A stretch of 64,000 nucleotides of DNA from Balneolales bacterium ANBcel1 (GTDB taxonomy: Bacteria; Bacteroidota; Rhodothermia; Balneolales; Natronogracilivirgulaceae), in contig JARULB010000005.1 in the NCBI GenBank assembly GCA_029688905.1, positions 310,001 through 374,000 on the forward strand. Reading direction: 5' to 3'. The position numbers were made by a program, and so were the translations under genes. Shown piece after piece: positions 1 through 64,000 of the stretch. The notes beneath the pieces were generated by a model, which saw nothing but the letters and a program-made list of their open reading frames with translations, was not told the DNA's origin and did not search any database. The stretch's first letter is position 1; every line of letters begins with the position of its first letter.

Positions 1-1
1 G

Positions 2-1405
2 GCACTGGGCAGATACGAATCCTTGCCAAGAACGGCAGAAATGGAACGGGAGTGGCAGGGTTTCAACCGCTACATCCCGGAGTGGGCGCGGGTCAACGAT
101 GACATTTTGCGTCTGCACCGGCAACTGGACGACATAAGCAACGAAGACCAGGCAGAGGAGTTACGAAGCAGAATTGCACAAATGACGCTAGAAGACTCCT
201 ACGGGCTTCAAACGCAGGCTACCGGCCATCTGGCAAATCTGGTTCGCATCAATACTGCTGTGGCAGATGAAGTGACCAGCCGCGCCGTTCGTTTATCCAA
301 TATTATCCGTACTCTTACCCTGGCCGCCCTGATTGCGGGTTTTGCCATCGCGCTGCTTCTCGGTGGCTATATCAGCCGTGCCATCAACAATGCCCTGCAA
401 AAGATCATCGACGGACTCAGCAGCGGCGCCGAGCAGGTTACGGCCTCATCTACACAATTGTCATCTGCCAGCCAGCAGCTCTCGGAGGGAGCCAGCGAAC
501 AGGCTGCCAGCCTGGAGCAGACTACCTCCTCCATGGAAGAGATGGCCTCCCAGACAAAGCACACCTCCAGTAATGCCAATGAAGCGGAACGGGCAATGAA
601 AGAGGCCCAGCCTATTATTGAGAACGGCGTACAGGCGATGAAGCGGATGTCGGAGACGATGGAAGAGATCCAGACTTCCTCCATGGAAACTACCCGCATC
701 ATAAAAACCATCGACGATATCGCTTTTCAGACCAATTTGCTGGCGTTGAACGCCGCTGTGGAAGCGGCGCGTGCCGGTGAGGCGGGCAAAGGGTTCGCGG
801 TAGTCGCCGAAGAGGTACGGAATCTGGCTCAGCGAAGTGCCGAAGCGGCCAGAAACACATCGGAACTCATTGAAAAGTCGCAGTCCAGTTCCCACAGGGG
901 ATCGGAGGTCGCGACGGAAGTTTCGGATAACCTGGTGCGAATCAAGGAGAGCATCGACAATGTCAGTACCCTGATTATTGAAATCTCCGCGGCCAGCAAG
1001 GAACAGGCAACCGGCATCTCGGAAATGAACAGTGTGATGGCGGAAATGGACAAGGTGGTACAGACGAATGCCTCGAACTCCGAAGAGACGGCCAGCTCCG
1101 CCGAAGAGCTTTCATCCCAGGCCAGTGAGCTTAATCAAATGGTGGACATGCTTGTAGCCCTGGTCGGGTCGAAGAACGGAAACAGCTACAACGGACACCA
1201 TACGGGTAAATCGACCGGCAACGGTTACTCTCGCGGCAATTCCTCCGGTTCAAACGCTCACACATTGCTTCGTCCACAGCCATCCGCTGGTCAGGGTTTC
1301 CGTGAGCCGTACGGACGAAACGGAGGTAACGGCACTCGCAAAAAGAATCAAAAAGAAGCCAGGGAGCTGATTCCCCTGGACGATGGCGATTTGAGTGATT
1401 TCTAA
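2..1405 (+). CDS. Methyl-accepting chemotaxis protein, 5' end outside window
   Basis: Chemoreceptor that would relay a periplasmic or membrane signal to CheA/CheW. The frame is open to the left window edge, so the N-terminus, including the first membrane helix, is missing; 467 residues are visible. The first ~90 visible residues are charged helical sequence like a four-helix-bundle sensor domain. One membrane helix follows ([20 protein letters not shown]), then a very short HAMP-like linker and the long signalling coiled coil with the conserved hairpin tip ([20 protein letters not shown], then [15 protein letters not shown]). The last ~70 residues are a Gly/Ser/Asn-rich linker ending [12 protein letters not shown], an acidic tail seen on other receptors. 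No che gene is in the window, so the ligand cannot be guessed. Confidence 0.95.
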
Positions 1406-1537
1406 TCCTCAGGCCGAACCGGCACATCGCGGTTACGAACGGGCTTGAAGAGGCGCTCGCGTTTCGGCGTACGCCACTGGATTGATCAAAAAAATTGCGA
1501 ACACATGTCCGGGTTTTCGGGCGGGTTCGTCATGCTG

Positions 1538-2791
1538 TCAGAAGTTGTATTTCAACGAAGCCATCACCAGGTTGCCCGCATTCGCGAATGCCGAGTCGTC
1601 GCTGCCGGCAAAAAACTGGGCCAGAAGCTGCATGTCCAGGTTCTGGAGAACCGACCATGTCAGTGATGGTGACAGGAATACGGAGGATTCGTCAGGATAA
1701 AAAATCGCGGCAAGCGATCCGTCCAGCAGTGGATGAACGGGGTAGGTTGCCTGTGCGGTGAATTGATAGCGGGAGAAGGAAGGGTTGTCGGGAGTAAGCG
1801 GCTCGGCCAGCAGCGAGAATGTATCCATCCCCCCATCCTTGTTGTACAGCGCTTCGGTCACAAGAAACAGGCTGTTCGAGAACATGTAGTCGATGGAGGC
1901 CGAGGCGATGAGATTGGTTGCCCGTGAGCCGTCCGTCTCGTTGATGTCGGCATAAAACATCACCTCTCCCTTGAACCCGGCATCCCTCAGGTTACCCGCC
2001 CAGCCGGCACCGGTGGTAAACCGCTCGCGATAGTATCCGCCGATCACCTGGATATCGTAACCACGGGTATTAAAAGAGTACAACATGGCCGCCACACTGT
2101 TTTCCAGATTTCGGGCCGGACTCACGGCCAGTTCCATCCGGGAGCTGAAACCAAGAAATCGCCGGATCCTGATGGCGTCGCTGCCCGGCCGTTCAGGATA
2201 GCCGAAGTCGTAGAACGAGTAGATGTTGAAGATGTCGTTGGGGTTGGTGATCATGTTGACGCCCCAGTTCACTCGTTGCCGGCCGACACGAATATTCCAG
2301 GCACCCCGGTCCCATTCGGCATACAAACGATCGGGGATATGGTGCAGCACCCAGCTGTTCTGCTCGGTTATCATCCAGGAAAGATTCACCAGTCCGTCGT
2401 CGGTATCAATACCGGCCGCATACTCCGGAAAGTCCCGGATGAGGTCCCCGCCAAAGATTCGGGTTCGCATTTGCCAGTGAAAACTCAGATCCGATCCGGC
2501 ATCCCACCTGACGTTGAGCCGGTTTTGCAGGCGATACTCCATCCAGGTGTCGCTGCCGACCGGTTCCGGAAGATCCGCGGAAATGCGTACCGGCATGCCT
2601 TGCAGATACCCGCGGATTTGAAGGCGGTCACCTGACCAGGCGCGCAGCTCCTCCGCACCCGCAATCCAGACCAGAAGAAGTATGGCCGGGATCACTATGC
2701 GAAACGGTACAGGACGGCGCGGCAGGATGCTTCTCCGCTCACACCGGGTGTCGGGGCTACACATACAAACGGGTTCACGATGATGCGGCAT
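1538..2791 (-). CDS. Outer-membrane beta-barrel protein of the LolCDE-like operon
   Basis: Predicted 417-residue outer-membrane barrel, last gene of the 7640-1538 operon. The start at 2791 is chosen because GAGGAG lies 8 nt upstream; it overlaps the ATPase gene end by 17 bp. After a basic leader comes a hydrophobic signal segment (IVIPAILLLVWIAGA), then alternating beta-strand sequence ending in a terminal aromatic (LKYNF), as expected for a barrel recognised by BamA. The segment VGRQRVNWG followed by NPNDIFN resembles DUF1302 or alginate-export-type porins, but I cannot assign a family firmly. Context suggests it accepts or exports what the ABC transporter and LolA-like protein hand over. 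It could instead be a passive porin co-regulated with them. Confidence 0.85.
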   Translation of the reverse strand: MPHHREPVCMCSPDTRCERRSILPRRPVPFRIVIPAILLLVWIAGAEELRAWSGDRLQIRGYLQGMPVRISADLPEPVGSDTWMEYRLQNRLNVRWDAGSDLSFHWQMRTRIFGGDLIRDFPEYAAGIDTDDGLVNLSWMITEQNSWVLHHIPDRLYAEWDRGAWNIRVGRQRVNWGVNMITNPNDIFNIYSFYDFGYPERPGSDAIRIRRFLGFSSRMELAVSPARNLENSVAAMLYSFNTRGYDIQVIGGYYRERFTTGAGWAGNLRDAGFKGEVMFYADINETDGSRATNLIASASIDYMFSNSLFLVTEALYNKDGGMDTFSLLAEPLTPDNPSFSRYQFTAQATYPVHPLLDGSLAAIFYPDESSVFLSPSLTWSVLQNLDMQLLAQFFAGSDDSAFANAGNLVMASLKYNF

Positions 2792-3488
2792 GGTTCTTCT
2801 CCTCGTGACGGATTTCATCCCCATCCACGGCACCATCCACCATGGTAATTACCCTCCGGGCCCGGTCTATGACCCGCTGGTCGTGAGTGGAGAACACAAA
2901 GGTGACATCCTGTTCCCTGTTCATGCGGCTCATGATATCCAGCAGATTCATGGCCGACTCGGAATCCAGATTGGCGGTCGGTTCGTCGGCCAGAATGAAA
3001 CTGGGTTCGGAAGCCAGGGCCCGGGCAACGGCAACGCGCTGCTGTTGGCCTCCCGACATCTCCTTGGGGCGCGCATCCTTGCGGTCGCCGAGTCCCACCT
3101 TGTCGAGCAACTCATCGGCACGGCGATGCATCTCCTTTTTATCGCGATTTTGCAGCAGCATGATAAACGAGACATTTTCGCGTGCGGTGAATACCGGGAT
3201 CAGGTTATAGTGCTGGAAGACAAAACCGATATTCCGGAGCCGGAAATCGATCAGCTTGCTGTCTTTCATGCCGGTTATGTCGGTGCCGTTGACAATCACC
3301 CTGCCGGAGCTCGGCTTGTCAAGTCCACCGATCATGTTGAGCAGTGTGGTTTTACCGGAACCCGACGGACCCACAATGCTGGTGAATTCGCCCGGTTCGA
3401 TGGTGATGGAGACATCGCGCAGGGCATGTACCGGGACGGTGTCCGGATTGTATACCTTTGACAAATTTTCCGTTTTTACAAGTGCCAT
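2775..3488 (-). CDS. LolD/MacB-type ABC transporter ATPase
   Basis: Cytoplasmic ATPase of 237 residues that should power the two FtsX-type permeases encoded just upstream. All ABC motifs are present: Walker A GPSGSGKT (residues 40-47), Q-loop in FVFQHYNL (Q92), signature SGGQQQ (145-150), Walker B FILADE (164-169) and the switch His in FSTHD. It is most like the LolD/MacB/FtsE branch, whose members act by mechanotransmission on periplasmic substrates and do not import solutes. The operon order (LolA-like, permease, permease, ATPase, barrel) supports an envelope transport role. Its 3' end overlaps the barrel gene by 17 bp. Confidence 0.95.
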   Translation of the reverse strand: MALVKTENLSKVYNPDTVPVHALRDVSITIEPGEFTSIVGPSGSGKTTLLNMIGGLDKPSSGRVIVNGTDITGMKDSKLIDFRLRNIGFVFQHYNLIPVFTARENVSFIMLLQNRDKKEMHRRADELLDKVGLGDRKDARPKEMSGGQQQRVAVARALASEPSFILADEPTANLDSESAMNLLDIMSRMNREQDVTFVFSTHDQRVIDRARRVITMVDGAVDGDEIRHEEKNHAASS

Positions 3489-3595
3489 GATGGTTCATTT
3501 TGAGAGTTATTTGAAAAAACCGGTTTCCGAAGCCTGCCCGATACCGATGATGCCGCTGACGGCAGCACCCGGCGTCGGGCGGCGGACTGCACATT

Positions 3596-4816
3596 TCAGG
3601 AATCCCTGGCCGCCTCCAGCGGTTTGATACGGACCGCCTTCATGGCCGGATAAAACGATGCGAGCAGGGTAATGATGATCACAATGACAATGACGGTTAC
3701 AAAATCGGTGGTCGTCATGAACGGATAGATCATATAATCGAAACCGACCATGGCGGCTCCATCGGCAAACATTTCCAGGTTGATCCCGGTTTTGCCGAGC
3801 CGCATGATGCTGAGCCAGGCCAGCAGAATACCCGCGAAGGCGCCGGTCATGGTAAGTATGGAAGCCTCGAGCATGATCATACCGAACACCCGGAGTTTGC
3901 TCATTCCGATTGAAAGCAGCATGCCGATCTCTCTCATGCGTTCGAACAATGCCATGAGCATGGTATTCAGGATGCCAAATCCCAGCGCGATCATGAAAAT
4001 CACGGTCAGGATAATGACCATGAGTCCGCCCAGCGCGACAATCATGCTGAGTTCCGGAGAGAGTTCCCGCCATGTCTGCGCGTGGATTCCTTCGAATTGA
4101 TCGTTCAGTTCGGCCACCAGGGCGTCAGCCCGTTCAACATCCTTCAACATGATCCCGATTTCGTGGGAAACCGGCTGATCGGCGAGCAAATCCAGCAGAT
4201 CGGCGGATCGCACAAAGATATTCCGGCGGTCATAATCTGATGAAGCCGATTCAAAAAAGCCGGAAATGAAAAAGGAGCCGGAGGTCAGCTCGCCATTCAT
4301 ATTCTCGAAGGTGAGCACAATCCGGTTTCCGATGCGCATGTTGTGGTCATCCGCCATAATCCGGCTGATGATTACGGCATTGCGCATTCCGGTGTCGAGA
4401 TATTCGCCCTCGACCATATTCTCGTGGAACCGGGTAGTTCGCGTTTCGGTCTGCGTGTCAATACCCCGGATGCGGACTCCGGAGGTTTTTACCGGAGATT
4501 GCAGCATCCCTTCGGTGATGGTCCGGGAGGTGTGCGATGCGACATCGGGATGATCCTTCAGCCATGCGGAGACGTCATCGTGGTTCGGTATGTAGTTCCA
4601 GGGGAAGAGATCGGCGAGAAATTCCGGGTGATGGACCTGGGCGTGCGTAACCTCCCGTTCGATCATGTAGTCCATGCGCTGCTGAAGCAGTCCGTTGGCC
4701 CAGCCGACTATCAGCAGGGCGGACCACAATCCGATCGTGATGGCAGCCAGCATGACGCCGCTGCGTGCCGGATGGCGCCAGATATTCCGCCAGGAAATGG
4801 TTATCAACGTTTTCAT
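3596..4816 (-). CDS. ABC permease, FtsX/MacB-like (LolC/E type), second copy in operon
   Basis: Inner-membrane permease of 406 residues. The start at 4816 gives MKTLITISWRNIWRHPARSG, the usual cytoplasmic amphipathic start of this family, followed by a first membrane helix. A periplasmic MacB_PCD-like domain (about residues 45-245) precedes three C-terminal membrane helices forming the FtsX domain (about 270-400). It is paralogous to the permease at 4915-6135, so the transporter is probably a LolC/LolE-like heterodimer with the ATPase at 2775-3488. Gaps of about 100 bp separate it from both neighbours, longer than the other gaps in this operon. Confidence 0.92.
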   Translation of the reverse strand: MKTLITISWRNIWRHPARSGVMLAAITIGLWSALLIVGWANGLLQQRMDYMIEREVTHAQVHHPEFLADLFPWNYIPNHDDVSAWLKDHPDVASHTSRTITEGMLQSPVKTSGVRIRGIDTQTETRTTRFHENMVEGEYLDTGMRNAVIISRIMADDHNMRIGNRIVLTFENMNGELTSGSFFISGFFESASSDYDRRNIFVRSADLLDLLADQPVSHEIGIMLKDVERADALVAELNDQFEGIHAQTWRELSPELSMIVALGGLMVIILTVIFMIALGFGILNTMLMALFERMREIGMLLSIGMSKLRVFGMIMLEASILTMTGAFAGILLAWLSIMRLGKTGINLEMFADGAAMVGFDYMIYPFMTTTDFVTVIVIVIIITLLASFYPAMKAVRIKPLEAARDS

Positions 4817-4914
4817 GTGGTTAAAATTTCTGATTTGTAAGGTCAAATGATATCGAACGGCAATGCACCCTCTTACCCCGCAAGTCAAACGGTGGCAGCC
4901 ATATTCGTGTCATG

Positions 4915-6135
4915 TCAGCTCCTCGCTGCATCAAGAATATTCAGCCGGGATATTTTTACCAGTGGAAATAGAAACACCACCATGGCGATCAGAAACACAT
5001 AAAAACCCTGCATGTAAAACTGATCGGCGGCAAAAGACATGGGCAGCAGCGGTTCAAAGCCCATGTCAAGCAGGGCTACGGCGGCATCCCCGCTCAGCCG
5101 GATCGGATTGATGAGCCAGAGAATCCCCCAGGCCGCCGCCATACCGGCCAGCACACCGATGATACTGATGAAGAGCGTCTCGAGGAAGACTACGGCACAC
5201 AGGCGCCCGCGCTTCATCCCGATCGACAAAAGTACGCCGAACTCACGGAGTCGCTCCATGGTCATCGTCAGTACCGTTCCCAGAAATCCGAATCCGATGA
5301 CGATATAAAGGACAAGCGTGATAAACCGCGGACCGGCAAGGTCCAGCTCCATCAATTCCAAAAGTTCGGGCATAAGCTCGGGCCAGGTCAGAACAACCAG
5401 CTCCCCGTCTTCAAATTCACTTTTCAACGAGGCGGCTACGCTGCCTGTCTGCCGCTCCCGTTCCGGAGAAATCAGCAATGCGGTGAGGTGGTCTTCTGCA
5501 GATAACAGCCACTGCGCGCTTTCCAGAGGCATGTACACCGCCATGTTGTCCAAATCACGAATCGGATGCCGTATCACGCCGGAAATTTCAAACAGGCCGC
5601 TGGCCGACATGCCAAACCGGCCCTGCCCGATCAGGATCAGGGTATCCCCGGCTGCAAGCTGCAGGCGGTCGGACAATCCGCTTCCAATTACGACAGCCTG
5701 CTCTCCCGGCTCAAAAAAACGGCCGTCATCCAGATAGTCGCGGAAGTTGTTAAAGCGATGCTCTTTTTCCAGGTCGACGCCCAGCACTACCGAACCGCGG
5801 GTATACCCACCGTTGGCGGCCAACATGAAGGTTTCGATTCTCGGAATCAGATGTGTGATACGTTCATCCGCGCCAAGAACCTGATCGCGGATCTCCTCGT
5901 CGTAGTAAAACGCATTATCGAGAGACGATTCGTCATCAAAACGGTAATCCTGCAGCTGGATATATCCGGTACTGAAGCTAACCGTGCGATCGATAATCAT
6001 CTCATAACTGCCTCGGTTTACCGACTGCATCATGATGGCGGCAATCACGGCAAAGACAATGGCGGAGACGGTGATCAATGTGCGTCTGCGCTTGCGCCAG
6101 ATATTTCGCCAGGCGAGTTTGATATAGATAAGCAT
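4915..6135 (-). CDS. ABC permease, FtsX/MacB-like (LolC/E type), first copy in operon
   Basis: Inner-membrane permease of 406 residues with the same plan as its paralogue: cytoplasmic start LAWRNIWRKRRR, first helix (TVSAIVFAVIAAIMM), a large periplasmic domain (about 45-260) and a C-terminal FtsX domain with three helices, ending KISRLNILDAARS. It begins 12 bp after the stop of the LolA-like gene, so the periplasmic partner and the permease are almost surely co-translated. In LolCDE the periplasmic domain of one permease hands lipoproteins to LolA, so this is the likelier docking partner for the 6148-6918 product. That assignment is inference from gene order only. Confidence 0.92.
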   Translation of the reverse strand: MLIYIKLAWRNIWRKRRRTLITVSAIVFAVIAAIMMQSVNRGSYEMIIDRTVSFSTGYIQLQDYRFDDESSLDNAFYYDEEIRDQVLGADERITHLIPRIETFMLAANGGYTRGSVVLGVDLEKEHRFNNFRDYLDDGRFFEPGEQAVVIGSGLSDRLQLAAGDTLILIGQGRFGMSASGLFEISGVIRHPIRDLDNMAVYMPLESAQWLLSAEDHLTALLISPERERQTGSVAASLKSEFEDGELVVLTWPELMPELLELMELDLAGPRFITLVLYIVIGFGFLGTVLTMTMERLREFGVLLSIGMKRGRLCAVVFLETLFISIIGVLAGMAAAWGILWLINPIRLSGDAAVALLDMGFEPLLPMSFAADQFYMQGFYVFLIAMVVFLFPLVKISRLNILDAARS

Positions 6136-6147
6136 GGGATCGGGGGC

Positions 6148-6918
6148 TTAGCGTTGGCGCTGCATATTCTGCTGGGTAAAGAAGCGGCGGTCGATATCAA
6201 TATCGAATTCCAGTTTCTCATAGACCAGGATGGTCTGTTCATTCTCCTTGCCGGCAGGAATTACCGTAATCCGGGTGGGTATTTCGCGGTCATTCATGGT
6301 GCGAATCTCATCCAGCTTCATGGTATTGACCAGCTCCTCCTGCTGGTCGTAGTTCTCAACACGCAACTGAACATACGTGTCGGTGCAGATCCACATTTTT
6401 ACCTTGCCCCAGACGATCGGGGTATCGGGTTTGGGGATAAGGCGAATGACCCAGGCGTTTCTGCCCTCATACTCCCCGGTCCGGAGAATCTCATGCTCAA
6501 AATCCTCAACGGTGTCGGAGTCGCGCACCAGGTCGTCGTTGGTGAAATCGGACCCCATCCAGGATTGCGCCATCATGGAAGACGGGAGACGGATGGTGCG
6601 GTCGATGCGCGGGTCGTAGTTCCAGATATCGTTTTCACGCATCAGAAAGGCGGTTCCCTCATCACGCGACGGCGCGGTGATGATGATCATGGAGTAGTCG
6701 CGGCCAAGCATCCACGAACGCATGGACACTTCCCGCTGGTAGCGGGGCCGCTCGATACGCATGGTCATTTCGGCGTAGTTGGAATTGCCGCGCATAACCT
6801 GCTCCATCCGGTCAATGATTTCGGCGGGGCCCTGACTCTGCCCCCGGGCGTCGGCTAACGGCATCGCAGCCAGCAGGCAGATCAGCAAAATGGATTTGGT
6901 AATAGTTTTGTAAAACAT
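6148..6918 (-). CDS. LolA-like periplasmic protein (TP_0789-type outer membrane lipoprotein-sorting protein)
   Basis: Secreted 256-residue protein with a signal peptide (MFYKTITKSILLICLLAAMP, cleavage near ADA-RGQ). The start at 6918 has GGGAG 7 nt upstream and follows the tetR stop by 14 bp. The mature part begins with a helix (PAEIIDRMEQVMRG), followed by strands as in the open LolA/LolB half-barrel. The segment SWMGSDFTNDDLV is the hallmark of the TP_0789-like branch annotated as outer membrane lipoprotein-sorting protein. In Treponema and many Gram-negatives, members lie beside FtsX-type ABC genes, as here. Expected role: carry a lipid or lipoprotein across the periplasm from the permeases. 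The cargo is unknown. Confidence 0.88.
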   Translation of the reverse strand: MFYKTITKSILLICLLAAMPLADARGQSQGPAEIIDRMEQVMRGNSNYAEMTMRIERPRYQREVSMRSWMLGRDYSMIIITAPSRDEGTAFLMRENDIWNYDPRIDRTIRLPSSMMAQSWMGSDFTNDDLVRDSDTVEDFEHEILRTGEYEGRNAWVIRLIPKPDTPIVWGKVKMWICTDTYVQLRVENYDQQEELVNTMKLDEIRTMNDREIPTRITVIPAGKENEQTILVYEKLEFDIDIDRRFFTQQNMQRQR

Positions 6919-6932
6919 GGGATACTCCCTGT

Positions 6933-7640
6933 TCAGGTTGATCTGTTCTTTTTCTCCTTCTGATTTTTTTCCTTCCACTGCTCGTAATAGTCTGTTGTCA
7001 TGAGAATCCGGAAGGTGTGGTCTATCACGTGCTCCTTGCGTTCCTCCAGGAACTTGTCGTACTGCTCATCAGTCAGTTCATAGGCTGTCTGGACCGAAAT
7101 CCTGGAAATAAAAGCATAAGTGCACATCCCCAGCATGCTGACGGCCAGCTGACCCGCATCGACATCCGGATGGTAATGGCCCCGGGCCTTGCCTTCATCG
7201 ATCTGATCCATGAATGTGGTAGCGCTGAGGCCGGGATGCCCCGGTTCTTCGCTTTTGCTGACCGGAATGCTTTTTTGTGCCATTTCCAGCACCTTGTGCG
7301 GATTTTTGGAAAACTCATGCACCACAAAAAGCGGAAGCCGCGGATGCGTAATCATGGTATCGTGATAACGCCGCACAAATGTGATGATCTGATCCTCAAC
7401 ATGCAGCTCCGGATTTCGCAGGATGACGGCTAGCGGCGCCATCAGCGTGGTATAATCCTCCTCGAAGATGACATCAAAAAGATGCTGCTTGCTACGGAAA
7501 TAGTAGTGAAGCATCATCTTGTTAATGCCCGCTTCATCGGCAATCGCCTGCATCCGGGCACCCGCGTACCCGTCAATCTGGAAAATTTTTCGTGCCGCTT
7601 CTTTTATTGCTTGTTCCGTATTTTTTTCGACTTCACTCAT
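6933..7640 (-). CDS. TetR/AcrR-family repressor
   Basis: 235-residue DNA-binding regulator. The N-terminal helix-turn-helix reads FQIDGYAGARMQAIADEAGI followed by the family hallmark MMLHYYFRSKQHLF. The C-terminal ~170 residues are the helical ligand/dimer domain and end in a Lys/Glu-rich tail. It is the first gene of the envelope-transport operon (7640-1538) and overlaps none of it; the LolA-like gene starts 14 bp later. A nested dyad at 7700-7734, about 60-95 bp upstream, is the obvious operator candidate, so the operon is probably autoregulated and induced by a hydrophobic ligand or envelope signal. Confidence 0.93.
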   Translation of the reverse strand: MSEVEKNTEQAIKEAARKIFQIDGYAGARMQAIADEAGINKMMLHYYFRSKQHLFDVIFEEDYTTLMAPLAVILRNPELHVEDQIITFVRRYHDTMITHPRLPLFVVHEFSKNPHKVLEMAQKSIPVSKSEEPGHPGLSATTFMDQIDEGKARGHYHPDVDAGQLAVSMLGMCTYAFISRISVQTAYELTDEQYDKFLEERKEHVIDHTFRILMTTDYYEQWKEKNQKEKKNRST

Positions 7641-7699
7641 ATTTATTCTGAAATTGGCCCGTAAGCCTTATTACACTATGCAAATCAGTTAATCCCGCA

Positions 7700-7734
7700 G
7701 GATAATCCTAATGGTTCAACCAAATGGTTTATCC
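7700..7734. promoter_or_regulatory. Candidate TetR operator, 35-bp nested dyad
   Basis: Two inverted-repeat pairs share one centre at 7717: inner TGGTT-C-AACCA (7712-7722) and outer GGATAA (7700-7705) with TTATCC (7729-7734), each with perfect arms. Position upstream of tetR fits an autoregulatory site. The rest of the 345-bp gap 7641-7985 shows no gene; it also carries the promoter of the divergent beta-galactosidase gene, about 250 bp from the dyad. Confidence 0.6.
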
Positions 7735-7973
7735 AAGTATAATAAACTTCCCGAATCGTGTCAATAGATTCCGAACCGTCTTTTTAAATTATTATTAAGG
7801 CAGGCTTCCCGTGTCGATGCAGTGAATTCCACCGGCACCGTCACCATGGGAACCATCACAGCAACCGCCCATGCCCGAAGCGCATAGCGCCGAAGTATCA
7901 ACCGATTTAATCCCGCTTATTTGGTAAAGTTTTTGGATATTGCCTGGGTGGTGTGCTTGTAAATCTCAACTAA

Positions 7974-11201
<3,228 letters not shown>

Positions 11202-11230
11202 GCTGATGATCGGGCGAGCCGGGTTTGTCA

Positions 11231-13246
11231 TTAGCGGATCGGAACAAGCCTGGCCACCCATCCACCGCCGCTTGCCATCGAAACAGATATCCGGTCGGTG
11301 TTTGTGACAAGCTTCACCTCACGCACATAATCACGCGCGTCCCGGTTTGCATTCACTCCGTCCCGGAAAATCACCGCTTCGTACTCACCCTCCGGCAGAA
11401 ACGAGAAATCAAGCGTCAGCTCCTTGCCATCCCAGTTGGTCATTGCTCCGACATACCAGTTGTCTCCGTTACGGCGGGCAATAGCGGCATACTCGCCAAT
11501 CTTTCCGGCAAGCGGAACCGTTTCGTCAAACACCGTGGGAATGGATGTGATGAAATCCACGCTTTCCTGTTCGGCTCTGTAGGCGCTTGGGTTATCGGCG
11601 AGCATCGCCAGCGGTGACTCGTACATCACATACATCGCCAGCTGATGGCATCGCGTGCCCTGGGTCATCGGCATCGAGTGAACCGGCCGGAAGTTATGAC
11701 GATTCGCGTTGCGCATACCGCCGGGGGTATAATCCATCGGACCCGCCAGCATTCGGGTGAACGGAATTGCCACATTGTTAGATGTAAGATCCTCATCCTC
11801 CCATTTATGATACTCCAGGCCCCGCACTCCTTCATAGGTGATGGCATTCGGCCAGGTACGCTGCAGGCCGGTGGGGGGATACGTCCCGTGGTAGTTCACC
11901 AGCATCTCATACTTAGCCGCCTTTCGGGCTGCGCGATAATGGAAGTTGATGACGAACTGGTCGTTCCGGTCCATAAAGTCGATCTTGAATCCCCTGACGC
12001 CCATCCCGGCATAAAGGGCAAAGATTTCCTCCATGTCCCGGTGCACCGGAACCCATCCGGCCCAGAGCAATACATCCACATTATTTGCCTTTCCATGAGC
12101 GATAATCGCTTCGAGATCGATCTCCGGAATCGTCTCCATCAAATTATTGCTCTCAATGGACCACCCTTCGTCCAGAAGGATGTATGCGATGCCGTTCTCG
12201 GCGGCGAAATCGATGTAATGCTTGTACGTTTCGGTGTTGATACCGGCTTCAAAATCCACTCCGGAGATGTTCCAGTCGTTCCACCAGTCCCAGGCAAGCT
12301 GTCCTTCGCGGATCCACGAATCGTCGTCAATACGTGAAGGAGATGCAAGTCTGAATACCATGTCATTGTCCAGCAGCTCGGCATCCTCATTGGCCACGAC
12401 GACGGCACGCCACGGGAAAACGCGATCCCCGTCGGTTCGGGCAATATAATTGGCGCGTTTGGTGGAAAAGAGCTGGAGATTATTGTAGCCGCTTTGCAGC
12501 TCCTCCAGTGAGTGACGCGCAAAATGAGCGGAAAGTCCATACTCATGCGTTCTGCTTGGGACGATGAACATGCCCGGATAATCCTCGACATCGACCTCCA
12601 AAAGTGCGGCCCGTTTGTCGCCAACTTCAATCACCAGTGGAAGGTGGGACAACCTTTCCGGATCAAATTCCGTCAATGGAAACGGATTATAAAAACTCTC
12701 GAAGGAGCTTGAGTAGCGTACTCCTTCCGGAGTCTCCAGGTAGGGGATATGTCCGACATGGTTTTCCGCGAAGTTGAAAGCCACATCCTCCCACCGGATG
12801 GTCAGTTCTCCGTCATGTGAAGTCACAAACCGGTAGGCGGCGCCATCGTCATAGGCGCGAAAAATGAGTCCGAAGTCTCCTTCAAACGAAAGTGCCAATT
12901 CGTTGAAACGGTCGGGCACCTCGCTTTTTTTGTACAGGCGGGTGTGGATGACTTCGTCCGCCGAGCGCTCGGACACGTCGGTAAGTACCGGATTCGCGCC
13001 AAATGTCGTGCCGTCATCCAGATGCATGGCGATGGACGATTCGTCCAGAATAAGATCCCCGTCGTGGGTGATGGTCCAGCGGATATCGGCTCCGATCGTG
13101 ACTGTCGCGACCAGGAGTCCGTCTGGTGATCTCAGCACAACCTCGTTATCAACCATACCGGCTGTTGCCGCTTCGCTGATTTGCAGCGTCAGTAAACTGA
13201 CGGTAAACAGCAAGAACCCTGATCGTACCCTCTTCAAAATTTTCAT
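11231..13246 (-). CDS. GH97 glycosidase, probably retaining alpha-galactosidase type
   Basis: Secreted 671-residue GH97 enzyme. The start at 13246 has GAGGG 8 nt upstream and gives a signal peptide (FLLFTVSLLTLQISEAATA). It has an N-terminal beta-sandwich (~30-290), a TIM barrel (~300-560, LAWDWWNDWNISG) and a C-terminal beta domain. Asp423 in GVRGFKIDFMDRNDQ sits where retaining GH97 enzymes have the nucleophile, and Glu472 in TYEGVRG is the acid/base candidate. Inverting SusB-type alpha-glucosidases lack the Asp, so an alpha-galactosidase-like retaining enzyme is favoured. It lies 122 bp downstream of the big secreted protein gene on the same strand and converges on lacZ; together they could trim alpha- and beta-galactosyl side chains. 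Confidence 0.9.
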   Translation of the reverse strand: MKILKRVRSGFLLFTVSLLTLQISEAATAGMVDNEVVLRSPDGLLVATVTIGADIRWTITHDGDLILDESSIAMHLDDGTTFGANPVLTDVSERSADEVIHTRLYKKSEVPDRFNELALSFEGDFGLIFRAYDDGAAYRFVTSHDGELTIRWEDVAFNFAENHVGHIPYLETPEGVRYSSSFESFYNPFPLTEFDPERLSHLPLVIEVGDKRAALLEVDVEDYPGMFIVPSRTHEYGLSAHFARHSLEELQSGYNNLQLFSTKRANYIARTDGDRVFPWRAVVVANEDAELLDNDMVFRLASPSRIDDDSWIREGQLAWDWWNDWNISGVDFEAGINTETYKHYIDFAAENGIAYILLDEGWSIESNNLMETIPEIDLEAIIAHGKANNVDVLLWAGWVPVHRDMEEIFALYAGMGVRGFKIDFMDRNDQFVINFHYRAARKAAKYEMLVNYHGTYPPTGLQRTWPNAITYEGVRGLEYHKWEDEDLTSNNVAIPFTRMLAGPMDYTPGGMRNANRHNFRPVHSMPMTQGTRCHQLAMYVMYESPLAMLADNPSAYRAEQESVDFITSIPTVFDETVPLAGKIGEYAAIARRNGDNWYVGAMTNWDGKELTLDFSFLPEGEYEAVIFRDGVNANRDARDYVREVKLVTNTDRISVSMASGGGWVARLVPIR

Positions 13247-13368
13247 ACCAACCCTCTGTTTTATAATGTTTCGCCCCTGTGCATGGACCATTGCAACGAG
13301 TTAACGATAACATACACGATTGCGGGGAAAAAGCCAATCCCGCAGTGTCGAGAGAGCTGTTTTTGCGA

Positions 13369-16300
13369 TCACGGAGGGGTCGGCAGGTACCATGGCCCGG
13401 ATACCGGGATGTTCTCAAACGTCCCGGTGAATGTCGCTCTGGTGTATTCATCGGGATGCAAATCCAGCCGTTCGGCTTCCGAATAGTTGTACATCGGCAT
13501 TGCGAAGCTGCCGCTGACAACGCCGATTACTTCACCATCCAGAACCTCTTCGGTCCGCTCGATGGTCAGGGTATATCGGGAATAGTCATCAACATCTCTG
13601 CTGGTCGGAACCCATTGATCCCCCGACGAGTCGTAGAAATCGGGAATCGACCAGTTTTCGGATCCGAAATCCGGGGCCCTTACCCATGGCAGTTCCCGGA
13701 CCCACTCGCCCGAATCGCCGATGGTGGTGGAAGCATAAAGCACGATATATCCTCCCGGACCCTGACCGGGCCAATCGCCGAAGATATTGCTCACGTTCAT
13801 GAGGCTGCTTGCCAGATAATCGGCTCCGACATCGCCGGTCTCATAGGTGAAATAGGGCGACGAAACGGTCAGCTCTCCGCAGGACTCCCTGACAAAAAAC
13901 GAGACCTCGTCGGTGAGCGGTTCATCGAAATCGGGATGATTATAGGCGACGGCGATGCTCACACGTCCCACGCCGGACGGTGTGTAGAGTCCATCCTGGG
14001 AGAGCGAACCGGGTCCGCTGAGCGCGTAATCCAGCTCGGAAAACGGGATTTGCTCATCATCGCCAAGATTGGCCGTGAACTGGATATCGTCCTGATCCGG
14101 TACGATGCAACCCGGCCGGGGCGAAAGATATAAAAATGACTCCGGTTCATCCTCTTCCTCCTCACTTAGAATGATCGCCGCGTGGTCTCGTCGCACCGGA
14201 TCGTTTCCGGCGCGTGGCCCGTCGCGTGTGCCGCTTTCCGCGAAAATCATGTAGGAGCCTTCCGACTCCTCCGCGAACGCGAGGAAGAGCATCTCATTAT
14301 CGGGTCCGAATGGCTCAAATTCCACCGGATCCGGACCTTCCAGCACTTCATAGTACCAGTTGACGGATTCGTCATGAGCATTTTCCACCGAGGCTGCCAG
14401 TGTGATTTCGTACTGGAACATGGATTCGGGTCCCATTCGGATGATGTTGGTCGCCATGCCCTCCATTCCGAGAATTTCTATCTCCACATCGATTGCGCGC
14501 ACCTCCAGATCTTCCCGGGCGCTGGAGTGGTTGTCCTGGAATGCGCCCGGAGCGGTTTGCACCCACAACTCCGCCTCGCCGGCAGCCAGAGGCTCATAGC
14601 CTCTGTCGTCATCGATAAAACCGAACGGTGGCGTTTCCGCCTGTGAAACTATTTCCCAGGTGAAATAGTCTTCATCGGAGGCCGGGTCGATCGTTAACGG
14701 GCCGTAAATCGTGGCCGGGTAATTAATCGGACCGCTTTCGGCACTCAGACCCAATCCCGCAGTCGCGAAGCCCTGAACAAGTTCGGTCGTCTCCCCGACC
14801 AGCCCCTGGATCGCGTCGGTTTGACGGGCGATGCTTCCCACTTTTTCACCGACTTTGCCCAGACCGGGTATGGCACCGATAGCATCCGGCCAGGTCAGTG
14901 TAAAGCCGTTTGCCTCTGCCTGCAGCGAGGCCTCCCATTCACCGGTATCTTCGGAGTCTTCATAAAACGATGCCGGATCCACCGTCAGCTGGATATCCCG
15001 CAATTTGGACGGGTACTGGTCTTCGCAAATACCCAGGATCAAATCCATCAGAAACAGATTGAGCGCAGCCACTCCTGCGGCCGGGGCACTGGGTGGAACC
15101 AGAAATGCCACGCCGGTAAGTACCAGTCCGCCGCCAACCCGTGACGCCTGAGCAGCTCCGGTATTTGCATTGGCACACCGGGCCTGGGCGCTCATGTAGT
15201 TACTCAATGCCTGGGCGGATGACAAAGAGACGTGTTCAAGTCCGAACGATTGCTGAAAATCACTATCCGGTAATCGTTTGCCGGTTTCGGCTTCGGCCAG
15301 TTGCTCCAGTTCGGGCAGCTCCGAGAGTTCTTCAATCAAGGCGGCGAAGTCGGCGGCGTAGCCGGATGCCGTCAAAGCCGCTTCCATCAACTCCATGGCC
15401 TCTTCATCCGTATCGGCGGCAATCGGCGCGTCCCCGTTGATAATGGCGCGGATATTATTGGAAAAGCCTTCGCCTTCCAGCATGTGAAAGCCGGCGGCGA
15501 TGGGTAGCACATCGGGAGTGAGGGTGGCCGGATCGGTACTCAGCAGTTCGGCTTTGGTATACCCGATGGCTGCGGCGCGTGCAAGCAGCATATCCTCCAG
15601 GTCATCGGCGATGGCGGTCAGGGTTCCGGGCGCCGGCGCCATGGGCTCGATTTCGAAGGGAATCCCTTCGCAGACAACGGACTCATCCTCGCTGACGATA
15701 ACCAGATGCGCCGCACCGCCCTCCATGAGGTTCACAGGATGCAGCGGAACGGCAACCCGAGCCTCGCCGCCATCACCGATGCGTTCGATGAATGCGGGAT
15801 GGCGGGCATCCTCGTCCGGCTCATCGGTCGTCGCGTCGTAAAACCAGGCCATTGGTTCCTGGCCGAACTCTTCGCCCAGGCCTTCAAGTTCGATATATCG
15901 GGCCGGGACCGAACCACTTTCCGCCGGCTGCAGATTGGCGCACGCGACCGCAGGATCCGCTCCGGCCGGTTGCAGTACGATGTCGTACTCATGGGTACCG
16001 GGTGTATCAATGTGAACCGAATACTCTTCGAATCGCCCGTCACCATGCACTTTCAGCGTCACTGATCCGGTATCAAACAGTGAGAATGGCTGCTTGATGC
16101 CGGTCCGGACCGGTGCCTCATCCCGGACGGAGGGAGGTGCGGATCCGTGGACAACGGCCAGCCGCGCACCGCTTCCCGAAAGCGAGGTAACCTGGCGTGT
16201 CGCGCTAAAGCCATTTCCCCGAACCCGCACCAGATAGCTGCCGGCACTGGTCGGCATGCCGATGTGCACGGTATGCCGGCCGGGGTTCATTCGTTCTTCG

Positions 16301-16710
16301 AGGGAGGTGACCAGGCGCCCGTCCACACTGAAAAGCTCAATACGGTATACCCCTTCAGCAGCTACACGCACAGGGAGGATGGACTGCCCCCCCGTAGGGT
16401 TGGGATATATCGGTTCCAGTTCAAACTGGCCGGGTGTTTCATCGGATCGGCCGGGGTCGGCAGAAGTCACCGTCCGGGAAACGCTGTAGCCCCCCTCTGC
16501 GGAGGTCGTATCCCGATCGATCAGCACATCCTGTGCGTCGACAAGATCCACAATCAAGCCCGGAACAGGGTCACCGCCGGGATCGATGACCGTTCCGGTA
16601 ATATGGTACTCGTGGCCGTGCTCTTCAAGTGTGATCGTCGACCCGGACAGGACAACCGGCAACAGAAACAGGGTCAATGTAACAGACAGGGGACGTAGCA
16701 ATTGTTCCAT
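13369..16710 (-). CDS. Large secreted protein with carboxypeptidase-regulatory-like and internal YPNP (Por-sorting-like) module
   Basis: 1113-residue exported protein of unknown function; signal peptide at residues 1-23. Residues ~35-85 resemble a carboxypeptidase regulatory-like domain (ITGTVIDPGGDPVPGLIVDL). Residues 100-178 look like a type IX sorting/FlgD-Ig module (IYPNPTGGQ, LFSVDGRLV, GSYLVRVRG), but they sit near the N-terminus, not at the C-terminus. Then follow an Ig-like segment with paired Cys, an Ala-rich helical stretch (~360-540), and Ig or jelly-roll segments to a C-terminal beta domain (NWSIPDFYDSSG). AGAAGG lies just before the start. No enzymatic motif was seen; a surface adhesin or scaffold is possible. 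The protein at 59255-62407 shares the N-terminal plan. Confidence 0.85.
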   Translation of the reverse strand: MEQLLRPLSVTLTLFLLPVVLSGSTITLEEHGHEYHITGTVIDPGGDPVPGLIVDLVDAQDVLIDRDTTSAEGGYSVSRTVTSADPGRSDETPGQFELEPIYPNPTGGQSILPVRVAAEGVYRIELFSVDGRLVTSLEERMNPGRHTVHIGMPTSAGSYLVRVRGNGFSATRQVTSLSGSGARLAVVHGSAPPSVRDEAPVRTGIKQPFSLFDTGSVTLKVHGDGRFEEYSVHIDTPGTHEYDIVLQPAGADPAVACANLQPAESGSVPARYIELEGLGEEFGQEPMAWFYDATTDEPDEDARHPAFIERIGDGGEARVAVPLHPVNLMEGGAAHLVIVSEDESVVCEGIPFEIEPMAPAPGTLTAIADDLEDMLLARAAAIGYTKAELLSTDPATLTPDVLPIAAGFHMLEGEGFSNNIRAIINGDAPIAADTDEEAMELMEAALTASGYAADFAALIEELSELPELEQLAEAETGKRLPDSDFQQSFGLEHVSLSSAQALSNYMSAQARCANANTGAAQASRVGGGLVLTGVAFLVPPSAPAAGVAALNLFLMDLILGICEDQYPSKLRDIQLTVDPASFYEDSEDTGEWEASLQAEANGFTLTWPDAIGAIPGLGKVGEKVGSIARQTDAIQGLVGETTELVQGFATAGLGLSAESGPINYPATIYGPLTIDPASDEDYFTWEIVSQAETPPFGFIDDDRGYEPLAAGEAELWVQTAPGAFQDNHSSAREDLEVRAIDVEIEILGMEGMATNIIRMGPESMFQYEITLAASVENAHDESVNWYYEVLEGPDPVEFEPFGPDNEMLFLAFAEESEGSYMIFAESGTRDGPRAGNDPVRRDHAAIILSEEEEDEPESFLYLSPRPGCIVPDQDDIQFTANLGDDEQIPFSELDYALSGPGSLSQDGLYTPSGVGRVSIAVAYNHPDFDEPLTDEVSFFVRESCGELTVSSPYFTYETGDVGADYLASSLMNVSNIFGDWPGQGPGGYIVLYASTTIGDSGEWVRELPWVRAPDFGSENWSIPDFYDSSGDQWVPTSRDVDDYSRYTLTIERTEEVLDGEVIGVVSGSFAMPMYNYSEAERLDLHPDEYTRATFTGTFENIPVSGPWYLPTPP

Positions 16711-17178
16711 ACCTTCTCGTCAAGTGTACGTGATTGGCACAATGGGACAGTGGCAGGCCATCGATATATGCGCGGGTTGCTCTCTGGCGGGAGGGGATGG
16801 CCAAAAACGAAAACCCACAGCCCCGACACCGACAAACTTAACAATAATTAGTTGATATTTCAACACTTGCGGGCAAGCGCCTGTCAATAAGTGCGTTGAT
16901 CAACCTGATCGACTTTTCATTCGCATGCAGCACAAGCGTTTATGATCCGTAATTGCCATCCGTGTCGCATCGGATTCAAAAGCTGTGCTACCATTATCGG
17001 CACCCGGGTTTGTGCCCTGCTGCCAGCATTGCCGAAAATATCCGAAACCGGATTTCTACACTTGAAGTTGTTGATAGGGGCCATTGCTTGATTCATTCTC
17101 CGGTTTATGTACCTTTCCTTTTCAGCCTGGCCGGTAACCCTGTCCGTCCGGGACAACACTACGTTCATTCTCGGCATC
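16711..17178. other. Intergenic region, no gene seen
   Basis: 468-bp divergent gap between the large secreted protein gene and corA. Short open frames on both strands have no ribosome binding site or recognisable protein. It must hold both promoters. I see no Mg2+-responsive leader such as a clear M-box, though I cannot fold the sequence. Confidence 0.6.
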
Positions 17179-18243
17179 ATGTCACGCTTATTCCGAAACA
17201 CCGCCCGTAAAATTGGCCTTCCACCTGGCACACCGGTTTTCACCGGACGAAAAAAAGTCGACAGCCTTCATGTTTCATGGATTGACTACAATAACGATTA
17301 CCTGGATGAGCAGGAGTCAAAGGAAATTGAGGCGATTTTCCCCATGCGCGACACCGGAACGGTGTCATGGATTACGATCACCGGCCTGCATGACGCGGAA
17401 AAAATTGAAGCGCTTGCCCGGCATTTCGGAATCCATCCGCTGGTGTGCGAAGACATACTGAACCCTCATCAGCGGCCCAAAGTCGAAATATTCGACGACC
17501 ATGTCTTTGTAACACTGAAGGTACTGGATTATGAACCCGAGAATCGTCACATCGGAATCGATCAGGTGAGCCTGATCTTGGGAAGTAATTTTGTGCTTTG
17601 CTTTCAGGAAAAGCATGAATCACTCTTCAAGCCGCTATTTACCAGAATTCGGGAACATAGAGGTCGCATCCGGAAGGTTGGCCCGGATTATCTGCTGTAT
17701 GCGATCATGGACATGATCATCGACCACTATTTTCTGAACCTGGAGAGCATCAGTGACCAAATTGAAAAAATCGAGGAGCAGTTGATGTCGGCTCCCGATT
17801 CCCGGACTCTCAACGAAATCTATCAAATAAAACGGGAGGTCCTGTTTCTTCGCAAGTCGGTTTGGCCGCTGCGTGAATCCATCGGTAAACTGGAGCGGTC
17901 GGAATCGGAGCTCATTAATGAGAAAACCATTCCCTACTTGCGTGATTTGTACGACCACACCATCCAGGTGATCGACAGTGTGGAGACGAACCGGGACTTG
18001 CTGGCAGGAATGCTTGACCTGTATCTCTCCAGCGTCAGTTACCGAATGAACCAGGTGATGAAAATGCTGACCATCATCGCCACCATCTTCATTCCGCTTA
18101 CGTTTGTTGTGGGTATTTACGGGATGAATTTCGAGTACATGCCCGAACTCGGGTGGCGATACGGCTATTTCGGGATACTTGGTATCATGCTGGCCATCGC
18201 CCTGGGGATGCTGGTGCTGTTCCGAAGAAGAAAATGGATATAG
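17179..18243 (+). CDS. corA: CorA magnesium/cobalt transport protein
   Basis: Pentameric inner-membrane channel for Mg2+ (and Co2+/Ni2+). The start at 17179 gives 354 residues, close to Thermotoga maritima CorA (351), and the sequence follows that protein along its whole length: N-terminal KIGLPPGTPVFTG, FGIHPLVCEDILNPHQRPKV, the long stalk helix (DYLLYAIMDMIIDHYF, YLRDLYDHTIQVIDSVET) and two C-terminal helices with the selectivity motif YGMNF, ending in a basic tail (RRRKWI). An upstream ATG at 17107 would add 24 residues without homology. Single gene; a short hairpin follows the stop. Confidence 0.96.
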   Translation: MSRLFRNTARKIGLPPGTPVFTGRKKVDSLHVSWIDYNNDYLDEQESKEIEAIFPMRDTGTVSWITITGLHDAEKIEALARHFGIHPLVCEDILNPHQRPKVEIFDDHVFVTLKVLDYEPENRHIGIDQVSLILGSNFVLCFQEKHESLFKPLFTRIREHRGRIRKVGPDYLLYAIMDMIIDHYFLNLESISDQIEKIEEQLMSAPDSRTLNEIYQIKREVLFLRKSVWPLRESIGKLERSESELINEKTIPYLRDLYDHTIQVIDSVETNRDLLAGMLDLYLSSVSYRMNQVMKMLTIIATIFIPLTFVVGIYGMNFEYMPELGWRYGYFGILGIMLAIALGMLVLFRRRKWI

Positions 18244-18259
18244 GGGTTGTAGGCAACCC
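18244..18259 (+). terminator. Short hairpin after corA
   Basis: GGGTTG (18244-18249) and CAACCC (18254-18259) form a 6-bp stem with a 4-nt loop right after the corA stop, in the convergent gap with the GT2 gene. No T-run follows, so termination is uncertain. Confidence 0.35.
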
Positions 18260-18307
18260 TGCAATTCGTTCTGTGATGTCCGGAAAACAATTCCGGGTGC
18301 GGGAAAT

Positions 18308-19705
18308 TCACTTGCCGATACCTTTCCTGACCATGGTCCCCCATTCCTTGTTTCCTTTCAGGTAGTCCACCAGGCCTTTGAGTCTCCACCATGCGTGAAG
18401 CTGTCGGTATCCGAAATTTTCAAACAGGGCGTAAACGGCCAGAACGACCACATCCATCGGTCGATCGTAGCGTCTGGTGGTCATCTCCTCGAGTAAAACG
18501 GCACTGATCGAAAGGATCATTCCGAGCACAATGGCGAAGGTCAGAAACAGCAGGGCAAAGGTCACGTTGATGGCGCCCATCCACAACGAAATTCCTACAA
18601 GAATAAAACCCGACAATTCTATTACCGGTGCCAGCAGTTCGCCAAAAACAAAGAACGGCATGGCCACCATTCCGGGTTTGCCGTAGGATGGCCGTAACAT
18701 CATGTCGCGATGGCGAAACAGCGAATCAGCCAGCCCCCGGTGCCATCGGTTACGTTGTTTGGCCAGGGTTTTGCGGTCCTCCGGCACCTCGGTCCAGCAG
18801 ACCGGTTCGGAGATAAACCGGATGCGATAGGGGATGTCATTATCCCGGTGATACTTGTGAAGCCGAACTACCAGCTCCATATCCTCTCCCACGGTATCGT
18901 GCAGATAACCACCGGCTTTGATCACCGCCTTTCGATCAAAAACCCCGAATGCGCCGGAAATCACAAGCAGTGAGTCGAAATAGTCCCAGCCGACCCGGCC
19001 AAACAGAAAGGCTCTCAGGTATTCAACGGCCTGAATGCGACCCAGGAACGTTTTCGGAAGCAAAACACGATCGACCATACGGTGTTTGTAGGTGCATCCG
19101 TTGGCTACGCGAATCACCCCGCCCACGGCGATGGTGTTTTCATCTTCCATGAACACACGCAGCATTTTCACTATAACATCCGGCTCGAGCATTGAATCGG
19201 CGTCGACAGCACAAATCAAATCGTTATTCGCGATATTCAGTCCGGCATTCAGGGCATCGGCCTTGCGCCCGTTTACCTTGTCAACAACCACGAGCGCAGG
19301 GTATCGCGGGGATGAATATACCTGCCGGATGGGCTTGTGTTCCAGGAACCGGGGGCGATAGCGCCGATCCGGTTTCAGCTTATAGTAGTCGATCAGTTTT
19401 TGCAGGGTATCGTCGCTGCTACCGTCGTTGACTACTACAACTTCCAGGTTTGCATACTTCAGGTTGAGCAGAGCGTTGACGGAGTGGATTATGGATTGTT
19501 CTTCGTTAAATGCCGGCGCGATAATGCTTACAGGCTTATATAAATTCGTGCTGTAAACCCCGGTCATTTTAAAAATCTGATCTACATCCCGGTATTTACG
19601 GACATTCCGGTAGGACGCCGCAATTAATATCATGTATACCAGATTGACGATAAAGAAATATCCAAGTACCAGAACATTGATGGCGAAAAGCAAACTATAG
19701 AGCAT
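18308..19705 (-). CDS. Family 2 glycosyltransferase, processive polysaccharide synthase type
   Basis: 465-residue membrane GT2 enzyme that should polymerise or extrude a polysaccharide from nucleotide sugars. One N-terminal membrane helix (residues 3-30), then the catalytic domain: VSIIAPAFNEEQS, VVVNDGSSDD (UDP-binding Asp), VDADSMLE (metal-binding DxD), VGEDMEL (catalytic-base region) and QRNRW, the Q-x-x-R-W motif of processive synthases. Three or four C-terminal helices follow. Its start overlaps the HEAT gene by 11 bp; it is the last gene of the kinase, regulator, HEAT, GT2 operon. A cellulose, PNAG or hyaluronan-like product is possible; the sugar cannot be told from motifs. Confidence 0.93.
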   Translation of the reverse strand: MLYSLLFAINVLVLGYFFIVNLVYMILIAASYRNVRKYRDVDQIFKMTGVYSTNLYKPVSIIAPAFNEEQSIIHSVNALLNLKYANLEVVVVNDGSSDDTLQKLIDYYKLKPDRRYRPRFLEHKPIRQVYSSPRYPALVVVDKVNGRKADALNAGLNIANNDLICAVDADSMLEPDVIVKMLRVFMEDENTIAVGGVIRVANGCTYKHRMVDRVLLPKTFLGRIQAVEYLRAFLFGRVGWDYFDSLLVISGAFGVFDRKAVIKAGGYLHDTVGEDMELVVRLHKYHRDNDIPYRIRFISEPVCWTEVPEDRKTLAKQRNRWHRGLADSLFRHRDMMLRPSYGKPGMVAMPFFVFGELLAPVIELSGFILVGISLWMGAINVTFALLFLTFAIVLGMILSISAVLLEEMTTRRYDRPMDVVVLAVYALFENFGYRQLHAWWRLKGLVDYLKGNKEWGTMVRKGIGK

Positions 19706-20825
19706 CGGAACACACCTCCTCGCTTTGTTTCATCGCTCTCCATTCCGGGAGAATTTCCCTGGAAAACAGATGATCCGGCAGATTGTTCCCTTCGCGTTTC
19801 GCCAGGGCTCTCTGAGCTGCGATTCGCACTTCAAGGTCTTCGTCATGCGCCATTCCGAGCAAAATGTCGACGCTTTCCGGGTCTGTGGCATCGGCATAGA
19901 TCCTGGCTACTTCGAGCCGCACCTCCGGAAAGGGGGATTCCCGAAGGCGGAGCTTTTTGATCTCCGCTTCAATATTGCCATCCGAAAGCTCATACAGAAC
20001 CCGTACCAGTGTTGCAGTGAGCTTGCCGTTGGAATCGCCGGGTAACACCAGCAGCAAAAGTTCATGCAGATTATTTTCCCATTGGTAAAAACCAAAAGTC
20101 GGAAACATGGAAATAACAGCCGCCCGTGTCTGGTCCGGTATTCGGGAATCCATTACAAAGAACACCAGTTTCTCCGAAACCTCATCCTTATCCCGGTTCT
20201 TTTCATAATAGGTGAAGATAATGTCATGAACGGCCATGGAGGCGTTTCGGGGTCTGTGCAAGAACCGGACGAGGGCCTTATCCCTCACAATACGGTCGCC
20301 GGAATTAACCAGAGCCAGTGTAGCCGCATAGGCAATAACGTTATAGGGATGGCCCTGGAGTGCGATCAGGCGGCTTACAGCCCCTTTATCAATCACTGCT
20401 TTCCGGGAAAAATATCTGCAGGCCTGGGCAACATCCATTGGACGCCGTGACCGCAACCTGCGGTAAAAATACACCCGGAACGCCGGAAGCTCTAATAGAG
20501 CCTGCAGCCTTTGCCGCTCTGCTCCCGACAGGTTCTCGATCATGAGCGTAATAACTTTATAAGCGGCCAGGATCTCGTGTTTTCTTCGAATCATGCTTGA
20601 AAACTCCTTTCGGCTCATTTCCCCATCCAGACAGGAATAGATCAACGGCTGAAGTTTCTCTTCCACTTGCTTGTCGCGCCTTCTTTTGCGGTTCATTACG
20701 AAACGACTCAGTGTGGTGTACAGAATCAATATCAGAAAAACAGCGGCGAGCAAAACAATAACTGCGGCTACAACAGCCGGTGCCCAGGCATCAATAAAAG
20801 TGGCATTGGCGGCTGACGGATTCAT
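19695..20825 (-). CDS. Membrane-anchored HEAT-repeat protein
   Basis: 376-residue protein with one N-terminal membrane helix (about 15-37), a basic stretch (MNRKRRRDKQ), and then helical pairs of HEAT type, clearest in the C-terminal third (EVRLEVARIYADATDPESVD, MAHDEDLEVRIAAQRALAKR). HEAT solenoids bind proteins, so a scaffold between the GT2 synthase and a regulator is likely. It overlaps the response regulator stop by 4 bp (ATGA) and the GT2 start by 11 bp, so the three are translationally coupled. No enzymatic motif was seen. Confidence 0.85.
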   Translation of the reverse strand: MNPSAANATFIDAWAPAVVAAVIVLLAAVFLILILYTTLSRFVMNRKRRRDKQVEEKLQPLIYSCLDGEMSRKEFSSMIRRKHEILAAYKVITLMIENLSGAERQRLQALLELPAFRVYFYRRLRSRRPMDVAQACRYFSRKAVIDKGAVSRLIALQGHPYNVIAYAATLALVNSGDRIVRDKALVRFLHRPRNASMAVHDIIFTYYEKNRDKDEVSEKLVFFVMDSRIPDQTRAAVISMFPTFGFYQWENNLHELLLLVLPGDSNGKLTATLVRVLYELSDGNIEAEIKKLRLRESPFPEVRLEVARIYADATDPESVDILLGMAHDEDLEVRIAAQRALAKREGNNLPDHLFSREILPEWRAMKQSEEVCSDAL

Positions 20826-21208
20826 TCCTTTTTCTGAGACAACAGGTACAGGGCTCTTTCAATCCGGACAAGAAGATTGTCGATATTAAACGGCTTCTGG
20901 ATACAGTCATGAACTCCGAGCTCAAACAGTGCCTTGATTTCACTGCTCATTTCCTTTCCGGAAAGTATGATGATCCGGTTGGGGTCAATCAGATTGAATT
21001 CACGGACCTGTTCGGCCACTTCACGTCCGTCGATCCCGGGCATCATCAGATCCAGTATGACCAGATCGGGTTGCAACTCTCCGATGGCATGCAATCCGTC
21101 GATCCCGTTATCCACATGATCCACCTCAAAACCCTTTTTGGTCAGGCGAAACTTAATGAACTTTGCCACAGCGGGGTCATCATCGATAATCAATACTTTT
21201 GGATTCAT
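20822..21208 (-). CDS. Single-domain response regulator
   Basis: 128-residue CheY-like receiver with no output domain. Acidic pocket IIDDDPAV (residues 7-14), phospho-acceptor Asp53 in DLVILDLMMPGIDG, a Ser in IILSGKE at the Thr/Ser switch position and the conserved Lys in IQKPF. It starts 2 nt after the kinase gene stop and overlaps the HEAT gene by 4 bp. It probably takes phosphate from the 21211-22431 kinase and acts by protein contact, with the HEAT protein or GT2 as natural partners. Confidence 0.94.
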   Translation of the reverse strand: MNPKVLIIDDDPAVAKFIKFRLTKKGFEVDHVDNGIDGLHAIGELQPDLVILDLMMPGIDGREVAEQVREFNLIDPNRIIILSGKEMSSEIKALFELGVHDCIQKPFNIDNLLVRIERALYLLSQKKE

Positions 21209-21210
21209 TA

Positions 21211-22431
21211 TTACTCCGGTATTTCAATAGTAAAAACGGTTCCTTTATCCGGTGCTGATGTCACACTGATTGTACCCCGATGCAGCTCTACGCTTTTCTT
21301 AATGAAGAGCATGCCAAGGCCGCTGGTCTCCTCCCCCTCGGTTCCTCTTCGGCGTATGCTTTTGTTACCGGAGTACAAACTTTTCAGTTGTTCCTCTGAA
21401 AGTCCGATTCCGGTATCTTCCACCCGAAGAACAAGCGATCGTGGAGTCCCTTCCACCACGCCAACCGAGACAAAAACGCGCCCGTGTCGCGGGGTAAACT
21501 TGACGGCATTGCTGATCAGATTTCCTGTGATATGCTTCCACCGTTCCGGGTCGATCTTGAACCTGAGGTTGTCCGGAAGATCAACCGCCAGCTCCTGCTC
21601 CTTGATCATGGCGAAGGGCTGATACAATTTGATGACATCCCTGGTTAGCTCTGCAACATCCATCACCTTCCGATGTAACGCAAACGATTCATTGCGGAGA
21701 TAGTCCGAATTTAGCATCACATTTACAATCCCAAGCATATGCTTTGCGGCATCCTCCATAATGGAGTAGATCTCCCTCTTTTCTTCATCTTCGGTTTCCT
21801 GGTGCAAGTACTCGGCAAATCCCACTATGCCCATCAGGGGATTACGCATATCATGACTAACGATGCGCATAAGCTCATCCTTGGCACGACTTTCCTCCTC
21901 GAGAACCCGGTTGAGACGTGTCAACTCCATTCGTGATACAACTTCATCCGCCAGTGTGCGCAAGGCCTGTTTGTCTGAAGGAGTCAAAGCGTTCGGCTTG
22001 CGATCAATCAAACAAAGCGAACCGATGTTGTGTCCGTCGGGTGTTTTCAAGGGGGCACCGGCGTAGAACCGAAGCTGCATACCCCCCGTGACATTGGGAT
22101 TATTTCGAAAAAGAGGATCCTTTCTGGCATCTCTGACTTCAAAAACATCATCGCTCATAATGGTGAATTGGCAGAAGCTTTCGGATCGTGCAGTTGTACG
22201 CGCCTCAAACGCGTGACAAGCTTGCTGATACTGAGTCTCTTCGTCGATGAGATTCACAAGTACAATCGGAATCTCAAAAAACTCGGACGCCAGCCGGGCC
22301 AGCTTTTCCAAAGCTTCGTTTCGTTCCACCGCCCCGTCCGGCCCGACATATCGCCTGAGAGCCTCCAGCCGCTGCGTTTCATCAGCCGGAATCGGAGGCG
22401 TCTGTTCTCCAAGCCAAGTAGAATGTGTCAT
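21211..22431 (-). CDS. GAF-domain sensor histidine kinase, cytoplasmic
   Basis: 406-residue soluble kinase. An N-terminal GAF domain (~40-180; IPIVLVNLIDEETQYQQACH, LRFYAGAPLKTPDGHNIGSL) is followed by a short coiled coil, HisKA with the phospho-His in RIVSHDMRNPLMGIVGFAEY, and HATPase_c with N box (LISNAVKFTP), G1 (VEDTGIGLS) and G2 (SGLGMLFIKK). No membrane helix, so the signal is cytoplasmic or diffusible. GTG at 22434 is an alternative start one codon upstream. First gene of the operon leading to the GT2 synthase, so it probably controls exopolysaccharide output. Confidence 0.93.
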   Translation of the reverse strand: MTHSTWLGEQTPPIPADETQRLEALRRYVGPDGAVERNEALEKLARLASEFFEIPIVLVNLIDEETQYQQACHAFEARTTARSESFCQFTIMSDDVFEVRDARKDPLFRNNPNVTGGMQLRFYAGAPLKTPDGHNIGSLCLIDRKPNALTPSDKQALRTLADEVVSRMELTRLNRVLEEESRAKDELMRIVSHDMRNPLMGIVGFAEYLHQETEDEEKREIYSIMEDAAKHMLGIVNVMLNSDYLRNESFALHRKVMDVAELTRDVIKLYQPFAMIKEQELAVDLPDNLRFKIDPERWKHITGNLISNAVKFTPRHGRVFVSVGVVEGTPRSLVLRVEDTGIGLSEEQLKSLYSGNKSIRRRGTEGEETSGLGMLFIKKSVELHRGTISVTSAPDKGTVFTIEIPE

Positions 22432-22567
22432 CACAAAAAAACGATTAAATGCTTACATACAAGTGAAAAATAATATTTATGTTGACGAATACCACCGCAA
22501 CATTGCCGCCATGCCCGGAGACATTTTATTCCACTACTTGCAAAGCCATATGACTTCCGGTTACATC

Positions 22568-23398
22568 ATGATCAAACGCCATCTGTTTACCTTCACCAAT
22601 TTCAACCGCGTTATTTATTTCGGTATTGCCATGCTGTTTGCAGCCGCTCCCGGCTCTTCAAGCGCATCCGATACACCTTTCGAAGCCGGCATACAGCACA
22701 ATTTGCATGTTTTTTCACGGGTGTATGACACCCAGCATCAAACATCATTCCATTTTGGAACAAATAATTCCCTGGGAGCCTATGTGCTGCGGCTTCACCG
22801 TGGCAATCGTTTCGACCAGACTGCCTATCAGTGGGAGTTTGAAAGCTATCCGATTATCTCCGAGCGGCTCTATGCATATGCAGCTTACGCATACTCCGAC
22901 TCCGAAATTTTTCCCCGGCACCGGGCCGGAGCCGAACTCTTTTCGGCCCTGCCCTGGCGCATGGAGGGGTCCGTCGGTCTACGCTTCCTTGATTTTGAGA
23001 GTGCAGATGAAACCATCATGATTACCACCTCCCTCAGCCATTATTTCGACAGGTATATGGCCACCTTCCGCCCCTATTTCATTTTTTCCGACGGCGGATC
23101 CGGACAGACCTGGCAGGGAAGTATTCGCCGGTTTATAAATGACGAGGGGGATTATCTCATGATCCGGGCCGCTATTGGCCGCTCCTCCGATGAAACCATC
23201 TTCCAGATAGGTCAGGCCGAACAGAGGGACGTTCTGCTCTTGAAATCCGCGCAAATTGGCGCCGAAGGCAGATACCCAATCATCAGAAACCTGTCAGGTG
23301 TTGCCGCAATCACACTCTACCGCCAGGAACTGTCGTTCGATCCGGGAAACTACGTAAATAACTGGTCGTTTCGAGCCGGTATCACCGGTCACTTCTGA
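22568..23398 (+). CDS. YaiO-like outer-membrane beta-barrel protein
   Basis: 276-residue exported barrel. The start MIKRHLFTF gives a signal peptide ending near PGSSSASD; an ATG 18 nt upstream is possible, and no clear ribosome binding site decides. The mature part is alternating amphipathic strands rich in aromatic residues and ends FRAGITGHF, a typical barrel terminus. Strand pattern and length match the YaiO family. It is divergent from the kinase/regulator/HEAT/GT2 operon with a 136-bp gap, so it may be the outer-membrane exit for that polysaccharide. The family call is from pattern only. Confidence 0.75.
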   Translation: MIKRHLFTFTNFNRVIYFGIAMLFAAAPGSSSASDTPFEAGIQHNLHVFSRVYDTQHQTSFHFGTNNSLGAYVLRLHRGNRFDQTAYQWEFESYPIISERLYAYAAYAYSDSEIFPRHRAGAELFSALPWRMEGSVGLRFLDFESADETIMITTSLSHYFDRYMATFRPYFIFSDGGSGQTWQGSIRRFINDEGDYLMIRAAIGRSSDETIFQIGQAEQRDVLLLKSAQIGAEGRYPIIRNLSGVAAITLYRQELSFDPGNYVNNWSFRAGITGHF

Positions 23399-23568
23399 CC
23401 AGTACCAACATTTGGGCATTTGGCCTTGTAAAACATGCAATTATTCAACCTTCAGAGAAGACATCTCTCTCACCGCCAGCTCCTGATGTTTCGGCAAGGC
23501 CCGCCGGTCCATCAACAGTAATAATGGCTCCGTAAAAAACAACAGTAGCGTAGACAACAACTCCGTTA

Positions 23569-23596
23569 TTGACGAGGGCTTATTTTTTGTTATTCT
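23569..23596 (+). promoter_or_regulatory. Candidate sigma70-like promoter for tatA-M48
   Basis: TTGACG (23569-23574) and TATTCT (23591-23596) with a 16-bp spacer, about 80 bp before tatA. The rest of the gap 23399-23673 shows no gene. Promoters in this group often deviate from the E. coli consensus, so this is tentative. Confidence 0.3.
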
Positions 23597-23673
23597 GTAT
23601 ATTACAGGAAGGCTGGATCCGTTTCCCGCCTGTTGCGTTTTTTTTCAGGTACACACCTATCAATTGTTATAAT

Positions 23674-23856
23674 ATGGGCTTTCTCGGTGGATTTGAATGG
23701 TTGATCATCGCCTTGATCATTATCTTTTTATTCGGCGCGCGGAAAATCCCCGACATGGCCAGGGGCATCGGCAGGGGAATCTTTGAGTTTCGCAAAGCGG
23801 TTAATGACGGAAAGAAAGATGAGGACAAGGAGAACGATGAACCGGACAGGCAATAG
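23674..23856 (+). CDS. tatA: Twin-arginine translocase subunit TatA/TatE
   Basis: 60-residue pore-forming subunit of the Tat system. The membrane helix WLIIALIIIFLFGARKIPDM is followed by the conserved amphipathic helix ARGIGRGIFEFRKAV and a charged tail (DGKKDEDKENDEPDRQ), all family features. The 3' end overlaps the M48 protease gene by 20 bp. tatC is not in the window, which is common when tatA genes are scattered. Confidence 0.93.
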   Translation: MGFLGGFEWLIIALIIIFLFGARKIPDMARGIGRGIFEFRKAVNDGKKDEDKENDEPDRQ

Positions 23857-25360
23857 CGCACCACTTCTTCCCGGATTCAGGTTTTTCAGAAGTATGGTTC
23901 TGGTGGCCCTGCTACTGGTTTCCGGATCATGCGCGGTTCAGCAAAACCCGGTTACCGGCAGCACCCGCCTGCTGGCCTACACCTGGAGCCAGGAGGTGGA
24001 AATTGGACGTGAAGTCGACCGGGAGTTCACGGCCCAGTACGGATTGTACGATGACCCGAACGTCTCGGATTATGTGGATGAACTCAGCCGCCTCGTACTG
24101 GCCGAGAGCCATATGCGCCGGGAATACACGGACGCCAAGTTCCGCGAAACAGAGTTTTACTTCCGGGTGCTGGACAGCCCCGTTGTCAACGCATTTGCCT
24201 TGCCCGGCGGCTATGTGTATGTGACCCGCGGCCTGCTGGCCCACCTGAACAATGACGCACAGCTCGCCGTGGTCATCGGCCATGAAATCGGTCATGTTGC
24301 CGCCCGCCACGCTTCCCAGCGCCAGCTGCGGCAGTCTGTCGGACAAATCGCCATTCTCGGTGGCGCCATCCTCGGCCAGGAGTTTCTCGGCATTCCGGGA
24401 GAACCGATTCTGAACCTGAGCAGCCAGGCCGCACAGCTTATCTTCCTGAGCTACGGCCGAAGCGCCGAGCGTGAATCCGACCGACTTGGTGTCGAGTACG
24501 CCGCCCGAGCAGGCTTTGCCGCCGAAGAGGGCGCGGCATTTTTTACCAGTCTCAAGCGTATTTCCGAAGCTTCGGGTCAGACCATCCCGACATGGCTCTC
24601 CAGTCACCCCGATCCGGGAGAACGGGAGCAGAACATCCCCACGCTTGCCCGCGAATGGCGGGAACGGGGGTACGAGCAAACCATCCGCAATGAAGAAACC
24701 TATATGGAAATGCTGGACGGGATGCTCTACGGTGACAACCCCCGGGAAGGTTTTGTGGATGGCGACCGTTTTGTCCACCCCGACCTTGAGTTTCAGTTTC
24801 CGGTGCCGGATGAGTGGCGTCTGATTAACGAACGCAACCAGGTCATCCTGCTTGCACCTTCGGAAAATGCCGTCATGATTTTTCGCATTGACGGAGAGTC
24901 AGCGTCGGCCCGTGAATCCGTACAGTCATTTGCCCGACAGGAAGGCATCACCGTTAACAGCGAAACCGCCACCCAAAGCAGCGATCGGCATTCGGCCTAC
25001 CAGGCTGATGTGACCATCACACAGGATGCCGGAAACCTGAGAGCCCTGGTGTACGCCGTGGAATTCGACAACCGGATCTACCGCTATATCAGCTACAGCT
25101 CCGCTGATGATTTCGACACGTTTCGGGATGACTTCCGGACTGTGCCCGAAAGTTTCGACCGGCTGACCGACCGCGATATCCTTGCTGTTCAGCCGGCCAG
25201 ATTGCAGATCGTCCGTGTGGAAGAACCTGGGGTGTTTGAAGACTTTTTGCCGGATCCGCTGCCAAGAGGCATTACAGCCGGCGAAGTTGCCATTATCAAT
25301 CAAGTGGAGGAGGGAGAAACCGTTGATAAGGGCCGACTTTTGAAAATCCCGGTTCAGTAA
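23837..25360 (+). CDS. M48-family metalloprotease, lipoprotein (BepA-like)
   Basis: 507-residue periplasmic zinc protease that likely controls the quality of outer-membrane proteins. The start at 23837 has AAGGAG 6-7 nt upstream and lies inside the tatA end. Lipobox VSGSC (Cys32). Zinc motif HEIGH (149-153) in VVIGHEIGHVAARHASQRQ, third ligand in SAERESDRLGVEYAARAGF, and SSHPDPGER as in BepA/LoiP-type enzymes. A ~200-residue C-terminal part includes a beta domain and a degenerate LysM-like end (ITAGEVAIINQVEEGETVDK). Overlap with tatA suggests coupled expression; both deal with envelope protein traffic. Confidence 0.93.
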   Translation: MNRTGNSAPLLPGFRFFRSMVLVALLLVSGSCAVQQNPVTGSTRLLAYTWSQEVEIGREVDREFTAQYGLYDDPNVSDYVDELSRLVLAESHMRREYTDAKFRETEFYFRVLDSPVVNAFALPGGYVYVTRGLLAHLNNDAQLAVVIGHEIGHVAARHASQRQLRQSVGQIAILGGAILGQEFLGIPGEPILNLSSQAAQLIFLSYGRSAERESDRLGVEYAARAGFAAEEGAAFFTSLKRISEASGQTIPTWLSSHPDPGEREQNIPTLAREWRERGYEQTIRNEETYMEMLDGMLYGDNPREGFVDGDRFVHPDLEFQFPVPDEWRLINERNQVILLAPSENAVMIFRIDGESASARESVQSFARQEGITVNSETATQSSDRHSAYQADVTITQDAGNLRALVYAVEFDNRIYRYISYSSADDFDTFRDDFRTVPESFDRLTDRDILAVQPARLQIVRVEEPGVFEDFLPDPLPRGITAGEVAIINQVEEGETVDKGRLLKIPVQ

Positions 25361-25556
25361 TTTTTGCGTATATTTTTGTACCTGATTGCTGCAGAATTCC
25401 GCAATCATCACTATTTACTCCCAACGTGACGCAGGCCACCGCTCATGCCGGCACCTTCCCCGCAGCCTGATCCCGGGCGCCGGCTGCTCTCGGCCAAACG
25501 GCCTGTAAACCCGCGTTAACCGCTTCGCTTATCCTCAACCATTAACCGGAATCAAG

Positions 25557-28500
25557 ATGAAAAAACTGGCGCTGGCCCTGGGTATCCTACTGCTTGTCCT
25601 GATCGTTTTGATCGGTGGACTCTCCCTTTATCTGACCGATGATCGGCTCCGCTCCATGATTTTGCCGGAGGTGCAGGAGCTCACCGGACGTGATGTTCAA
25701 ATCGAACGCATCTCCTACTCCCTGTTCCGAACCTTCCCCCGCTTCGGGCTTATTATCGAAGGGGTTGATGTGCCCGACCCGGTGGAAGACACGTTTTTCC
25801 GCGTTGATCAGCTTTTGGTTTCCGTGGATCTGATCCCCCTGATCCGGAGTGAAATCCGTGTAAACCGCCTTGAAATTGACCGACCCGAATTTACCTATAT
25901 CGTTTACGAGGACGGCTCCACGAACATCGACCCCTTCCTGGCAGAGGAACCCGCCGACATACCTGATGATCCTGCAGAACCGGGTGAGATCATGGATCTG
26001 GACCTCTCCGAAATCGTCATTACCGGCGCCGCATTCGGCATGATCGACCACAGCACCGGCACCACAGCCATGCTCTCCGGACTGGATATCCAAAGCTCGC
26101 TGCGTTTCACCGATGTCCTTGAAAGCACCATGGATATCACACTTGAAAGCCTGGACGTCAGCTTTGAAGGGCAGCAACTTGTCTCCGGACTCGGTTTTCA
26201 CCTTACACAAACATCCATCCTGGACCTCGAAAATGAAATCCTGAACCTGCTGGACGGCCGGCTGAATCTGCACGGCCTCGGATTAACGCTGGAGGGAAGC
26301 ATCTCCGATTGGGGCGGCGGAGAACCGATGGTCGACCTGCAAATTGCTTCCGCTTCGGATGATTTCGGCGCCCTGCTCGACCTCGTGCCTCCGGATTACG
26401 AAGAGTTTATTGCCGGACTGGAAACCGGTGGTGGTCTGGATCTCTCCGTCTCTCTCTCCGGAAGGATCAGCGAGGAGGATATTCCCGCATTCGAAGCACA
26501 GGCATCCATTACCGACGGATTCATCCAGCACAGCGACGTGCCCGAACGCATATCCGGTATCCGGCTCTCTGCCCGGGCCGACAACACCCTGGTTGTGATT
26601 GAAACGTTTGAAGCATCCGCCGGAGCTTCCAGGTTATCAGCAACGGCCGAAATTCGCGATCCCCTGGAAGAGACCGCCGTTTTTACTTTTAACGGAACCA
26701 TGAACGCGGATCTCTCCACCGCCAACAGATATGTTCCGCTGGAGGAGTTTGATATCCGTGAGCTCGCCGGACTCATAGACATACGCGCAGTAGCGGAAGG
26801 GATGGTCTGGAACCCGGAGGAAGCCTCGTTTGATGTCAGCGCCACACTTTCAGGCGGCCGCATCGGTCATGCCGAACTTGGCCGTCCCGTGGAAGATATC
26901 GAGGTGGAAGTGAACGCCACACGCGAATCCGTGCGGATTTCCCGTGCCACAGCCCGGTCATCGGACAACTATTTCAGCGGAACGGTGCAGATCACCTCGC
27001 CGCTGGAACCGGAGATCGCAGCGTTTGAAGCCGATGGCGAGATTACACTGGACCTGGCCACCGTCGGGGAATACTACCCGATAGATTCCGATACGCTCTC
27101 CATGCGGGGCATGATCTCATTCAGCGGTTCGGTCGCAGGGCTTCTTGAAACACCGGAAGAAGCCACCTTTTCCGGCTTGTTTGAACTCAGGGACGGATTT
27201 CTTTCGTACCATCAAATCGATCAGGATATCGAAGACCTGACAGCGGTGGTCCGGGCTACGGATCAAACCGTCACCATAGAAGAAGCACGGGTGCGCTCCG
27301 GCACAAACCGGTTCTCATTGTCGGGCAGTGTCAACCGCTACATGGAGGACGACGCTTCCTTCGACCTCACCGTCAACGGGCTGATCGCACTGGCCGAAAT
27401 AAACGCCTACTATCCGGTTGAAGAGGAGTTCGGACTGGTTATGGGCGGCGAGATTGAATCCGGCGCACGGCTGAGGGGGAGGATCGATGACCTCGAGGCG
27501 GTCCGGCTCGACGGTTCGGTGGTCGCCTCGGAAGTCCATATGGCTTCACCCGACCTGATGCTTCCGCTGCGTGAACTGAACGGATCACTGGAATTCATTG
27601 GCGATGACCTGCATGCCGAATCCATCACCTTCTATTTTGGCGAATCCGATTACTCTATTTCCGGCCGCATTCGTAACTATATGGCCATCATGGAAGAGCC
27701 CGGTAGTGCCGAGCCGGCCCGCTTCACCGGAAGCTTCCGGTCGGAACTGTTCAATGCCGATGAATTCATGGATTTTGAGGAACCGCCCGAAGATTTTGAG
27801 CCCGAACCGTTTGAAGCCGTGCTTCCCAACCTGGCCGGTTCGTTTGACGCCGAAATCGCCGTATTGCAGTTCTTCGGGATGGAGGCCACCGATATCAAAG
27901 GTACGATTGAAATGTCGCCGAACCATATCGGCTCCGACGAGGTGTCGGTCCATATATTCGATGGAACGGTCCATGGTGACTTCCGGTGGGATGTGTTCGC
28001 GGCCGATCATACCGGCATCACCTTCAACGGTGAGCTGGACAAGGTCAGGGTTCAGGAACTGTTCTCCCAGATGGATTTCGGCGGACAGCTTCAAATGGCC
28101 GAACATATTCGCGCCGATTTCAGCGCCACTACCGAGTTCTATGCCGAATTCGACGAGTACCTTGAGATGGACATGGCCGCATTGTTTACTACCGGTGATT
28201 TCGGTATGGAGGAAGCACGTGTCGCCGGTCACCCCGTACAGGTGGCCATCGCGGAACTGCTCGGCGTGAATGAGCTCAGAGACCTGAGCCTGGACTCCTG
28301 GACCGCCAAATACCATATCGAAGACGGCATCATGAGACTGGATGATTTCAATCTGACAAGCCGGGATATCGGACTCAATTTGTCGGGAACGCAAAACCTG
28401 ATCGAGGATGAGCTGGACTACCGCGCCGAACTCATTCTGCCGGGTGCCTGGGCAGGCCGGATCGGAGGAGTCCTTCCGGGTGACGCGGTCGACGCATTGC

Positions 28501-28670
28501 GCAGGGATGACGGAAAACTCGTAATCCCCGCCACCATTCGCGGCACTTCCGAGAACCCGAGGCCGGGCCTCGACCAGGAACGGATCCGGGAACTTGTTGA
28601 GGAGTACCTGAAGGAACGCGCCCGCGATGCCGGCAGGGATATCCTCGAGGGAATCCTGAACAGATTTTAA
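25557..28670 (+). CDS. AsmA-family protein (TamB/YhdP-like envelope lipid transport)
   Basis: 1037-residue inner-membrane-anchored protein. An N-terminal helix (LALALGILLLVLIVLIGGLS) is followed by the AsmA N-terminal module (VQELTGRDVQIERISYSLFR, LLVSVDLIPLIRSEIRVNRL), many repeating beta segments forming the long hydrophobic groove, and the AsmA C-terminal module with a charged helix (DQERIRELVEEYLKERARD). Relatives bridge inner and outer membranes and carry phospholipids. It stands alone between M48 and DUF502, with about 200 bp on each side. Its place after tatA and M48 makes an envelope-biogenesis neighbourhood, although each gap is large enough for its own promoter. Confidence 0.9.
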   Translation: MKKLALALGILLLVLIVLIGGLSLYLTDDRLRSMILPEVQELTGRDVQIERISYSLFRTFPRFGLIIEGVDVPDPVEDTFFRVDQLLVSVDLIPLIRSEIRVNRLEIDRPEFTYIVYEDGSTNIDPFLAEEPADIPDDPAEPGEIMDLDLSEIVITGAAFGMIDHSTGTTAMLSGLDIQSSLRFTDVLESTMDITLESLDVSFEGQQLVSGLGFHLTQTSILDLENEILNLLDGRLNLHGLGLTLEGSISDWGGGEPMVDLQIASASDDFGALLDLVPPDYEEFIAGLETGGGLDLSVSLSGRISEEDIPAFEAQASITDGFIQHSDVPERISGIRLSARADNTLVVIETFEASAGASRLSATAEIRDPLEETAVFTFNGTMNADLSTANRYVPLEEFDIRELAGLIDIRAVAEGMVWNPEEASFDVSATLSGGRIGHAELGRPVEDIEVEVNATRESVRISRATARSSDNYFSGTVQITSPLEPEIAAFEADGEITLDLATVGEYYPIDSDTLSMRGMISFSGSVAGLLETPEEATFSGLFELRDGFLSYHQIDQDIEDLTAVVRATDQTVTIEEARVRSGTNRFSLSGSVNRYMEDDASFDLTVNGLIALAEINAYYPVEEEFGLVMGGEIESGARLRGRIDDLEAVRLDGSVVASEVHMASPDLMLPLRELNGSLEFIGDDLHAESITFYFGESDYSISGRIRNYMAIMEEPGSAEPARFTGSFRSELFNADEFMDFEEPPEDFEPEPFEAVLPNLAGSFDAEIAVLQFFGMEATDIKGTIEMSPNHIGSDEVSVHIFDGTVHGDFRWDVFAADHTGITFNGELDKVRVQELFSQMDFGGQLQMAEHIRADFSATTEFYAEFDEYLEMDMAALFTTGDFGMEEARVAGHPVQVAIAELLGVNELRDLSLDSWTAKYHIEDGIMRLDDFNLTSRDIGLNLSGTQNLIEDELDYRAELILPGAWAGRIGGVLPGDAVDALRRDDGKLVIPATIRGTSENPRPGLDQERIRELVEEYLKERARDAGRDILEGILNRF

Positions 28671-28886
28671 CTACAGCCACAGATCGATTTTTCGTTTCTT
28701 TCCGTTTATATAGCTGAGTCTGTGAACCGTAACCGATTGCGGGGTTTCTTCCATACGGTTACACAGGGTCGGGCCGGGGGCATTCCGCTCCTTGCAGAGA
28801 GGTCTTCGCAGACACCTCATGCCGGCGTGACTACCGGAGACTATTATATCCAGATATCAAAAGATTAACCGCGAAAGGAGTTGTAC

Positions 28887-29564
28887 ATGTTCGAGGAGAA
28901 AAAAGTCGTCTACAAGAACCCCTTCAAAACAGACGAAGAAGAGGGCGGATCACATCTGCTCAAGAATATCCGGCGCGCATTCCTGCGCGGCCTGGCAATT
29001 GTCATTCCGGTGTTTATCACAGTTTGGCTGCTGTGGCTCATTTTCCAATTTATCGACGGAATCGCCTCACCATTCTACCGGTATGTCGGTCTGAATATTC
29101 CCGGACTCGGTTTTCTCACCGCCATCATCCTGATCCTCCTGCTGGGCATCTTTTCCCGGTACCTGGTCGTCAAGTTCTTCTTCCGCGTTCTTGAAAGCAT
29201 CTTTCTCAATCTGCCGCTTACCAAAACCATCTACAGCGGAGCCCGCGAACTGATCAATGCCTTTTCTCCCGATAAAAAAGGGACCTTTCAGGAAGTCTGC
29301 ATGATCGAATACCCCCGTAAGGGCCTGTACACCATGGGATTCATCACCAACGAGATTGAGTATCATGACTCCGAAAATGAGCGCGCCGACCTGACCAGCG
29401 TCTACATCCCCCTGCCCCCCAATCCTACTACCGGTATGCTTACCCTCATCCCCACCAGCGAAGTTATCCCGCTTTCCATTAGCGTGGAACAGGGCCTGAA
29501 AATGGTCCTTTCGGCAGGAATTGTGACACCTCACGAGTTTTCCAGAATGCAAAAACCCCGCTGA
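28887..29564 (+). CDS. DUF502 membrane protein
   Basis: 225-residue inner-membrane protein of the DUF502 family. The ATG at 28887 is preceded by GAAAGGAG with 6-nt spacing, which decides it over a TTG six bases upstream. Two membrane helices (AIVIPVFITVWLLWLIFQFI; FLTAIILILLLGIFSRYLVV), then the conserved soluble part with LPLTKTIYSGARELINAF, PRKGLYTMGFITNE and PPNPTTGMLTLIP. No biochemical role is established for this family that I know of; plant homologues are called LCV-like. Single gene. Confidence 0.93.
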   Translation: MFEEKKVVYKNPFKTDEEEGGSHLLKNIRRAFLRGLAIVIPVFITVWLLWLIFQFIDGIASPFYRYVGLNIPGLGFLTAIILILLLGIFSRYLVVKFFFRVLESIFLNLPLTKTIYSGARELINAFSPDKKGTFQEVCMIEYPRKGLYTMGFITNEIEYHDSENERADLTSVYIPLPPNPTTGMLTLIPTSEVIPLSISVEQGLKMVLSAGIVTPHEFSRMQKPR

Positions 29565-29692
29565 TAAAACTCTCTTCTCCGAATGCAACCGAACAGCAGA
29601 ACTGTAAAGGCACATCGAACACTTGATAATATGTATTTATCTATATATATTGTTTTATTCAATTGCCAACCTAGAAAAAAAGGTACTTCGAT

Positions 29693-30172
29693 ATGATTAG
29701 AATCAGTTTTTATTCCGGTATTGCAGGACTTGCCGCCGCCCTGCTTATCATTATCCTGAGCGGTTTCGGTAAAAGCGAAACCCCGGGGATGATGGAAGAC
29801 GCGTCCCCGTATGATTTTGAAACCACCATCGATCGCTTTGAAACAGCGGTAGATGAAGCCGGCTGGGGCATTATCACGACACATAACATGCAGCAGATGA
29901 TGCAGCGTCACGGCCATGAGGTCAACAAGATCAAGATTTTCGAGGTTTGCTCGGCCCGGTATTCGGCTGAAGTGCTGAAACTTGATGACGAGCGCATCAT
30001 CACCCCGCTTATGCCCTGCCGCATTGCAATTTATGAAAAGAGCGACGGGGTCACCTACATTTCGCGCATGGATCACAAAGCCATTGCCCGTCCCTACGGC
30101 GGCGTGATATACGATGTAATGACAAAAGCGACACGGGACATGGAGATGATGATCGCCCAGGTGGTGGAATAA
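29693..30172 (+). CDS. DUF302-domain protein, membrane-anchored
   Basis: 159 residues with an N-terminal membrane or uncleaved signal segment (GIAGLAAALLIIILSGF) and a DUF302 domain (~40-155: DFETTIDRFETAVDEAGWGI, KIKIFEVCSARYSAEVL, MPCRIAIYEKSDGVTYISRM). DUF302 folds as a small alpha/beta sandwich, often exported and linked to redox or sulfur genes. Two Cys are retained (in EVCSA and MPCRI). It lies upstream of the ATP-grasp gene with a 160-bp gap, so it is probably not part of that operon. Confidence 0.88.
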   Translation: MIRISFYSGIAGLAAALLIIILSGFGKSETPGMMEDASPYDFETTIDRFETAVDEAGWGIITTHNMQQMMQRHGHEVNKIKIFEVCSARYSAEVLKLDDERIITPLMPCRIAIYEKSDGVTYISRMDHKAIARPYGGVIYDVMTKATRDMEMMIAQVVE

Positions 30173-30332
30173 ATCCCGGCTGTCGAACCCGAACCCGGTC
30201 GCCCCTCCTGTTTCAGGTCCCCAATGAACTATTTCCTGCGCATGCTCATTGATATTGGTGTACCGTTTACATAAAATCCGGTGCCGCAGCAATCAGAATC
30301 GCGTTTTTTTATCATGGAAAACCCAATTATTT

Positions 30333-31562
30333 ATGAATACCAATAAAGCAGTAGTCCTTCTGGGATGGAGTGCCCAGGCCATTGAAAGTGCACAAAAACT
30401 GGACAAACCCTATGTCGTTGTGAGTTTTGAAGAGTTTGAACCCTATGCGAAGGAAAACGGAATTCCTTTTGTAGCATGGGACTTCAATCAGTGGGGTGAC
30501 CAGTCCAATTCCCTGATATTACGCGAAAAGCTGGCGCCTTTTAACCCGAATGTAGCCATCCCGCTGTACGAGGAAACCGTGGAGTGGGCCGGAGCCCTTA
30601 ATACGTTGTACAGGGATGACCCCAGGGTGATGAACCGTGCGTTCCTGTTTCGAAACAAGGCGATGATGAAGCGCAAGGCCCTGCTCGCCGGACTCCGGGT
30701 CGGACTTTTTGAGGAGGTCCACAACAAGCAGGATGTCCACAAGTTCATGGACCGCCTGAATGAAGCCAATCTGGTACTCAAGGGTGAGGAAGATGCCTGG
30801 GTGCATCTGAAGCCGTTCAGCGCCGCCGGAACCGTCGGACACAAACTGCTGCGCAATCACGATCAGATCGACGAAAAGGTGATCGAAAAAGACTTTCCGT
30901 GTCTGGTCGAGAGCCACCTCCCCGGCCAGGAGTTTTCCTGCGAAGCGTTCATCCACAATGGGAAAATCCGATTTATGAATATTACCGAGTATATTCGCCT
31001 CGGCTATTCCAACTACATTCCCGCCGGACCCGATCTGCAGTCGAAGCGTCCCCAAATTCGCGAGGTGATGCAAAAACTGGTGGATGCATTCGGAATTGAG
31101 TACGGCGTCATCCACCCGGAGTGGTTCCTGACCGAAGACAACACCCTCAGTTTCGGGGAAGTTGCCTGCCGAATTCCCGGAGGGCACATTTTTGAACTCA
31201 TCAGCAAAGCCTACGGTTTCGACGCCATCCAGGCCATGATTCTTTGCAGTGACCCGGACACCACCGAAGAGCAGGTTGAAGCGTTTTTCCCATCCGATGA
31301 AGAACCCGCCCAACAGTACGCCGGAAGCCTGATGGTGTACCCGAAACCCGGCAAAGTCTCCCGCCTGATCATTCCGGAAGAGCTCAAAGAGGATCCCTAT
31401 TTTGAAAACCATACGCTTACCGAACCAATGGAGCACAAAGTATCGGACCAGCGCGAAGGCTTTGGCAATCACTACGGAACCATCTTCTTCCGCGGTGAAG
31501 ATCCCGGACGAATGGCAGAGCTGCTCAGACACTACGAAAATGTCGATTTTTACCAGGGTTGA
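30333..31562 (+). CDS. ATP-grasp ligase (L-amino-acid-ligase/carnosine-synthase-like)
   Basis: 409-residue cytoplasmic enzyme expected to activate a carboxylate as acyl-phosphate and join it to an amine. The start MNTNKAVVLLGW gives the pre-ATP-grasp Rossmann-like domain (1-95). ATP-grasp proper spans ~100-330: FRNKAMMKRKALLAGLRVG, an adenine/phosphate segment around LKPFSAAGTVG, CEAFIHNGK, and the metal site HPEWFLTEDNTLSFGEVACR followed by IPGG (Glu in HPEW and in GEVACR). The C-terminal ~80 residues resemble the cap of amino-acid ligases. Two bases separate its stop from the next ATG, so it is coupled to the 681-residue protein, its likely functional partner. Substrate unknown. Confidence 0.88.
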   Translation: MNTNKAVVLLGWSAQAIESAQKLDKPYVVVSFEEFEPYAKENGIPFVAWDFNQWGDQSNSLILREKLAPFNPNVAIPLYEETVEWAGALNTLYRDDPRVMNRAFLFRNKAMMKRKALLAGLRVGLFEEVHNKQDVHKFMDRLNEANLVLKGEEDAWVHLKPFSAAGTVGHKLLRNHDQIDEKVIEKDFPCLVESHLPGQEFSCEAFIHNGKIRFMNITEYIRLGYSNYIPAGPDLQSKRPQIREVMQKLVDAFGIEYGVIHPEWFLTEDNTLSFGEVACRIPGGHIFELISKAYGFDAIQAMILCSDPDTTEEQVEAFFPSDEEPAQQYAGSLMVYPKPGKVSRLIIPEELKEDPYFENHTLTEPMEHKVSDQREGFGNHYGTIFFRGEDPGRMAELLRHYENVDFYQG

Positions 31563-31564
31563 TT

Positions 31565-33610
31565 ATGGCTGACACAATCGCCGGACACATCCGCCATAAT
31601 TTTATCGAACAACTGGAACAGCTTAAAACCGCCGGAGTGCTTACCCGGCAGGACCAGGCCCGAAAACTGGCCAGCAGCCTCGATGCCATCATGGACAAGG
31701 AAGGAGGCATGGCGCTGATTTACGATCACATCGGCGATATTGTAGAGGCCGGCTTTTTTGATGATACCCAGTGGAAGGATCCCGATGTCCTCAATTATTC
31801 GCTGGTGGGAGGCACCCTTAAAGCGGGTGGGATGAACACCGTTTATGAGGTTCTCAGCGAGTTGCGAATTCTTGCAATAGCTCGGGGTCGCCTGGAAAGT
31901 CCGGCAATGACGGCCGAAGCGGCCCGCCGGTTCCTCGAAGAACTGGTGGTTGTAAATCTCGACCTGCTGTTCCCGGATGCCTCCGAGGAGCTTCGCAATG
32001 TGGATGAGGCCACCCGCAGAAAAATCGAGAATCTGTTTGCCTGGCTGAAACACGATTTCATTCAGTGGGACCGGATCAGCCGGCGGCTGGCAAAAGAGCT
32101 GGAACAGATTTGCAGCCAGAGGCCCATTGTAACCGACCGTGCCAAAAGCATCATCCGAACCGTCAGGGAACAGATGGCGGACCAGATTACAACTGACCGC
32201 ATGACGGCCGGGCCCGGTACGAAACCATCTTCTGAAGACGATGCCGAAGGCCGGGCCAACGGGCTCCCGCTTTATATTGATGCCCTGTACGCCCCGTCGC
32301 CGGAGTCGGTCAACCGAACACCTGAAGAGTACGAAGCACATATTGCGAATGCCCCGGAACAGCTGCTCGGCGAGGAATGCGACGCCCTCTCATTCACCCT
32401 GCGGCAAACCGGGCTTTCATCTGCCTTCCACGCCCTGATGCTCAAACGGGTGAGCGACATGCCGGAACTGATCGGCAGGCTGCTCGGACTAAACGACTAC
32501 GGACTGGCCGAGCTGAAAGAACATCACGCATCCATCACCCGGTTCATCTCCTTCGCATGCCGTCCCGATACCACCCGTTTCGTGTACGGACTTGCCGCCA
32601 TGCTGGAACGCAACCTCCTTTCGCGCCAGCCGGTGATGACCGGCCTGGAAAAACTGACCGATATTTCGCTCCACCCCGATGTTGCCGCCCACATCTCCGC
32701 ATCCCGTCCCGACAGCCGCTGCACGCCGCTTCAGCACCTGTTCGCTGACACCATCTGCATGATGGGTCAGCCGCTCGGAGTAGGCCAGGGCTGGAACCCG
32801 ACCTGCCAGTCGGCGCGCGGCATGAGTCTGTGGAGCCGGCACGCACCCGGCAAACTGCTCGACCTGATTCACACCGCCGCATCTTCCAACGATCTTGAAA
32901 TGCGGTTTGAAGGGCAGCTGCTCAAGGCATCCGAGCTCCCGGAAGGTTTGGCCAAGGACTTCGACTACAACCTTGACGCGGTGTCGATCGCGCTGGTACC
33001 GCACCTCGACCGCATCTATTTCGAGATGATGCGCCGGGCCTCCGGGCGGGGAGAGGATCCCCACAAGTGGGTCAACCCCGCCATGTACGGACAATGGATA
33101 CACACCGGGTTCCGAACTCCCTATAATTACCTGTACAACACCATCAGCCGGTACGACGCTTTTTTGAGACTCTTCTACGCTACCCATCACCCCGAATACA
33201 ACGGCGGACACGATCTCGCCTACCCCAACCCCGTCGGCATTTTTCTGACGGCGGCCAATGGTAAACTGCTCGGCTTCCACGCCGTCTCCCTGCTGCGGGT
33301 TGCGCGGCACGAGGAGGATTACCGGATCTATTTTCTGAATCCCAACAACGAAGGGCGTCAAAAGTGGCAGTCCGACATCCAGCCCACCGTCGCCGGCTAT
33401 GGAGAACAGCCGGGTGAATCGTCTCTGCCCTTCTATCAGTTTGCCTCCCGCCTGTACGCCTTTCACTACAACCCCGCCGACAGTGATGCATCTGACCGGA
33501 TCCCCGCCGAAGAAATTGAGCGGGTCACAAAAATTGCCAAAAACAGCTGGGGCGCTTCCTACACCTGGCAGGATGTGCCCGAGCCCATAGCCTCACCGGG
33601 AATCACGTAG
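31565..33610 (+). CDS. Uncharacterised protein with papain-like Q-C-H-N signature
   Basis: 681 residues, no signal peptide or membrane helix; I do not recognise a named family. The ATG at 31565, with AGGG 7 nt upstream, is two bases after the ATP-grasp stop. Residues 1-330 look helical. From ~395 the sequence shows GQGWNPTCQSARGMSLW: Gln408 lies six residues before Cys414, the spacing of papain Gln19-Cys25. A His follows at 572 in LLGFHAVSLL and an Asn at 592 in YRIYFLNPNNEG, the usual order and rough spacing of a papain-like triad. A cysteine peptidase, amidase or transglutaminase-like activity is inferred. A likely job is to cleave or transfer the amide made by the adjacent ATP-grasp enzyme. 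Confidence 0.8.
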   Translation: MADTIAGHIRHNFIEQLEQLKTAGVLTRQDQARKLASSLDAIMDKEGGMALIYDHIGDIVEAGFFDDTQWKDPDVLNYSLVGGTLKAGGMNTVYEVLSELRILAIARGRLESPAMTAEAARRFLEELVVVNLDLLFPDASEELRNVDEATRRKIENLFAWLKHDFIQWDRISRRLAKELEQICSQRPIVTDRAKSIIRTVREQMADQITTDRMTAGPGTKPSSEDDAEGRANGLPLYIDALYAPSPESVNRTPEEYEAHIANAPEQLLGEECDALSFTLRQTGLSSAFHALMLKRVSDMPELIGRLLGLNDYGLAELKEHHASITRFISFACRPDTTRFVYGLAAMLERNLLSRQPVMTGLEKLTDISLHPDVAAHISASRPDSRCTPLQHLFADTICMMGQPLGVGQGWNPTCQSARGMSLWSRHAPGKLLDLIHTAASSNDLEMRFEGQLLKASELPEGLAKDFDYNLDAVSIALVPHLDRIYFEMMRRASGRGEDPHKWVNPAMYGQWIHTGFRTPYNYLYNTISRYDAFLRLFYATHHPEYNGGHDLAYPNPVGIFLTAANGKLLGFHAVSLLRVARHEEDYRIYFLNPNNEGRQKWQSDIQPTVAGYGEQPGESSLPFYQFASRLYAFHYNPADSDASDRIPAEEIERVTKIAKNSWGASYTWQDVPEPIASPGIT

Positions 33611-33811
33611 CATGTTTTGGCGATGATGGTTACCATTCGAAATCCAGGTATTCCCTTTCGGCGCCCGATGCTTCCTGAATAAACATCCCGGGCATGGAAA
33701 AGCCCGTATTTGCCACGACGATTCCGTGCACGGCAATCCTCACATTGCAACCCTCATGTTACAAACCGGATTTCATCAGCCGCACACATTAGAAGATATA
33801 CTCAGTAATTT

Positions 33812-34972
33812 ATGGTCAAACACTCTTCCCGCATATTTCTGAGCCAGTCGGCCCTCAAGCAGAACTTCAGCTTTATCAGGGAGAAAATCGGTCCGCATCC
33901 GGTGATATCATCTGTGGTGAAGGCAAACGCATTCGGCCACGGAATAGCCACCTTCGTGCCGATGGCCGAAAAATGCGGCATCCGACACTTTTCGGTGGCT
34001 TCCAGCTACGAGGCCTGGAAAGTCCGCGAGGCGCTCACCCACGACGAAAGCCGGATCATGATCATGGGCATCCTCTATCCCGAAGATTTGCCGTGGGTCA
34101 TCGAAAACGGGGTGGAGTTTTTTGTCTTTGATTTCGAGCAGCTGGAGAATGCCCGGGCTGCCGCAGAAGAGGTGGGCAGGCAAGCCGTCATCCATTTGGA
34201 GCTGGAGACCGGAGGAAACCGCACCGGTCTGCCACCCGAAGAACTCGAACAGGCAATTCGATTTCTCAAAAAACACAAGAAGCTGCTGCGGTTTGAAGGC
34301 CTTTGTACGCACTTTGCCGGCATTGAATCGCTGGCCAATCAATTCCGGATTCAGCGGCAACTCAAAACATTCAACGACATGTACAAGCAGGTTCGGCGAA
34401 TGCGATACCTGCCCAACATCCGGCATACCGCCTGCTCGGCGGCCGCGCTGGCCTTTCCGGAGACGGTGATGGACCTGGTCAGGGTCGGCACCGCCCAGTT
34501 CGGCCTGTGGCCCAGTCCGGATATCTACAACATGCATCTGCTGCAGACCGGCAAGGTGAAGGACACCCCCCTGAAACGGGTAATGACCTGGAAAACCGAC
34601 GTCATGCACGTGAAAAAAGTGAAGCGTGATCAGTTCGTAGGGTACGGAACCAGTTATCAGGCACCCAGGGATATGACGATCGCCGTGATCCCAATCGGTT
34701 ACTCAAACGGCTATCCCAAGGCGTTATCGAACCGCGGGCACGTGCTCATCCACGGAAAAAAAGCACCGGTAACCGGCCTTATAAACATGAATGTGTTTAT
34801 GGTGGATGTCAGTCAAATTCCGGATGTGGCTGTCGGGGATGATGTTATTCTGATCGGCAAGCAGAAAAACAACTCCATAACCATCAAGTCTTTTACAGAG
34901 ATCACCGATTCCATCAACAATGAACTGGTGAGTCGGCTTCCTACCGCGATCCCCCGCAGAACGGTCAGGTAA
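33812..34972 (+). CDS. alr: Alanine-racemase-like PLP enzyme with atypical active site
   Basis: 386-residue fold-type III PLP enzyme. PLP-binding Lys37 in SVVKANAFGHG and catalytic Tyr278 in VGYGTSYQ are present, as are the Arg in ETGGNRTGL (Arg137) and RVGTAQFGLWP. Two usual positions differ. The Lys that is carbamylated in typical alanine racemases (HLKxDTGxxR) is Glu130 (HLELETGGNR), and the conserved CMD near the end is NMN (325-327). Both ring sites for racemisation remain, so it is probably active, but a substrate other than alanine is plausible. It follows the ATP-grasp/papain-like pair with a 201-bp gap on the same strand and faces the amidoligase operon. Confidence 0.9.
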   Translation: MVKHSSRIFLSQSALKQNFSFIREKIGPHPVISSVVKANAFGHGIATFVPMAEKCGIRHFSVASSYEAWKVREALTHDESRIMIMGILYPEDLPWVIENGVEFFVFDFEQLENARAAAEEVGRQAVIHLELETGGNRTGLPPEELEQAIRFLKKHKKLLRFEGLCTHFAGIESLANQFRIQRQLKTFNDMYKQVRRMRYLPNIRHTACSAAALAFPETVMDLVRVGTAQFGLWPSPDIYNMHLLQTGKVKDTPLKRVMTWKTDVMHVKKVKRDQFVGYGTSYQAPRDMTIAVIPIGYSNGYPKALSNRGHVLIHGKKAPVTGLINMNVFMVDVSQIPDVAVGDDVILIGKQKNNSITIKSFTEITDSINNELVSRLPTAIPRRTVR

Positions 34973-35080
34973 TGGAAACGAGTCATGATGATCTACTGAT
35001 CTGCCGGTCGGAAGCGGCTCCATCCACTCTCTGCGGAACGGTCCAGGTGAGGGAGGTGATTTTGGGCCTGGCGGACCGGA

Positions 35081-36580
35081 TCACGTGTTTTTTGCAAAGT
35101 ATTCAGCAACCCCGGCCCAGTCGGGCCAACTGCCCGCCGGTTCGGCGGGTTTTTCGACAATTTGTGCGGCGCCGTACCAGCCCATCCACTCTTGCCTGAC
35201 CGATTCATCGAGGTGGTCGACCCGGAAGTCCGCTCCACCGCTTCCGGAAGCTACCGTCACCATCACCGAGCAGAGTTGTTTCCTGCGCTGGAACCAGTTG
35301 GCCAGAACCGACAGCGACTGTACTCGGCGCCGATGGAACACCACGGTTGTCCGCGCCAGACGGCGAAACCGCATGAACCCCTGCTCCCGGTCAAATCCTG
35401 CCGCGGCATCCCGGTAGCGGATGTAGCCAATCAGAGCCGTTACGGCAAAGATTACGGGTATCAGCCAGAATAGCGAAAAATACCACGCCACCGCCGATGC
35501 CACTATCAGCGCCGGCACCACCGTTTTTATCTGATACCGCAGGAATGCGCGCCCCGGTGGCCGGACCCCCGGCAGCTGCACATCATACTCCGGCAGCATG
35601 TCCTGCATAAAACGATTCAGCTCGGACTTCCGGATCAGCGGAAATATAACCGTCGTCTTCCCGCCTTCATCCCCGAAACCCGCGTTTTCCACATATACCA
35701 TGGCATACCCGAACGGCTGACGCAAAATACCCTCGACTACGCGTACCGCCTGAATTCTGTGATAGGGTATGGTGACCTGCTTTTTTTCAAACAGGCCGCG
35801 CCGGAACTGCAGCTCCCGGCCATTGCGGGTAAGCGTAAATCCGGAAAATCGCAGGAGTGTGCCAAATACGGAGAGCAGCCATGCGGCCAGCACTGCCAAT
35901 AATACGAGTGTGATCCAGAATTCGGCACTGGTGCCACCGGCATACTGTTCAATAAAAGCGATCATCTGATCCTCTGAAATCACCTGATGGGCCTGTGACA
36001 TCGCGGTGCCCACAATCGAAAGTGCCACACCGAAGCTTCCGGCGGTACTTGCCGCAATTAGCAGTCGCCGGCGCGTGAGCCGGTAAACGGGCCATTCGGC
36101 CTCCCCGGATGCGGCTTCCACATCCCGTGCCTCGACCTCCAGCGCCCGCTCAATGGCCCGGGCTTCACTGCGGGAAATGGCGCTGATTTCGGCCTCGGGC
36201 GCAGCTCCCCCGGCGGTGAGCACATTCAGGCGAACCAGGCCGAACAGCCGCTGAACCGGTCCGGAGCTGATGTCGATGGCCTGAATCCGGTCACGGGGCA
36301 CATAGCGTTTTTTTCGCACAAAAAGTCCCTGTTCCACACGCAACTCATTCTCCTCGACACGCCAGGTAAACCGAAGCCATCCGACAAAACCGACAATCAG
36401 CAAAACGGTGAGCAGCAGCAGTATGCTCCACCAGGTGAACAGCGGCGAATTGCCTCCCTGTCCGGCAAAAAACACCAGGATTATCGGGATGATCATTTCG
36501 CGCAGGGATCTCATCACAAACGTGAAGATGGCCACCGGATGCTGACGCCTGGGTTTGCTGATATCAAGCCCGGTTATCAC
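35081..36580 (-). CDS. Bacterial PH-domain (bPH2) membrane protein, YdbT-like
   Basis: 499-residue inner-membrane protein with three bPH2 units, each next to a pair of membrane helices: unit 1 (LRVEQGLFVRKKRYVPRDRI), unit 2 (LQFRRGLFEKKQVTIPYHRI) and a weaker unit 3 (FRRLARTTVVFHRRRVQSLS). This is the YdbT plan. YdbS/YdbT pairs occur widely; their molecular role is not settled, with cell-envelope functions and antimicrobial peptide resistance suggested. The start overlaps the YdbS-like stop by 4 bp. It is the last gene of the amidoligase, C26, YdbS, YdbT operon and converges on the alr gene, 108 bp apart. Confidence 0.9.
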   Translation of the reverse strand: MITGLDISKPRRQHPVAIFTFVMRSLREMIIPIILVFFAGQGGNSPLFTWWSILLLLTVLLIVGFVGWLRFTWRVEENELRVEQGLFVRKKRYVPRDRIQAIDISSGPVQRLFGLVRLNVLTAGGAAPEAEISAISRSEARAIERALEVEARDVEAASGEAEWPVYRLTRRRLLIAASTAGSFGVALSIVGTAMSQAHQVISEDQMIAFIEQYAGGTSAEFWITLVLLAVLAAWLLSVFGTLLRFSGFTLTRNGRELQFRRGLFEKKQVTIPYHRIQAVRVVEGILRQPFGYAMVYVENAGFGDEGGKTTVIFPLIRKSELNRFMQDMLPEYDVQLPGVRPPGRAFLRYQIKTVVPALIVASAVAWYFSLFWLIPVIFAVTALIGYIRYRDAAAGFDREQGFMRFRRLARTTVVFHRRRVQSLSVLANWFQRRKQLCSVMVTVASGSGGADFRVDHLDESVRQEWMGWYGAAQIVEKPAEPAGSWPDWAGVAEYFAKNT

Positions 36581-37296
36581 AAATCCTCCCTTGCCACCCT
36601 GGCATATTCCGAAATGGTATTCCGCAGGTTGTCGGCAATCGGTTCGGAAAGTGCCGGTATTTCATGGGTATCGCCGGCGGTGGTAATCGTTACGGAAGCC
36701 AGTCCGAATTGCCGGTAGACCGGACCCTGGCGGGTGTCCACGTGCTGGACCCGCTTGATGGGAATCAGGGTGCGGGTGACGATGAAGAGTCCGCGCTGAA
36801 GATCGATTTCATTATGATCCACCTGGTAGCGCCACCGTTTCCACCGGATGTACGGGATGATGGTCGCCTCAAGAACCGTATAGACAAAAAACAGAATTCC
36901 CAGCACATAAGAGGGCCACACCGGCCATCCCGTGTCGGCCATCGCAATGGCTCCGTACCCCAGCGGAATGAGCCAGTAGGCAAGTGAGCCAAGGGATCCT
37001 GCGATACGCCAGGCATTAATCGCCTCCCTCGAAAGATAAAGGCGACCCTGTTCGTCGCGCAGTTCCGGCTCCGGCACCGCGGGCGGCATAGTGCCGGGCT
37101 TCACTTCAGGTTCGGATTCGCGTTCTGGCTTGGGTTCGGATTCTGTTCCCGCTCCCGCCTCATTTGGTCCGCCTGCATTCCGCGTTTCCGGCGGCCCGGA
37201 CTGATCTGCCAATGGAGGCTGCGGGCGCTCCGAATCCCCGGAACCTTTAGGATTTGTGGAAAACCGATGCCCCTCGCTATTCATATGATCATTCAT
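36577..37296 (-). CDS. Bacterial PH-domain (bPH2) membrane protein, YdbS-like
   Basis: 239 residues. Residues 1-85 are a Pro/Glu/Ser-rich, probably disordered cytoplasmic tail with repeated acidic motifs (ESEPKPERESEPEVKPG), much longer than in ordinary YdbS. Two membrane helices (SLAYWLIPLGYGAIAM; YVLGILFFVYTVLEATIIPY) are followed by one bPH2 domain (IDLQRGLFIVTRTLIPIKRV, VDTRQGPVYRQFGLASVTIT). It overlaps both neighbours by 4 bp (C26 upstream, YdbT-like downstream), so all three are translationally coupled and a YdbS-YdbT complex is likely. Confidence 0.9.
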   Translation of the reverse strand: MNDHMNSEGHRFSTNPKGSGDSERPQPPLADQSGPPETRNAGGPNEAGAGTESEPKPERESEPEVKPGTMPPAVPEPELRDEQGRLYLSREAINAWRIAGSLGSLAYWLIPLGYGAIAMADTGWPVWPSYVLGILFFVYTVLEATIIPYIRWKRWRYQVDHNEIDLQRGLFIVTRTLIPIKRVQHVDTRQGPVYRQFGLASVTITTAGDTHEIPALSEPIADNLRNTISEYARVAREDL

Positions 37297-38132
37297 GTAT
37301 CATTTCCTGCCGGTGTTCGATCGCTGTTATCACGGTGCAAAATAGCACTTTGAACCAGCTCATCAAACAACCGCCTTTGTGACGGAACCTGCGGAAGGTA
37401 TTCGGGATGCCACTGCACGCCGATCATAAAGGGATAGGTGCGGTGCTCCACGGCCTGCGCCACGCCATCAAGTTCGCGAGCAACTACGTGAATTCCCTCT
37501 CCCGGCTGCTTGACCGCCTGGTTATGGAGGCTGTTGACTCTGGTGACATCCTTGCCGATGATGGCATGCAGCCGGCTTTCGGGATCCAGTGTTACCGGTT
37601 TTCGGGGGTAGATGGTGGAGACATTGGGACGTTCGCGATAGTAATTGGCCAGATCCTGATACAATGTCCCTTTGTGGTAGACATTCAAAAGCTGGGCTCC
37701 CCGGCAAATCCCCAAAATCGGTATCTGTTTCTGCACCGCCATGTCGATAAGTTTCCATTCAAGGTCATCGCGCTGCTTGTCAACACCCAGTGCACCGGCG
37801 CTGAACGCCTTGCGGACGAGCAGAAAAAACGGTGCCAGGATCAGGGTGATCCAGCGTTGCCCTTTGGGCTCGTTGGGATCCGGTGTGGTACGAATATTCT
37901 TGAGATCCGTGACCAGGTCTTCATACCGGCCCGGATCGATATCGGCGCCGCCGCCCAATACAAGCGCGTGAGGATGGCCGCCCGGGGTTCGGCTGCGCAC
38001 TTTCTCAAAAGAGCGGGGTGTAATACGTCTGGCTCGTGCGCCGCTTCTGCGCAGGGCGTAACGTGTCGCCAGCCAGGCGGCGCCCCCTCCCTTATCGGGT
38101 CCGGAAACCCACACTATCGGTTTTCGACTCAT
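37293..38132 (-). CDS. Peptidase C26 / class I glutamine amidotransferase-like gamma-glutamyl hydrolase
   Basis: 279-residue cytoplasmic hydrolase of the PuuD/gamma-glutamyl-GABA hydrolase type. Nucleophile Cys143 in ILGICRGAQLLN; His242 and Glu244 in IGVQWHPEYLP complete the triad; HALVLGGGADIDPGRY and VNSLHNQAVKQPGEG are family landmarks. Such enzymes cut gamma-glutamyl amides. A ~30-residue insert (WITLILAPFFLLVRKAFSAG, 94-113) is unusually hydrophobic and may touch the membrane. The gene follows the amidoligase by 77 bp and overlaps the YdbS-like gene by 4 bp. Pairing of amidoligase with such hydrolases has been described for predicted peptide or cell-wall modification systems, where one makes and the other removes an amide. 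Confidence 0.93.
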   Translation of the reverse strand: MSRKPIVWVSGPDKGGGAAWLATRYALRRSGARARRITPRSFEKVRSRTPGGHPHALVLGGGADIDPGRYEDLVTDLKNIRTTPDPNEPKGQRWITLILAPFFLLVRKAFSAGALGVDKQRDDLEWKLIDMAVQKQIPILGICRGAQLLNVYHKGTLYQDLANYYRERPNVSTIYPRKPVTLDPESRLHAIIGKDVTRVNSLHNQAVKQPGEGIHVVARELDGVAQAVEHRTYPFMIGVQWHPEYLPQVPSQRRLFDELVQSAILHRDNSDRTPAGNDT

Positions 38133-38209
38133 GATGTTTCAATAAACTGTTTCAATGATAATGGCTCCAAGGTGCCACTTTTGATGATGTTATGTGGAGA
38201 ATGGCGCGG

Positions 38210-39256
38210 TCAGTCCATAAAAAGAGCACGCATCTCGCGCATCCACTCTTCGGTGAGTGTTTTGATCGGATGGCGTTTTCGCTTCAGGAACAGATCCTGC
38301 AGACTTTTCAGTTTCTCACCCGACTCGGCCAGCCGCTCCACTTCCACCCACACATTCCACTCACGGGTGAATGTCCATTCCGGGTCATCGATGGAGCTGT
38401 TCGGAAGGCGATAATGGAAGGTAGGCCGGGGGCGGATCAGCTCATCCCCGAGTTTCTCCCGAACGCGCTCCTCGTCGTGCCATGCGAACAGGGGCAGCAG
38501 GTCGAGCGGACGATTTCGTGTGGGATTGTCTTTCAGATAATCATCGATCAACGTTTCAAGATCGGGATTGTAGCCGGAGTCGAGTACCTTCTCGACATAC
38601 TTGTCGGGAAACGGGTCAATGAACGGCGTGATTTCCCTCATCACATCGATTTCATGAGAAAGGCGGAGCCACTCGTACAACAGCAGGAACGCCTGGAAAT
38701 ATCGCCGAATGACCGCCGGGTCGCCTGATGGAGTTTCAGGATTCAGATGCAGGCCGAAGGCGTTGAAGGGAGAGGCGGATGTCCCTTTTCCGCGCATCCG
38801 GTAAATGGCTTTGCGCAGCTCTTCCAGATCCGCAATTTTGTCGAACGGCACCGGTGGAAACGAAACCTCGTAGGGAACAAACGGCTCTGCGGTGGTGGCC
38901 AGCAGCTTTTCGACCCGTTTCTGCCAGCGCGCATCGATCTTCACTCCGATCTCATCGCCAAGTTTCCCGAAATAGTCGGTTTTTGCCATTTTCTGGAGCA
39001 GAACCCAGTCCAGTTCCACGGTAAAATCGCCAAGCCGGGTATCCCTGACCTTGATTTTGTACTCACTTTCCGCATCTGCGGTTCCCCCGTAGCACATGCG
39101 CACCAGAGAAACGATCCGGTCGATGGACAGTCCGGAAAATTCGATTTCGAGGCCCATCTTGCGTGGCTCGCCCTCCATGTTCTCCATAAGGGGCGGAAAC
39201 TGCACGCTCTCCGTCCCTCGTTTTTTCCTGATTACGCCGGATATATTTTTGCTCAT
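38210..39256 (-). CDS. Putative amidoligase (Amidoligase_2-like)
   Basis: 348-residue enzyme of the glutamine-synthetase-like amidoligase family. The N-terminal motif MGLEIEFSGL (residues 34-43) matches the G-x-E-I/L-E metal-binding strand. Later landmarks are FTVELDWVLL, FNAFGLHLNPETPSGDP with the family His/Asn/Pro pattern, and RPTFHYRLPNSSID. The usual length is ~300-350. Members are predicted to form an amide between a carboxyl and an amine on peptides or small molecules with ATP. It is the first gene of a four-gene operon with C26 hydrolase and two bPH2 proteins, and stands divergent from lpdA. The true substrate is unknown; a cell-wall or gamma-glutamyl compound is the natural guess. 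Confidence 0.85.
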   Translation of the reverse strand: MSKNISGVIRKKRGTESVQFPPLMENMEGEPRKMGLEIEFSGLSIDRIVSLVRMCYGGTADAESEYKIKVRDTRLGDFTVELDWVLLQKMAKTDYFGKLGDEIGVKIDARWQKRVEKLLATTAEPFVPYEVSFPPVPFDKIADLEELRKAIYRMRGKGTSASPFNAFGLHLNPETPSGDPAVIRRYFQAFLLLYEWLRLSHEIDVMREITPFIDPFPDKYVEKVLDSGYNPDLETLIDDYLKDNPTRNRPLDLLPLFAWHDEERVREKLGDELIRPRPTFHYRLPNSSIDDPEWTFTREWNVWVEVERLAESGEKLKSLQDLFLKRKRHPIKTLTEEWMREMRALFMD

Positions 39257-39486
39257 ATGGTGTTATAGAAGGGTTAACTGGTTAATTCCGTTTATTAAAA
39301 AGAAGGAATACGGCGTGGTGCGCACCTTTATCTGATGATTTACAGCCCGGTGCGGTTTCCTCATATAACAGAACGCAATACGTCTCTGAGAAAATCCATC
39401 ATTATCCGTAAATTGGCTGTGAAATTTTCCGGCGTCCTACTGCGGCGTGAAGTAACCAATATCAATAGTAATCCGATTAAACTATT

Positions 39487-40908
39487 ATGGCAAAAGAATT
39501 TGATGTGTGTGTGATCGGCTCGGGACCGGGTGGTTACGTATCGGCAATCCGTGCGAGTCAACTTGGTTTAAAGACAGCAATTGTGGAGAAGCGCGATCTC
39601 GGGGGGGTCTGCCTGAATATCGGATGTATTCCCACCAAAGCATTGCTTAAATCCGCCCAGGTAGCCGAATATCTGGAGCACGCTTCCGATTATGGATTCG
39701 AGGCGGGCAGTGTAAAGACCGATTTCCCGAAGATCATCAAAAGGAGCCGACAGGCCGCCGACAAGATGAGCAAGGGGGTTCAGTTTCTGATGAAGACCAA
39801 CAAGATCGAGGTCATCAAGGGAAAAGGGGTCTTTGATTCGGCGAAGGAGCTCAAAATATTGGACGACAAAGAGAAAGAGACCGATCGCATCAAGGCGAAA
39901 CATTTCATTGTAGCGACCGGCGCTCGTCCGCGGGAGCTGCCTAACCTGAAGTTCGACGGCAAAACCGTCATTGATTCGGAAGGGGCGATGAAGCTCGAGA
40001 AGCAGCCCAAAAAAATGGTCATTGTCGGTGCCGGTGCCATCGGCATTGAGTTCGCCTATTTCTATCATGCCATCGGAACGGAAGTGACGGTCGTTGAGAT
40101 GCAGAAGAACATTCTGCCGGTGGAAGATGAGGAGATCAGCAAGGAGCTGGCGAAGATTTACAAGAAAAAGGGGATGAACATCCTGACCGAGAGCACGGTC
40201 GAGGACGTCAGCAAAAAAGGCCAGAAAGTGGTGGTGACGATCAAGACCAAAAAAGGTGAAGAGAAGATCGAAACCGATGTTGTGCTGTCGGCCGTCGGCG
40301 TGGTGGGTAACGTCGAAGGCCTCGGACTGGAGGATATCGGCGTGAAGGTTGAAAAAGGCGCGATCCTGGTCGATCGCAAAACCTATCAGACCGATGTTGA
40401 GGGTATTTACGCCATTGGGGATGTGGCCGGTCCACCCTGGCTGGCACACAAGGCCTCCCACGAGGCGCTGCGCTGCGTGGAGCGGATCGCCGGCGAAGAC
40501 CCCCAGCCGATCAACTACGAAAATATTCCAGGCTGTACCTACTGTCAGCCGCAAGTCGCTTCGGTCGGCCTCACCGAAGAGAAGGCCAAAGAGAAGGGGC
40601 ACAAGATCAAAGTGGGCAAATTCCCCTTCCAGGCGAACGGCAAGGCGGTCGGCGCCGGGCAGACCGACGGTTTCGTGAAGGTGATCTTCGATGAAAAGTA
40701 CGGCGAATGGCTTGGCTGCCACATGATCGGTGCCGATGTGACCGACATGATCAGCGAGGCGGTTGTGGCGCGTGACCTGGAGACCACCGGTCACGAAATC
40801 ATCCAGGCGGTTCATCCGCATCCAACCCTCTCCGAAACCGTTATGGAGGCGGTAGCGGAAGCGTATGGCGAAGGGGTCCATCTCGGCACCCCTCCCGGCA
40901 AGAAATAG
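39487..40908 (+). CDS. lpdA: Dihydrolipoyl dehydrogenase (E3)
   Basis: 473-residue flavoprotein that re-oxidises dihydrolipoamide in 2-oxoacid dehydrogenase and glycine-cleavage complexes. FAD-binding GSGPGGYVSAIRASQLG (12-28), redox disulfide GGVCLNIGCIPTKALL, NAD-binding VIVGAGAIGIEFAYFY, second FAD contact GIYAIGDVAGPPWLAHKA, and the C-terminal active-site dyad HPHPTLSE. Full length. It stands alone with no E1/E2 genes nearby; a strong terminator follows at 40948-40977. Confidence 0.97.
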   Translation: MAKEFDVCVIGSGPGGYVSAIRASQLGLKTAIVEKRDLGGVCLNIGCIPTKALLKSAQVAEYLEHASDYGFEAGSVKTDFPKIIKRSRQAADKMSKGVQFLMKTNKIEVIKGKGVFDSAKELKILDDKEKETDRIKAKHFIVATGARPRELPNLKFDGKTVIDSEGAMKLEKQPKKMVIVGAGAIGIEFAYFYHAIGTEVTVVEMQKNILPVEDEEISKELAKIYKKKGMNILTESTVEDVSKKGQKVVVTIKTKKGEEKIETDVVLSAVGVVGNVEGLGLEDIGVKVEKGAILVDRKTYQTDVEGIYAIGDVAGPPWLAHKASHEALRCVERIAGEDPQPINYENIPGCTYCQPQVASVGLTEEKAKEKGHKIKVGKFPFQANGKAVGAGQTDGFVKVIFDEKYGEWLGCHMIGADVTDMISEAVVARDLETTGHEIIQAVHPHPTLSETVMEAVAEAYGEGVHLGTPPGKK

Positions 40909-40947
40909 ACCTGCCCGCAAACTCTTACAGATTCTTGCAACCTTTTC

Positions 40948-40977
40948 AGAGAGGCCGGCTCACGTTCCGGCCTCTCT
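40948..40977 (+). terminator. lpdA terminator hairpin
   Basis: Perfect 11-bp stem AGAGAGGCCGG (40948-40958) and CCGGCCTCTCT (40967-40977) with an 8-nt loop, 40 bp after the lpdA stop. The following tract is only weakly T-rich. Confidence 0.75.
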
Positions 40978-41168
40978 GGCTGTTTATGCTATTCTCCGAT
41001 CACCCTGTTCACTATCGGCGGCACGAGGTGGTTCCGCATATCCCAACACCTCAGGCCACACAATAGCCGGCATCCCGATAATTCCGCATCTGGCTTTTCA
41101 TACGTTTTTTCTGCATTATTTGGACAAACGTACATTCAACACTTGTTTATTCAAACCCCTCTTCAGCC

Positions 41169-43043
41169 ATGATGTCCTTTGCCAATTCTCCCAAAACCGG
41201 CCATTCGGAAAAAAGCATCCCACAACGTATAACACATGCTTTTTTTACTCTGGTGTTTCTGTTATTGTTATCATCCCAGGCAGTTAGCCAGGCGGTGGAC
41301 ACCGTCGTCAATGTGAACGGGGGGTTCCAGGATGCCACCCCCGGTGTGATTACCAGCTCTGATGAAGTCACAAACTGGAGCTTCCTGGGCATGGATTACG
41401 TTGATTTTGAGATAATTGAAGACAGCCTTAACGAAGATAATAACTTCCTGAAGGTGACTTTTGCCGATAACGACGGATCCCTTGATCCTTGGGGATCCCA
41501 GGCTATTCATGAGAATATCAGTCTGCTGGAGGGCAAACGTTACAGAATTTCGTTGAAGATCCGGACGGAGGCCGTAGCGACCACATACATACAGCTCCAT
41601 CCACAGGGCCTGGGTGCCAGCGAAGCGTTATGGGCTCAGCCGGTAGAACCGGGCGAATGGCAGGTATTGGAGATTGCCGGATTCGAGCCTGATGCCGACG
41701 GGCAAATGGTGGCGGCCATACATTTTACGCATCCGAACAACCCCGAGAACGTCACCTTCTACATTGACTGGCTGGAAGTCCGGGAAATTGATCCGATGCT
41801 TCCTCCCCCATCGAATACTCCCCTGGCCGAGGGCCACGACAAATTCCTTGGCTCGACATCAACGCACCTCAACTACTGGGAGTATTACTGGAATCAGATG
41901 ACCCCCGGGAATGCCGGAAAATGGGGAAGTGTGGAACGCGAACAGGGGGTCCGTGACTGGTCGACACTGGACAGAAAATTCAATTTTTCCAGGGAGCATG
42001 GTGTGCCGTTCCGCTTCCATGTCCTTCTCTGGGGCTCGCAGCAACCGGAATGGGTCGAGGATCTGTCCGATGAAGAACAACTGGAAGCCATTGAAGACTG
42101 GTTCCGCGCTGTCGCAGAGCGCTACCCCGATGCCGAGTATGTTGAAGTACTCAACGAGCAGCTCCCCGGCCACGGTGGACTTCCCTACCGTGAAGCTCTT
42201 GGCGGTGCCGGAGAAACCGGGTGGGACTGGATCATCAATGCGTTCCAAATGGCAAGGGATATCTTCCCGGAAGAGACGAGGCTGATGATTAACGATTACG
42301 GGATACTTGGCAATACAACAAATACCACCCGCTATCTGGAAATTATCGGGTTGCTCCAGGAACGGAACCTGATCGACGGGATCGGCGTGCAAGGACACCA
42401 TTTCACTGTCCAGGGCAGCCCAAATAATCCACGACCGACTGTAGCCAACTTGCAACGAAGCCTGGACAGACTGGGCGAAACGGGTCTCCCCATACAAGTT
42501 ACCGAACTGGACATCGGCGGAAATCCGATGCTGGAAGATCTGACCGAAGAAGAGTCCGATCAAAAACAACTGGAAGAATATCAGCGAATTTTTCCGGTTC
42601 TCTGGGAGCATCCATCCGTAGAGGGTATCACGACATGGGGCTTCCGGCCGCCAGGATGGAGACCTCAACATGAAATGTGGCTGGTTCGGGAAGACGGCTC
42701 GGAACGTCCTGCAATGGAATGGCTGCGTCAATACCTGGCGGGGGAGTGGACCGACTCCGAGATAAACCGGGAATCACCGCAAGCGTTTCACTTGTCACAA
42801 AACTATCCGAATCCGTTCAACCCCGCGACAACCATCCGGTACGAGTTGCCGGAGAGTGCCCATGTGACACTTGAAGTATTCGACATGCTGGGGCGCCGGG
42901 TAGCTACACTGGTAAATGAACCGAGGGCTTCGGGTCAGCATCAGGCCACATTTGACGCCACAAATTTGAGCAGTGGAATGTACCTGTATCGCCTGCAGGC
43001 CGGGGATGTTATCCGAACCAAAAAGATGATGCTGGTAAAATAG
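41169..43043 (+). CDS. GH10 endo-beta-1,4-xylanase with type IX sorting domain
   Basis: 624-residue secreted xylanase that cleaves the xylan backbone. Signal peptide (HAFFTLVFLLLLSSQAVSQA), a beta-sandwich carbohydrate-binding-like domain (~45-205), a GH10 TIM barrel (~215-535) with acid/base Glu330 in EVLNEQ and nucleophile Glu446 in QVTELDI, then a C-terminal sorting domain (~545-624: NYPNPFNPATTIRYELPE, DMLGRRVATLV, SGMYLYRLQAG) directing surface export by the Por/T9SS route. The canonical DVVNE is EVLNE here. First of a hemicellulose set with GH43 (opposite strand), a glycosidase-like protein and GH2. A strong terminator follows. Confidence 0.96.
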   Translation: MMSFANSPKTGHSEKSIPQRITHAFFTLVFLLLLSSQAVSQAVDTVVNVNGGFQDATPGVITSSDEVTNWSFLGMDYVDFEIIEDSLNEDNNFLKVTFADNDGSLDPWGSQAIHENISLLEGKRYRISLKIRTEAVATTYIQLHPQGLGASEALWAQPVEPGEWQVLEIAGFEPDADGQMVAAIHFTHPNNPENVTFYIDWLEVREIDPMLPPPSNTPLAEGHDKFLGSTSTHLNYWEYYWNQMTPGNAGKWGSVEREQGVRDWSTLDRKFNFSREHGVPFRFHVLLWGSQQPEWVEDLSDEEQLEAIEDWFRAVAERYPDAEYVEVLNEQLPGHGGLPYREALGGAGETGWDWIINAFQMARDIFPEETRLMINDYGILGNTTNTTRYLEIIGLLQERNLIDGIGVQGHHFTVQGSPNNPRPTVANLQRSLDRLGETGLPIQVTELDIGGNPMLEDLTEEESDQKQLEEYQRIFPVLWEHPSVEGITTWGFRPPGWRPQHEMWLVREDGSERPAMEWLRQYLAGEWTDSEINRESPQAFHLSQNYPNPFNPATTIRYELPESAHVTLEVFDMLGRRVATLVNEPRASGQHQATFDATNLSSGMYLYRLQAGDVIRTKKMMLVK

Positions 43044-43046
43044 TGC

Positions 43047-43095
43047 CATATGACCACTTGAGGATAATTCCTCCAGTGGCCATATGTTTTTTTTT
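43047..43095 (+). terminator. Strong intrinsic terminator after the xylanase gene
   Basis: Long hairpin with CATATG (43047-43052) pairing with CATATG (43081-43086) and inner CCACT/AGTGG and GAGGA/CCTC arms, followed by nine T (43087-43095). It begins 3 bp after the GH10 stop, between convergent genes. Confidence 0.9.
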
Positions 43096-43150
43096 GAACC
43101 CTGTGATGCGAACGATCAGCGCTGCGATCCGCACCATACATCCCCCTGTT

Positions 43151-44719
43151 TTACATTTCGGAAATAGTCTCTTCTATGTGGAAAAATTGAAAATCGACAT
43201 AGCCTCCCGCTGTTTGCGTGGCGTAGTTGAACAGGCTGAACCGGTATCCCATGAAGTGGGGCAGGGTGTATGTCATATCAAGCCGCGAACCTATGCGTGT
43301 CCACTCTTTTCCGTCGAGGCTATAGTAGAAATAGGCGATATCGGTCATATTTCTGAAGTCGCATTCGGCCTTAAGATAAATGACATCCTGTTCGAGCGGG
43401 ATGCTTTCGATCTCTTCGCGCTCATCGCCTTCCGCATGAACCATGACAACCGACTTCTCTCCATCTTCGTATTTCACGCCCACTTTGCCATGCCGGTATT
43501 GCAGGAGCGCCAGTCCGGCGAAATCGCCCTCCTTCATGCTGGATACATCGACGGCCGTTATGCCGGAGCTCACAGGTCCGATGGTCCGCTGGGTAAGAGT
43601 GTTTTGAGTCTGCACGAATCGGGCATCCAGACGGCCGTTTGTCAGGCGCAAATACCCTTCCCGCCTGTTAATCGACCAGTAATCATCCACGGGGTTATGG
43701 TTCCATTGCCAGACCAGTGACAGGTCCGGTTCACCGGGGCGTCGTTTGAAATCATCGGAAGCGACGATACCGGGAATCAGGCTTTCATTTGCAGGAAGGT
43801 CGAGTTCGTCCGGCACTTTGCCGTCGATGCCCAGAACCGGCCATCCATCCTCCCAGGTGACCGGAACCAGGTAGGGAATTCGGCCTACGGATCCGTAATC
43901 ACGGAACAGAAACGCGAACCAGTCGCCATCCGGGGTATCGATCAGTCCGCCCTGGGCAATCCCCCGGTCCTCCAGCGCGAGCCGGCTTTCGTAGGGGCCT
44001 TCGATATTATCTGCCCGGTGGATGATGACGGTTCGGATCCCGTCGGTCGGCCAGGTGATGTTAAATAAGTAGTAATAGTCATCCACCTTGAAAATCTGTG
44101 ACCCTTCTGCCTGAAGCATGATATCATCGCCCGCCGGTTCGCTGGCGTTTTCAATAATCACTCTTTCTGTACCTTCCTTTACACCGGATAAATCCTCTTT
44201 CAACTCGACCATCATGATATCACCGACACCCCAAATCAGGTAGATGGTACCGTCATCATCGAAATAGAGGGTGTGGTCATGGTAGCTGGGCGAGAACGAG
44301 AACTCCTTCCAGGGGCCTCCCTCAATATTTTCGGTAGAGTATATGTAGGTTTTATTCGTTCTTCCCGAAAACGTCCCCACATAGTAGCGTCCGTTGTGGT
44401 ACCTCAGGCTGCTGGCCCAGGACCCTCCGCCGTAGGAATCCTCACCGTTTTCAAGATTGAGGGCATCAACATCTTCGAGGATATCGTAGGCATAGCTGAC
44501 CAGCTCCCAGTTAACCAGATCCGTGGATTTCATTATCGGCACTCCCGGACTCATATGCATGGTCGTGCTGCTCATGTAGTAGGTGTCCCCGATCCGGATT
44601 ATGGACATGTCGGGTACATCCGCAAAAATAACCGGATTCTGTGCTCTGTTTTGAGCAGCCGCATCGGTGCTCCACATGGCAGCGACGAAAACGGCTAACA
44701 GTAAGAGTTGTTTTTTCAT
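43151..44719 (-). CDS. GH43 beta-xylosidase/alpha-arabinofuranosidase
   Basis: 522-residue secreted enzyme; the start at 44719 gives signal peptide MKKQLLLLAVFVAAMWSTDA. The five-bladed propeller (~25-320) carries the GH43 triad: base Asp37 in FADVPDMSII, pKa-modulating Asp in SYHDHTLYFDDDG and acid Glu in MLQAEGSQIFK. A C-terminal concanavalin-like sandwich (~330-522; VASDDFKRRPGEPDLSLVWQ) is the usual xylosidase partner domain. It would release xylose or arabinose from products of the GH10 enzyme. It converges on the xylanase gene across the strong terminator. Subfamily and sugar cannot be fixed by eye. Confidence 0.93.
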   Translation of the reverse strand: MKKQLLLLAVFVAAMWSTDAAAQNRAQNPVIFADVPDMSIIRIGDTYYMSSTTMHMSPGVPIMKSTDLVNWELVSYAYDILEDVDALNLENGEDSYGGGSWASSLRYHNGRYYVGTFSGRTNKTYIYSTENIEGGPWKEFSFSPSYHDHTLYFDDDGTIYLIWGVGDIMMVELKEDLSGVKEGTERVIIENASEPAGDDIMLQAEGSQIFKVDDYYYLFNITWPTDGIRTVIIHRADNIEGPYESRLALEDRGIAQGGLIDTPDGDWFAFLFRDYGSVGRIPYLVPVTWEDGWPVLGIDGKVPDELDLPANESLIPGIVASDDFKRRPGEPDLSLVWQWNHNPVDDYWSINRREGYLRLTNGRLDARFVQTQNTLTQRTIGPVSSGITAVDVSSMKEGDFAGLALLQYRHGKVGVKYEDGEKSVVMVHAEGDEREEIESIPLEQDVIYLKAECDFRNMTDIAYFYYSLDGKEWTRIGSRLDMTYTLPHFMGYRFSLFNYATQTAGGYVDFQFFHIEETISEM

Positions 44720-45386
44720 AATAATAGTAGTCTGTTGACAGAGGGCTGGCAAGGAGGGCCCTCAAGCTGTTTGAGTTTTCAGATTAACCACTTTTAGAGC
44801 AATGCTTTAGCACAGTATGATCTTCGCCCGCCTCATCATAAGTGTATAAACTACATTTAAAAAATAGCATATTGGCGGTTAATTCGAAATTATTCAATTC
44901 TTCCGCTCCGACAAAAACTCGCTGGTGTTGTAACACTGTCGGTTGCGTATGCCGGACACGTGCAAACCATGTGGTGATGCAATTAATTATTGCCGTCGCG
45001 CCACGTTTTCATTTTGATCCACATGATGGATGAATACGGCATGGCTTTTTTCGGATGACCTGATCGGCGATTTCATCGAAACTCCTGGTTTTACACCGGG
45101 TTTGAACCTGGCCATTCACAATTGATGCAGGTGATCGCACGAATTGTCACCCCTTATCTGCCTGGAGGGGGAAATGACAAAGAAGGGGAAATGGGATGGA
45201 GAGGGAAACGGGTAGAGAGGGTGGAAATGGGGACGGAGGGGGAAGCGGGTAAAGAGGGAGGAAATGAGTAATGAGTGGGGGTAGGCAGAGGGAAAGCGGC
45301 CAAGGGGAGGGGTATAGGAATCCGGGTTTTTTATTACCTTATTTCCAGGGTTCCGAAATCAGTTTTTCCAATCAACTACCATAGTT
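44720..45386. other. Intergenic region with polypurine tract, no gene seen
   Basis: 667-bp divergent gap between GH43 and the 736-residue glycosidase-like gene. No convincing coding frame. The right part holds a G/A-rich tract (45163-45320, listed separately). Promoters for both flanking genes must lie here. Confidence 0.7.
45163..45320 (+). repeat. G/A-rich low-complexity tract
   Basis: About 155 bp on the + strand composed mainly of loosely repeated GGGAAATG, GAGAGGG and GGGGA units with very few C. No fixed period. It ends about 65 bp before the start of the glycosidase-like gene. Possible triplex- or quadruplex-forming DNA, or simple slippage sequence. Confidence 0.8.
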
Positions 45387-47597
45387 ATGCTAATTCAATC
45401 GAAAAACGGTACAAGCGTTACCACTGCACGGTTCGCTTTCACCTTTTTTATCCTTTTGATTATTTCCACTTCGGTCTACGCCCAGTCGCGGCACGTTTAT
45501 CTGCTGTATGACACATCCAGTCCCCAGGCAGCCTATGCTTCGGAACGGCTGGAAGCGGCGCTCACGCAAGTGGGGTATACCGTGACCGATGACCGGTCCG
45601 AATATGACTATTTGCTGAGCATCGGGATCAACAGGGTCAGGCTGGAGCCCGAAGCGTTTGCCGTGATCCCGGAGAATCACATCATCACCATTAACGGGGG
45701 TGACGGGGCAGGCATGATTTACGGCAGTCTTGCGGTGGCCGACGCGCTGCTGGACGGCACCGCGCTTGGCGAAATCGGCGCCATGAATGAGAAACCTCAT
45801 TTTCCGTTCCGCGCTGTCAAACATAATCTGCCCTGGGATACGTACCGCCCGAGTTATGCGCTCGACCAGCACTTCGAAACCGCCCGCAAGCCGGAGTATT
45901 GGGAGGCGTTTCTGGACATGATGGCGGATAATCGCCTGAACGTGCTGACACTGTGGATGATGCACCCGTTCACGTACATGATCATGCCTGAAAACTTCCC
46001 GGAAGCGAGTCCGTTCACCGAAGAAGAGCTTGCCGAATGGCAGGAGCTATTCCACGGTATTTTCCGGATGGCCGATGAGCGCGGCATTGACACCTACATC
46101 GTCAACTGGAGCATTTTTGTCAGTGAGGAGTTTTCAAAAGCGCACAATGTGGCGCACGACAATTTTTATCCGTACTACTATGTGACCGGCGACACCACCG
46201 AAATCGTTCGCCGCTACACGAGGGAAAGTGTCACGCAGGTGCTCAACGAATATCCCAAACTTGACGGTTTCGGGATTTCGCACGGGGAAGGCATGGCAGG
46301 CATGACGCCCCGTCAGCGACAGGACTGGATGAACGAAACCATGATCGAAGGGATGCTGCTGGCCGACCGGCCGTCAAAACTGATCCACCGTGTCCCGTTC
46401 TCGGCGGATACCCTCTCCGACGGCTCAACCGATCCGTATGTCGAGGAGCTCACTCGGGAGGCCATGGAAGATCTCGAAGATCAGTTCGAAGGACCGATAT
46501 GGGTGGAGATGAAGTTCAACTGGTCCCATGCGCATTCCACCCCACACCTGGTAAAAGTGCACGGCGGTGAGCTCGGCGACACCTATTTCGTACCGGAGCC
46601 CGAAAACTACAAGGTCACCTGGATGGCTCGTAACGAAGATTTCTTCGCGTTGCGCTGGGGTGTTCCGGACTTTATTCGTGCCCATATCGCAAATAATGAC
46701 GCCTCTTACGTGGGGGGATATTTCATCGGTTCAGATACATACATCCCGGCACTCGACTATTTTACCAAAATCGACGACCCGGTGGATTGGGACTATGCCT
46801 TTCAGCGTCAGTGGCTTTTTTACCAGTTGTGGGGCCGGTTGCTCTATGACCCCGAAACTTCCGACGATGTGTTCCGAAACGCTTTTGTGCGGCGATACGG
46901 CGATGATGCCCGCGTGCTGCTCGACGCTTATGCCAAATCATCGGCCACCGCGCTCAGACTGGCCTCGGCATGGGATCTGCGGTGGGATTTCACCCTTTAC
47001 AGCGAAGGGTTCCTTTCGCTCTATGAAATAGAGGAAGACTACGAATCGTCTACCATGCAATATATCTCAGTGGACCGGCTGATCGAGCGGCCGCCTCTGG
47101 ACCCGAATTATGTCTCCGTTGCCGATTATGTCGCGGCGAAAGCGGAGGGCAAGACCTTTGACGACGACGCGGTCACCCCGCCCGTTCTCATTCAGAAACT
47201 TGAAGAAGATAACCATCGGGCGCTTGAAATGGTGGCGGATATCGACACCGACGGAAATGCTTCGTTGTTGTATGAAGTCTCCGATGTCAAAACCTGGGCC
47301 AATCTCGGGCTTCATTTTGCCGAAAAGCTGAAGGGCGCGATCGCGCTGCAAACATTCCGGACCCATGGCGACGAATCACAACGGCAAAAAGCGATCGAGC
47401 ATCTGGAAAATGCCCTCGGTTACTGGGACATTGTTGTCGATATAACCCGGCCGCTGTATAAAGACATGCATCTGGTCCATTATATGGGCGGCAGCTTTTT
47501 GCGTGATGATGAACGCCTCTTTCACTGGGAGCACATTCGCCCGGAAGTTGCGGAAGATGTGGAAATTGCTCGATCGGCACACCATGAAAGCGACTGA
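45387..47597 (+). CDS. Secreted glycoside-hydrolase-like protein, family not assigned
   Basis: 736-residue exported protein with a signal peptide (FAFTFFILLIISTSVYAQ). Residues ~33-135 resemble the small alpha/beta domain in front of GH20 and GH67 barrels (HVYLLYDTSSPQAAYASERL, ITINGGDGAGMIYGSLAVAD). A TIM-barrel-like core follows (FPFRAVKHNLPWDTYRPSYA, NRLNVLTLWMMHPF, DGFGISHGEGMAGM, WVEMKFNWSHAHSTP), then a helical C-terminal region. GH67 alpha-glucuronidase landmarks are absent and GH20 catalytic Asp-Glu is not evident; Glu in SHGEGMAG and in IWVEMKFN are candidates. Context between xylanase, GH43 and GH2 suggests a xylan side-chain enzyme, for example on glucuronic acid. It precedes GH2 by 82 bp. 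Confidence 0.8.
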   Translation: MLIQSKNGTSVTTARFAFTFFILLIISTSVYAQSRHVYLLYDTSSPQAAYASERLEAALTQVGYTVTDDRSEYDYLLSIGINRVRLEPEAFAVIPENHIITINGGDGAGMIYGSLAVADALLDGTALGEIGAMNEKPHFPFRAVKHNLPWDTYRPSYALDQHFETARKPEYWEAFLDMMADNRLNVLTLWMMHPFTYMIMPENFPEASPFTEEELAEWQELFHGIFRMADERGIDTYIVNWSIFVSEEFSKAHNVAHDNFYPYYYVTGDTTEIVRRYTRESVTQVLNEYPKLDGFGISHGEGMAGMTPRQRQDWMNETMIEGMLLADRPSKLIHRVPFSADTLSDGSTDPYVEELTREAMEDLEDQFEGPIWVEMKFNWSHAHSTPHLVKVHGGELGDTYFVPEPENYKVTWMARNEDFFALRWGVPDFIRAHIANNDASYVGGYFIGSDTYIPALDYFTKIDDPVDWDYAFQRQWLFYQLWGRLLYDPETSDDVFRNAFVRRYGDDARVLLDAYAKSSATALRLASAWDLRWDFTLYSEGFLSLYEIEEDYESSTMQYISVDRLIERPPLDPNYVSVADYVAAKAEGKTFDDDAVTPPVLIQKLEEDNHRALEMVADIDTDGNASLLYEVSDVKTWANLGLHFAEKLKGAIALQTFRTHGDESQRQKAIEHLENALGYWDIVVDITRPLYKDMHLVHYMGGSFLRDDERLFHWEHIRPEVAEDVEIARSAHHESD

Positions 47598-47679
47598 CCG
47601 GTCAACGCTGGTGATTTAGAACCGAACGCACCTCCTATGTGCATTAACCGCATTTTCTAACTTCTGAAGTAGCATTGAG

Positions 47680-50487
47680 ATGACATATAGAATACCATCT
47701 TTAGCCGTGGGAGTGCTTGTCCTGCTCCTTGCCGCTTGCCGCAGCGACTCCAGCCCGGATGTTCACCGGCCCTACATCGATTTGTCCGGTACCTGGCAGT
47801 TCGCCCTGGATACGGCCGATACCGGTATCGCGCAAAAATGGTTCCTCTCTGAGCTCGAAGACACCATCCAACTGCCCGGCACCACCGACTCCAACCGGAA
47901 AGGATTTGCCAATACCGACACAACCACCCGACGACTAAACAGGGAGTATACCTATGAAGGTCCGGCCTGGTACCGAAAGCAGGTGGTTATTCCGGAGCAT
48001 TTCAGGGATCAGCACGTCCGGCTATTTATCGAACGCACCAAACCGGCTGCAGTATGGGTTGATGACACACGTGTCGGCGAATCGATGCTCCTGCAGTCGC
48101 CGCAAATTTACGACCTCACCGGAGTGGTCGAACCCGGGGAACATACGATCTCCATCCGGGTGGATAACAGCCTCGAGCTTACTCCGTACGGTAACTCTCA
48201 TATCTATTCAAACGACACCCAGACCAACTGGAATGGGATGATAGGGGAGATGCGAATCGAGGCCCGGCCGATGACATATATCGAAAATTTGCGTGTCTAC
48301 CCCGACATCGTCAACCGAAAGGTCGATATTGAAATCTCGATAGAAAACCCGCTTGGTATCAGAGAAGCACGGATTGAACTGCAGGCCGTCCGGGAAGAGA
48401 ACGGCGAATCCACGGTATTGGAGAGGAGATCCGTCGAAACCACCCTGGACTCTCTCATCCATCTGGAGTATTACCTCGGTGATGAAATGCGCCTCTGGGA
48501 TGATTACGAGCAGCCGCTCTATCACCTGACGGCCACGCTTTCCTACGGCGGCACCCGCGACTCCGACACTGCGGTTTTCGGTATGCGCGACTTTTCGGTC
48601 AGCGGCACACAATTTCAAATCAACGGGCGCACCACATTCCTGCGCGGGAAACACGATGGCGCCCTCTTTCCACTGACCGGCCACACGCCCATGGATGTGG
48701 AAAGCTGGGAGCGGATTTTCCAGATCGCTCAATCCTACGGAATCAACCATTATCGCTTTCACTCCTGGTCACCGCCCGAAGCGGCGTTTATTGCCGCCGA
48801 CCGTGTGGGCATCTTTTTGCAGACGGAGCTGCCTTTCTGGGGCGGACTCGATTCGGATTCCGTCGCATACATGCTCAGGGAGGAAGGCTACGCCATGCTG
48901 AAGCACTACGCAAACCACCCGTCGTTTGTCATGTTCTCGCATGGAAACGAGATCTGGAGCGGCCATGAGCGGGTGGAGGAGAATATCCGGGCCCTTCGAA
49001 ATTTCGACGACCGCCCCCTCTATACCCAGGGATCCAACAACAACATCGGCTATCTCGGTCCCGGGAAATCCTCCGAGTTTTTTGTCGCGTCGCGGACTCC
49101 CTATGCGCACGATACCACACTCACCCATACCCGGCTTACCCACGCGTTCGTCGATTCCCGCGACGGTGGAATTCTCAACACACGAACCCCATCCACCGAT
49201 ATTCGGTTCGACTATCCCGTATCGCAGATTGACATCCCCCTTGTCACCCATGAGATCGCTCAGTATCAGATCTATCCCGATTACGAAGAAATTGACAAGT
49301 ACACGGGGGTTCTGCAGCCGTGGAATCTGGAGGTTTTCCGCAGCCGCCTTGAAAAAGCGGGCATGCTCGATCAACGTTTCGACTTTCAGCGGGCGTCCGG
49401 TGCCTTGTCGGCGCTCTGTTACAAGGAGGAGATGGAGGCGGCGCTCCGGACCGAAAACCTGGCCGGTTTCCAACTGCTCGACCTTCAGGATTTCCCGGGG
49501 CAGGGAACCGCGCTGGTGGGTATTTTGGATGTCTTCATGGACAGCAAAGGGGTTGTCAGCCGCGAGGAGTGGCTGCAATCCTGTAACGATGTCGTTGTTA
49601 TGCTGGAATTCCCGAAGTACACATGGACCGGCGGTGAAACCTTCCAGGCCAAAGTCCGTGTCGCAAACTACTCCAGATCCGATGTCCGTGAAGATCTGGC
49701 CTGGGAGATCCGGGACCGGCAGAATGCCGTCATCGAAAAAGGCCGGTTAACCGACGTTTTCATCCCTCAGGGGAGCGTGCAAACCGTCGGGGAAATCAGC
49801 GTGATTCTTCCGGATGGAACCGGTGCCGAAATGCTCACTGTGGATGTCTCCCTTGAAAACACACCTTACGCGAACAGTTATCCGGCCTGGGTGTATCCTC
49901 CGGCGGACGATCCGCTCTTCCCCGGGGATGTCAAAGTTGCCAGCCGGTTGGATGATGAAGCCTTTTCGATTCTGGATGCCGGCGGACGCGTGCTTTTGTT
50001 CCCGGAAACCGATGATGTAGCCGATGTGAGTTTTCCCGGCCTGTTTCCGCCCGATTTCTGGAATTTCGGGATGTTCAAGCGCATCAGCGAAAACGCCGGC
50101 GCACCGGTCTCGCCCGGAACGCTCGGCCTGCTGATGGATCCGGATCATCCGCTCTTCAACGCGTTTCCCACAGACTTTCACACCAACTGGCAGTGGTTCT
50201 CCATCATCAAGGAAAGCAACTCCCTTATCCTCGACGATACACCCGATGAATACCGGCCGCTGGTGCAGGTGATCGACAACCTGGAGCGCAACCACAAGCT
50301 GGGACTGCTATTCGAATTTTCGGTCGGTGAAGGAAAACTGCTGGTATGCATGTCACAGCTGGAAAACATCACGGACAAACCCGAAGCCCGGCAGCTTTAC
50401 CACTCCATTCTCAAATACATGAATTCCGAGGCCTTCCGGCCGGCACACAGCATCAGCAGGGAAGAGCTAAGTGACCTGTTCCGGTAA
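47680..50487 (+). CDS. GH2-family glycosidase, lipoprotein
   Basis: 935-residue membrane-anchored enzyme with lipobox LLAAC (Cys20). Sugar-binding jelly roll (~30-200), Ig-like domain (~205-305), TIM barrel (~305-600) with acid/base Glu424 in FSHGNEIWSG and nucleophile candidate Glu525 in LVTHEIAQYQ, then Ig-like and C-terminal domains (~640-925). It differs from the LacZ type at 7986-11201: it lacks the small-chain domain and the GNESG and CEYAHAMGN motifs, so beta-galactosidase is unlikely. It probably removes a side chain from hemicellulose. Same strand as, and 82 bp after, the glycosidase-like gene, so likely co-transcribed. Confidence 0.9.
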   Translation: MTYRIPSLAVGVLVLLLAACRSDSSPDVHRPYIDLSGTWQFALDTADTGIAQKWFLSELEDTIQLPGTTDSNRKGFANTDTTTRRLNREYTYEGPAWYRKQVVIPEHFRDQHVRLFIERTKPAAVWVDDTRVGESMLLQSPQIYDLTGVVEPGEHTISIRVDNSLELTPYGNSHIYSNDTQTNWNGMIGEMRIEARPMTYIENLRVYPDIVNRKVDIEISIENPLGIREARIELQAVREENGESTVLERRSVETTLDSLIHLEYYLGDEMRLWDDYEQPLYHLTATLSYGGTRDSDTAVFGMRDFSVSGTQFQINGRTTFLRGKHDGALFPLTGHTPMDVESWERIFQIAQSYGINHYRFHSWSPPEAAFIAADRVGIFLQTELPFWGGLDSDSVAYMLREEGYAMLKHYANHPSFVMFSHGNEIWSGHERVEENIRALRNFDDRPLYTQGSNNNIGYLGPGKSSEFFVASRTPYAHDTTLTHTRLTHAFVDSRDGGILNTRTPSTDIRFDYPVSQIDIPLVTHEIAQYQIYPDYEEIDKYTGVLQPWNLEVFRSRLEKAGMLDQRFDFQRASGALSALCYKEEMEAALRTENLAGFQLLDLQDFPGQGTALVGILDVFMDSKGVVSREEWLQSCNDVVVMLEFPKYTWTGGETFQAKVRVANYSRSDVREDLAWEIRDRQNAVIEKGRLTDVFIPQGSVQTVGEISVILPDGTGAEMLTVDVSLENTPYANSYPAWVYPPADDPLFPGDVKVASRLDDEAFSILDAGGRVLLFPETDDVADVSFPGLFPPDFWNFGMFKRISENAGAPVSPGTLGLLMDPDHPLFNAFPTDFHTNWQWFSIIKESNSLILDDTPDEYRPLVQVIDNLERNHKLGLLFEFSVGEGKLLVCMSQLENITDKPEARQLYHSILKYMNSEAFRPAHSISREELSDLFR

Positions 50488-50542
50488 ACTCCGGACAAAG
50501 ACAACACCGTACACATTACCGGGGAAACCGAACAGGGCGTGC

Positions 50543-51607
50543 CTATCTGATCTGGCTCGGTGAACTTCCCTGACTGGGATCATGGGCAATTCTCGGGGGC
50601 AGAAATCCGTCGGGATAGCCGGTAACATACTCTTCACCGAACAACCGGTTATGAACAACGGTATTCCGGTGTACCTCCCAGTCAAACCTTCCGCGTTTAC
50701 GCAAAAAGAGGGTGATAAATGATGATGTGATAACGATGAATGTGGAATAGAGGATTGCCAGCCATATCATCTGGTCCTGTATCGTGGGTTCGGTAAAGCT
50801 GAGCAGGATGATGGCAAACGAGACGGGCCCGTTCTGGATGCCGGTTTCCAGGGAGATCGCGCGTTGAAACAGCGGCTGGACTCCAAAGAGGCGCGATACC
50901 CAGTAGCCAAAGAAAAATCCCAGCAAACCGACAAAAAGCACGGCGAAATAGACTTGCCACGGCGTCTGGAGAAAGAGTCCGCCGTGCCGGATAAAGGCGG
51001 TACCCAAAAGGAACAAAATTACGATAATCGCTACAAAACCGGCTGTATCTTCGGCGGTTTTGGCCCAGCCGGGAGAGACGCGTCTCAGGATCATCCCAAG
51101 CCCAACCGGCACCAGCACCAGCACCAGGGAGCCGACGATATTCATGGTCGGTATCACAAAATCGGATCCGGCCGTAGCCTGACCCGAAGCCACCATTGCG
51201 TCGCTGATTTGCCGGGTGAAGCCGGAAGCGTACAGTTCAAGCAGCAGGGGCATCATCAATAATGCCAGAATCGTGGAGGCCGTGGTCATCGAAATGCTCA
51301 GGGCTACGGAACCGCGGGCAAAATAGGCGAACATGTTGGATGTCGTGCCGCCGGGCAGACAGCCGATCAGGATAATCGCAATGGCAAACGCCGGCGACAG
51401 GTTCAGAAATACGGCCAGGCCGAACGCAATGAGCGGCATCACGCCGAATTGCGAGAGAAAACCGATAAGCACTCCCCGTGGACGCCGGCCTACCGCTTTG
51501 AAATCATCGACGGTCAGACTCGCACCCATTCCCAGCATGATCACGAAAATCATCAACCCCAGCAGAGCCTGGTCGGATGAGTGCAGTAATTGGGTTTCAA
51601 TTTCCAT
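50543..51607 (-). CDS. Bile acid:sodium symporter (BASS) family transporter
   Basis: 354-residue inner-membrane transporter with 9-10 helices. Family landmarks: LGMGASLTVDDFKAVGRRPR near the start, IGCLPGGTTSNMFAYFARG (crossover-helix motif) and SLETGIQNGPVSFAIILL. BASS proteins move organic anions with Na+; bacterial substrates include pantoate, pyruvate-like acids and bile salts. It starts 17 bp after the stop of the acyl-CoA ligase gene, so the pair is an operon: the transporter may bring in a carboxylic acid that the ligase activates. About 45 residues of polar C-terminal tail are extra to the usual fold. Confidence 0.92.
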   Translation of the reverse strand: MEIETQLLHSSDQALLGLMIFVIMLGMGASLTVDDFKAVGRRPRGVLIGFLSQFGVMPLIAFGLAVFLNLSPAFAIAIILIGCLPGGTTSNMFAYFARGSVALSISMTTASTILALLMMPLLLELYASGFTRQISDAMVASGQATAGSDFVIPTMNIVGSLVLVLVPVGLGMILRRVSPGWAKTAEDTAGFVAIIVILFLLGTAFIRHGGLFLQTPWQVYFAVLFVGLLGFFFGYWVSRLFGVQPLFQRAISLETGIQNGPVSFAIILLSFTEPTIQDQMIWLAILYSTFIVITSSFITLFLRKRGRFDWEVHRNTVVHNRLFGEEYVTGYPDGFLPPRIAHDPSQGSSPSQIR

Positions 51608-51624
51608 AGCGTATCACTTCCGTA

Positions 51625-53556
51625 TTATGCCTTTACTCCCTTGGGGGAGAAGATATCACGTATTGTCTCTTCATACTTTTTCTCAACGACATGGCGTTTC
51701 AGTTTGAAGAGGTTAGTCAGTTCTTCGCCTACCTTGAAATTTTCGGAAAGCAGGCGAAACTCGCGAATCTGTTCAAACGATTTGATTCCGTTGGTGCCGG
51801 ACAGGTAGTGTTTGATTTCGTCACGGACGATGCGATTGGCTTTGGGGTTATCCACCAGGTCACTGAGGGTTTCGGCTTTGATATCGTGTTCCCTGAAGGC
51901 GTCGAGTTTGGGCACGATAAGAGCGCCTACAAACTTCTGATCCTGTCCCACGACCATACACTGTTCGATATACCGGCTCTGCCGGATCTGCATCTCCATG
52001 GGTTCGGGTTCCAGGTTTTCGCCGTTGGAAAGCACGATGGTGGATTTACTGCGGCCAAGGATCTTAAGCGAATCGTTGAAGGTCATCATGCCGAGGTCAC
52101 CGGTCCGGAACCATCCGCCCTCGCGCAATACGCCTTTTGTGATTTCCGGTTCGCGGTAATAGCCCTTCATGACCTGTGGACCGCGCACCCAGATCTCACC
52201 ACGCAATCCGCGTCCCTCATTGGGTTTATCCTTGTTGGGATAGAGGATTTCTTCGGTTTCAAGGTCCACGATACGAAGTTCGGTATCCGGCACAAGCGGC
52301 CCGACGGTACCGTTGACCAGCTTGTCCTCGGTCCGCACAGCGATAACGGGCGACGTTTCGGTCAGTCCGTATCCTTCCAGTACCGGAATCCCGATGTAAT
52401 TGAAGAATTTGTCAATTTCCAGCGGAAGCGCTCCGCCACCGGAAACGGTCGCCTTGATCGAGCCGCCCGCGCTTTGCCGCACACTCTCCAGTACGGCGGC
52501 ATTGAAGAAACCGTACCATGGCACCAGTATCAGCAGGCGGATAAGGTGGCCGACATAAAAGATCGCCCGTTTGATCTGTGACTCGGGCCTGAGTTGAAGA
52601 TCGTTGTTGGTGATGTAAAAAATGGACTCCTGGTAATAGTGCCCCAGGAAATAGGCGATGTGGAACAGGGCACGCCTGACCGGGTGGGCCGCGCGGATGT
52701 TATCCAGTATGCGTTGGTGCAGGCTTTCCCAGAGCCTTGGTGCCGAGCCCATGAAGGTCGGCTCCACGTTTTTAAGGTCTTCGCCCAGGGTCCGGATTCC
52801 GGTATAGTAGGTGCAGGCGCCGCAGGTGATGGTATATACTTCGAAGACCCGTTCAAAAATGTGCCATATGGGGAGAATGGACAAAACCCGGTCGGTGCAG
52901 GAGAGGTCGATCGGGATCACCTCCATCTGCGACATCATGTTGGAGTGGGTCAGCATCACCCCTTTGGGCTTGCCGGTGGTTCCGGAAGTGTAGATCAGGG
53001 TGAACAGATCATCCGGCCGGATCTGCTCCATACGCTCTTCGGCGCGGCGATCGCCCATATCCCTCTGGTAAGCGCCGATGGCTTGCACCTCTTTGAGGTG
53101 TCGGACCCCTTCATGGGGCTCTGTATCGGCGTCCAGCAAAATGATCTCTTCCAGTTCAGGCATTTCGTGACGCAGGCGGAGGATTTTTTTCTGAAGCGCC
53201 TCGCTTTCAACAAATGCCACCCGGATGTGCGCGTGGTTGATGATATATATCAGCTCATGATCGGTAACATCGGCGCCGCGCGGACAATTAACAGCCCCTG
53301 AAAGCTGAATAGCGTAATCACACAGCATCCACTCAAACCGGTTGTCGGAAAAGAGTCCGACATGCTCCCGGGCATCCACTCCCAGTTCGATGAGACCGGT
53401 GGCCAGCTCCTTGCCCTGCTCAAACAGATCCCGGAACGAGACCGGATTCCACTCCAGCGCCTTCTTTCGTGTCGCAAAAGCCGGCAGGGACTCGTACCTG
53501 TCCGCCGCCTGGCGATAAAGATCAGCCAGGTTGGAAGCAATTATACGGGATTCCAT
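51625..53556 (-). CDS. Long-chain fatty acid/other acyl-CoA ligase (AMP-binding)
   Basis: 643-residue ANL-superfamily enzyme forming acyl-CoA through acyl-AMP. P-loop TSGTTGKPKG (190-199), GYGLTETSPVIA (A5), GWFRTGDLG (A7), KILGRSKSTIVLSNGENLEP (A8) and a C-terminal part typical of long-chain acyl-CoA synthetases of the AMP-forming FAA1/FadD15 type (TNLFKLKRHVVEKKYEETIR). The conserved A10 Lys is probably in the last 30 residues (KLKR). It is first in an operon with the BASS transporter. Confidence 0.94.
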   Translation of the reverse strand: MESRIIASNLADLYRQAADRYESLPAFATRKKALEWNPVSFRDLFEQGKELATGLIELGVDAREHVGLFSDNRFEWMLCDYAIQLSGAVNCPRGADVTDHELIYIINHAHIRVAFVESEALQKKILRLRHEMPELEEIILLDADTEPHEGVRHLKEVQAIGAYQRDMGDRRAEERMEQIRPDDLFTLIYTSGTTGKPKGVMLTHSNMMSQMEVIPIDLSCTDRVLSILPIWHIFERVFEVYTITCGACTYYTGIRTLGEDLKNVEPTFMGSAPRLWESLHQRILDNIRAAHPVRRALFHIAYFLGHYYQESIFYITNNDLQLRPESQIKRAIFYVGHLIRLLILVPWYGFFNAAVLESVRQSAGGSIKATVSGGGALPLEIDKFFNYIGIPVLEGYGLTETSPVIAVRTEDKLVNGTVGPLVPDTELRIVDLETEEILYPNKDKPNEGRGLRGEIWVRGPQVMKGYYREPEITKGVLREGGWFRTGDLGMMTFNDSLKILGRSKSTIVLSNGENLEPEPMEMQIRQSRYIEQCMVVGQDQKFVGALIVPKLDAFREHDIKAETLSDLVDNPKANRIVRDEIKHYLSGTNGIKSFEQIREFRLLSENFKVGEELTNLFKLKRHVVEKKYEETIRDIFSPKGVKA

Positions 53557-53920
53557 ATATCCGTAAGGAATGACTTAATTAACATCCATAACCGGCCTGA
53601 TCGCATAAAAGGGAAGCCTGTTGACATACTTCCGAAGTTCGGGTCCGGCCCGTTTATTCGTAAAAAACCCCACGTTTTACAGGATGCCTTGGCGCCTGAT
53701 AGATTACGTGTATTCACAGATGATGGTGACCACTGTCTGTTGCATGGACGGTCGGGTCAACTGTCAGGCAGTTAAAATACGTTTTTTTTTCATAGTAACA
53801 ATAACTGCCGAATGCCGCTCGGTTCAACGGTGATGTGCTTCGGCCGGCAATGGTCACGCGAATCCGGGATGTTTTTCTACGGAATCCGAATGAAAACAGT
53901 TGCGCGCGAATCCGGCGGCG
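53557..53920. other. Intergenic region, no gene seen
   Basis: 364-bp gap between the acyl-CoA ligase start and the M20 peptidase stop, both minus strand. It contains T-runs but no convincing hairpin-T terminator or coding frame; it should carry the ligase promoter. Confidence 0.6.
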
Positions 53921-55111
53921 TCACGACTGCAGCACCAGATTTGTCATCACCTTCATACCGGTTTTGAGGCACCGTTCATCGACATTGTATTTGGGATGAT
54001 GCCAGGGGTACCGGCTGTCGGCCTCCTCACTGCCACTTCCCAAAAAGAAGAACGCGCCCGGTATCTGCTTCTGATAGAATGAGAAATCTTCTCCGGCCAT
54101 AACCGGCTTCTCAAGTGTTATCAGGGCTTCGCCGGCCGCTTCCTGCAGCCTGTGGGTGGCGGCGGCATCGTTGATAACCGGCGGATAGCCGATAATCAGT
54201 TGTGATTTCGCATCTCCTCCCATGGCTTCGGCCGTTTTTTCGGCGATAGTGGTGATCCGGTCGAAGATAAACCGGGTCTGCTTCTCGTCGAAGGTGCGGA
54301 TGGTACCTTCCAGCCACGCTTTCTCGGGGATGATGTTCGGAGCGGTACCGGCATGGAACTTCCCGACGGTTACCACCGTGGCATCGGAGGGATCAATATT
54401 CCGGCTGACGATCGTCTGCAGCTGCATAATAATCTGCGCGGCGATGACAATGGGGTCCACTGCCTGATGGGGGGCTGCCGCATGGCCGCCTTTTCCTCTG
54501 ACCTCGATCTTGAATTCGAACGGTGACGCCATCAAGGGGCCCTCTTTTGTTCCGATACGACCGGGTTCCAGAGCGGGGTATGTATGGAGTCCGTAGACCT
54601 GCTCGACCCCCAATTCGTTCAAAATACCCGTTTCCATAAGCAGACGGCCGCCGCCGGGCAGCACCTCCTCGCCCGCCTGGAAAACCAGCACTACTTTACC
54701 GGCAACCTGCTCCCTGAACTCGGAGAGCAGCCTGGCCGTCCCCAGGAGATTGCTGGTATGGATATCGTGTCCACAACAGTGAGCCACCCCCGGTTTTTCC
54801 GAGGCAAACTCCGCTTTGGCATCGCCTTCCTCCTGAATGGGGAGCGCGTCGATATCCGCACGCAGGGCCGTCACCTTGCCGGGCCTGCCGCCTGCCAGTT
54901 CGGCTACGCAGCCAGTTTCGCAGGGCCGGTGAACGCGGTACCCCCACGATTCCAGCTTTTCGATGATCCAGTCCGTGGTTTCAAACTCCTGGAAGCTCAG
55001 CTCCGGATTGCGGTGCATGTGCCGCCGCCATCCCACCACATCCTCAAAAATTTCATCAATGCGGCCGGACAGCGACTCAACGGCGGGTGATATCTGCTTT
55101 TTTCTATTCAT
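53921..55111 (-). CDS. M20-family amidohydrolase (hippurate/IAA-amino acid hydrolase type)
   Basis: 396-residue cytoplasmic metallo-hydrolase that splits N-acyl amino acids or related amides. Metal-site landmarks: CCGHDIHTSNLLGTARLL, FQAGEEVLPGGGRLL, GLHTYPALEPGRIG and a late His in WHHPKYNVDE. The dimerisation domain is in the middle (FEFKIEVRGKGGHAAAPHQA). Typical length for the family. It lies 300 bp downstream of the S15 hydrolase gene on the same strand; that gap (55112-55411) shows no gene. Amide hydrolysis fits the peptide-handling theme of the S15/ATP-grasp neighbours. Confidence 0.94.
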   Translation of the reverse strand: MNRKKQISPAVESLSGRIDEIFEDVVGWRRHMHRNPELSFQEFETTDWIIEKLESWGYRVHRPCETGCVAELAGGRPGKVTALRADIDALPIQEEGDAKAEFASEKPGVAHCCGHDIHTSNLLGTARLLSEFREQVAGKVVLVFQAGEEVLPGGGRLLMETGILNELGVEQVYGLHTYPALEPGRIGTKEGPLMASPFEFKIEVRGKGGHAAAPHQAVDPIVIAAQIIMQLQTIVSRNIDPSDATVVTVGKFHAGTAPNIIPEKAWLEGTIRTFDEKQTRFIFDRITTIAEKTAEAMGGDAKSQLIIGYPPVINDAAATHRLQEAAGEALITLEKPVMAGEDFSFYQKQIPGAFFFLGSGSEEADSRYPWHHPKYNVDERCLKTGMKVMTNLVLQS

Positions 55112-55411
55112 GTGCTATTCCTGATAATTCCATCTCGTGCTTTAAACAACCTTTTCTTGCCTCTGTTCGCCTGTACAACACACACTCCGGACAAACCGGT
55201 TCCCTGTGACTGCGGATATCCTCCAGCAGGATGCCCGCGCAAGGATACTTGTGGCTGACACGGAGCGGGGCGATCTGTCCGCACAGATTCAACCGTATTA
55301 ATATGGCTGTCCCCATCCACGATAGCAAGCTCTCCCACTTTGGCGTGACTTTACCTGCAGCAAGCCGCAATCAGCTTCAACAGGACCGGCAGCATGTTAC
55401 AAACTGGCAGG

Positions 55412-57448
55412 TCAAATAAAACGGCGTGGCACTTCTCTGTCCCAGATTTTGCTGAACACTCGGCGCCCGTTTTCATAGGCATCCAGGGTGGCGTGAATCC
55501 TGAAGACGCTGCTATCACAGGTAAGTGTCGTGCGGGTGATGGTTTCGACATCCCACTCCCCGCGTTTCAGACGCCGCACCGCTTTCACTTCGCCGTTAAC
55601 GGACTCGAACTTGTCCAGCAGATATCGGTACCACTCCTCGGTATTCCGGGTGATTTCCGTACCGGTGTCCTCCAGCCGATTGGTTCCTTCATTGTCAATT
55701 ACATGCAGTGTGGACTCCTCGGAGGCCAGGTCACGGGTGATTACCCAGTTGTGCTCGGCCGGTTTGAGGGGCGTAGTGACGAACCCTTTTACCGCCTCCG
55801 CTTCCTCGAAATCGCTCATCTGATCATCGAACGGGGAAGCATTCTCACGTACAGGAAGCTCCAGAGTGCTTTTATCCGGGTGGATGGTGAGTCGCGCCGG
55901 CTCGGGTGACGGCCAGGCCAGCGGCCAGTAGGAGGTGGATATCGCGACCCGCAGCCGGTTGCCTTCCGGAAGGTGCTGGGCGATGTCGTTAAGCTCGATG
56001 GTCACTTTCACTTTTTCACCCGGCTCCAGGAACTCGGGGTGCTCATGGCTGTTGCGGTGGCAGAGGTTGAGCAGCCCGTAGGTCACGCGCGTCGCTTTGT
56101 CGTCCCTGGCAATATCAGAGAGCCGCACGGCGATCATGGCCACCGGTTTGTTCGCCGACAGCTCCAGGTGCAGTTTCGGAGCTCCTATGATCATCAGGTC
56201 CTTCCTGAGCGGTTCGCTGTCGAACACCAGGGAGCCGCCGTCCTCCTCGCGCTGGTCATAGGGCAGGTCCGGGCCTTTACTGTAGGAGCACCATTTGCCG
56301 GCAAAAAGGCCGACACTCAGCGGCGACTGTATAGTGAGCGGACCGTTGGAGGCAATCCGCTCCTCATCGGGTTTGAGTATGCGGGCGTTGTCCAGCGGCC
56401 ACTGGGTCGGGATGATATTGGGAGACGGCCAGGAGGGTTCGGCCACCCAGTAACCCGGGCGTTTCTTGTAAACGGCTCGGGGCTTGACACTCTCCTGCAT
56501 CCACACCCGCATGTCCGGCTCCTCTTCCACGCCGGTATCCTCGTCTTTGAGCCAGCGGTCCCACCACCGCAGGCACTCCTGCAGAAATCCGATTTGCGGT
56601 CCAGGGGAGGCTTCGTGGGGATAGATATGGCTCCACGGTCCGACCAGCCCCTTGCAGGTCACATTAAGGTTCTGCACCAGGCGAAAAACCGCGTTGGAGT
56701 AGCCATCCGCCCAGCCGCTCACGGCAAAAACCGGTGCTTTGATGGCGTTGAAATCTTCGCATACCGATCCGTGCTTCCAGTAGTCGTCGCGCTGCTGATG
56801 GCGCATCCAGGTGTCGACCCACAAGCCGCTTCCCTCGAGCCGCTCCATCCACATATCCCGCCATTCTTCGCCGACAATCTCGGGATCGGGCGGAAGGGAG
56901 TTGAAGGCGAACATGGTGGAGGCCCAGGAGAGGTTGTCGTTTAGCAGGCACCCGCCCATGTAATGGACGTCATCGGCGTACCGGTCGTCGGTGGAGCAGA
57001 GACTGATGACCGCCTTGAGCTGCGGGGGCTGCATCGCGGCGATCTGGAGTCCGTTGAATCCGCCCCATGAGATGCCGATCATGCCGGCTTTTCCGTTGCA
57101 CCAGGGCTGCTGTTCCAGCCATGCCAGGATGTCGACCCCGTCGTCGAGTTCGGTTTGCAGGTATTCATCCTTGAGGACGCCCTCGGAGTCACCGCTGCCA
57201 CGCAGATCCACCCGGATGGATGCGTAACCGTGCGCGGCAAAATAGGAATGCACCTGGGTGTCGCGGGACCGCTTCAGGTCACGTTTCCGGTAGGGAATAT
57301 ATTCCAGGATGGCCGGAACGGGGTTCTTCTCGGCATCCTCGGGCATCCAGATGCGGGCCGACAGGCGGCAACCGTCCCGCATGGGGATCCAGGTGTGCTC
57401 AATGGCTGTGATCGGAACCGGTAGTGACGAAGTCTTTACAGTTTTCAT
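55412..57448 (-). CDS. CocE/NonD-family serine hydrolase (Xaa-Pro dipeptidyl-peptidase S15-like)
   Basis: 678 residues; the start at 57448 (MKTVKTSSLPVPITAIEHTW) removes 14 doubtful residues. No signal peptide. Alpha/beta-hydrolase core with oxyanion region PYRKRD and nucleophile Ser127 in GMIGISWGGFNG; acid Asp probably in SGWADGYSNA and His in GPWSHIYPHEASPG. The C-terminal PepX_C jelly roll (~350-560) is followed by a ~120-residue extra beta domain (HNWVITRDLASEESTLHVID). Relatives are Xaa-Pro dipeptidyl-peptidases, cocaine esterase or alpha-amino-ester hydrolases. It is divergent from an ATP-grasp gene, 273 bp apart, suggesting ligase and hydrolase act on a shared amide. Confidence 0.92.
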   Translation of the reverse strand: MKTVKTSSLPVPITAIEHTWIPMRDGCRLSARIWMPEDAEKNPVPAILEYIPYRKRDLKRSRDTQVHSYFAAHGYASIRVDLRGSGDSEGVLKDEYLQTELDDGVDILAWLEQQPWCNGKAGMIGISWGGFNGLQIAAMQPPQLKAVISLCSTDDRYADDVHYMGGCLLNDNLSWASTMFAFNSLPPDPEIVGEEWRDMWMERLEGSGLWVDTWMRHQQRDDYWKHGSVCEDFNAIKAPVFAVSGWADGYSNAVFRLVQNLNVTCKGLVGPWSHIYPHEASPGPQIGFLQECLRWWDRWLKDEDTGVEEEPDMRVWMQESVKPRAVYKKRPGYWVAEPSWPSPNIIPTQWPLDNARILKPDEERIASNGPLTIQSPLSVGLFAGKWCSYSKGPDLPYDQREEDGGSLVFDSEPLRKDLMIIGAPKLHLELSANKPVAMIAVRLSDIARDDKATRVTYGLLNLCHRNSHEHPEFLEPGEKVKVTIELNDIAQHLPEGNRLRVAISTSYWPLAWPSPEPARLTIHPDKSTLELPVRENASPFDDQMSDFEEAEAVKGFVTTPLKPAEHNWVITRDLASEESTLHVIDNEGTNRLEDTGTEITRNTEEWYRYLLDKFESVNGEVKAVRRLKRGEWDVETITRTTLTCDSSVFRIHATLDAYENGRRVFSKIWDREVPRRFI

Positions 57449-57597
57449 TTTGCACGGATAGTTAACGATTTGTACACGTAGCTGATGCAATGGGATAGTA
57501 CCCGTTCGAGCCGCCTTTCGCCATCCTTGTGTAAAAAAAATAGTGGAGCCACTGTCCCGTTACCATGGAGCAGCACCCGGATTCGTAAAAAAAAATG

Positions 57598-57605
57598 TAT
57601 ATTTG
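57598..57605 (+). promoter_or_regulatory. Candidate Bacteroidota-type -7 element
   Basis: TATATTTG matches the TAnnTTTG -7 box of Bacteroidota promoters and lies about 115 bp upstream of the ATP-grasp start at 57722. No clear -33 TTTG partner, so weak. Confidence 0.3.
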
Positions 57606-57721
57606 GTGATATCCCCGGAAACAGAACTAAGTCGTCATCTGCGCAGCCTCTATGCAATAGAACAGGATGTCTGGAATATACCCCAATTTAAAATATTAAC
57701 GGCACAAACGGGACTATTGTC

Positions 57722-59017
57722 ATGAGTAAAAAACAAGTTTTCATCATTGGGCTGGATGATTTCAACCTGAAAATGTTGAAGGCCCTGCCGGAAGCGAAAG
57801 AGTGTGACTTCCATGCGGCACTGGATATCTCCGAAATCAGGGATGTCAAGGAGTACGACATGGAAAAGCTGGTTAACCTGTGTTTCGAGCGGATTGACAG
57901 GCATGGCAAGATCGATGCGGTCGCCTCGTACTACGACTTTCCCGGCACGGTTCTGGTCCCGGTGATTGCGGAGAAGTACGGTTTGCCGGGCCCGACCCTG
58001 GAGAGTATCCTGAAATGTGAACACAAGTTCTGGAGCCGGATGGAGCAACAGAAGGTGATACCCGATCACATCCCCATGTTCCGGGCGTTTGACCCCTTTG
58101 ACGACCATGCGTATGAGAAGCTGGAGATGATCCCGCCGTTCTGGATCAAACCCAACAAATCGTTCCGGTCATTTCTGGCGTATCGCATCAGCAGCGAGTC
58201 CCACTTCTACGAGAACACCAAAACCATCCAGAAACATATTCATTTTATGCTGGAGCCGTTCCAGAAATTGATGCAGATGTATAACATTCCCGAAGAGGTA
58301 TCGGAAATGAAAGAGAGCTGTATCGCCGAATCCATGATCTCCGGACATCAGTGCACCCTGGAAGGGTATGTGTACAACGGAAATGTCGTTTCTTATGGCG
58401 TGGTGGATTCCCTACGTGAAGAAGACCGGTCCTCATTCTCCCGTTACGAGTATCCATCCGTGCTGCCACAGGAAATACAGTTCCGCATGGCTGATGTCAC
58501 ACGCCGTACCATCCAGCAGATCGGCATGGACAACTCACCGTTCAATGTCGAGTTCTTCTACAACCAGACCGCCGACGAGGTCTACCTGCTGGAGATCAAC
58601 CCGCGTATCTCGCAGGCGCACACGGATATTTTCGAGAAAGTGCACGGGATTTCTCACCACGCCATCATGCTGAACCTGGCACTGGGACGTAAGCCCAAAA
58701 CATTATACTATAACGGTGACTTCAACAAGGCGGCCCATTTCATGCTCCGGACCTTCGAAAGCGGGCGCATCAATAAGGTGCCGACCAAAAACGAAATCAA
58801 CATCCTGAAAAAATTCATCCCCGGCCTGGAAGTGAAAATTCCGGTCAGGGAAGGTGTCCACACCAGTGAAATGCAAGGACAGGACAGCTACAGCTTCGAG
58901 CTGGCCAACATCTTCATCGGAGGGCGCGACCAGGCGGAGCTGGTGGAAAAATACAGCAAGGTATGCGACGGACTCACGTTTGAAATTGATTACGATGAAG
59001 AGGTGCACCTGCACTAA
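57722..59017 (+). CDS. ATP-grasp ligase, second copy
   Basis: 431-residue cytoplasmic ATP-grasp enzyme. N-terminal Rossmann-like domain (1-95, KQVFIIGLDDFNLKMLKALP), ATP-grasp core (~100-310) with CEHKFWSRMEQQKVIPDHIP, PPFWIKPNKSFRSFLAYRIS (nucleotide-binding Lys), CIAESMISGHQCTLEGYVYN and metal site EVYLLEINPRISQAHTDIF. The C-terminal ~110 residues resemble the cap domain of amino-acid ligases (FELANIFIGGRDQAELVEKY). It keeps the standard EINPR motif, unlike the 30333-31562 copy (GEVACR). Divergent from the S15 hydrolase gene. Product unknown; a dipeptide or amino-acid amide is likely. Confidence 0.9.
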   Translation: MSKKQVFIIGLDDFNLKMLKALPEAKECDFHAALDISEIRDVKEYDMEKLVNLCFERIDRHGKIDAVASYYDFPGTVLVPVIAEKYGLPGPTLESILKCEHKFWSRMEQQKVIPDHIPMFRAFDPFDDHAYEKLEMIPPFWIKPNKSFRSFLAYRISSESHFYENTKTIQKHIHFMLEPFQKLMQMYNIPEEVSEMKESCIAESMISGHQCTLEGYVYNGNVVSYGVVDSLREEDRSSFSRYEYPSVLPQEIQFRMADVTRRTIQQIGMDNSPFNVEFFYNQTADEVYLLEINPRISQAHTDIFEKVHGISHHAIMLNLALGRKPKTLYYNGDFNKAAHFMLRTFESGRINKVPTKNEINILKKFIPGLEVKIPVREGVHTSEMQGQDSYSFELANIFIGGRDQAELVEKYSKVCDGLTFEIDYDEEVHLH

Positions 59018-59033
59018 ATCGTATGGCCGCGAG

Positions 59034-59165
59034 TTGGGCGGCTTTTGATGAATGGGCCGTATTCGCGGGAATAGAGGGGGGCGGCGCTTGGTGAATGAAG
59101 TCGCAAGGACTGGAAGAGAGGTGGGCGACGTTTGGTGAACGGGGCCGCAGGAGCGGGAAGAGTGG
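59034..59165 (+). repeat. Three imperfect tandem copies of a 43-44 bp unit
   Basis: Copies share a core GGTGAATG-like octamer at 59047, 59090 and 59134 and a following CGCAGGAGCGGGAAGAG-like part. They fill most of the gap between the ATP-grasp stop and the biased secreted-protein gene, whose two ends converge here. No coding frame. Confidence 0.7.
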
Positions 59166-59254
59166 GGCTCATTCTTCTTTGTTCAACATCAAATTAGCAC
59201 CCCTATAATAAACCCCTGGATAAACCGAACACGTCCTACCAGAAAGAATAAGAT

Positions 59255-62200
59255 TTATTCAGTTTTAGGAAGCATTAAATTAAAACCCTTATACGCATTA
59301 CCAACCCCCCTATTACGATCATCATAAGAAGATCTAGGATCCCACTCATCACTTTCTAAAACATACTCTACAGCAACAGGATCCTCCCCTAACTTCTGCA
59401 TATAAACCTGACTAATCTGTTGCTGAGGAAAACCACCAAAACCCGCACTAGCCATCCAAACCATAAAATCCTTAGGATTACCACTGCGCAAATGCTTACC
59501 TTCATCATCAACATACTTAACCTCCTGCCTATCAGTACAATAACTAGGAGGATCAGGATTAACAATAGCACTAGTATTAAAATCCTTAACGCTACAAATG
59601 CCAGGATTCGGCTCGTTAACAGTGCTGAAGAAATGATTCAACTCATTAGTATACCAACTAGGCAAACTACCATTCACGAAAAAAAAACTAGACAACATAA
59701 TCCGCTCATTATTATCATACCCAATAGGAGGAGGATTAGGATGTCCGCTAGGAGAAGGAGGATCACGTATCCTAATAATCCTATTCTCAATACCACCTAA
59801 ATTCGTCCTGCCCACGTACATAACATTATCCGCAAGATCCATATAAGAACCACTATAACCGCCATAATCATTAACATAACCTAAATCCGTGAGGTTTTCC
59901 GCATAATCTTCCACAAATTTAATACTAAAAGGATTAATATCCAAACTATCTTCTAAAACACTACGCATATCCTCCTTAAAAATCTCCCAATTCTCCAACT
60001 CCTCCTCATTCCAAGAACTGCCTGGAAGATACAAACCACCATCCGGATGATCCTCCCTAGGAAGATGATTACCAGCAGCAACAGCTACATTCCAACCCCT
60101 ACCATAAGCAGAATTACCTTTATTAAAAACAACCACCTGCTCCTCAGTAACATCAGGCAAAATCACAAAAGGATGCCTATCGCTACCCTCCCAATCTCCC
60201 TGGTCCACCCAAATCACATCATTAAAACGACTCCACTCATCAATAAAATAACCATGCGTATCCACATCAAACTTGTTCTCAACAGTCTCCATATGACTAT
60301 CAAAATCATCCCTAAGCCTGAACAAAACCTCAACATTACCAGTATTCGTACGATGATTCTCCAACTCCCTAGGACCATAACCACTCACTACATAAGTTAC
60401 AGGAACACCATCCCTCTCAGCACCATGCCAAAACATACCAGGAACAGGATACTCATTCTCAGAAACCATTAAACGATTAACCTCACTCATACCAGGAACA
60501 CCATCAACAACACTAGCCTCCTCACCACCAATAATATCCAAGACGTAATCACCCCTCGGAAGAACACTGCTGATAATACCATCTCCATCCGCAACCATAG
60601 TAGTATCCCTTCCACTCTCCAAATGCCTGGCTTGGATACTAGCATAAGGATTAGGATTTTTATCAAAGAAACCACGAGCCTCAACCCTAAAATCATGCCT
60701 TTCACGAACATCCACAAAGTCTTCCAAAACTTTTTTAGTGCCGTGAACATCAAAAGCTTTAACCGTGTAAGGAATACGGCCAGTATTTTCAAAACTATGA
60801 CTTACACCTTCATCAACCTCATTCCCATTAATATTCCAACCATAAACTTTATCTTCAACTTTCAAAACTAAACTATCTAATTCATTAACACTACTCGCGT
60901 TAATACTAAAATCTCCACTGAACCATTTAACCTCATCCGGCTTAGAAACACTCAAAACAGGTTTAGACCTGTCAAGCGCAACATCACCAAGATCAACCAA
61001 AACCTCCAAACTATGCCTCTTCGACACATCCTCAAAACCTTCGGCAGAAAAAACATAACTCAAACTATCCCCGCCCACCAAACGCATAGGAACATCCAAA
61101 GACAACTCAAAATCACCACTCACATCTTTCTCCTTGCTGACACCAGCATAAGACTTCACAACCCTACCATTTATAGCCTCACCAGCCACATCTTCCAAAC
61201 TACCCCTGGTAACCATACTAAAATACTCATCACCCAAAACAACAACATCCAAATCAACCAACTCCTCCAAACCACGACTAACTGTTTCATCCCTAAAACC
61301 ATCAGCCACAGCCCTATAAACAACCTCCTCACCCAACAATCTTCTAGGAACATCAACAGAAAAACCAAAACTTCCATCAACATCCTGCTTAACAACATTA
61401 TCCTTATAAGACATGCTAACACTACCACTAACATCCCCGCCATCAACATCACGCAAATGACCCTCAGTAACCATACTAAAATACTCATCACCCAAAACAA
61501 CAACATCCAAATCAATATTCTCTTTCAAACTACGACTAACCGTTCCCTCTCTGAAACCATCAGCCACAGCCCTGTAAACAACCTCCTCACCCAACAATCT
61601 TCTAGGAACATCAACAGAAAAACCAAAACTTCCATCAACATCCTTCTCAAGCTCCTTACCTGCATAAGACTTAACCAAACGACCACTAACATCCCCTCCA
61701 TCAACATTAACAAGTCTTCCTTCAGTAATCGCTTCGAATAACTTATCCTCCAAAGTGATATTTTCATTAACATTCCTTCCAAAAGGAACAGTCTGCATAA
61801 AACCGTTATAATTCTCGCTTTCATCTACGACTAAAGACAAACTACTACTTGAACTATCCCCTCCAAGATTTGTAACACTAATATTAAAATCACTACCTCT
61901 ACCAAGACTAGTTAACTTAGCAGTCTCATTAAAATCTTTTCCACGAACATTCACTAAATAAACACCGCTACTAGGAAAACCGCTCAAAGATACTTTGTTA
62001 CTGCCTTTTTCGAACTCTATCTGAGAACTGTGAATCCTTCTACCCAGAACGTCATAAACACCCACTTCTTTATTACCCCCCTCACTCGTAACTAAGATGT
62101 TGGATTCATCACTAGTAGGATTAGGATAAGGATTACCTATGCCAACTTCCGAATCATATTCCAAAACAAACATGCCATCCGGTCCGCTCTGAGCTGTTGC

Positions 62201-62407
62201 CAGCGTATCGCTCAAAACCTGATCCACCAAATGCACCCCAGCGCCCGCGACACCCTGACCAACCACATTGCTCACACTGCCGGTAACCGCGCTTCGCCCG
62301 CCGCTGTGCTGTCCGTACGCATCGCCGGCCGCCAGGAATAGTGCACCAAGTAAAACGGCCGTCAGGATCCCCCCGCCTGTCGTAACTGCCCGATAGATAA
62401 CGTTCAT
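59255..62407 (-). CDS. Secreted repeat protein with N-terminal YPNP module and extreme G/T-ending codon bias
   Basis: 1050-residue exported protein; the start at 62407 gives signal peptide MNVIYRAVTTGGGILTAVLL up to AYGQ. Residues ~38-85 are carboxypeptidase-regulatory-like (AVTGSVSNVVGQGVAGAGVH). Residues ~90-168 form a sorting/FlgD-Ig-like module (NPYPNPTSDES, VYDVLGRRI, GVYLVNVRG). Three ~86-residue repeats follow (228-479), then Ig-like segments and a ~400-residue C-terminal part (WVDQGDWEGSDRHPFVILPD, NHFFSTVNEPNPGICS) that might be a peptidase-like domain, though no zinc motif was seen. From about codon 80 on, codons end almost only in T or G, unlike all neighbours. Function unknown; surface adhesin or large secreted hydrolase are options. 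Confidence 0.85.
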   Translation of the reverse strand: MNVIYRAVTTGGGILTAVLLGALFLAAGDAYGQHSGGRSAVTGSVSNVVGQGVAGAGVHLVDQVLSDTLATAQSGPDGMFVLEYDSEVGIGNPYPNPTSDESNILVTSEGGNKEVGVYDVLGRRIHSSQIEFEKGSNKVSLSGFPSSGVYLVNVRGKDFNETAKLTSLGRGSDFNISVTNLGGDSSSSSLSLVVDESENYNGFMQTVPFGRNVNENITLEDKLFEAITEGRLVNVDGGDVSGRLVKSYAGKELEKDVDGSFGFSVDVPRRLLGEEVVYRAVADGFREGTVSRSLKENIDLDVVVLGDEYFSMVTEGHLRDVDGGDVSGSVSMSYKDNVVKQDVDGSFGFSVDVPRRLLGEEVVYRAVADGFRDETVSRGLEELVDLDVVVLGDEYFSMVTRGSLEDVAGEAINGRVVKSYAGVSKEKDVSGDFELSLDVPMRLVGGDSLSYVFSAEGFEDVSKRHSLEVLVDLGDVALDRSKPVLSVSKPDEVKWFSGDFSINASSVNELDSLVLKVEDKVYGWNINGNEVDEGVSHSFENTGRIPYTVKAFDVHGTKKVLEDFVDVRERHDFRVEARGFFDKNPNPYASIQARHLESGRDTTMVADGDGIISSVLPRGDYVLDIIGGEEASVVDGVPGMSEVNRLMVSENEYPVPGMFWHGAERDGVPVTYVVSGYGPRELENHRTNTGNVEVLFRLRDDFDSHMETVENKFDVDTHGYFIDEWSRFNDVIWVDQGDWEGSDRHPFVILPDVTEEQVVVFNKGNSAYGRGWNVAVAAGNHLPREDHPDGGLYLPGSSWNEEELENWEIFKEDMRSVLEDSLDINPFSIKFVEDYAENLTDLGYVNDYGGYSGSYMDLADNVMYVGRTNLGGIENRIIRIRDPPSPSGHPNPPPIGYDNNERIMLSSFFFVNGSLPSWYTNELNHFFSTVNEPNPGICSVKDFNTSAIVNPDPPSYCTDRQEVKYVDDEGKHLRSGNPKDFMVWMASAGFGGFPQQQISQVYMQKLGEDPVAVEYVLESDEWDPRSSYDDRNRGVGNAYKGFNLMLPKTE
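60971..61726 (-). repeat. Three tandem ~86-residue protein repeats
   Basis: Inside the 59255-62407 gene. Copies 1 (61726-61468) and 2 (61465-61211) are nearly identical over DVDGSFGFSVDVPRRLLGEE and VVYRAVADGF; copy 3 (61210-60971) has diverged (SLDVPMRLVGGDSLSYVFSA). They look like carboxypeptidase-regulatory or Ig-type sandwiches. The high DNA identity of the first two copies points to recent duplication. Confidence 0.85.
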
Positions 62408-62670
62408 AAGACTCTGGTTTGATAATAGTTGGCTTTGGGCAGGATAGGGCTTTCCCGGATTTGTTGCCATTTTTTTTGGCGGGGGCGGCAGGTGTGGTAT
62501 CAGTGCATTTGGGTAGCGATCCCATCCTAAGTGATCCTCACTTTGCGGGCGGCCGTAGCAGAGACGCCGGTATCCGGGGTCATTGCCTGTGATGATGCCG
62601 ATGGGCTGACAGCATTTTTTCTTTGACCCCGTTTTGTGCTATTTTTATGCAATCCAACCACGTACTTGTG

Positions 62671-62821
62671 ATCAGGCCTATGAAATGATCATGGCCGGGC
62701 TGGCGTCAGGACACACAGGCGCATGATTTAATCCGGTCATGGAATTACATGTGTCCGCTTAATCTAAAATTTTAAACAGATGAACCATCCATGGCCGATT
62801 ATTTGGCAATCAGGCCTATGA
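62671..62821 (+). repeat. 13-bp direct repeat flanking part of an intergenic region
   Basis: ATCAGGCCTATGA occurs at 62671-62683 and 62809-62821, both followed within 15 bp by ATGG. The gap 62408-62874 shows no other feature. Probably a small segmental duplication. Confidence 0.7.
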
Positions 62822-62874
62822 TTAAAACCATGGACGCTGCATGTGACATAATGAATCAAAATAATTTAAAACAC

Positions 62875-63246
62875 ATGAAACTCAACATTATCAGCATCAG
62901 CAAGCAGTCCAAGCCGGCTCTTGCCAAGATCTACAAAAACGGCACCCTGGCGCTAAACATCGTAACCCGCCAGAAGCTTTCCATCACCCAGGCGAATGAT
63001 TATCATCTGGCATTGGCAACCGACCAGACCCACAAGCTTGACGAAAAATTTTATCTGGTATTTTTGGATAAATCCGGTGATGCCACCCGCAAGCTGTTGG
63101 TCACAGAGAAAAACGCCACCGTCAATTTTGCTCATGTCTTTGATGCACAGGGCATCGACTATGAGAAGACAGCCCATGTCTATGAGCTGGAAAAGCAGAT
63201 CACCTGGCAGGGCAACCCCGTAGCTGTTTTCCAGCGCACCAGGTAA
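62875..63246 (+). CDS. Small protein of unknown function
   Basis: 123 residues from the ATG at 62875; an in-frame ATG at 62791 would add 28 residues, but that part overlaps the 13-bp direct repeat and has no visible domain, so the inner start is preferred. Mixed alpha/beta, no signal peptide or membrane helix. The sequence MKLNIISISKQSKPALAKIY and KLSITQANDYHLALATDQTH suggests a compact domain with an exposed beta edge; I recognise no family. It stands upstream of alternative hairpins and a DUF433 antitoxin gene. Codon use is moderate, without the bias of its left neighbour. Confidence 0.6.
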   Translation: MKLNIISISKQSKPALAKIYKNGTLALNIVTRQKLSITQANDYHLALATDQTHKLDEKFYLVFLDKSGDATRKLLVTEKNATVNFAHVFDAQGIDYEKTAHVYELEKQITWQGNPVAVFQRTR

Positions 63247-63252
63247 CCGGCG

Positions 63253-63319
63253 CCGTACCGATGAGAACCGCTCCCCACCGAAAATCCGGTACCCGCCGGT
63301 ACGGTGGATTCTCATTGGT
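63253..63319 (+). other. Two mutually exclusive inverted repeats
   Basis: Stem A pairs CCGTACCG (63253-63260) with CGGTACGG (63297-63304). Stem B pairs ACCGATGAGAA (63257-63267) with TTCTCATTGGT (63309-63319), with one G-U pair. They share bases, so only one can form at a time. Located after the small protein gene and 130 bp before DUF433. No T-run follows. Confidence 0.55.
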
Positions 63320-63448
63320 GATGAATCGGTGCCCGTGCCGGAAGATTGTGGGGCAATAAGTGGTTAACTGGCGAAAATGAAGCCTTATTGATAAGCGTTA
63401 CCCGAATACGTACATTGAATTAATTATTACAATTATACTCTTATATCC

Positions 63449-63685
63449 ATGGGAAAAAGTCGTTTGGATAGAATTACCAGGAACCCGGATATCTGCCACG
63501 GCAAACCTGTTATTCGTGGTTTACGCTATCCGGTCGACACCATGCTGGACCTTTTGGCTTCCGGAATGAGTATTGATCAAATTCTGGAAGACTATCCCGA
63601 CCTGGAACGCGATGACCTATTAGCTTGCCTTGAGTACGCTTCTAAAGTTGCCAGAACTAAAACTTCTCAAAAAATTGCTCTGTGA
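63449..63685 (+). CDS. DUF433 antitoxin-like protein
   Basis: 78-residue protein with the DUF433 core (ITRNPDICHGKPVIRGLRYP, MLDLLASGMSIDQILEDYPD, LERDDLLACLEYASKVARTK), a winged-helix-like DNA-binding fold. Members are usually VapB-like antitoxins followed by a DUF5615 PIN-like toxin. Here the toxin start (GTG at 63682) overlaps its stop by 4 bp as expected, but the toxin is broken. It may remain as an orphan antitoxin or repressor. Confidence 0.92.
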   Translation: MGKSRLDRITRNPDICHGKPVIRGLRYPVDTMLDLLASGMSIDQILEDYPDLERDDLLACLEYASKVARTKTSQKIAL

Positions 63686-63948
63686 AGGTCATCGTTGATG
63701 CACAGTTGCCCAAACGATTATCCGACTTTTAAGGTACAAAACAAGTCGATTCCAAACATACCCTCCTCCCTCCAATTACAACTGGCCAACTTTCGGGGAA
63801 GCTTACACGACCATCTCACATCTTAGAATCAAACCACAACCCCGGCATCGCGCACCTCCAACAGCTCGGCAATATCGGTCATCCCATCTTTGAATCAAAC
63901 GACAGTGATCCGTTACTAAGTAGTTATATCGCAGGGCTCTTGCAATAA
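63682..63948 (+). pseudogene. Broken DUF5615 PIN-like toxin
   Basis: GTG start overlapping the DUF433 stop (GTGA). It encodes VKVIVDAQLPKRLSDF, the characteristic DUF5615 beginning with its active-site Asp, and then an in-frame TAA at 63730-63732. The same frame continues with VDSKHTLLLP, matching the family's DSIHTLDLP segment, so the stop interrupts one reading frame. The remainder to the next stop (63946-63948) is degenerate and 20-30 residues short of the usual ~115. Full toxin activity is unlikely. Nothing is seen from 63949 to the window end. Confidence 0.65.
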
Positions 63949-64000
63949 ATCAAGAACCTTTTTAGTTTCATAATGAAACCACAACTTGCCTGGTTCATTA

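Follow-up and report, generated by a model that had tools for sequence, protein, structure and literature searches.

An ATP-grasp ligase gene and a gene belonging to a family without description form a pair that recurs, in the same order, in bacteria of five phyla. We analyzed the pair in a 64,000-nucleotide stretch of DNA from Balneolales bacterium ANBcel1 (the window), where gene A, encoding the 409-aa ATP-grasp ligase, occupies positions 30333..31562 of the + strand and gene B, encoding a 681-aa protein, follows on the same strand at 31565..33610. The two proteins very probably act jointly to produce a small molecule, which we infer to be of peptide type. Our working proposal, which we put just short of an even chance, is that a small peptide-type metabolite is made without an NRPS, by a pathway whose obligate core is the two enzymes A and B, and that B acts in it as a transacylase or transpeptidase.

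A gene pair conserved across five phyla

The A gene ends with TGA at 31562 and the B gene starts with ATG at 31565, leaving the 2 bp between the genes that the preliminary description had reported, and a CCAGGG just upstream could be a ribosome site. A promoter-like site (TTGATA-17-TAAAAT, 10/12; 30249..30277, + strand) lies 56 bp 5′ of gene A; we regard it as weak, since six such sites were found in the region where 3.5 are expected by chance. The outer genes encode AsmA-like, DUF502 and DUF302 proteins on the 5′ side and two PH-domain proteins and a C26 amidotransferase-type protein on the 3′ side, and none of these genes is a constant neighbour of the pair in other carriers.

GTDB contigs were scanned with a three-sequence profile of B, giving at least 582 confirmed relatives, of which the best 80 were read. 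Together with a Halomonas locus, one further locus (G104) and the window, these make up 83 loci spanning Balneolota, Rhodothermota, Bacteroidota, Gemmatimonadota, Bacillota and one gammaproteobacterium (Halomonas). Gene A is directly upstream of B in 79 of the 83, and the four exceptions are two contigs that start at B and two lone paralogues in genomes that hold a regular A-B pair elsewhere. Because this two-gene order recurs so widely, across five phyla, we take A and B to be real genes; identity across these loci is about 33–68% for B and about 46–89% for A. The preliminary description had made its link between the two genes depend on homologues being commonly adjacent, and the pairing is far stronger than it had claimed. 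One carrier MAG labelled Rickettsiales clusters with Bacteroidota and is probably misbinned.

A second set of loci, partly overlapping with the 83, gave the same arrangement, with A adjoining B in 33 of 34; the odd one is a genome (G561) whose primary B is unlinked and whose A is on another contig. Across 249 genomes of the order of Halobacillus, an A orthologue and B are present in the identical 36 genomes, and A in none of the 213 others. In a 198-genome sample of the window's own phylum, B was found in two genomes, which are also the only two with an A orthologue of >70% identity; the strongest further A match in this sample was 28%, and none of the matches listed exceeded 34%. The distance matrices of A and B are correlated as well (Mantel r 0.82; the highest value among permutations was 0.12), a value to which shared ancestry contributes. 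A and B are separate genes in all loci examined, with no fusion among them.

A viral or phage origin was considered and rejected, as no relatives were found in IMG/VR or phage records, and a role in anti-phage defence was set aside for lack of a PADLOC match. A literature search, with poor coverage of subscription journals, returned no description of the A-B pair. In five loci (L111, L113 and L222–L224) a lone B paralogue without A is divergent to an M20-type dipeptidase gene. A tie between this paralogue and a thiolase/acyl-CoA operon, considered for L111 and L113, was dropped, as a look at L220–L223 found none of the operon's genes and those of L224 are more than 4 kb away.

Predicted activities of the two proteins

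Gene A had previously been described as an ATP-grasp ligase from its sequence signatures, and this assignment is borne out. A scores 32.2 bits against Pfam ATP-grasp_4 (gathering score 27), and its AlphaFold model (pLDDT 89.8) is matched by Foldseek to 4wd3 (RizA; E 3.8e-24, TM 0.68–0.71), followed by 3vot (BL00235) and 3vmm (BacD), the same proteins that profiles of A homologues retrieve. Glu263, Glu276 and Arg280, forming the putative metal/phosphate site (31119..31172, + strand), are invariant across 37 homologues and align with 4wd3 and 3vot, where we take their counterparts to be the metal-binding Glu pair and the following Arg. Since the model is nearest to L-amino acid ligases and the metal-site residues are invariant, A most likely joins the carboxylate of an amino acid to an amine using ATP. 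RizA, BL00235 and BacD share with A the ATP-grasp fold, the Glu pair plus Arg and a length of about 400 aa, but their identity to A is only 15–18%, and a score of 11.3 bits against the BacD equivalog model NF053745 (cut-off 850) rules out that A is a BacD equivalog. To our knowledge, these L-amino acid ligases work without an obligate papain-fold partner.

The preliminary description could not place B in a family, and we likewise find no match to it in Pfam, NCBIfam, PHROGs, PADLOC or PDB sequences. In the family matches listed for 61 homologues, no papain-type family (calpain C2, CHAP, NlpC/P60, C39, BtrH_N or phytochelatin synthase) appears over the Pfam cut-off. An AlphaFold model of B built from 61 homologues (pLDDT 88.7, pTM 0.88) has two parts. 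Residues 1–373 (31565..32683, + strand) are all-helical by DSSP and resemble HEAT/ARM repeats, their structural matches being to generic repeats of this type only. Residues 374–636 (32684..33472, + strand) adopt a papain fold in the model, and by VIA-align they match calpain protease cores (Z up to 7.1, 204 residues aligned, rmsd 4.6) and staphopain (Z 6.4), with a T6SS effector domain and a Parabacteroides cysteine protease further down. The structural rows over this part are papain-fold entries, although the Z values themselves are middling. Calpains top these rows, yet identification of B as a calpain was rejected, as there is no Peptidase_C2 match and a Z of 7 is middling.

Gln408, Asn411, Cys414, His572 and Asn592 are present in 105 of 105 homologues. 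The oxyanion-type Gln408 lies six residues before the predicted nucleophile Cys414 in the motif GQGxNPTCQSAR (32786..32806, + strand), and the predicted triad members His572 and Asn592 (HAV...NPN; 33278..33340, + strand) are followed by Ala and Pro, respectively. The catalytic residues of papain, Gln19, Cys25, His159 and Asn175, have the same order and spacing. On the strength of the middling Z values taken together with invariant Gln, Cys, His and Asn in papain order, the assignment of the C-terminal part of B as a papain-type cysteine enzyme with a predicted Gln/Cys/His/Asn site holds. What had been a papain-like guess thus gains a modelled fold, and the link between the two genes stands on this side too. 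D498, H500, N504, H542, E614 and H634 are also invariant among the 105 homologues, and so many invariant polar residues are as expected for an enzyme with a specific substrate. The 105 include tandem second copies of B (L104, L112, L178 and L181) and lone copies (L111 and L113), which thus also retain the four predicted active-site residues. A large uncharacterized family, encoded in at least 582 GTDB stretches and missing from both Pfam and NCBIfam, can in this way be assigned a fold and a predicted active site, along with an obligate partner and a chemistry open to testing.

A racemase-like third gene and clade-specific neighbours

The third gene of the operon (33812..34972, + strand), like the clade-specific acetyltransferases and the helical N-terminal half of B, lies beyond what the preliminary description covered. 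It encodes a 386-aa PLP enzyme of the alanine-racemase fold, which passes the TIGR00492 cut-off and carries PF01168 and PF00842, and its PLP lysine K37 is invariant. A racemase-like gene follows B in Balneolota and Bacteroidota, in many Bacteroidota with a 7-nt overlap between its start and the end of B, and it turns out to belong to the unit in these two phyla. It is not a general part of the system, as Gemmatimonadota and Bacillota carriers hold only distant alanine racemases (28–34%). The window copy is an extra one, since four more genes with a racemase N-terminal domain are present in its own genome.

In the alanine racemase of Bacillus, Tyr354 sits beside the phosphate of PLP and is regarded as the residue that makes the enzyme specific for alanine; its position is taken by Asn in the VanT serine racemase, Thr in lysine racemase and Ala in a broad racemase (PMC3485190). 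Alignment to VanTG (4ecl) shows that Asn370 replaces this tyrosine in the window racemase. Among 22 aligned linked racemases the residue is Asn in 19 and otherwise Gln or Ala, never Tyr. A further 29 racemase sequences include two linked ones (L186 and L187), both with Asn; the remaining 27, all matches in carrier genomes, comprise 26 with Tyr and one with Asp. Two paralogues from the window's own genome that were checked have Tyr at the specificity position. Given this replacement in the linked copies, their function is probably other than that of an alanine racemase, judging from the aligned residues. VanT and VanTG are like the window racemase in their fold and in the Asn at the Tyr354 position, but the window protein has no membrane domain, and its substrate specificity is predicted from sequence.

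The neighbours of the pair differ by clade. An AblB-type acetyltransferase adjoins the pair in 11 loci of one Bacillota clade, and the two of these neighbours that were scanned both score above the cut-off of the model for beta-lysine acetyltransferase, TIGR03827, while a different GNAT is linked to the pair in another Bacillota clade. In a tree built from 105 B sequences, each type of neighbour is confined to one side of a branch (racemase in 36 rows, AblB in 11, the second GNAT in seven). The Gemmatimonadota copies of B are nested in the Balneolota branch and are without the racemase, which suggests that they were acquired by transfer. Flanking genes past the third vary between phyla, and a survey of ORFs of ≥80 aa showed no conserved transporter, carrier protein or precursor peptide near the pair.

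Proposed chemistry and alternative readings

In the scheme that we propose, A would activate the carboxylate of one amino acid as an acyl phosphate, using ATP, and join it to the amine of another, in the manner of L-amino acid ligases. B would then take up, on Cys414, the acyl part of a donor, either A's product or a related compound, and, as a papain-fold transacylase or transpeptidase, hand it to a second amine acceptor. In Balneolota and Bacteroidota, the racemase, with relaxed specificity, could supply a D-amino acid, for which serine is one candidate, while in Bacillota the AblB-type acetyltransferase of one clade and the different GNAT of another may tailor or cap the building blocks. 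On balance, we prefer transfer by B over hydrolysis because B has many invariant polar residues and has expanded next to just one A, and because tailoring genes are present. Several points weigh against this scheme: a papain fold suits hydrolysis at least equally, B's helical-repeat half could have proteins rather than metabolites as ligands, the racemase and acetyltransferases, being clade-specific, may be tailoring enzymes or may be unrelated passengers, and no conserved transport, carrier or precursor gene showed up among neighbouring ORFs of ≥80 aa.

Known systems offer partial parallels. Glutathionylspermidine synthetase/amidase (GspSA) and trypanothione synthetase, like A-B, combine an ATP-dependent amide synthetase with a papain-fold cysteine enzyme; GspSA, however, is one fused protein with a CHAP amidase, whereas A and B are two genes, with no CHAP match, a large helical domain and a synthetase of another family. 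In the butirosin pathway, BtrJ is the ATP-grasp loader. Its counterpart BtrH is a papain-fold acyltransferase (PMC10318531, PMC2922099), so that here too an ATP-grasp enzyme and a papain-fold acyl transferase serve one small-molecule pathway, but the BtrH_N domain was not found in B, and no acyl carrier protein gene was noticed beside A-B among ORFs of ≥80 aa. Judged by sequence, B is in neither the GspSA nor the BtrH family; what the two systems indicate is that one pathway can combine an ATP-dependent ligase with a papain-fold enzyme. The available portions of the Iyer and Aravind predictions for ATP-grasp and papain-like proteins (PMC2922099; Mol Biosyst 2009 via PMC10318531) likewise describe conserved neighbourhoods for peptide-derived metabolites, though with other core genes (AAtRS-like, cupin). 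The AblA/AblB pathway to N-epsilon-acetyl-beta-lysine touches the pair through the AblB family gene of one Bacillota clade, but A and B are no known parts of it, and no AblB gene lies beside the window pair.

More tentatively still, the products may form an undescribed class of small peptide metabolites, made by an amino acid ligase together with papain-fold transacylases of a new family, with a D-amino acid in Bacteroidota and Balneolota, and common to saline and alkaline bacteria of five phyla. If this is true, a small molecule of soda-lake, marine and saline bacteria would be common yet unseen, and B would enlarge the so far small group of papain-type acyl transferases.

Among the alternatives to transfer by B, one in which A builds an amide-linked metabolite and B hydrolyses it, so that the pair sets its level as E. 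coli GspSA does, appears doubtful but deserves weight. An ATP-dependent amide synthetase and a papain-fold cysteine amidase are indeed fused in GspSA (PMC6272389, PMC10318531), the A-B pairing is obligate, and the dipeptidase gene divergent to the lone B paralogue is a hint of peptide turnover; B, however, matches neither CHAP, calpain nor any other papain-family Pfam model, GspSA has nothing that corresponds to B's large helical N-terminal half, and the loci examined never show the two genes fused. The helical-repeat half of B instead makes a protein-modifying role possible, in which A would label a protein with an amino acid or a short tag, and B would bind that protein via its repeats and remove or transfer the label. 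This half matches only repeats of a protein-binding type (HEAT/ARM), and the papain-fold rows nearest to B, the calpain cores, cut proteins. We nevertheless consider such a role improbable, as A is most like ligases that join amino acids to one another, no conserved target protein adjoins the pair, and neighbours such as a free-amino-acid racemase and an AblB acetyltransferase fit small molecules better.

A further possibility concerns role rather than chemistry and would fit either transfer or cutting by B: the product may be a compatible solute, a peptide-type osmolyte used by bacteria of saline and alkaline habitats. The idea, which we hold unlikely though somewhat less so than cleavage by B, arises from the habitats and neighbours of the carriers. 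Among the best 80 of the at least 582 relatives, carriers come mostly from soda lakes, Great Salt Lake, the sea and salterns, as judged from titles, and AblB, which acetylates beta-lysine in an osmolyte pathway, adjoins the pair in one clade. In Oceanobacillus senegalensis (L092), moreover, a second ectoine synthase gene lies 51 bp after B. Against this, 12 of the 36 carriers in the order of Halobacillus have EctC, as do 61 of the 213 non-carriers, giving no association, and neither a c-di-AMP nor another Rfam riboswitch was found at the operon in six Bacillota loci and the window. An osmotic riboswitch link was accordingly dropped, the Bacillota scan having returned only purine riboswitches of other genes and the window scan none. 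That the adjacency is fortuitous, or that A and B are two unrelated housekeeping genes, is hardly credible: the variation of flanking genes past the third is in its favour, but the two genes have an identical distribution in the order of Halobacillus (36 of 249 genomes) and are adjacent across five phyla, and their patchy presence in the window's own phylum (two of 198 genomes) makes a housekeeping role unlikely.

Gemmatimonadota copies and the arginine neighbours

In the tree of 105 B (papain-fold) proteins, the Gemmatimonadota copies (L042–L049) fall inside the Balneolota branch, and their loci lack the linked alanine-racemase-fold gene. Because these copies are nested in that branch and are without the racemase, they probably reflect transfer across phyla within soda-lake communities. 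Where the ATP-grasp ligase gene (A), B and the racemase form a trio, genes for arginine biosynthesis, argC and argD-like ones among them (all names assigned by eye), adjoin it in Cyclobacterium and three unrelated MAGs (L051, L052, L057, L060, L061, L064, L065, L071, L081 and L105), which possibly hints at the substrate.

Paralogues of the racemase and of B

The ANBcel1 genome holds another racemase paralogue (L117, C4:295881–296549) adjoining an M20-type amidohydrolase gene; it shares the NMN motif with the linked racemase and retains the tyrosine, and relatives occur in Cyclobacterium and Imperialibacter carriers (L204, L205). Lone B paralogues, without A and oriented divergently from an adjoining M20-type dipeptidase gene, were seen at L111, L113 and L222–L224 in several Alkalihalobacillus-type genomes, which hold a regular A–B pair as well. 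Tandem second B copies lie 3′ of A–B at L104:13725–15560, L112:12038–13927, L178, L181 and L225, in the clade with the divergent GNAT acetyltransferase gene; they are shorter (about 610–630 aa), and those aligned retain the Gln, Cys, His and Asn.

Other genes in the window and at carrier loci

On the minus strand, three genes are tightly packed at window 35081–38132: two code for PH-domain proteins of the bacterial type, the third for a Peptidase_C26/glutamine-amidotransferase protein. The B gene of Halomonas sp. PA16-9 (L004:7971–10055), from a 1.8-Mb record nearly without annotation, apparently carries a frameshift close to its 3′ end. In Oceanobacillus senegalensis (L092), a gene for AblB, the beta-lysine acetyltransferase, precedes A, and a second ectoine synthase (EctC) gene, separate from the genome's other one, lies 51 bp downstream of B (L092:11987–12373).

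Follow-up and report, generated by a model that had tools for sequence, protein, structure and literature searches.

A conserved three-gene cassette of an ATP-grasp ligase, a papain-like protein and a racemase in Balneolota and Bacteroidota, with a putative role in ornithine dipeptide synthesis

The window, a stretch of 64,000 nucleotides from Balneolales bacterium ANBcel1, contains at 30333-39256 seven genes in two converging blocks, identified from gene calls and Pfam/NCBIfam profiles (Table 1), and all seven lie where the original prediction had placed them. The plus-strand block comprises an ATP-grasp ligase gene, a papain-like ORF that starts 2 bp past the ATP-grasp stop, and a racemase gene whose stop is separated by 108 bp from that of the first bPH2 gene, the point at which the blocks converge. 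Within the minus-strand block, the gene ends overlap or nearly touch. The promoter-like site 5' of the ATP-grasp gene is weak, as consensus matches of this kind number 8 against 6.0 expected by chance.

Table 1 Features of the locus and of the partner operon in the same genome
Feature	Position	Strand	Basis and placement
Promoter-like site TTGATA-17-TAAAAT	30249..30277	+	Consensus match only; 55 bp 5' of ATP-grasp start
ATP-grasp ligase, L-amino-acid-ligase type, 409 aa	30333..31562	+	PF13535, 32.2 bits (cut-off 27); cassette gene 1
Papain-like protein, 681 aa	31565..33610	+	Invariant catalytic residues and AF2 model; cassette gene 2
Alanine-racemase-family PLP racemase, altered pocket, 386 aa	33812..34972	+	TIGR00492; cassette gene 3
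bPH2 membrane protein, large (YdbT type)	35081..36580	-	PF03703, 3 stretches; neighbour outside cassette
bPH2 membrane protein, small (YdbS type)	36577..37296	-	PF03703; neighbour outside cassette
Peptidase C26 / class-I glutamine amidotransferase-like	37293..38132	-	PF07722, 132 bits; neighbour, amidoligase partner
Amidoligase_2	38210..39256	-	PF12224, 205 bits; neighbour, paired with C26
Partner operon, window genome	G000:C4, about 295.4-301.7 kb		

When 85,000 species genomes were scanned with profiles, 41 loci encoding the papain-like protein emerged, and these establish 30333-34972 as a true three-gene cassette. The order ATP-grasp, papain-like, racemase on one strand is kept at 28 of 28 loci with all three genes visible, so that the plus-strand block is one conserved unit, as had been proposed, and far from a chance assembly; the ATP-grasp gene lies directly 5' of the papain-like gene wherever the contig is long enough (36/36). 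Among 148 genomes of the Cytophagales family of Algoriphagus iocasae, the ATP-grasp and papain-like profiles match the identical 34 genomes, and in these the two genes are always adjacent, 12-472 bp apart. The hosts belong to Balneolota, Bacteroidota (Algoriphagus, Marinoscillum, Imperialibacter, Fulvivirga and Saprospirales) and Gemmatimonadota. The tree places the copies from Gemmatimonadota in a single clade nested among the Balneolota copies, which suggests horizontal transfer. At six Gemmatimonadota loci where over 5 kb can be seen, no racemase stands beside the pair, and neither Alr form accompanies the ATP-grasp and papain-like genes in the three Gemmatimonadota genomes searched, indicating that the racemase is not strictly required. 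By inspection, the cassette proteins have no signal peptide. A phage origin was rejected, as the cassette proteins have no PHROG match, no relative in viral contigs and no useful match among viral folds. A defence system was likewise rejected, the sole PADLOC match being a weak one to a bPH2 protein (E 0.0099).

The minus-strand genes do not travel with this cassette. The original prediction had joined all seven genes into one system with an envelope-linked gamma-glutamyl or isopeptide product, a reading favoured by the 108-bp gap between the converging blocks in the window and by the presence of the amidoligase in all four cassette-bearing Balneolales of a 296-genome sample. However, relatives of the amidoligase, C26 and bPH2 genes occur near the cassette at none of the 41 other loci (up to 10 kb on each side, many contigs being short). 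Three other Balneolales carry both blocks, on different contigs in two of them (G104 and G227) and 26 kb apart in the third (G211), the last being a point for the single system as far as it goes. Amidoligase_2 is found in 28 of 296 genomes of the phylum and in 26 of 42 sampled Balneolales genomes, in both cases mostly without the cassette. What does persist is the pairing of amidoligase and C26, part of the same prediction, which are adjacent in 26 of 27 strong-match amidoligase loci including the window, whereas bPH2 genes were not seen beside this pair elsewhere in the short flanks examined. Thus, the amidoligase and C26 genes are a separate conserved pair and, like the bPH2 genes, lie next to the cassette without being related to it. 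With the blocks unlinked in related genomes, gene neighbourhoods reject the unity of the seven genes, and we regard a single seven-gene system as extremely unlikely.

The ATP-grasp protein most resembles dipeptide-forming L-amino-acid ligases, RizA in particular. The closest PDB relatives of its profile are RizA (4wd3, E 4.9e-9), then 4dim, then BL00235 (3vot), two of the three being L-amino-acid ligases, enzymes that form dipeptides (PMC6920838). The protein is not an orthologue of BacD, the alanine-anticapsin ligase, as NF053745 scores 11.3 bits against a cut-off of 850.

The papain-like protein of the window has no Pfam or NCBIfam match (threshold 0.1) and no PADLOC or PHROG match, its 40 relatives show no consistent Pfam/NCBIfam match, and PDB sequence relatives were sought, with none convincing. 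Across 40 sequences, Q408, C414, H572, N592 and N594 are invariant, giving the ordered pattern Gln-Cys-His-Asn, and the Gln-Cys spacing of 6 equals the Q19-C25 spacing of papain. The AF2 model (pLDDT 86.9, pTM 0.86) predicts an all-helical N-terminus at about residues 1-380 and a papain-type catalytic domain at about residues 400-635. For residues of about 375-635, the top VIA-align rows are calpain cores, staphopain and cathepsin B, with moderate Z scores of up to 7.0. A Foldseek search with the model gave no E value below 0.001, and the assignment of a papain-type fold therefore leans jointly on the residue pattern and the structural comparison, which together point to it. Modelled alone, the helical N-terminal region reaches a pLDDT of 90 and retrieves generic helical-repeat rows only (best Z 5.8).

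The cassette racemase passes the alanine racemase model TIGR00492 (288.4 bits against a cut-off of 168) and contains both PF01168 and PF00842. K37, the PLP lysine, and Y278, the catalytic tyrosine, are invariant in 34 cassette racemases, and so are E130, N325 and N327 in the alignment, with a small residue at 378; these four positions presumably correspond to the carbamylated lysine, Cys311, Asp313 and Tyr354 of Geobacillus Alr. A changed substrate is plausible from this pattern. The window genome also encodes two further alanine racemases. The description of this enzyme as atypical thus stands as far as its pocket and the presence of the two others are concerned, but not as regards the family, since its score lies above the alanine racemase cut-off.

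At several loci, the cassette is accompanied by genes for ornithine synthesis. In a Balneolales genome (L010) and a Saprospirales MAG (L045), the cassette has argB-argD-argC-argJ next to it on its own strand, and in a relative of the latter MAG (L047), argC-argJ lie beside it up to the contig end; in L045 and L047 alike, the ATP-grasp ORF begins no more than 15 bp from argJ. In the Marinoscillum-type group, the arg genes are found 3' of the racemase, as argB-D-C-J in L033 and L053 and as argD-C-J in L034 and L054, while a further MAG (L050) has argJ beside the cassette. The arg proteins of L010 score over the cut-offs of TIGR00761, TIGR00707 (subfamily), TIGR01850 and NF003802/TIGR00120. Equivalog-level ArgJ also lies beside the cassette in L033 and L045, and where checked, ArgB and ArgC are assigned at the equivalog level and ArgD at the family level. 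ArgJ also works in arginine synthesis. The ArgJ proteins of cassette-linked lineages are 58-64% identical, which argues against one recent joint transfer, and the arg block lies 5' of the cassette in some lineages and 3' in others; from this divergence and the variable side, the association appears to have arisen more than once. The Marinoscillum-type loci have a second argD with proA close by, and the arg set at the cassette therefore looks dedicated. Enzyme families of D-amino-acid metabolism also lie beside other cassettes, namely a DAO-family oxidase (L019 and L024) and a member of the D-Ser-dehydratase family (L012).

In most cassette genomes, including that of the window, neither the arg genes nor the partner operon described below is beside the cassette. 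Within one clade, ArgJ is present in 28 of 34 cassette genomes and 11 of 114 others (Fisher p 1e-15, shared ancestry ignored), and in Balneolales in 14 of 16 cassette genomes compared with 40 of 101 others (p 4e-4, again ignoring shared ancestry); these p-values express a strong association and are not to be read as probabilities. ArgJ was not detected in 6 of the 34 and 2 of the 16 cassette genomes, the latter two being 88%-complete MAGs.

Each of the five cassette genomes tested encodes, besides the cassette racemase, another protein closely related to it, which scores 357-392 bits with the racemase of the window. In four of the five, the gene for this second racemase lies inside an operon that we call the partner operon; in the fifth (G300), it stands alone and SSF-GNAT-Orr genes are found at another place. 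A typical partner operon encodes an SSF-family Na+/solute symporter, a GNAT acetyltransferase, an Orr-like protein, often an M23-type protein, an M20 amidohydrolase and the racemase Alr2. The M20 protein is DoeB2-like (203 bits, under the cut-off of that model), and the M23-type protein looks cytosolic, having no signal peptide by inspection. The Orr-like proteins score 273 and 332 bits with NF040742 and do not reach its cut-off of 480, for which reason we name them Orr-like only. In two genomes, RocD, the ornithine aminotransferase, lies divergently beside the operon. The Orr-like gene is found in all 34 cassette genomes against 41 of 114 others in the same clade, and in all 39 ArgJ genomes against 36 of the 109 without ArgJ. 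For Balneolales, the corresponding figures are 14/16 against 60/101 (p 0.05, shared ancestry again ignored) with respect to the cassette, and 50/54 against 24/63 with respect to ArgJ. In G471 (L091), argB-argC-argJ are joined to the partner operon, and in G299 (L092) argB-D-C-J are; the L050 contig carries argJ-GNAT-Orr-SSF-ATPgrasp-papain-alr together, with a weak M20 match at its end in one run. The three modules are thus linked pairwise in separate lineages and all at once in one case, which is the main argument for one pathway.

On this sequence evidence, we consider it somewhat probable that the cassette makes a small cytosolic amide, likeliest a dipeptide or modified dipeptide, containing ornithine and a D-amino acid. 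Glutamate would be converted to ornithine by ArgB-ArgD-ArgC-ArgJ, known families whose linkage and co-occurrence with the cassette are described above. The Orr-like protein and the Alr-type racemases, recognized at the family level, would supply D-amino acids, either D-ornithine or D-alanine/serine or both. The RizA-like ATP-grasp enzyme, judging by its fold and family, may then activate one amino acid and join another to it, giving an ornithine dipeptide, and the papain-like enzyme could use its Cys-His-Asn centre to trim or hydrolyse, transfer, modify or cyclise the amide. The partner operon is predicted to import the compound and to dismantle it by means of the symporter, the M20 and M23 proteins, Orr and Alr2, and so to feed ornithine aminotransferase at the loci that have RocD alongside; a genome that has the partner operon but lacks the cassette would be a scavenger. 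Of the product originally predicted, the D-amino-acid amide is retained as the best reading, given the RizA-like ligase, the racemase, the linkage to ornithine synthesis and the Orr-like gene, but the chemistry indicated is that of ornithine and not glutamyl chemistry. The proposed link to the envelope is not borne out: the proteins have no signal peptides by inspection, the partner operon encodes an SSF Na+ symporter and hydrolases, and bPH2 genes are not nearby elsewhere.

As to its physiological role, our guess is a compatible solute or a reserve metabolite. Many cassette hosts come from hypersaline soda lakes (sample names CSSed, T1Sed and T3Sed), with 70-400 g/L salt (PMC6146748). Other hosts belong to marine genera. 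At one locus (L041), the cassette is followed on its own strand by a mechanosensitive channel gene, and other cassettes have ion-channel genes in their vicinity. The saline and marine hosts together with these channel genes favour the compatible solute, circumstantially.

Three other explanations of the cassette were weighed. Known L-amino-acid ligases act in the rhizocticin, bacilysin and phaseolotoxin clusters (PMC6920838), and the product here might likewise be a dipeptide secreted as an antibiotic, toxin or siderophore; the patchy distribution of the cassette and the way its Gemmatimonadota copies nest among those of Balneolota, suggestive of horizontal spread, would suit such a product. 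Yet exporter, NRPS and resistance genes are not among the recurrent neighbours of the cassette, what does recur as a partner is an SSF-family Na+ symporter accompanied by hydrolases, and the cassette is carried in single copy by many related genomes of a clade, as in Algoriphagus, and we therefore judge secretion unlikely. About equally unlikely is that the cassette serves as an accessory to arginine and ornithine metabolism, for instance as another outlet for ornithine or another way to arginine, with no dedicated new peptide. The linkage and co-occurrence with argBDCJ and the position of RocD beside the partner operon agree with this reading, but the second argD and proA near the Marinoscillum-type loci make the cassette arg set look dedicated. 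Moreover, we know of no arginine route that requires an Lal-type ligase together with a papain-like enzyme and racemases of two types.

Use of ornithine or D-amino acids to modify peptidoglycan precursors is less credible still, and we hold it to be very unlikely: ATP-grasp, racemase and M23-type peptidase families do occur in cell-wall chemistry, but every protein concerned looks cytosolic by inspection, mur, ddl and cross-bridge genes are not found repeatedly beside the cassette, and the M23-type protein sits in the partner operon and carries no signal peptide by inspection. The preferred product remains the ornithine-containing amide. In its widest form, the proposal is that the cassette together with argBDCJ and the SSF-GNAT-Orr-M20-Alr2 operon constitutes a complete, hitherto undescribed pathway that makes, imports and breaks down a D-ornithine-containing dipeptide by way of a new family of papain-like enzymes. 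This dipeptide would act as a compatible solute for Bacteroidota and Balneolota of marine, hypersaline and soda-lake habitats and for soda-lake Gemmatimonadota; we put this forward tentatively, as a rather unlikely possibility.

We found no description of the cassette in the open-licence literature searched, and it is apparently undescribed so far. It points to a small metabolite common to major bacterial groups of saline habitats, provides the first functional context for a nameless conserved papain-like family, and allows the product to be searched for directly in culturable strains (Algoriphagus, Marinoscillum, Imperialibacter and Fodinibius roseus). If the product is an osmolyte, D-amino-acid peptides from an ATP-grasp ligase would be a new class.

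Among known systems, the second block of the window conforms to the Amidoligase_2-GATase/C26 theme, reportedly set out by Iyer et al. in 2009, in having the amidoligase beside C26, but this pair is not linked to the cassette in any other genome examined. The Orr-like protein of the partner operon matches Orr (NF040742) over its full length at 332 bits; it remains under the 480-bit cut-off, and its operon context differs, with an SSF symporter, GNAT and M20. Like alanine racemase, VanT and broad-specificity racemases, the cassette racemase gives a full-length match and retains the PLP lysine and catalytic tyrosine, but it differs from alanine racemase in an invariant Glu for the carbamylated Lys, an Asn for the CMD-motif Asp and a small residue for Tyr354, and within the same genome it is most closely related to the partner-operon racemase Alr2 rather than to the MurF-Alr type. 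The papain-like protein shares with the calpain core, staphopain and cathepsin B the Gln-(5 residues)-Cys helix start and the downstream His and Asn. It departs from papain-like peptidases in an extra all-helical N-terminus of about 380 residues without a clear fold match, in belonging to no sequence family, in its apparently cytosolic location and in its obligate pairing with a ligase. Small gene clusters with a dipeptide ligase are familiar, but to our knowledge no combination of a ligase with a papain-like partner, a racemase and a dedicated ornithine supply has been recognized. The closest parallels are RizA (rhizocticin), BL00235, BacD (bacilysin) and PSPPH_4299 (phaseolotoxin), likewise small cytosolic dipeptide ligases with their own gene sets, with which the cassette ligase shares the ATP-grasp fold; with RizA, its top PDB sequence match, the GE-A-RI-GG active-site motif also aligns, although the relationship is distant (E 5e-9, over partial length). 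The cassette ligase differs from the known Lals in the genes around it, which encode a papain-like partner and a racemase, with genes for ornithine synthesis nearby.

In Balneolales, Amidoligase_2 adjoins C26 (loci L057-L082), a conserved pairing that is independent of the cassette. The partner operon, ordered SSF symporter-GNAT-Orr-like-(M23)-M20-Alr2, with Alr2 the sister of the cassette racemase, is common: roughly half of the sampled Balneolales and Cytophagales genomes carry it, cassette-free ones among them. It is likely a locus for uptake and breakdown of a D-amino-acid compound.

In two soda-lake Gemmatimonadota, a DAO-family FAD oxidase gene adjoins or lies near the racemase-less cassette, in a different relative position in each; both products carry an N-terminal RRSF twin-arginine-like motif. 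An MscS-type channel gene lies immediately downstream of one cassette, and Ion_trans channel genes lie a few genes from the cassette at one Marinoscillum and one Balneolales locus.

Elsewhere in the window, the surface-type repeat protein gene, which contains a 258-bp tandem repeat, has a GC content of ~0.41 against a background of 0.54 and a GC skew of -0.56. The second, distinct ATP-grasp gene adjoins a gene whose product, judged by eye, resembles an S15/CocE-type hydrolase.

Coordinates of the features described
Feature	Location	Strand	Detail
SSF-Alr2 operon	G000:C4 (window's own genome), about 295.4-301.7 kb (L085)		further copies L086, L087, L090-L102
DAO-family FAD oxidase	L019 207-1340	+	
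DAO-family FAD oxidase	L024 5722-6846	+	
MscS-type channel	L041 13185-14102	+	
Ion_trans channel	L033 19798-20673	-	
Ion_trans channel	L008 14708-15619	+	
S15/CocE-type hydrolase-like	window 55412-57490	-	
Second ATP-grasp	window 57722-59017	+	PF13535, 46.6 bits
Surface-type repeat protein	window 59255-62470	-	1071 aa
Tandem repeat	window 61209-61707
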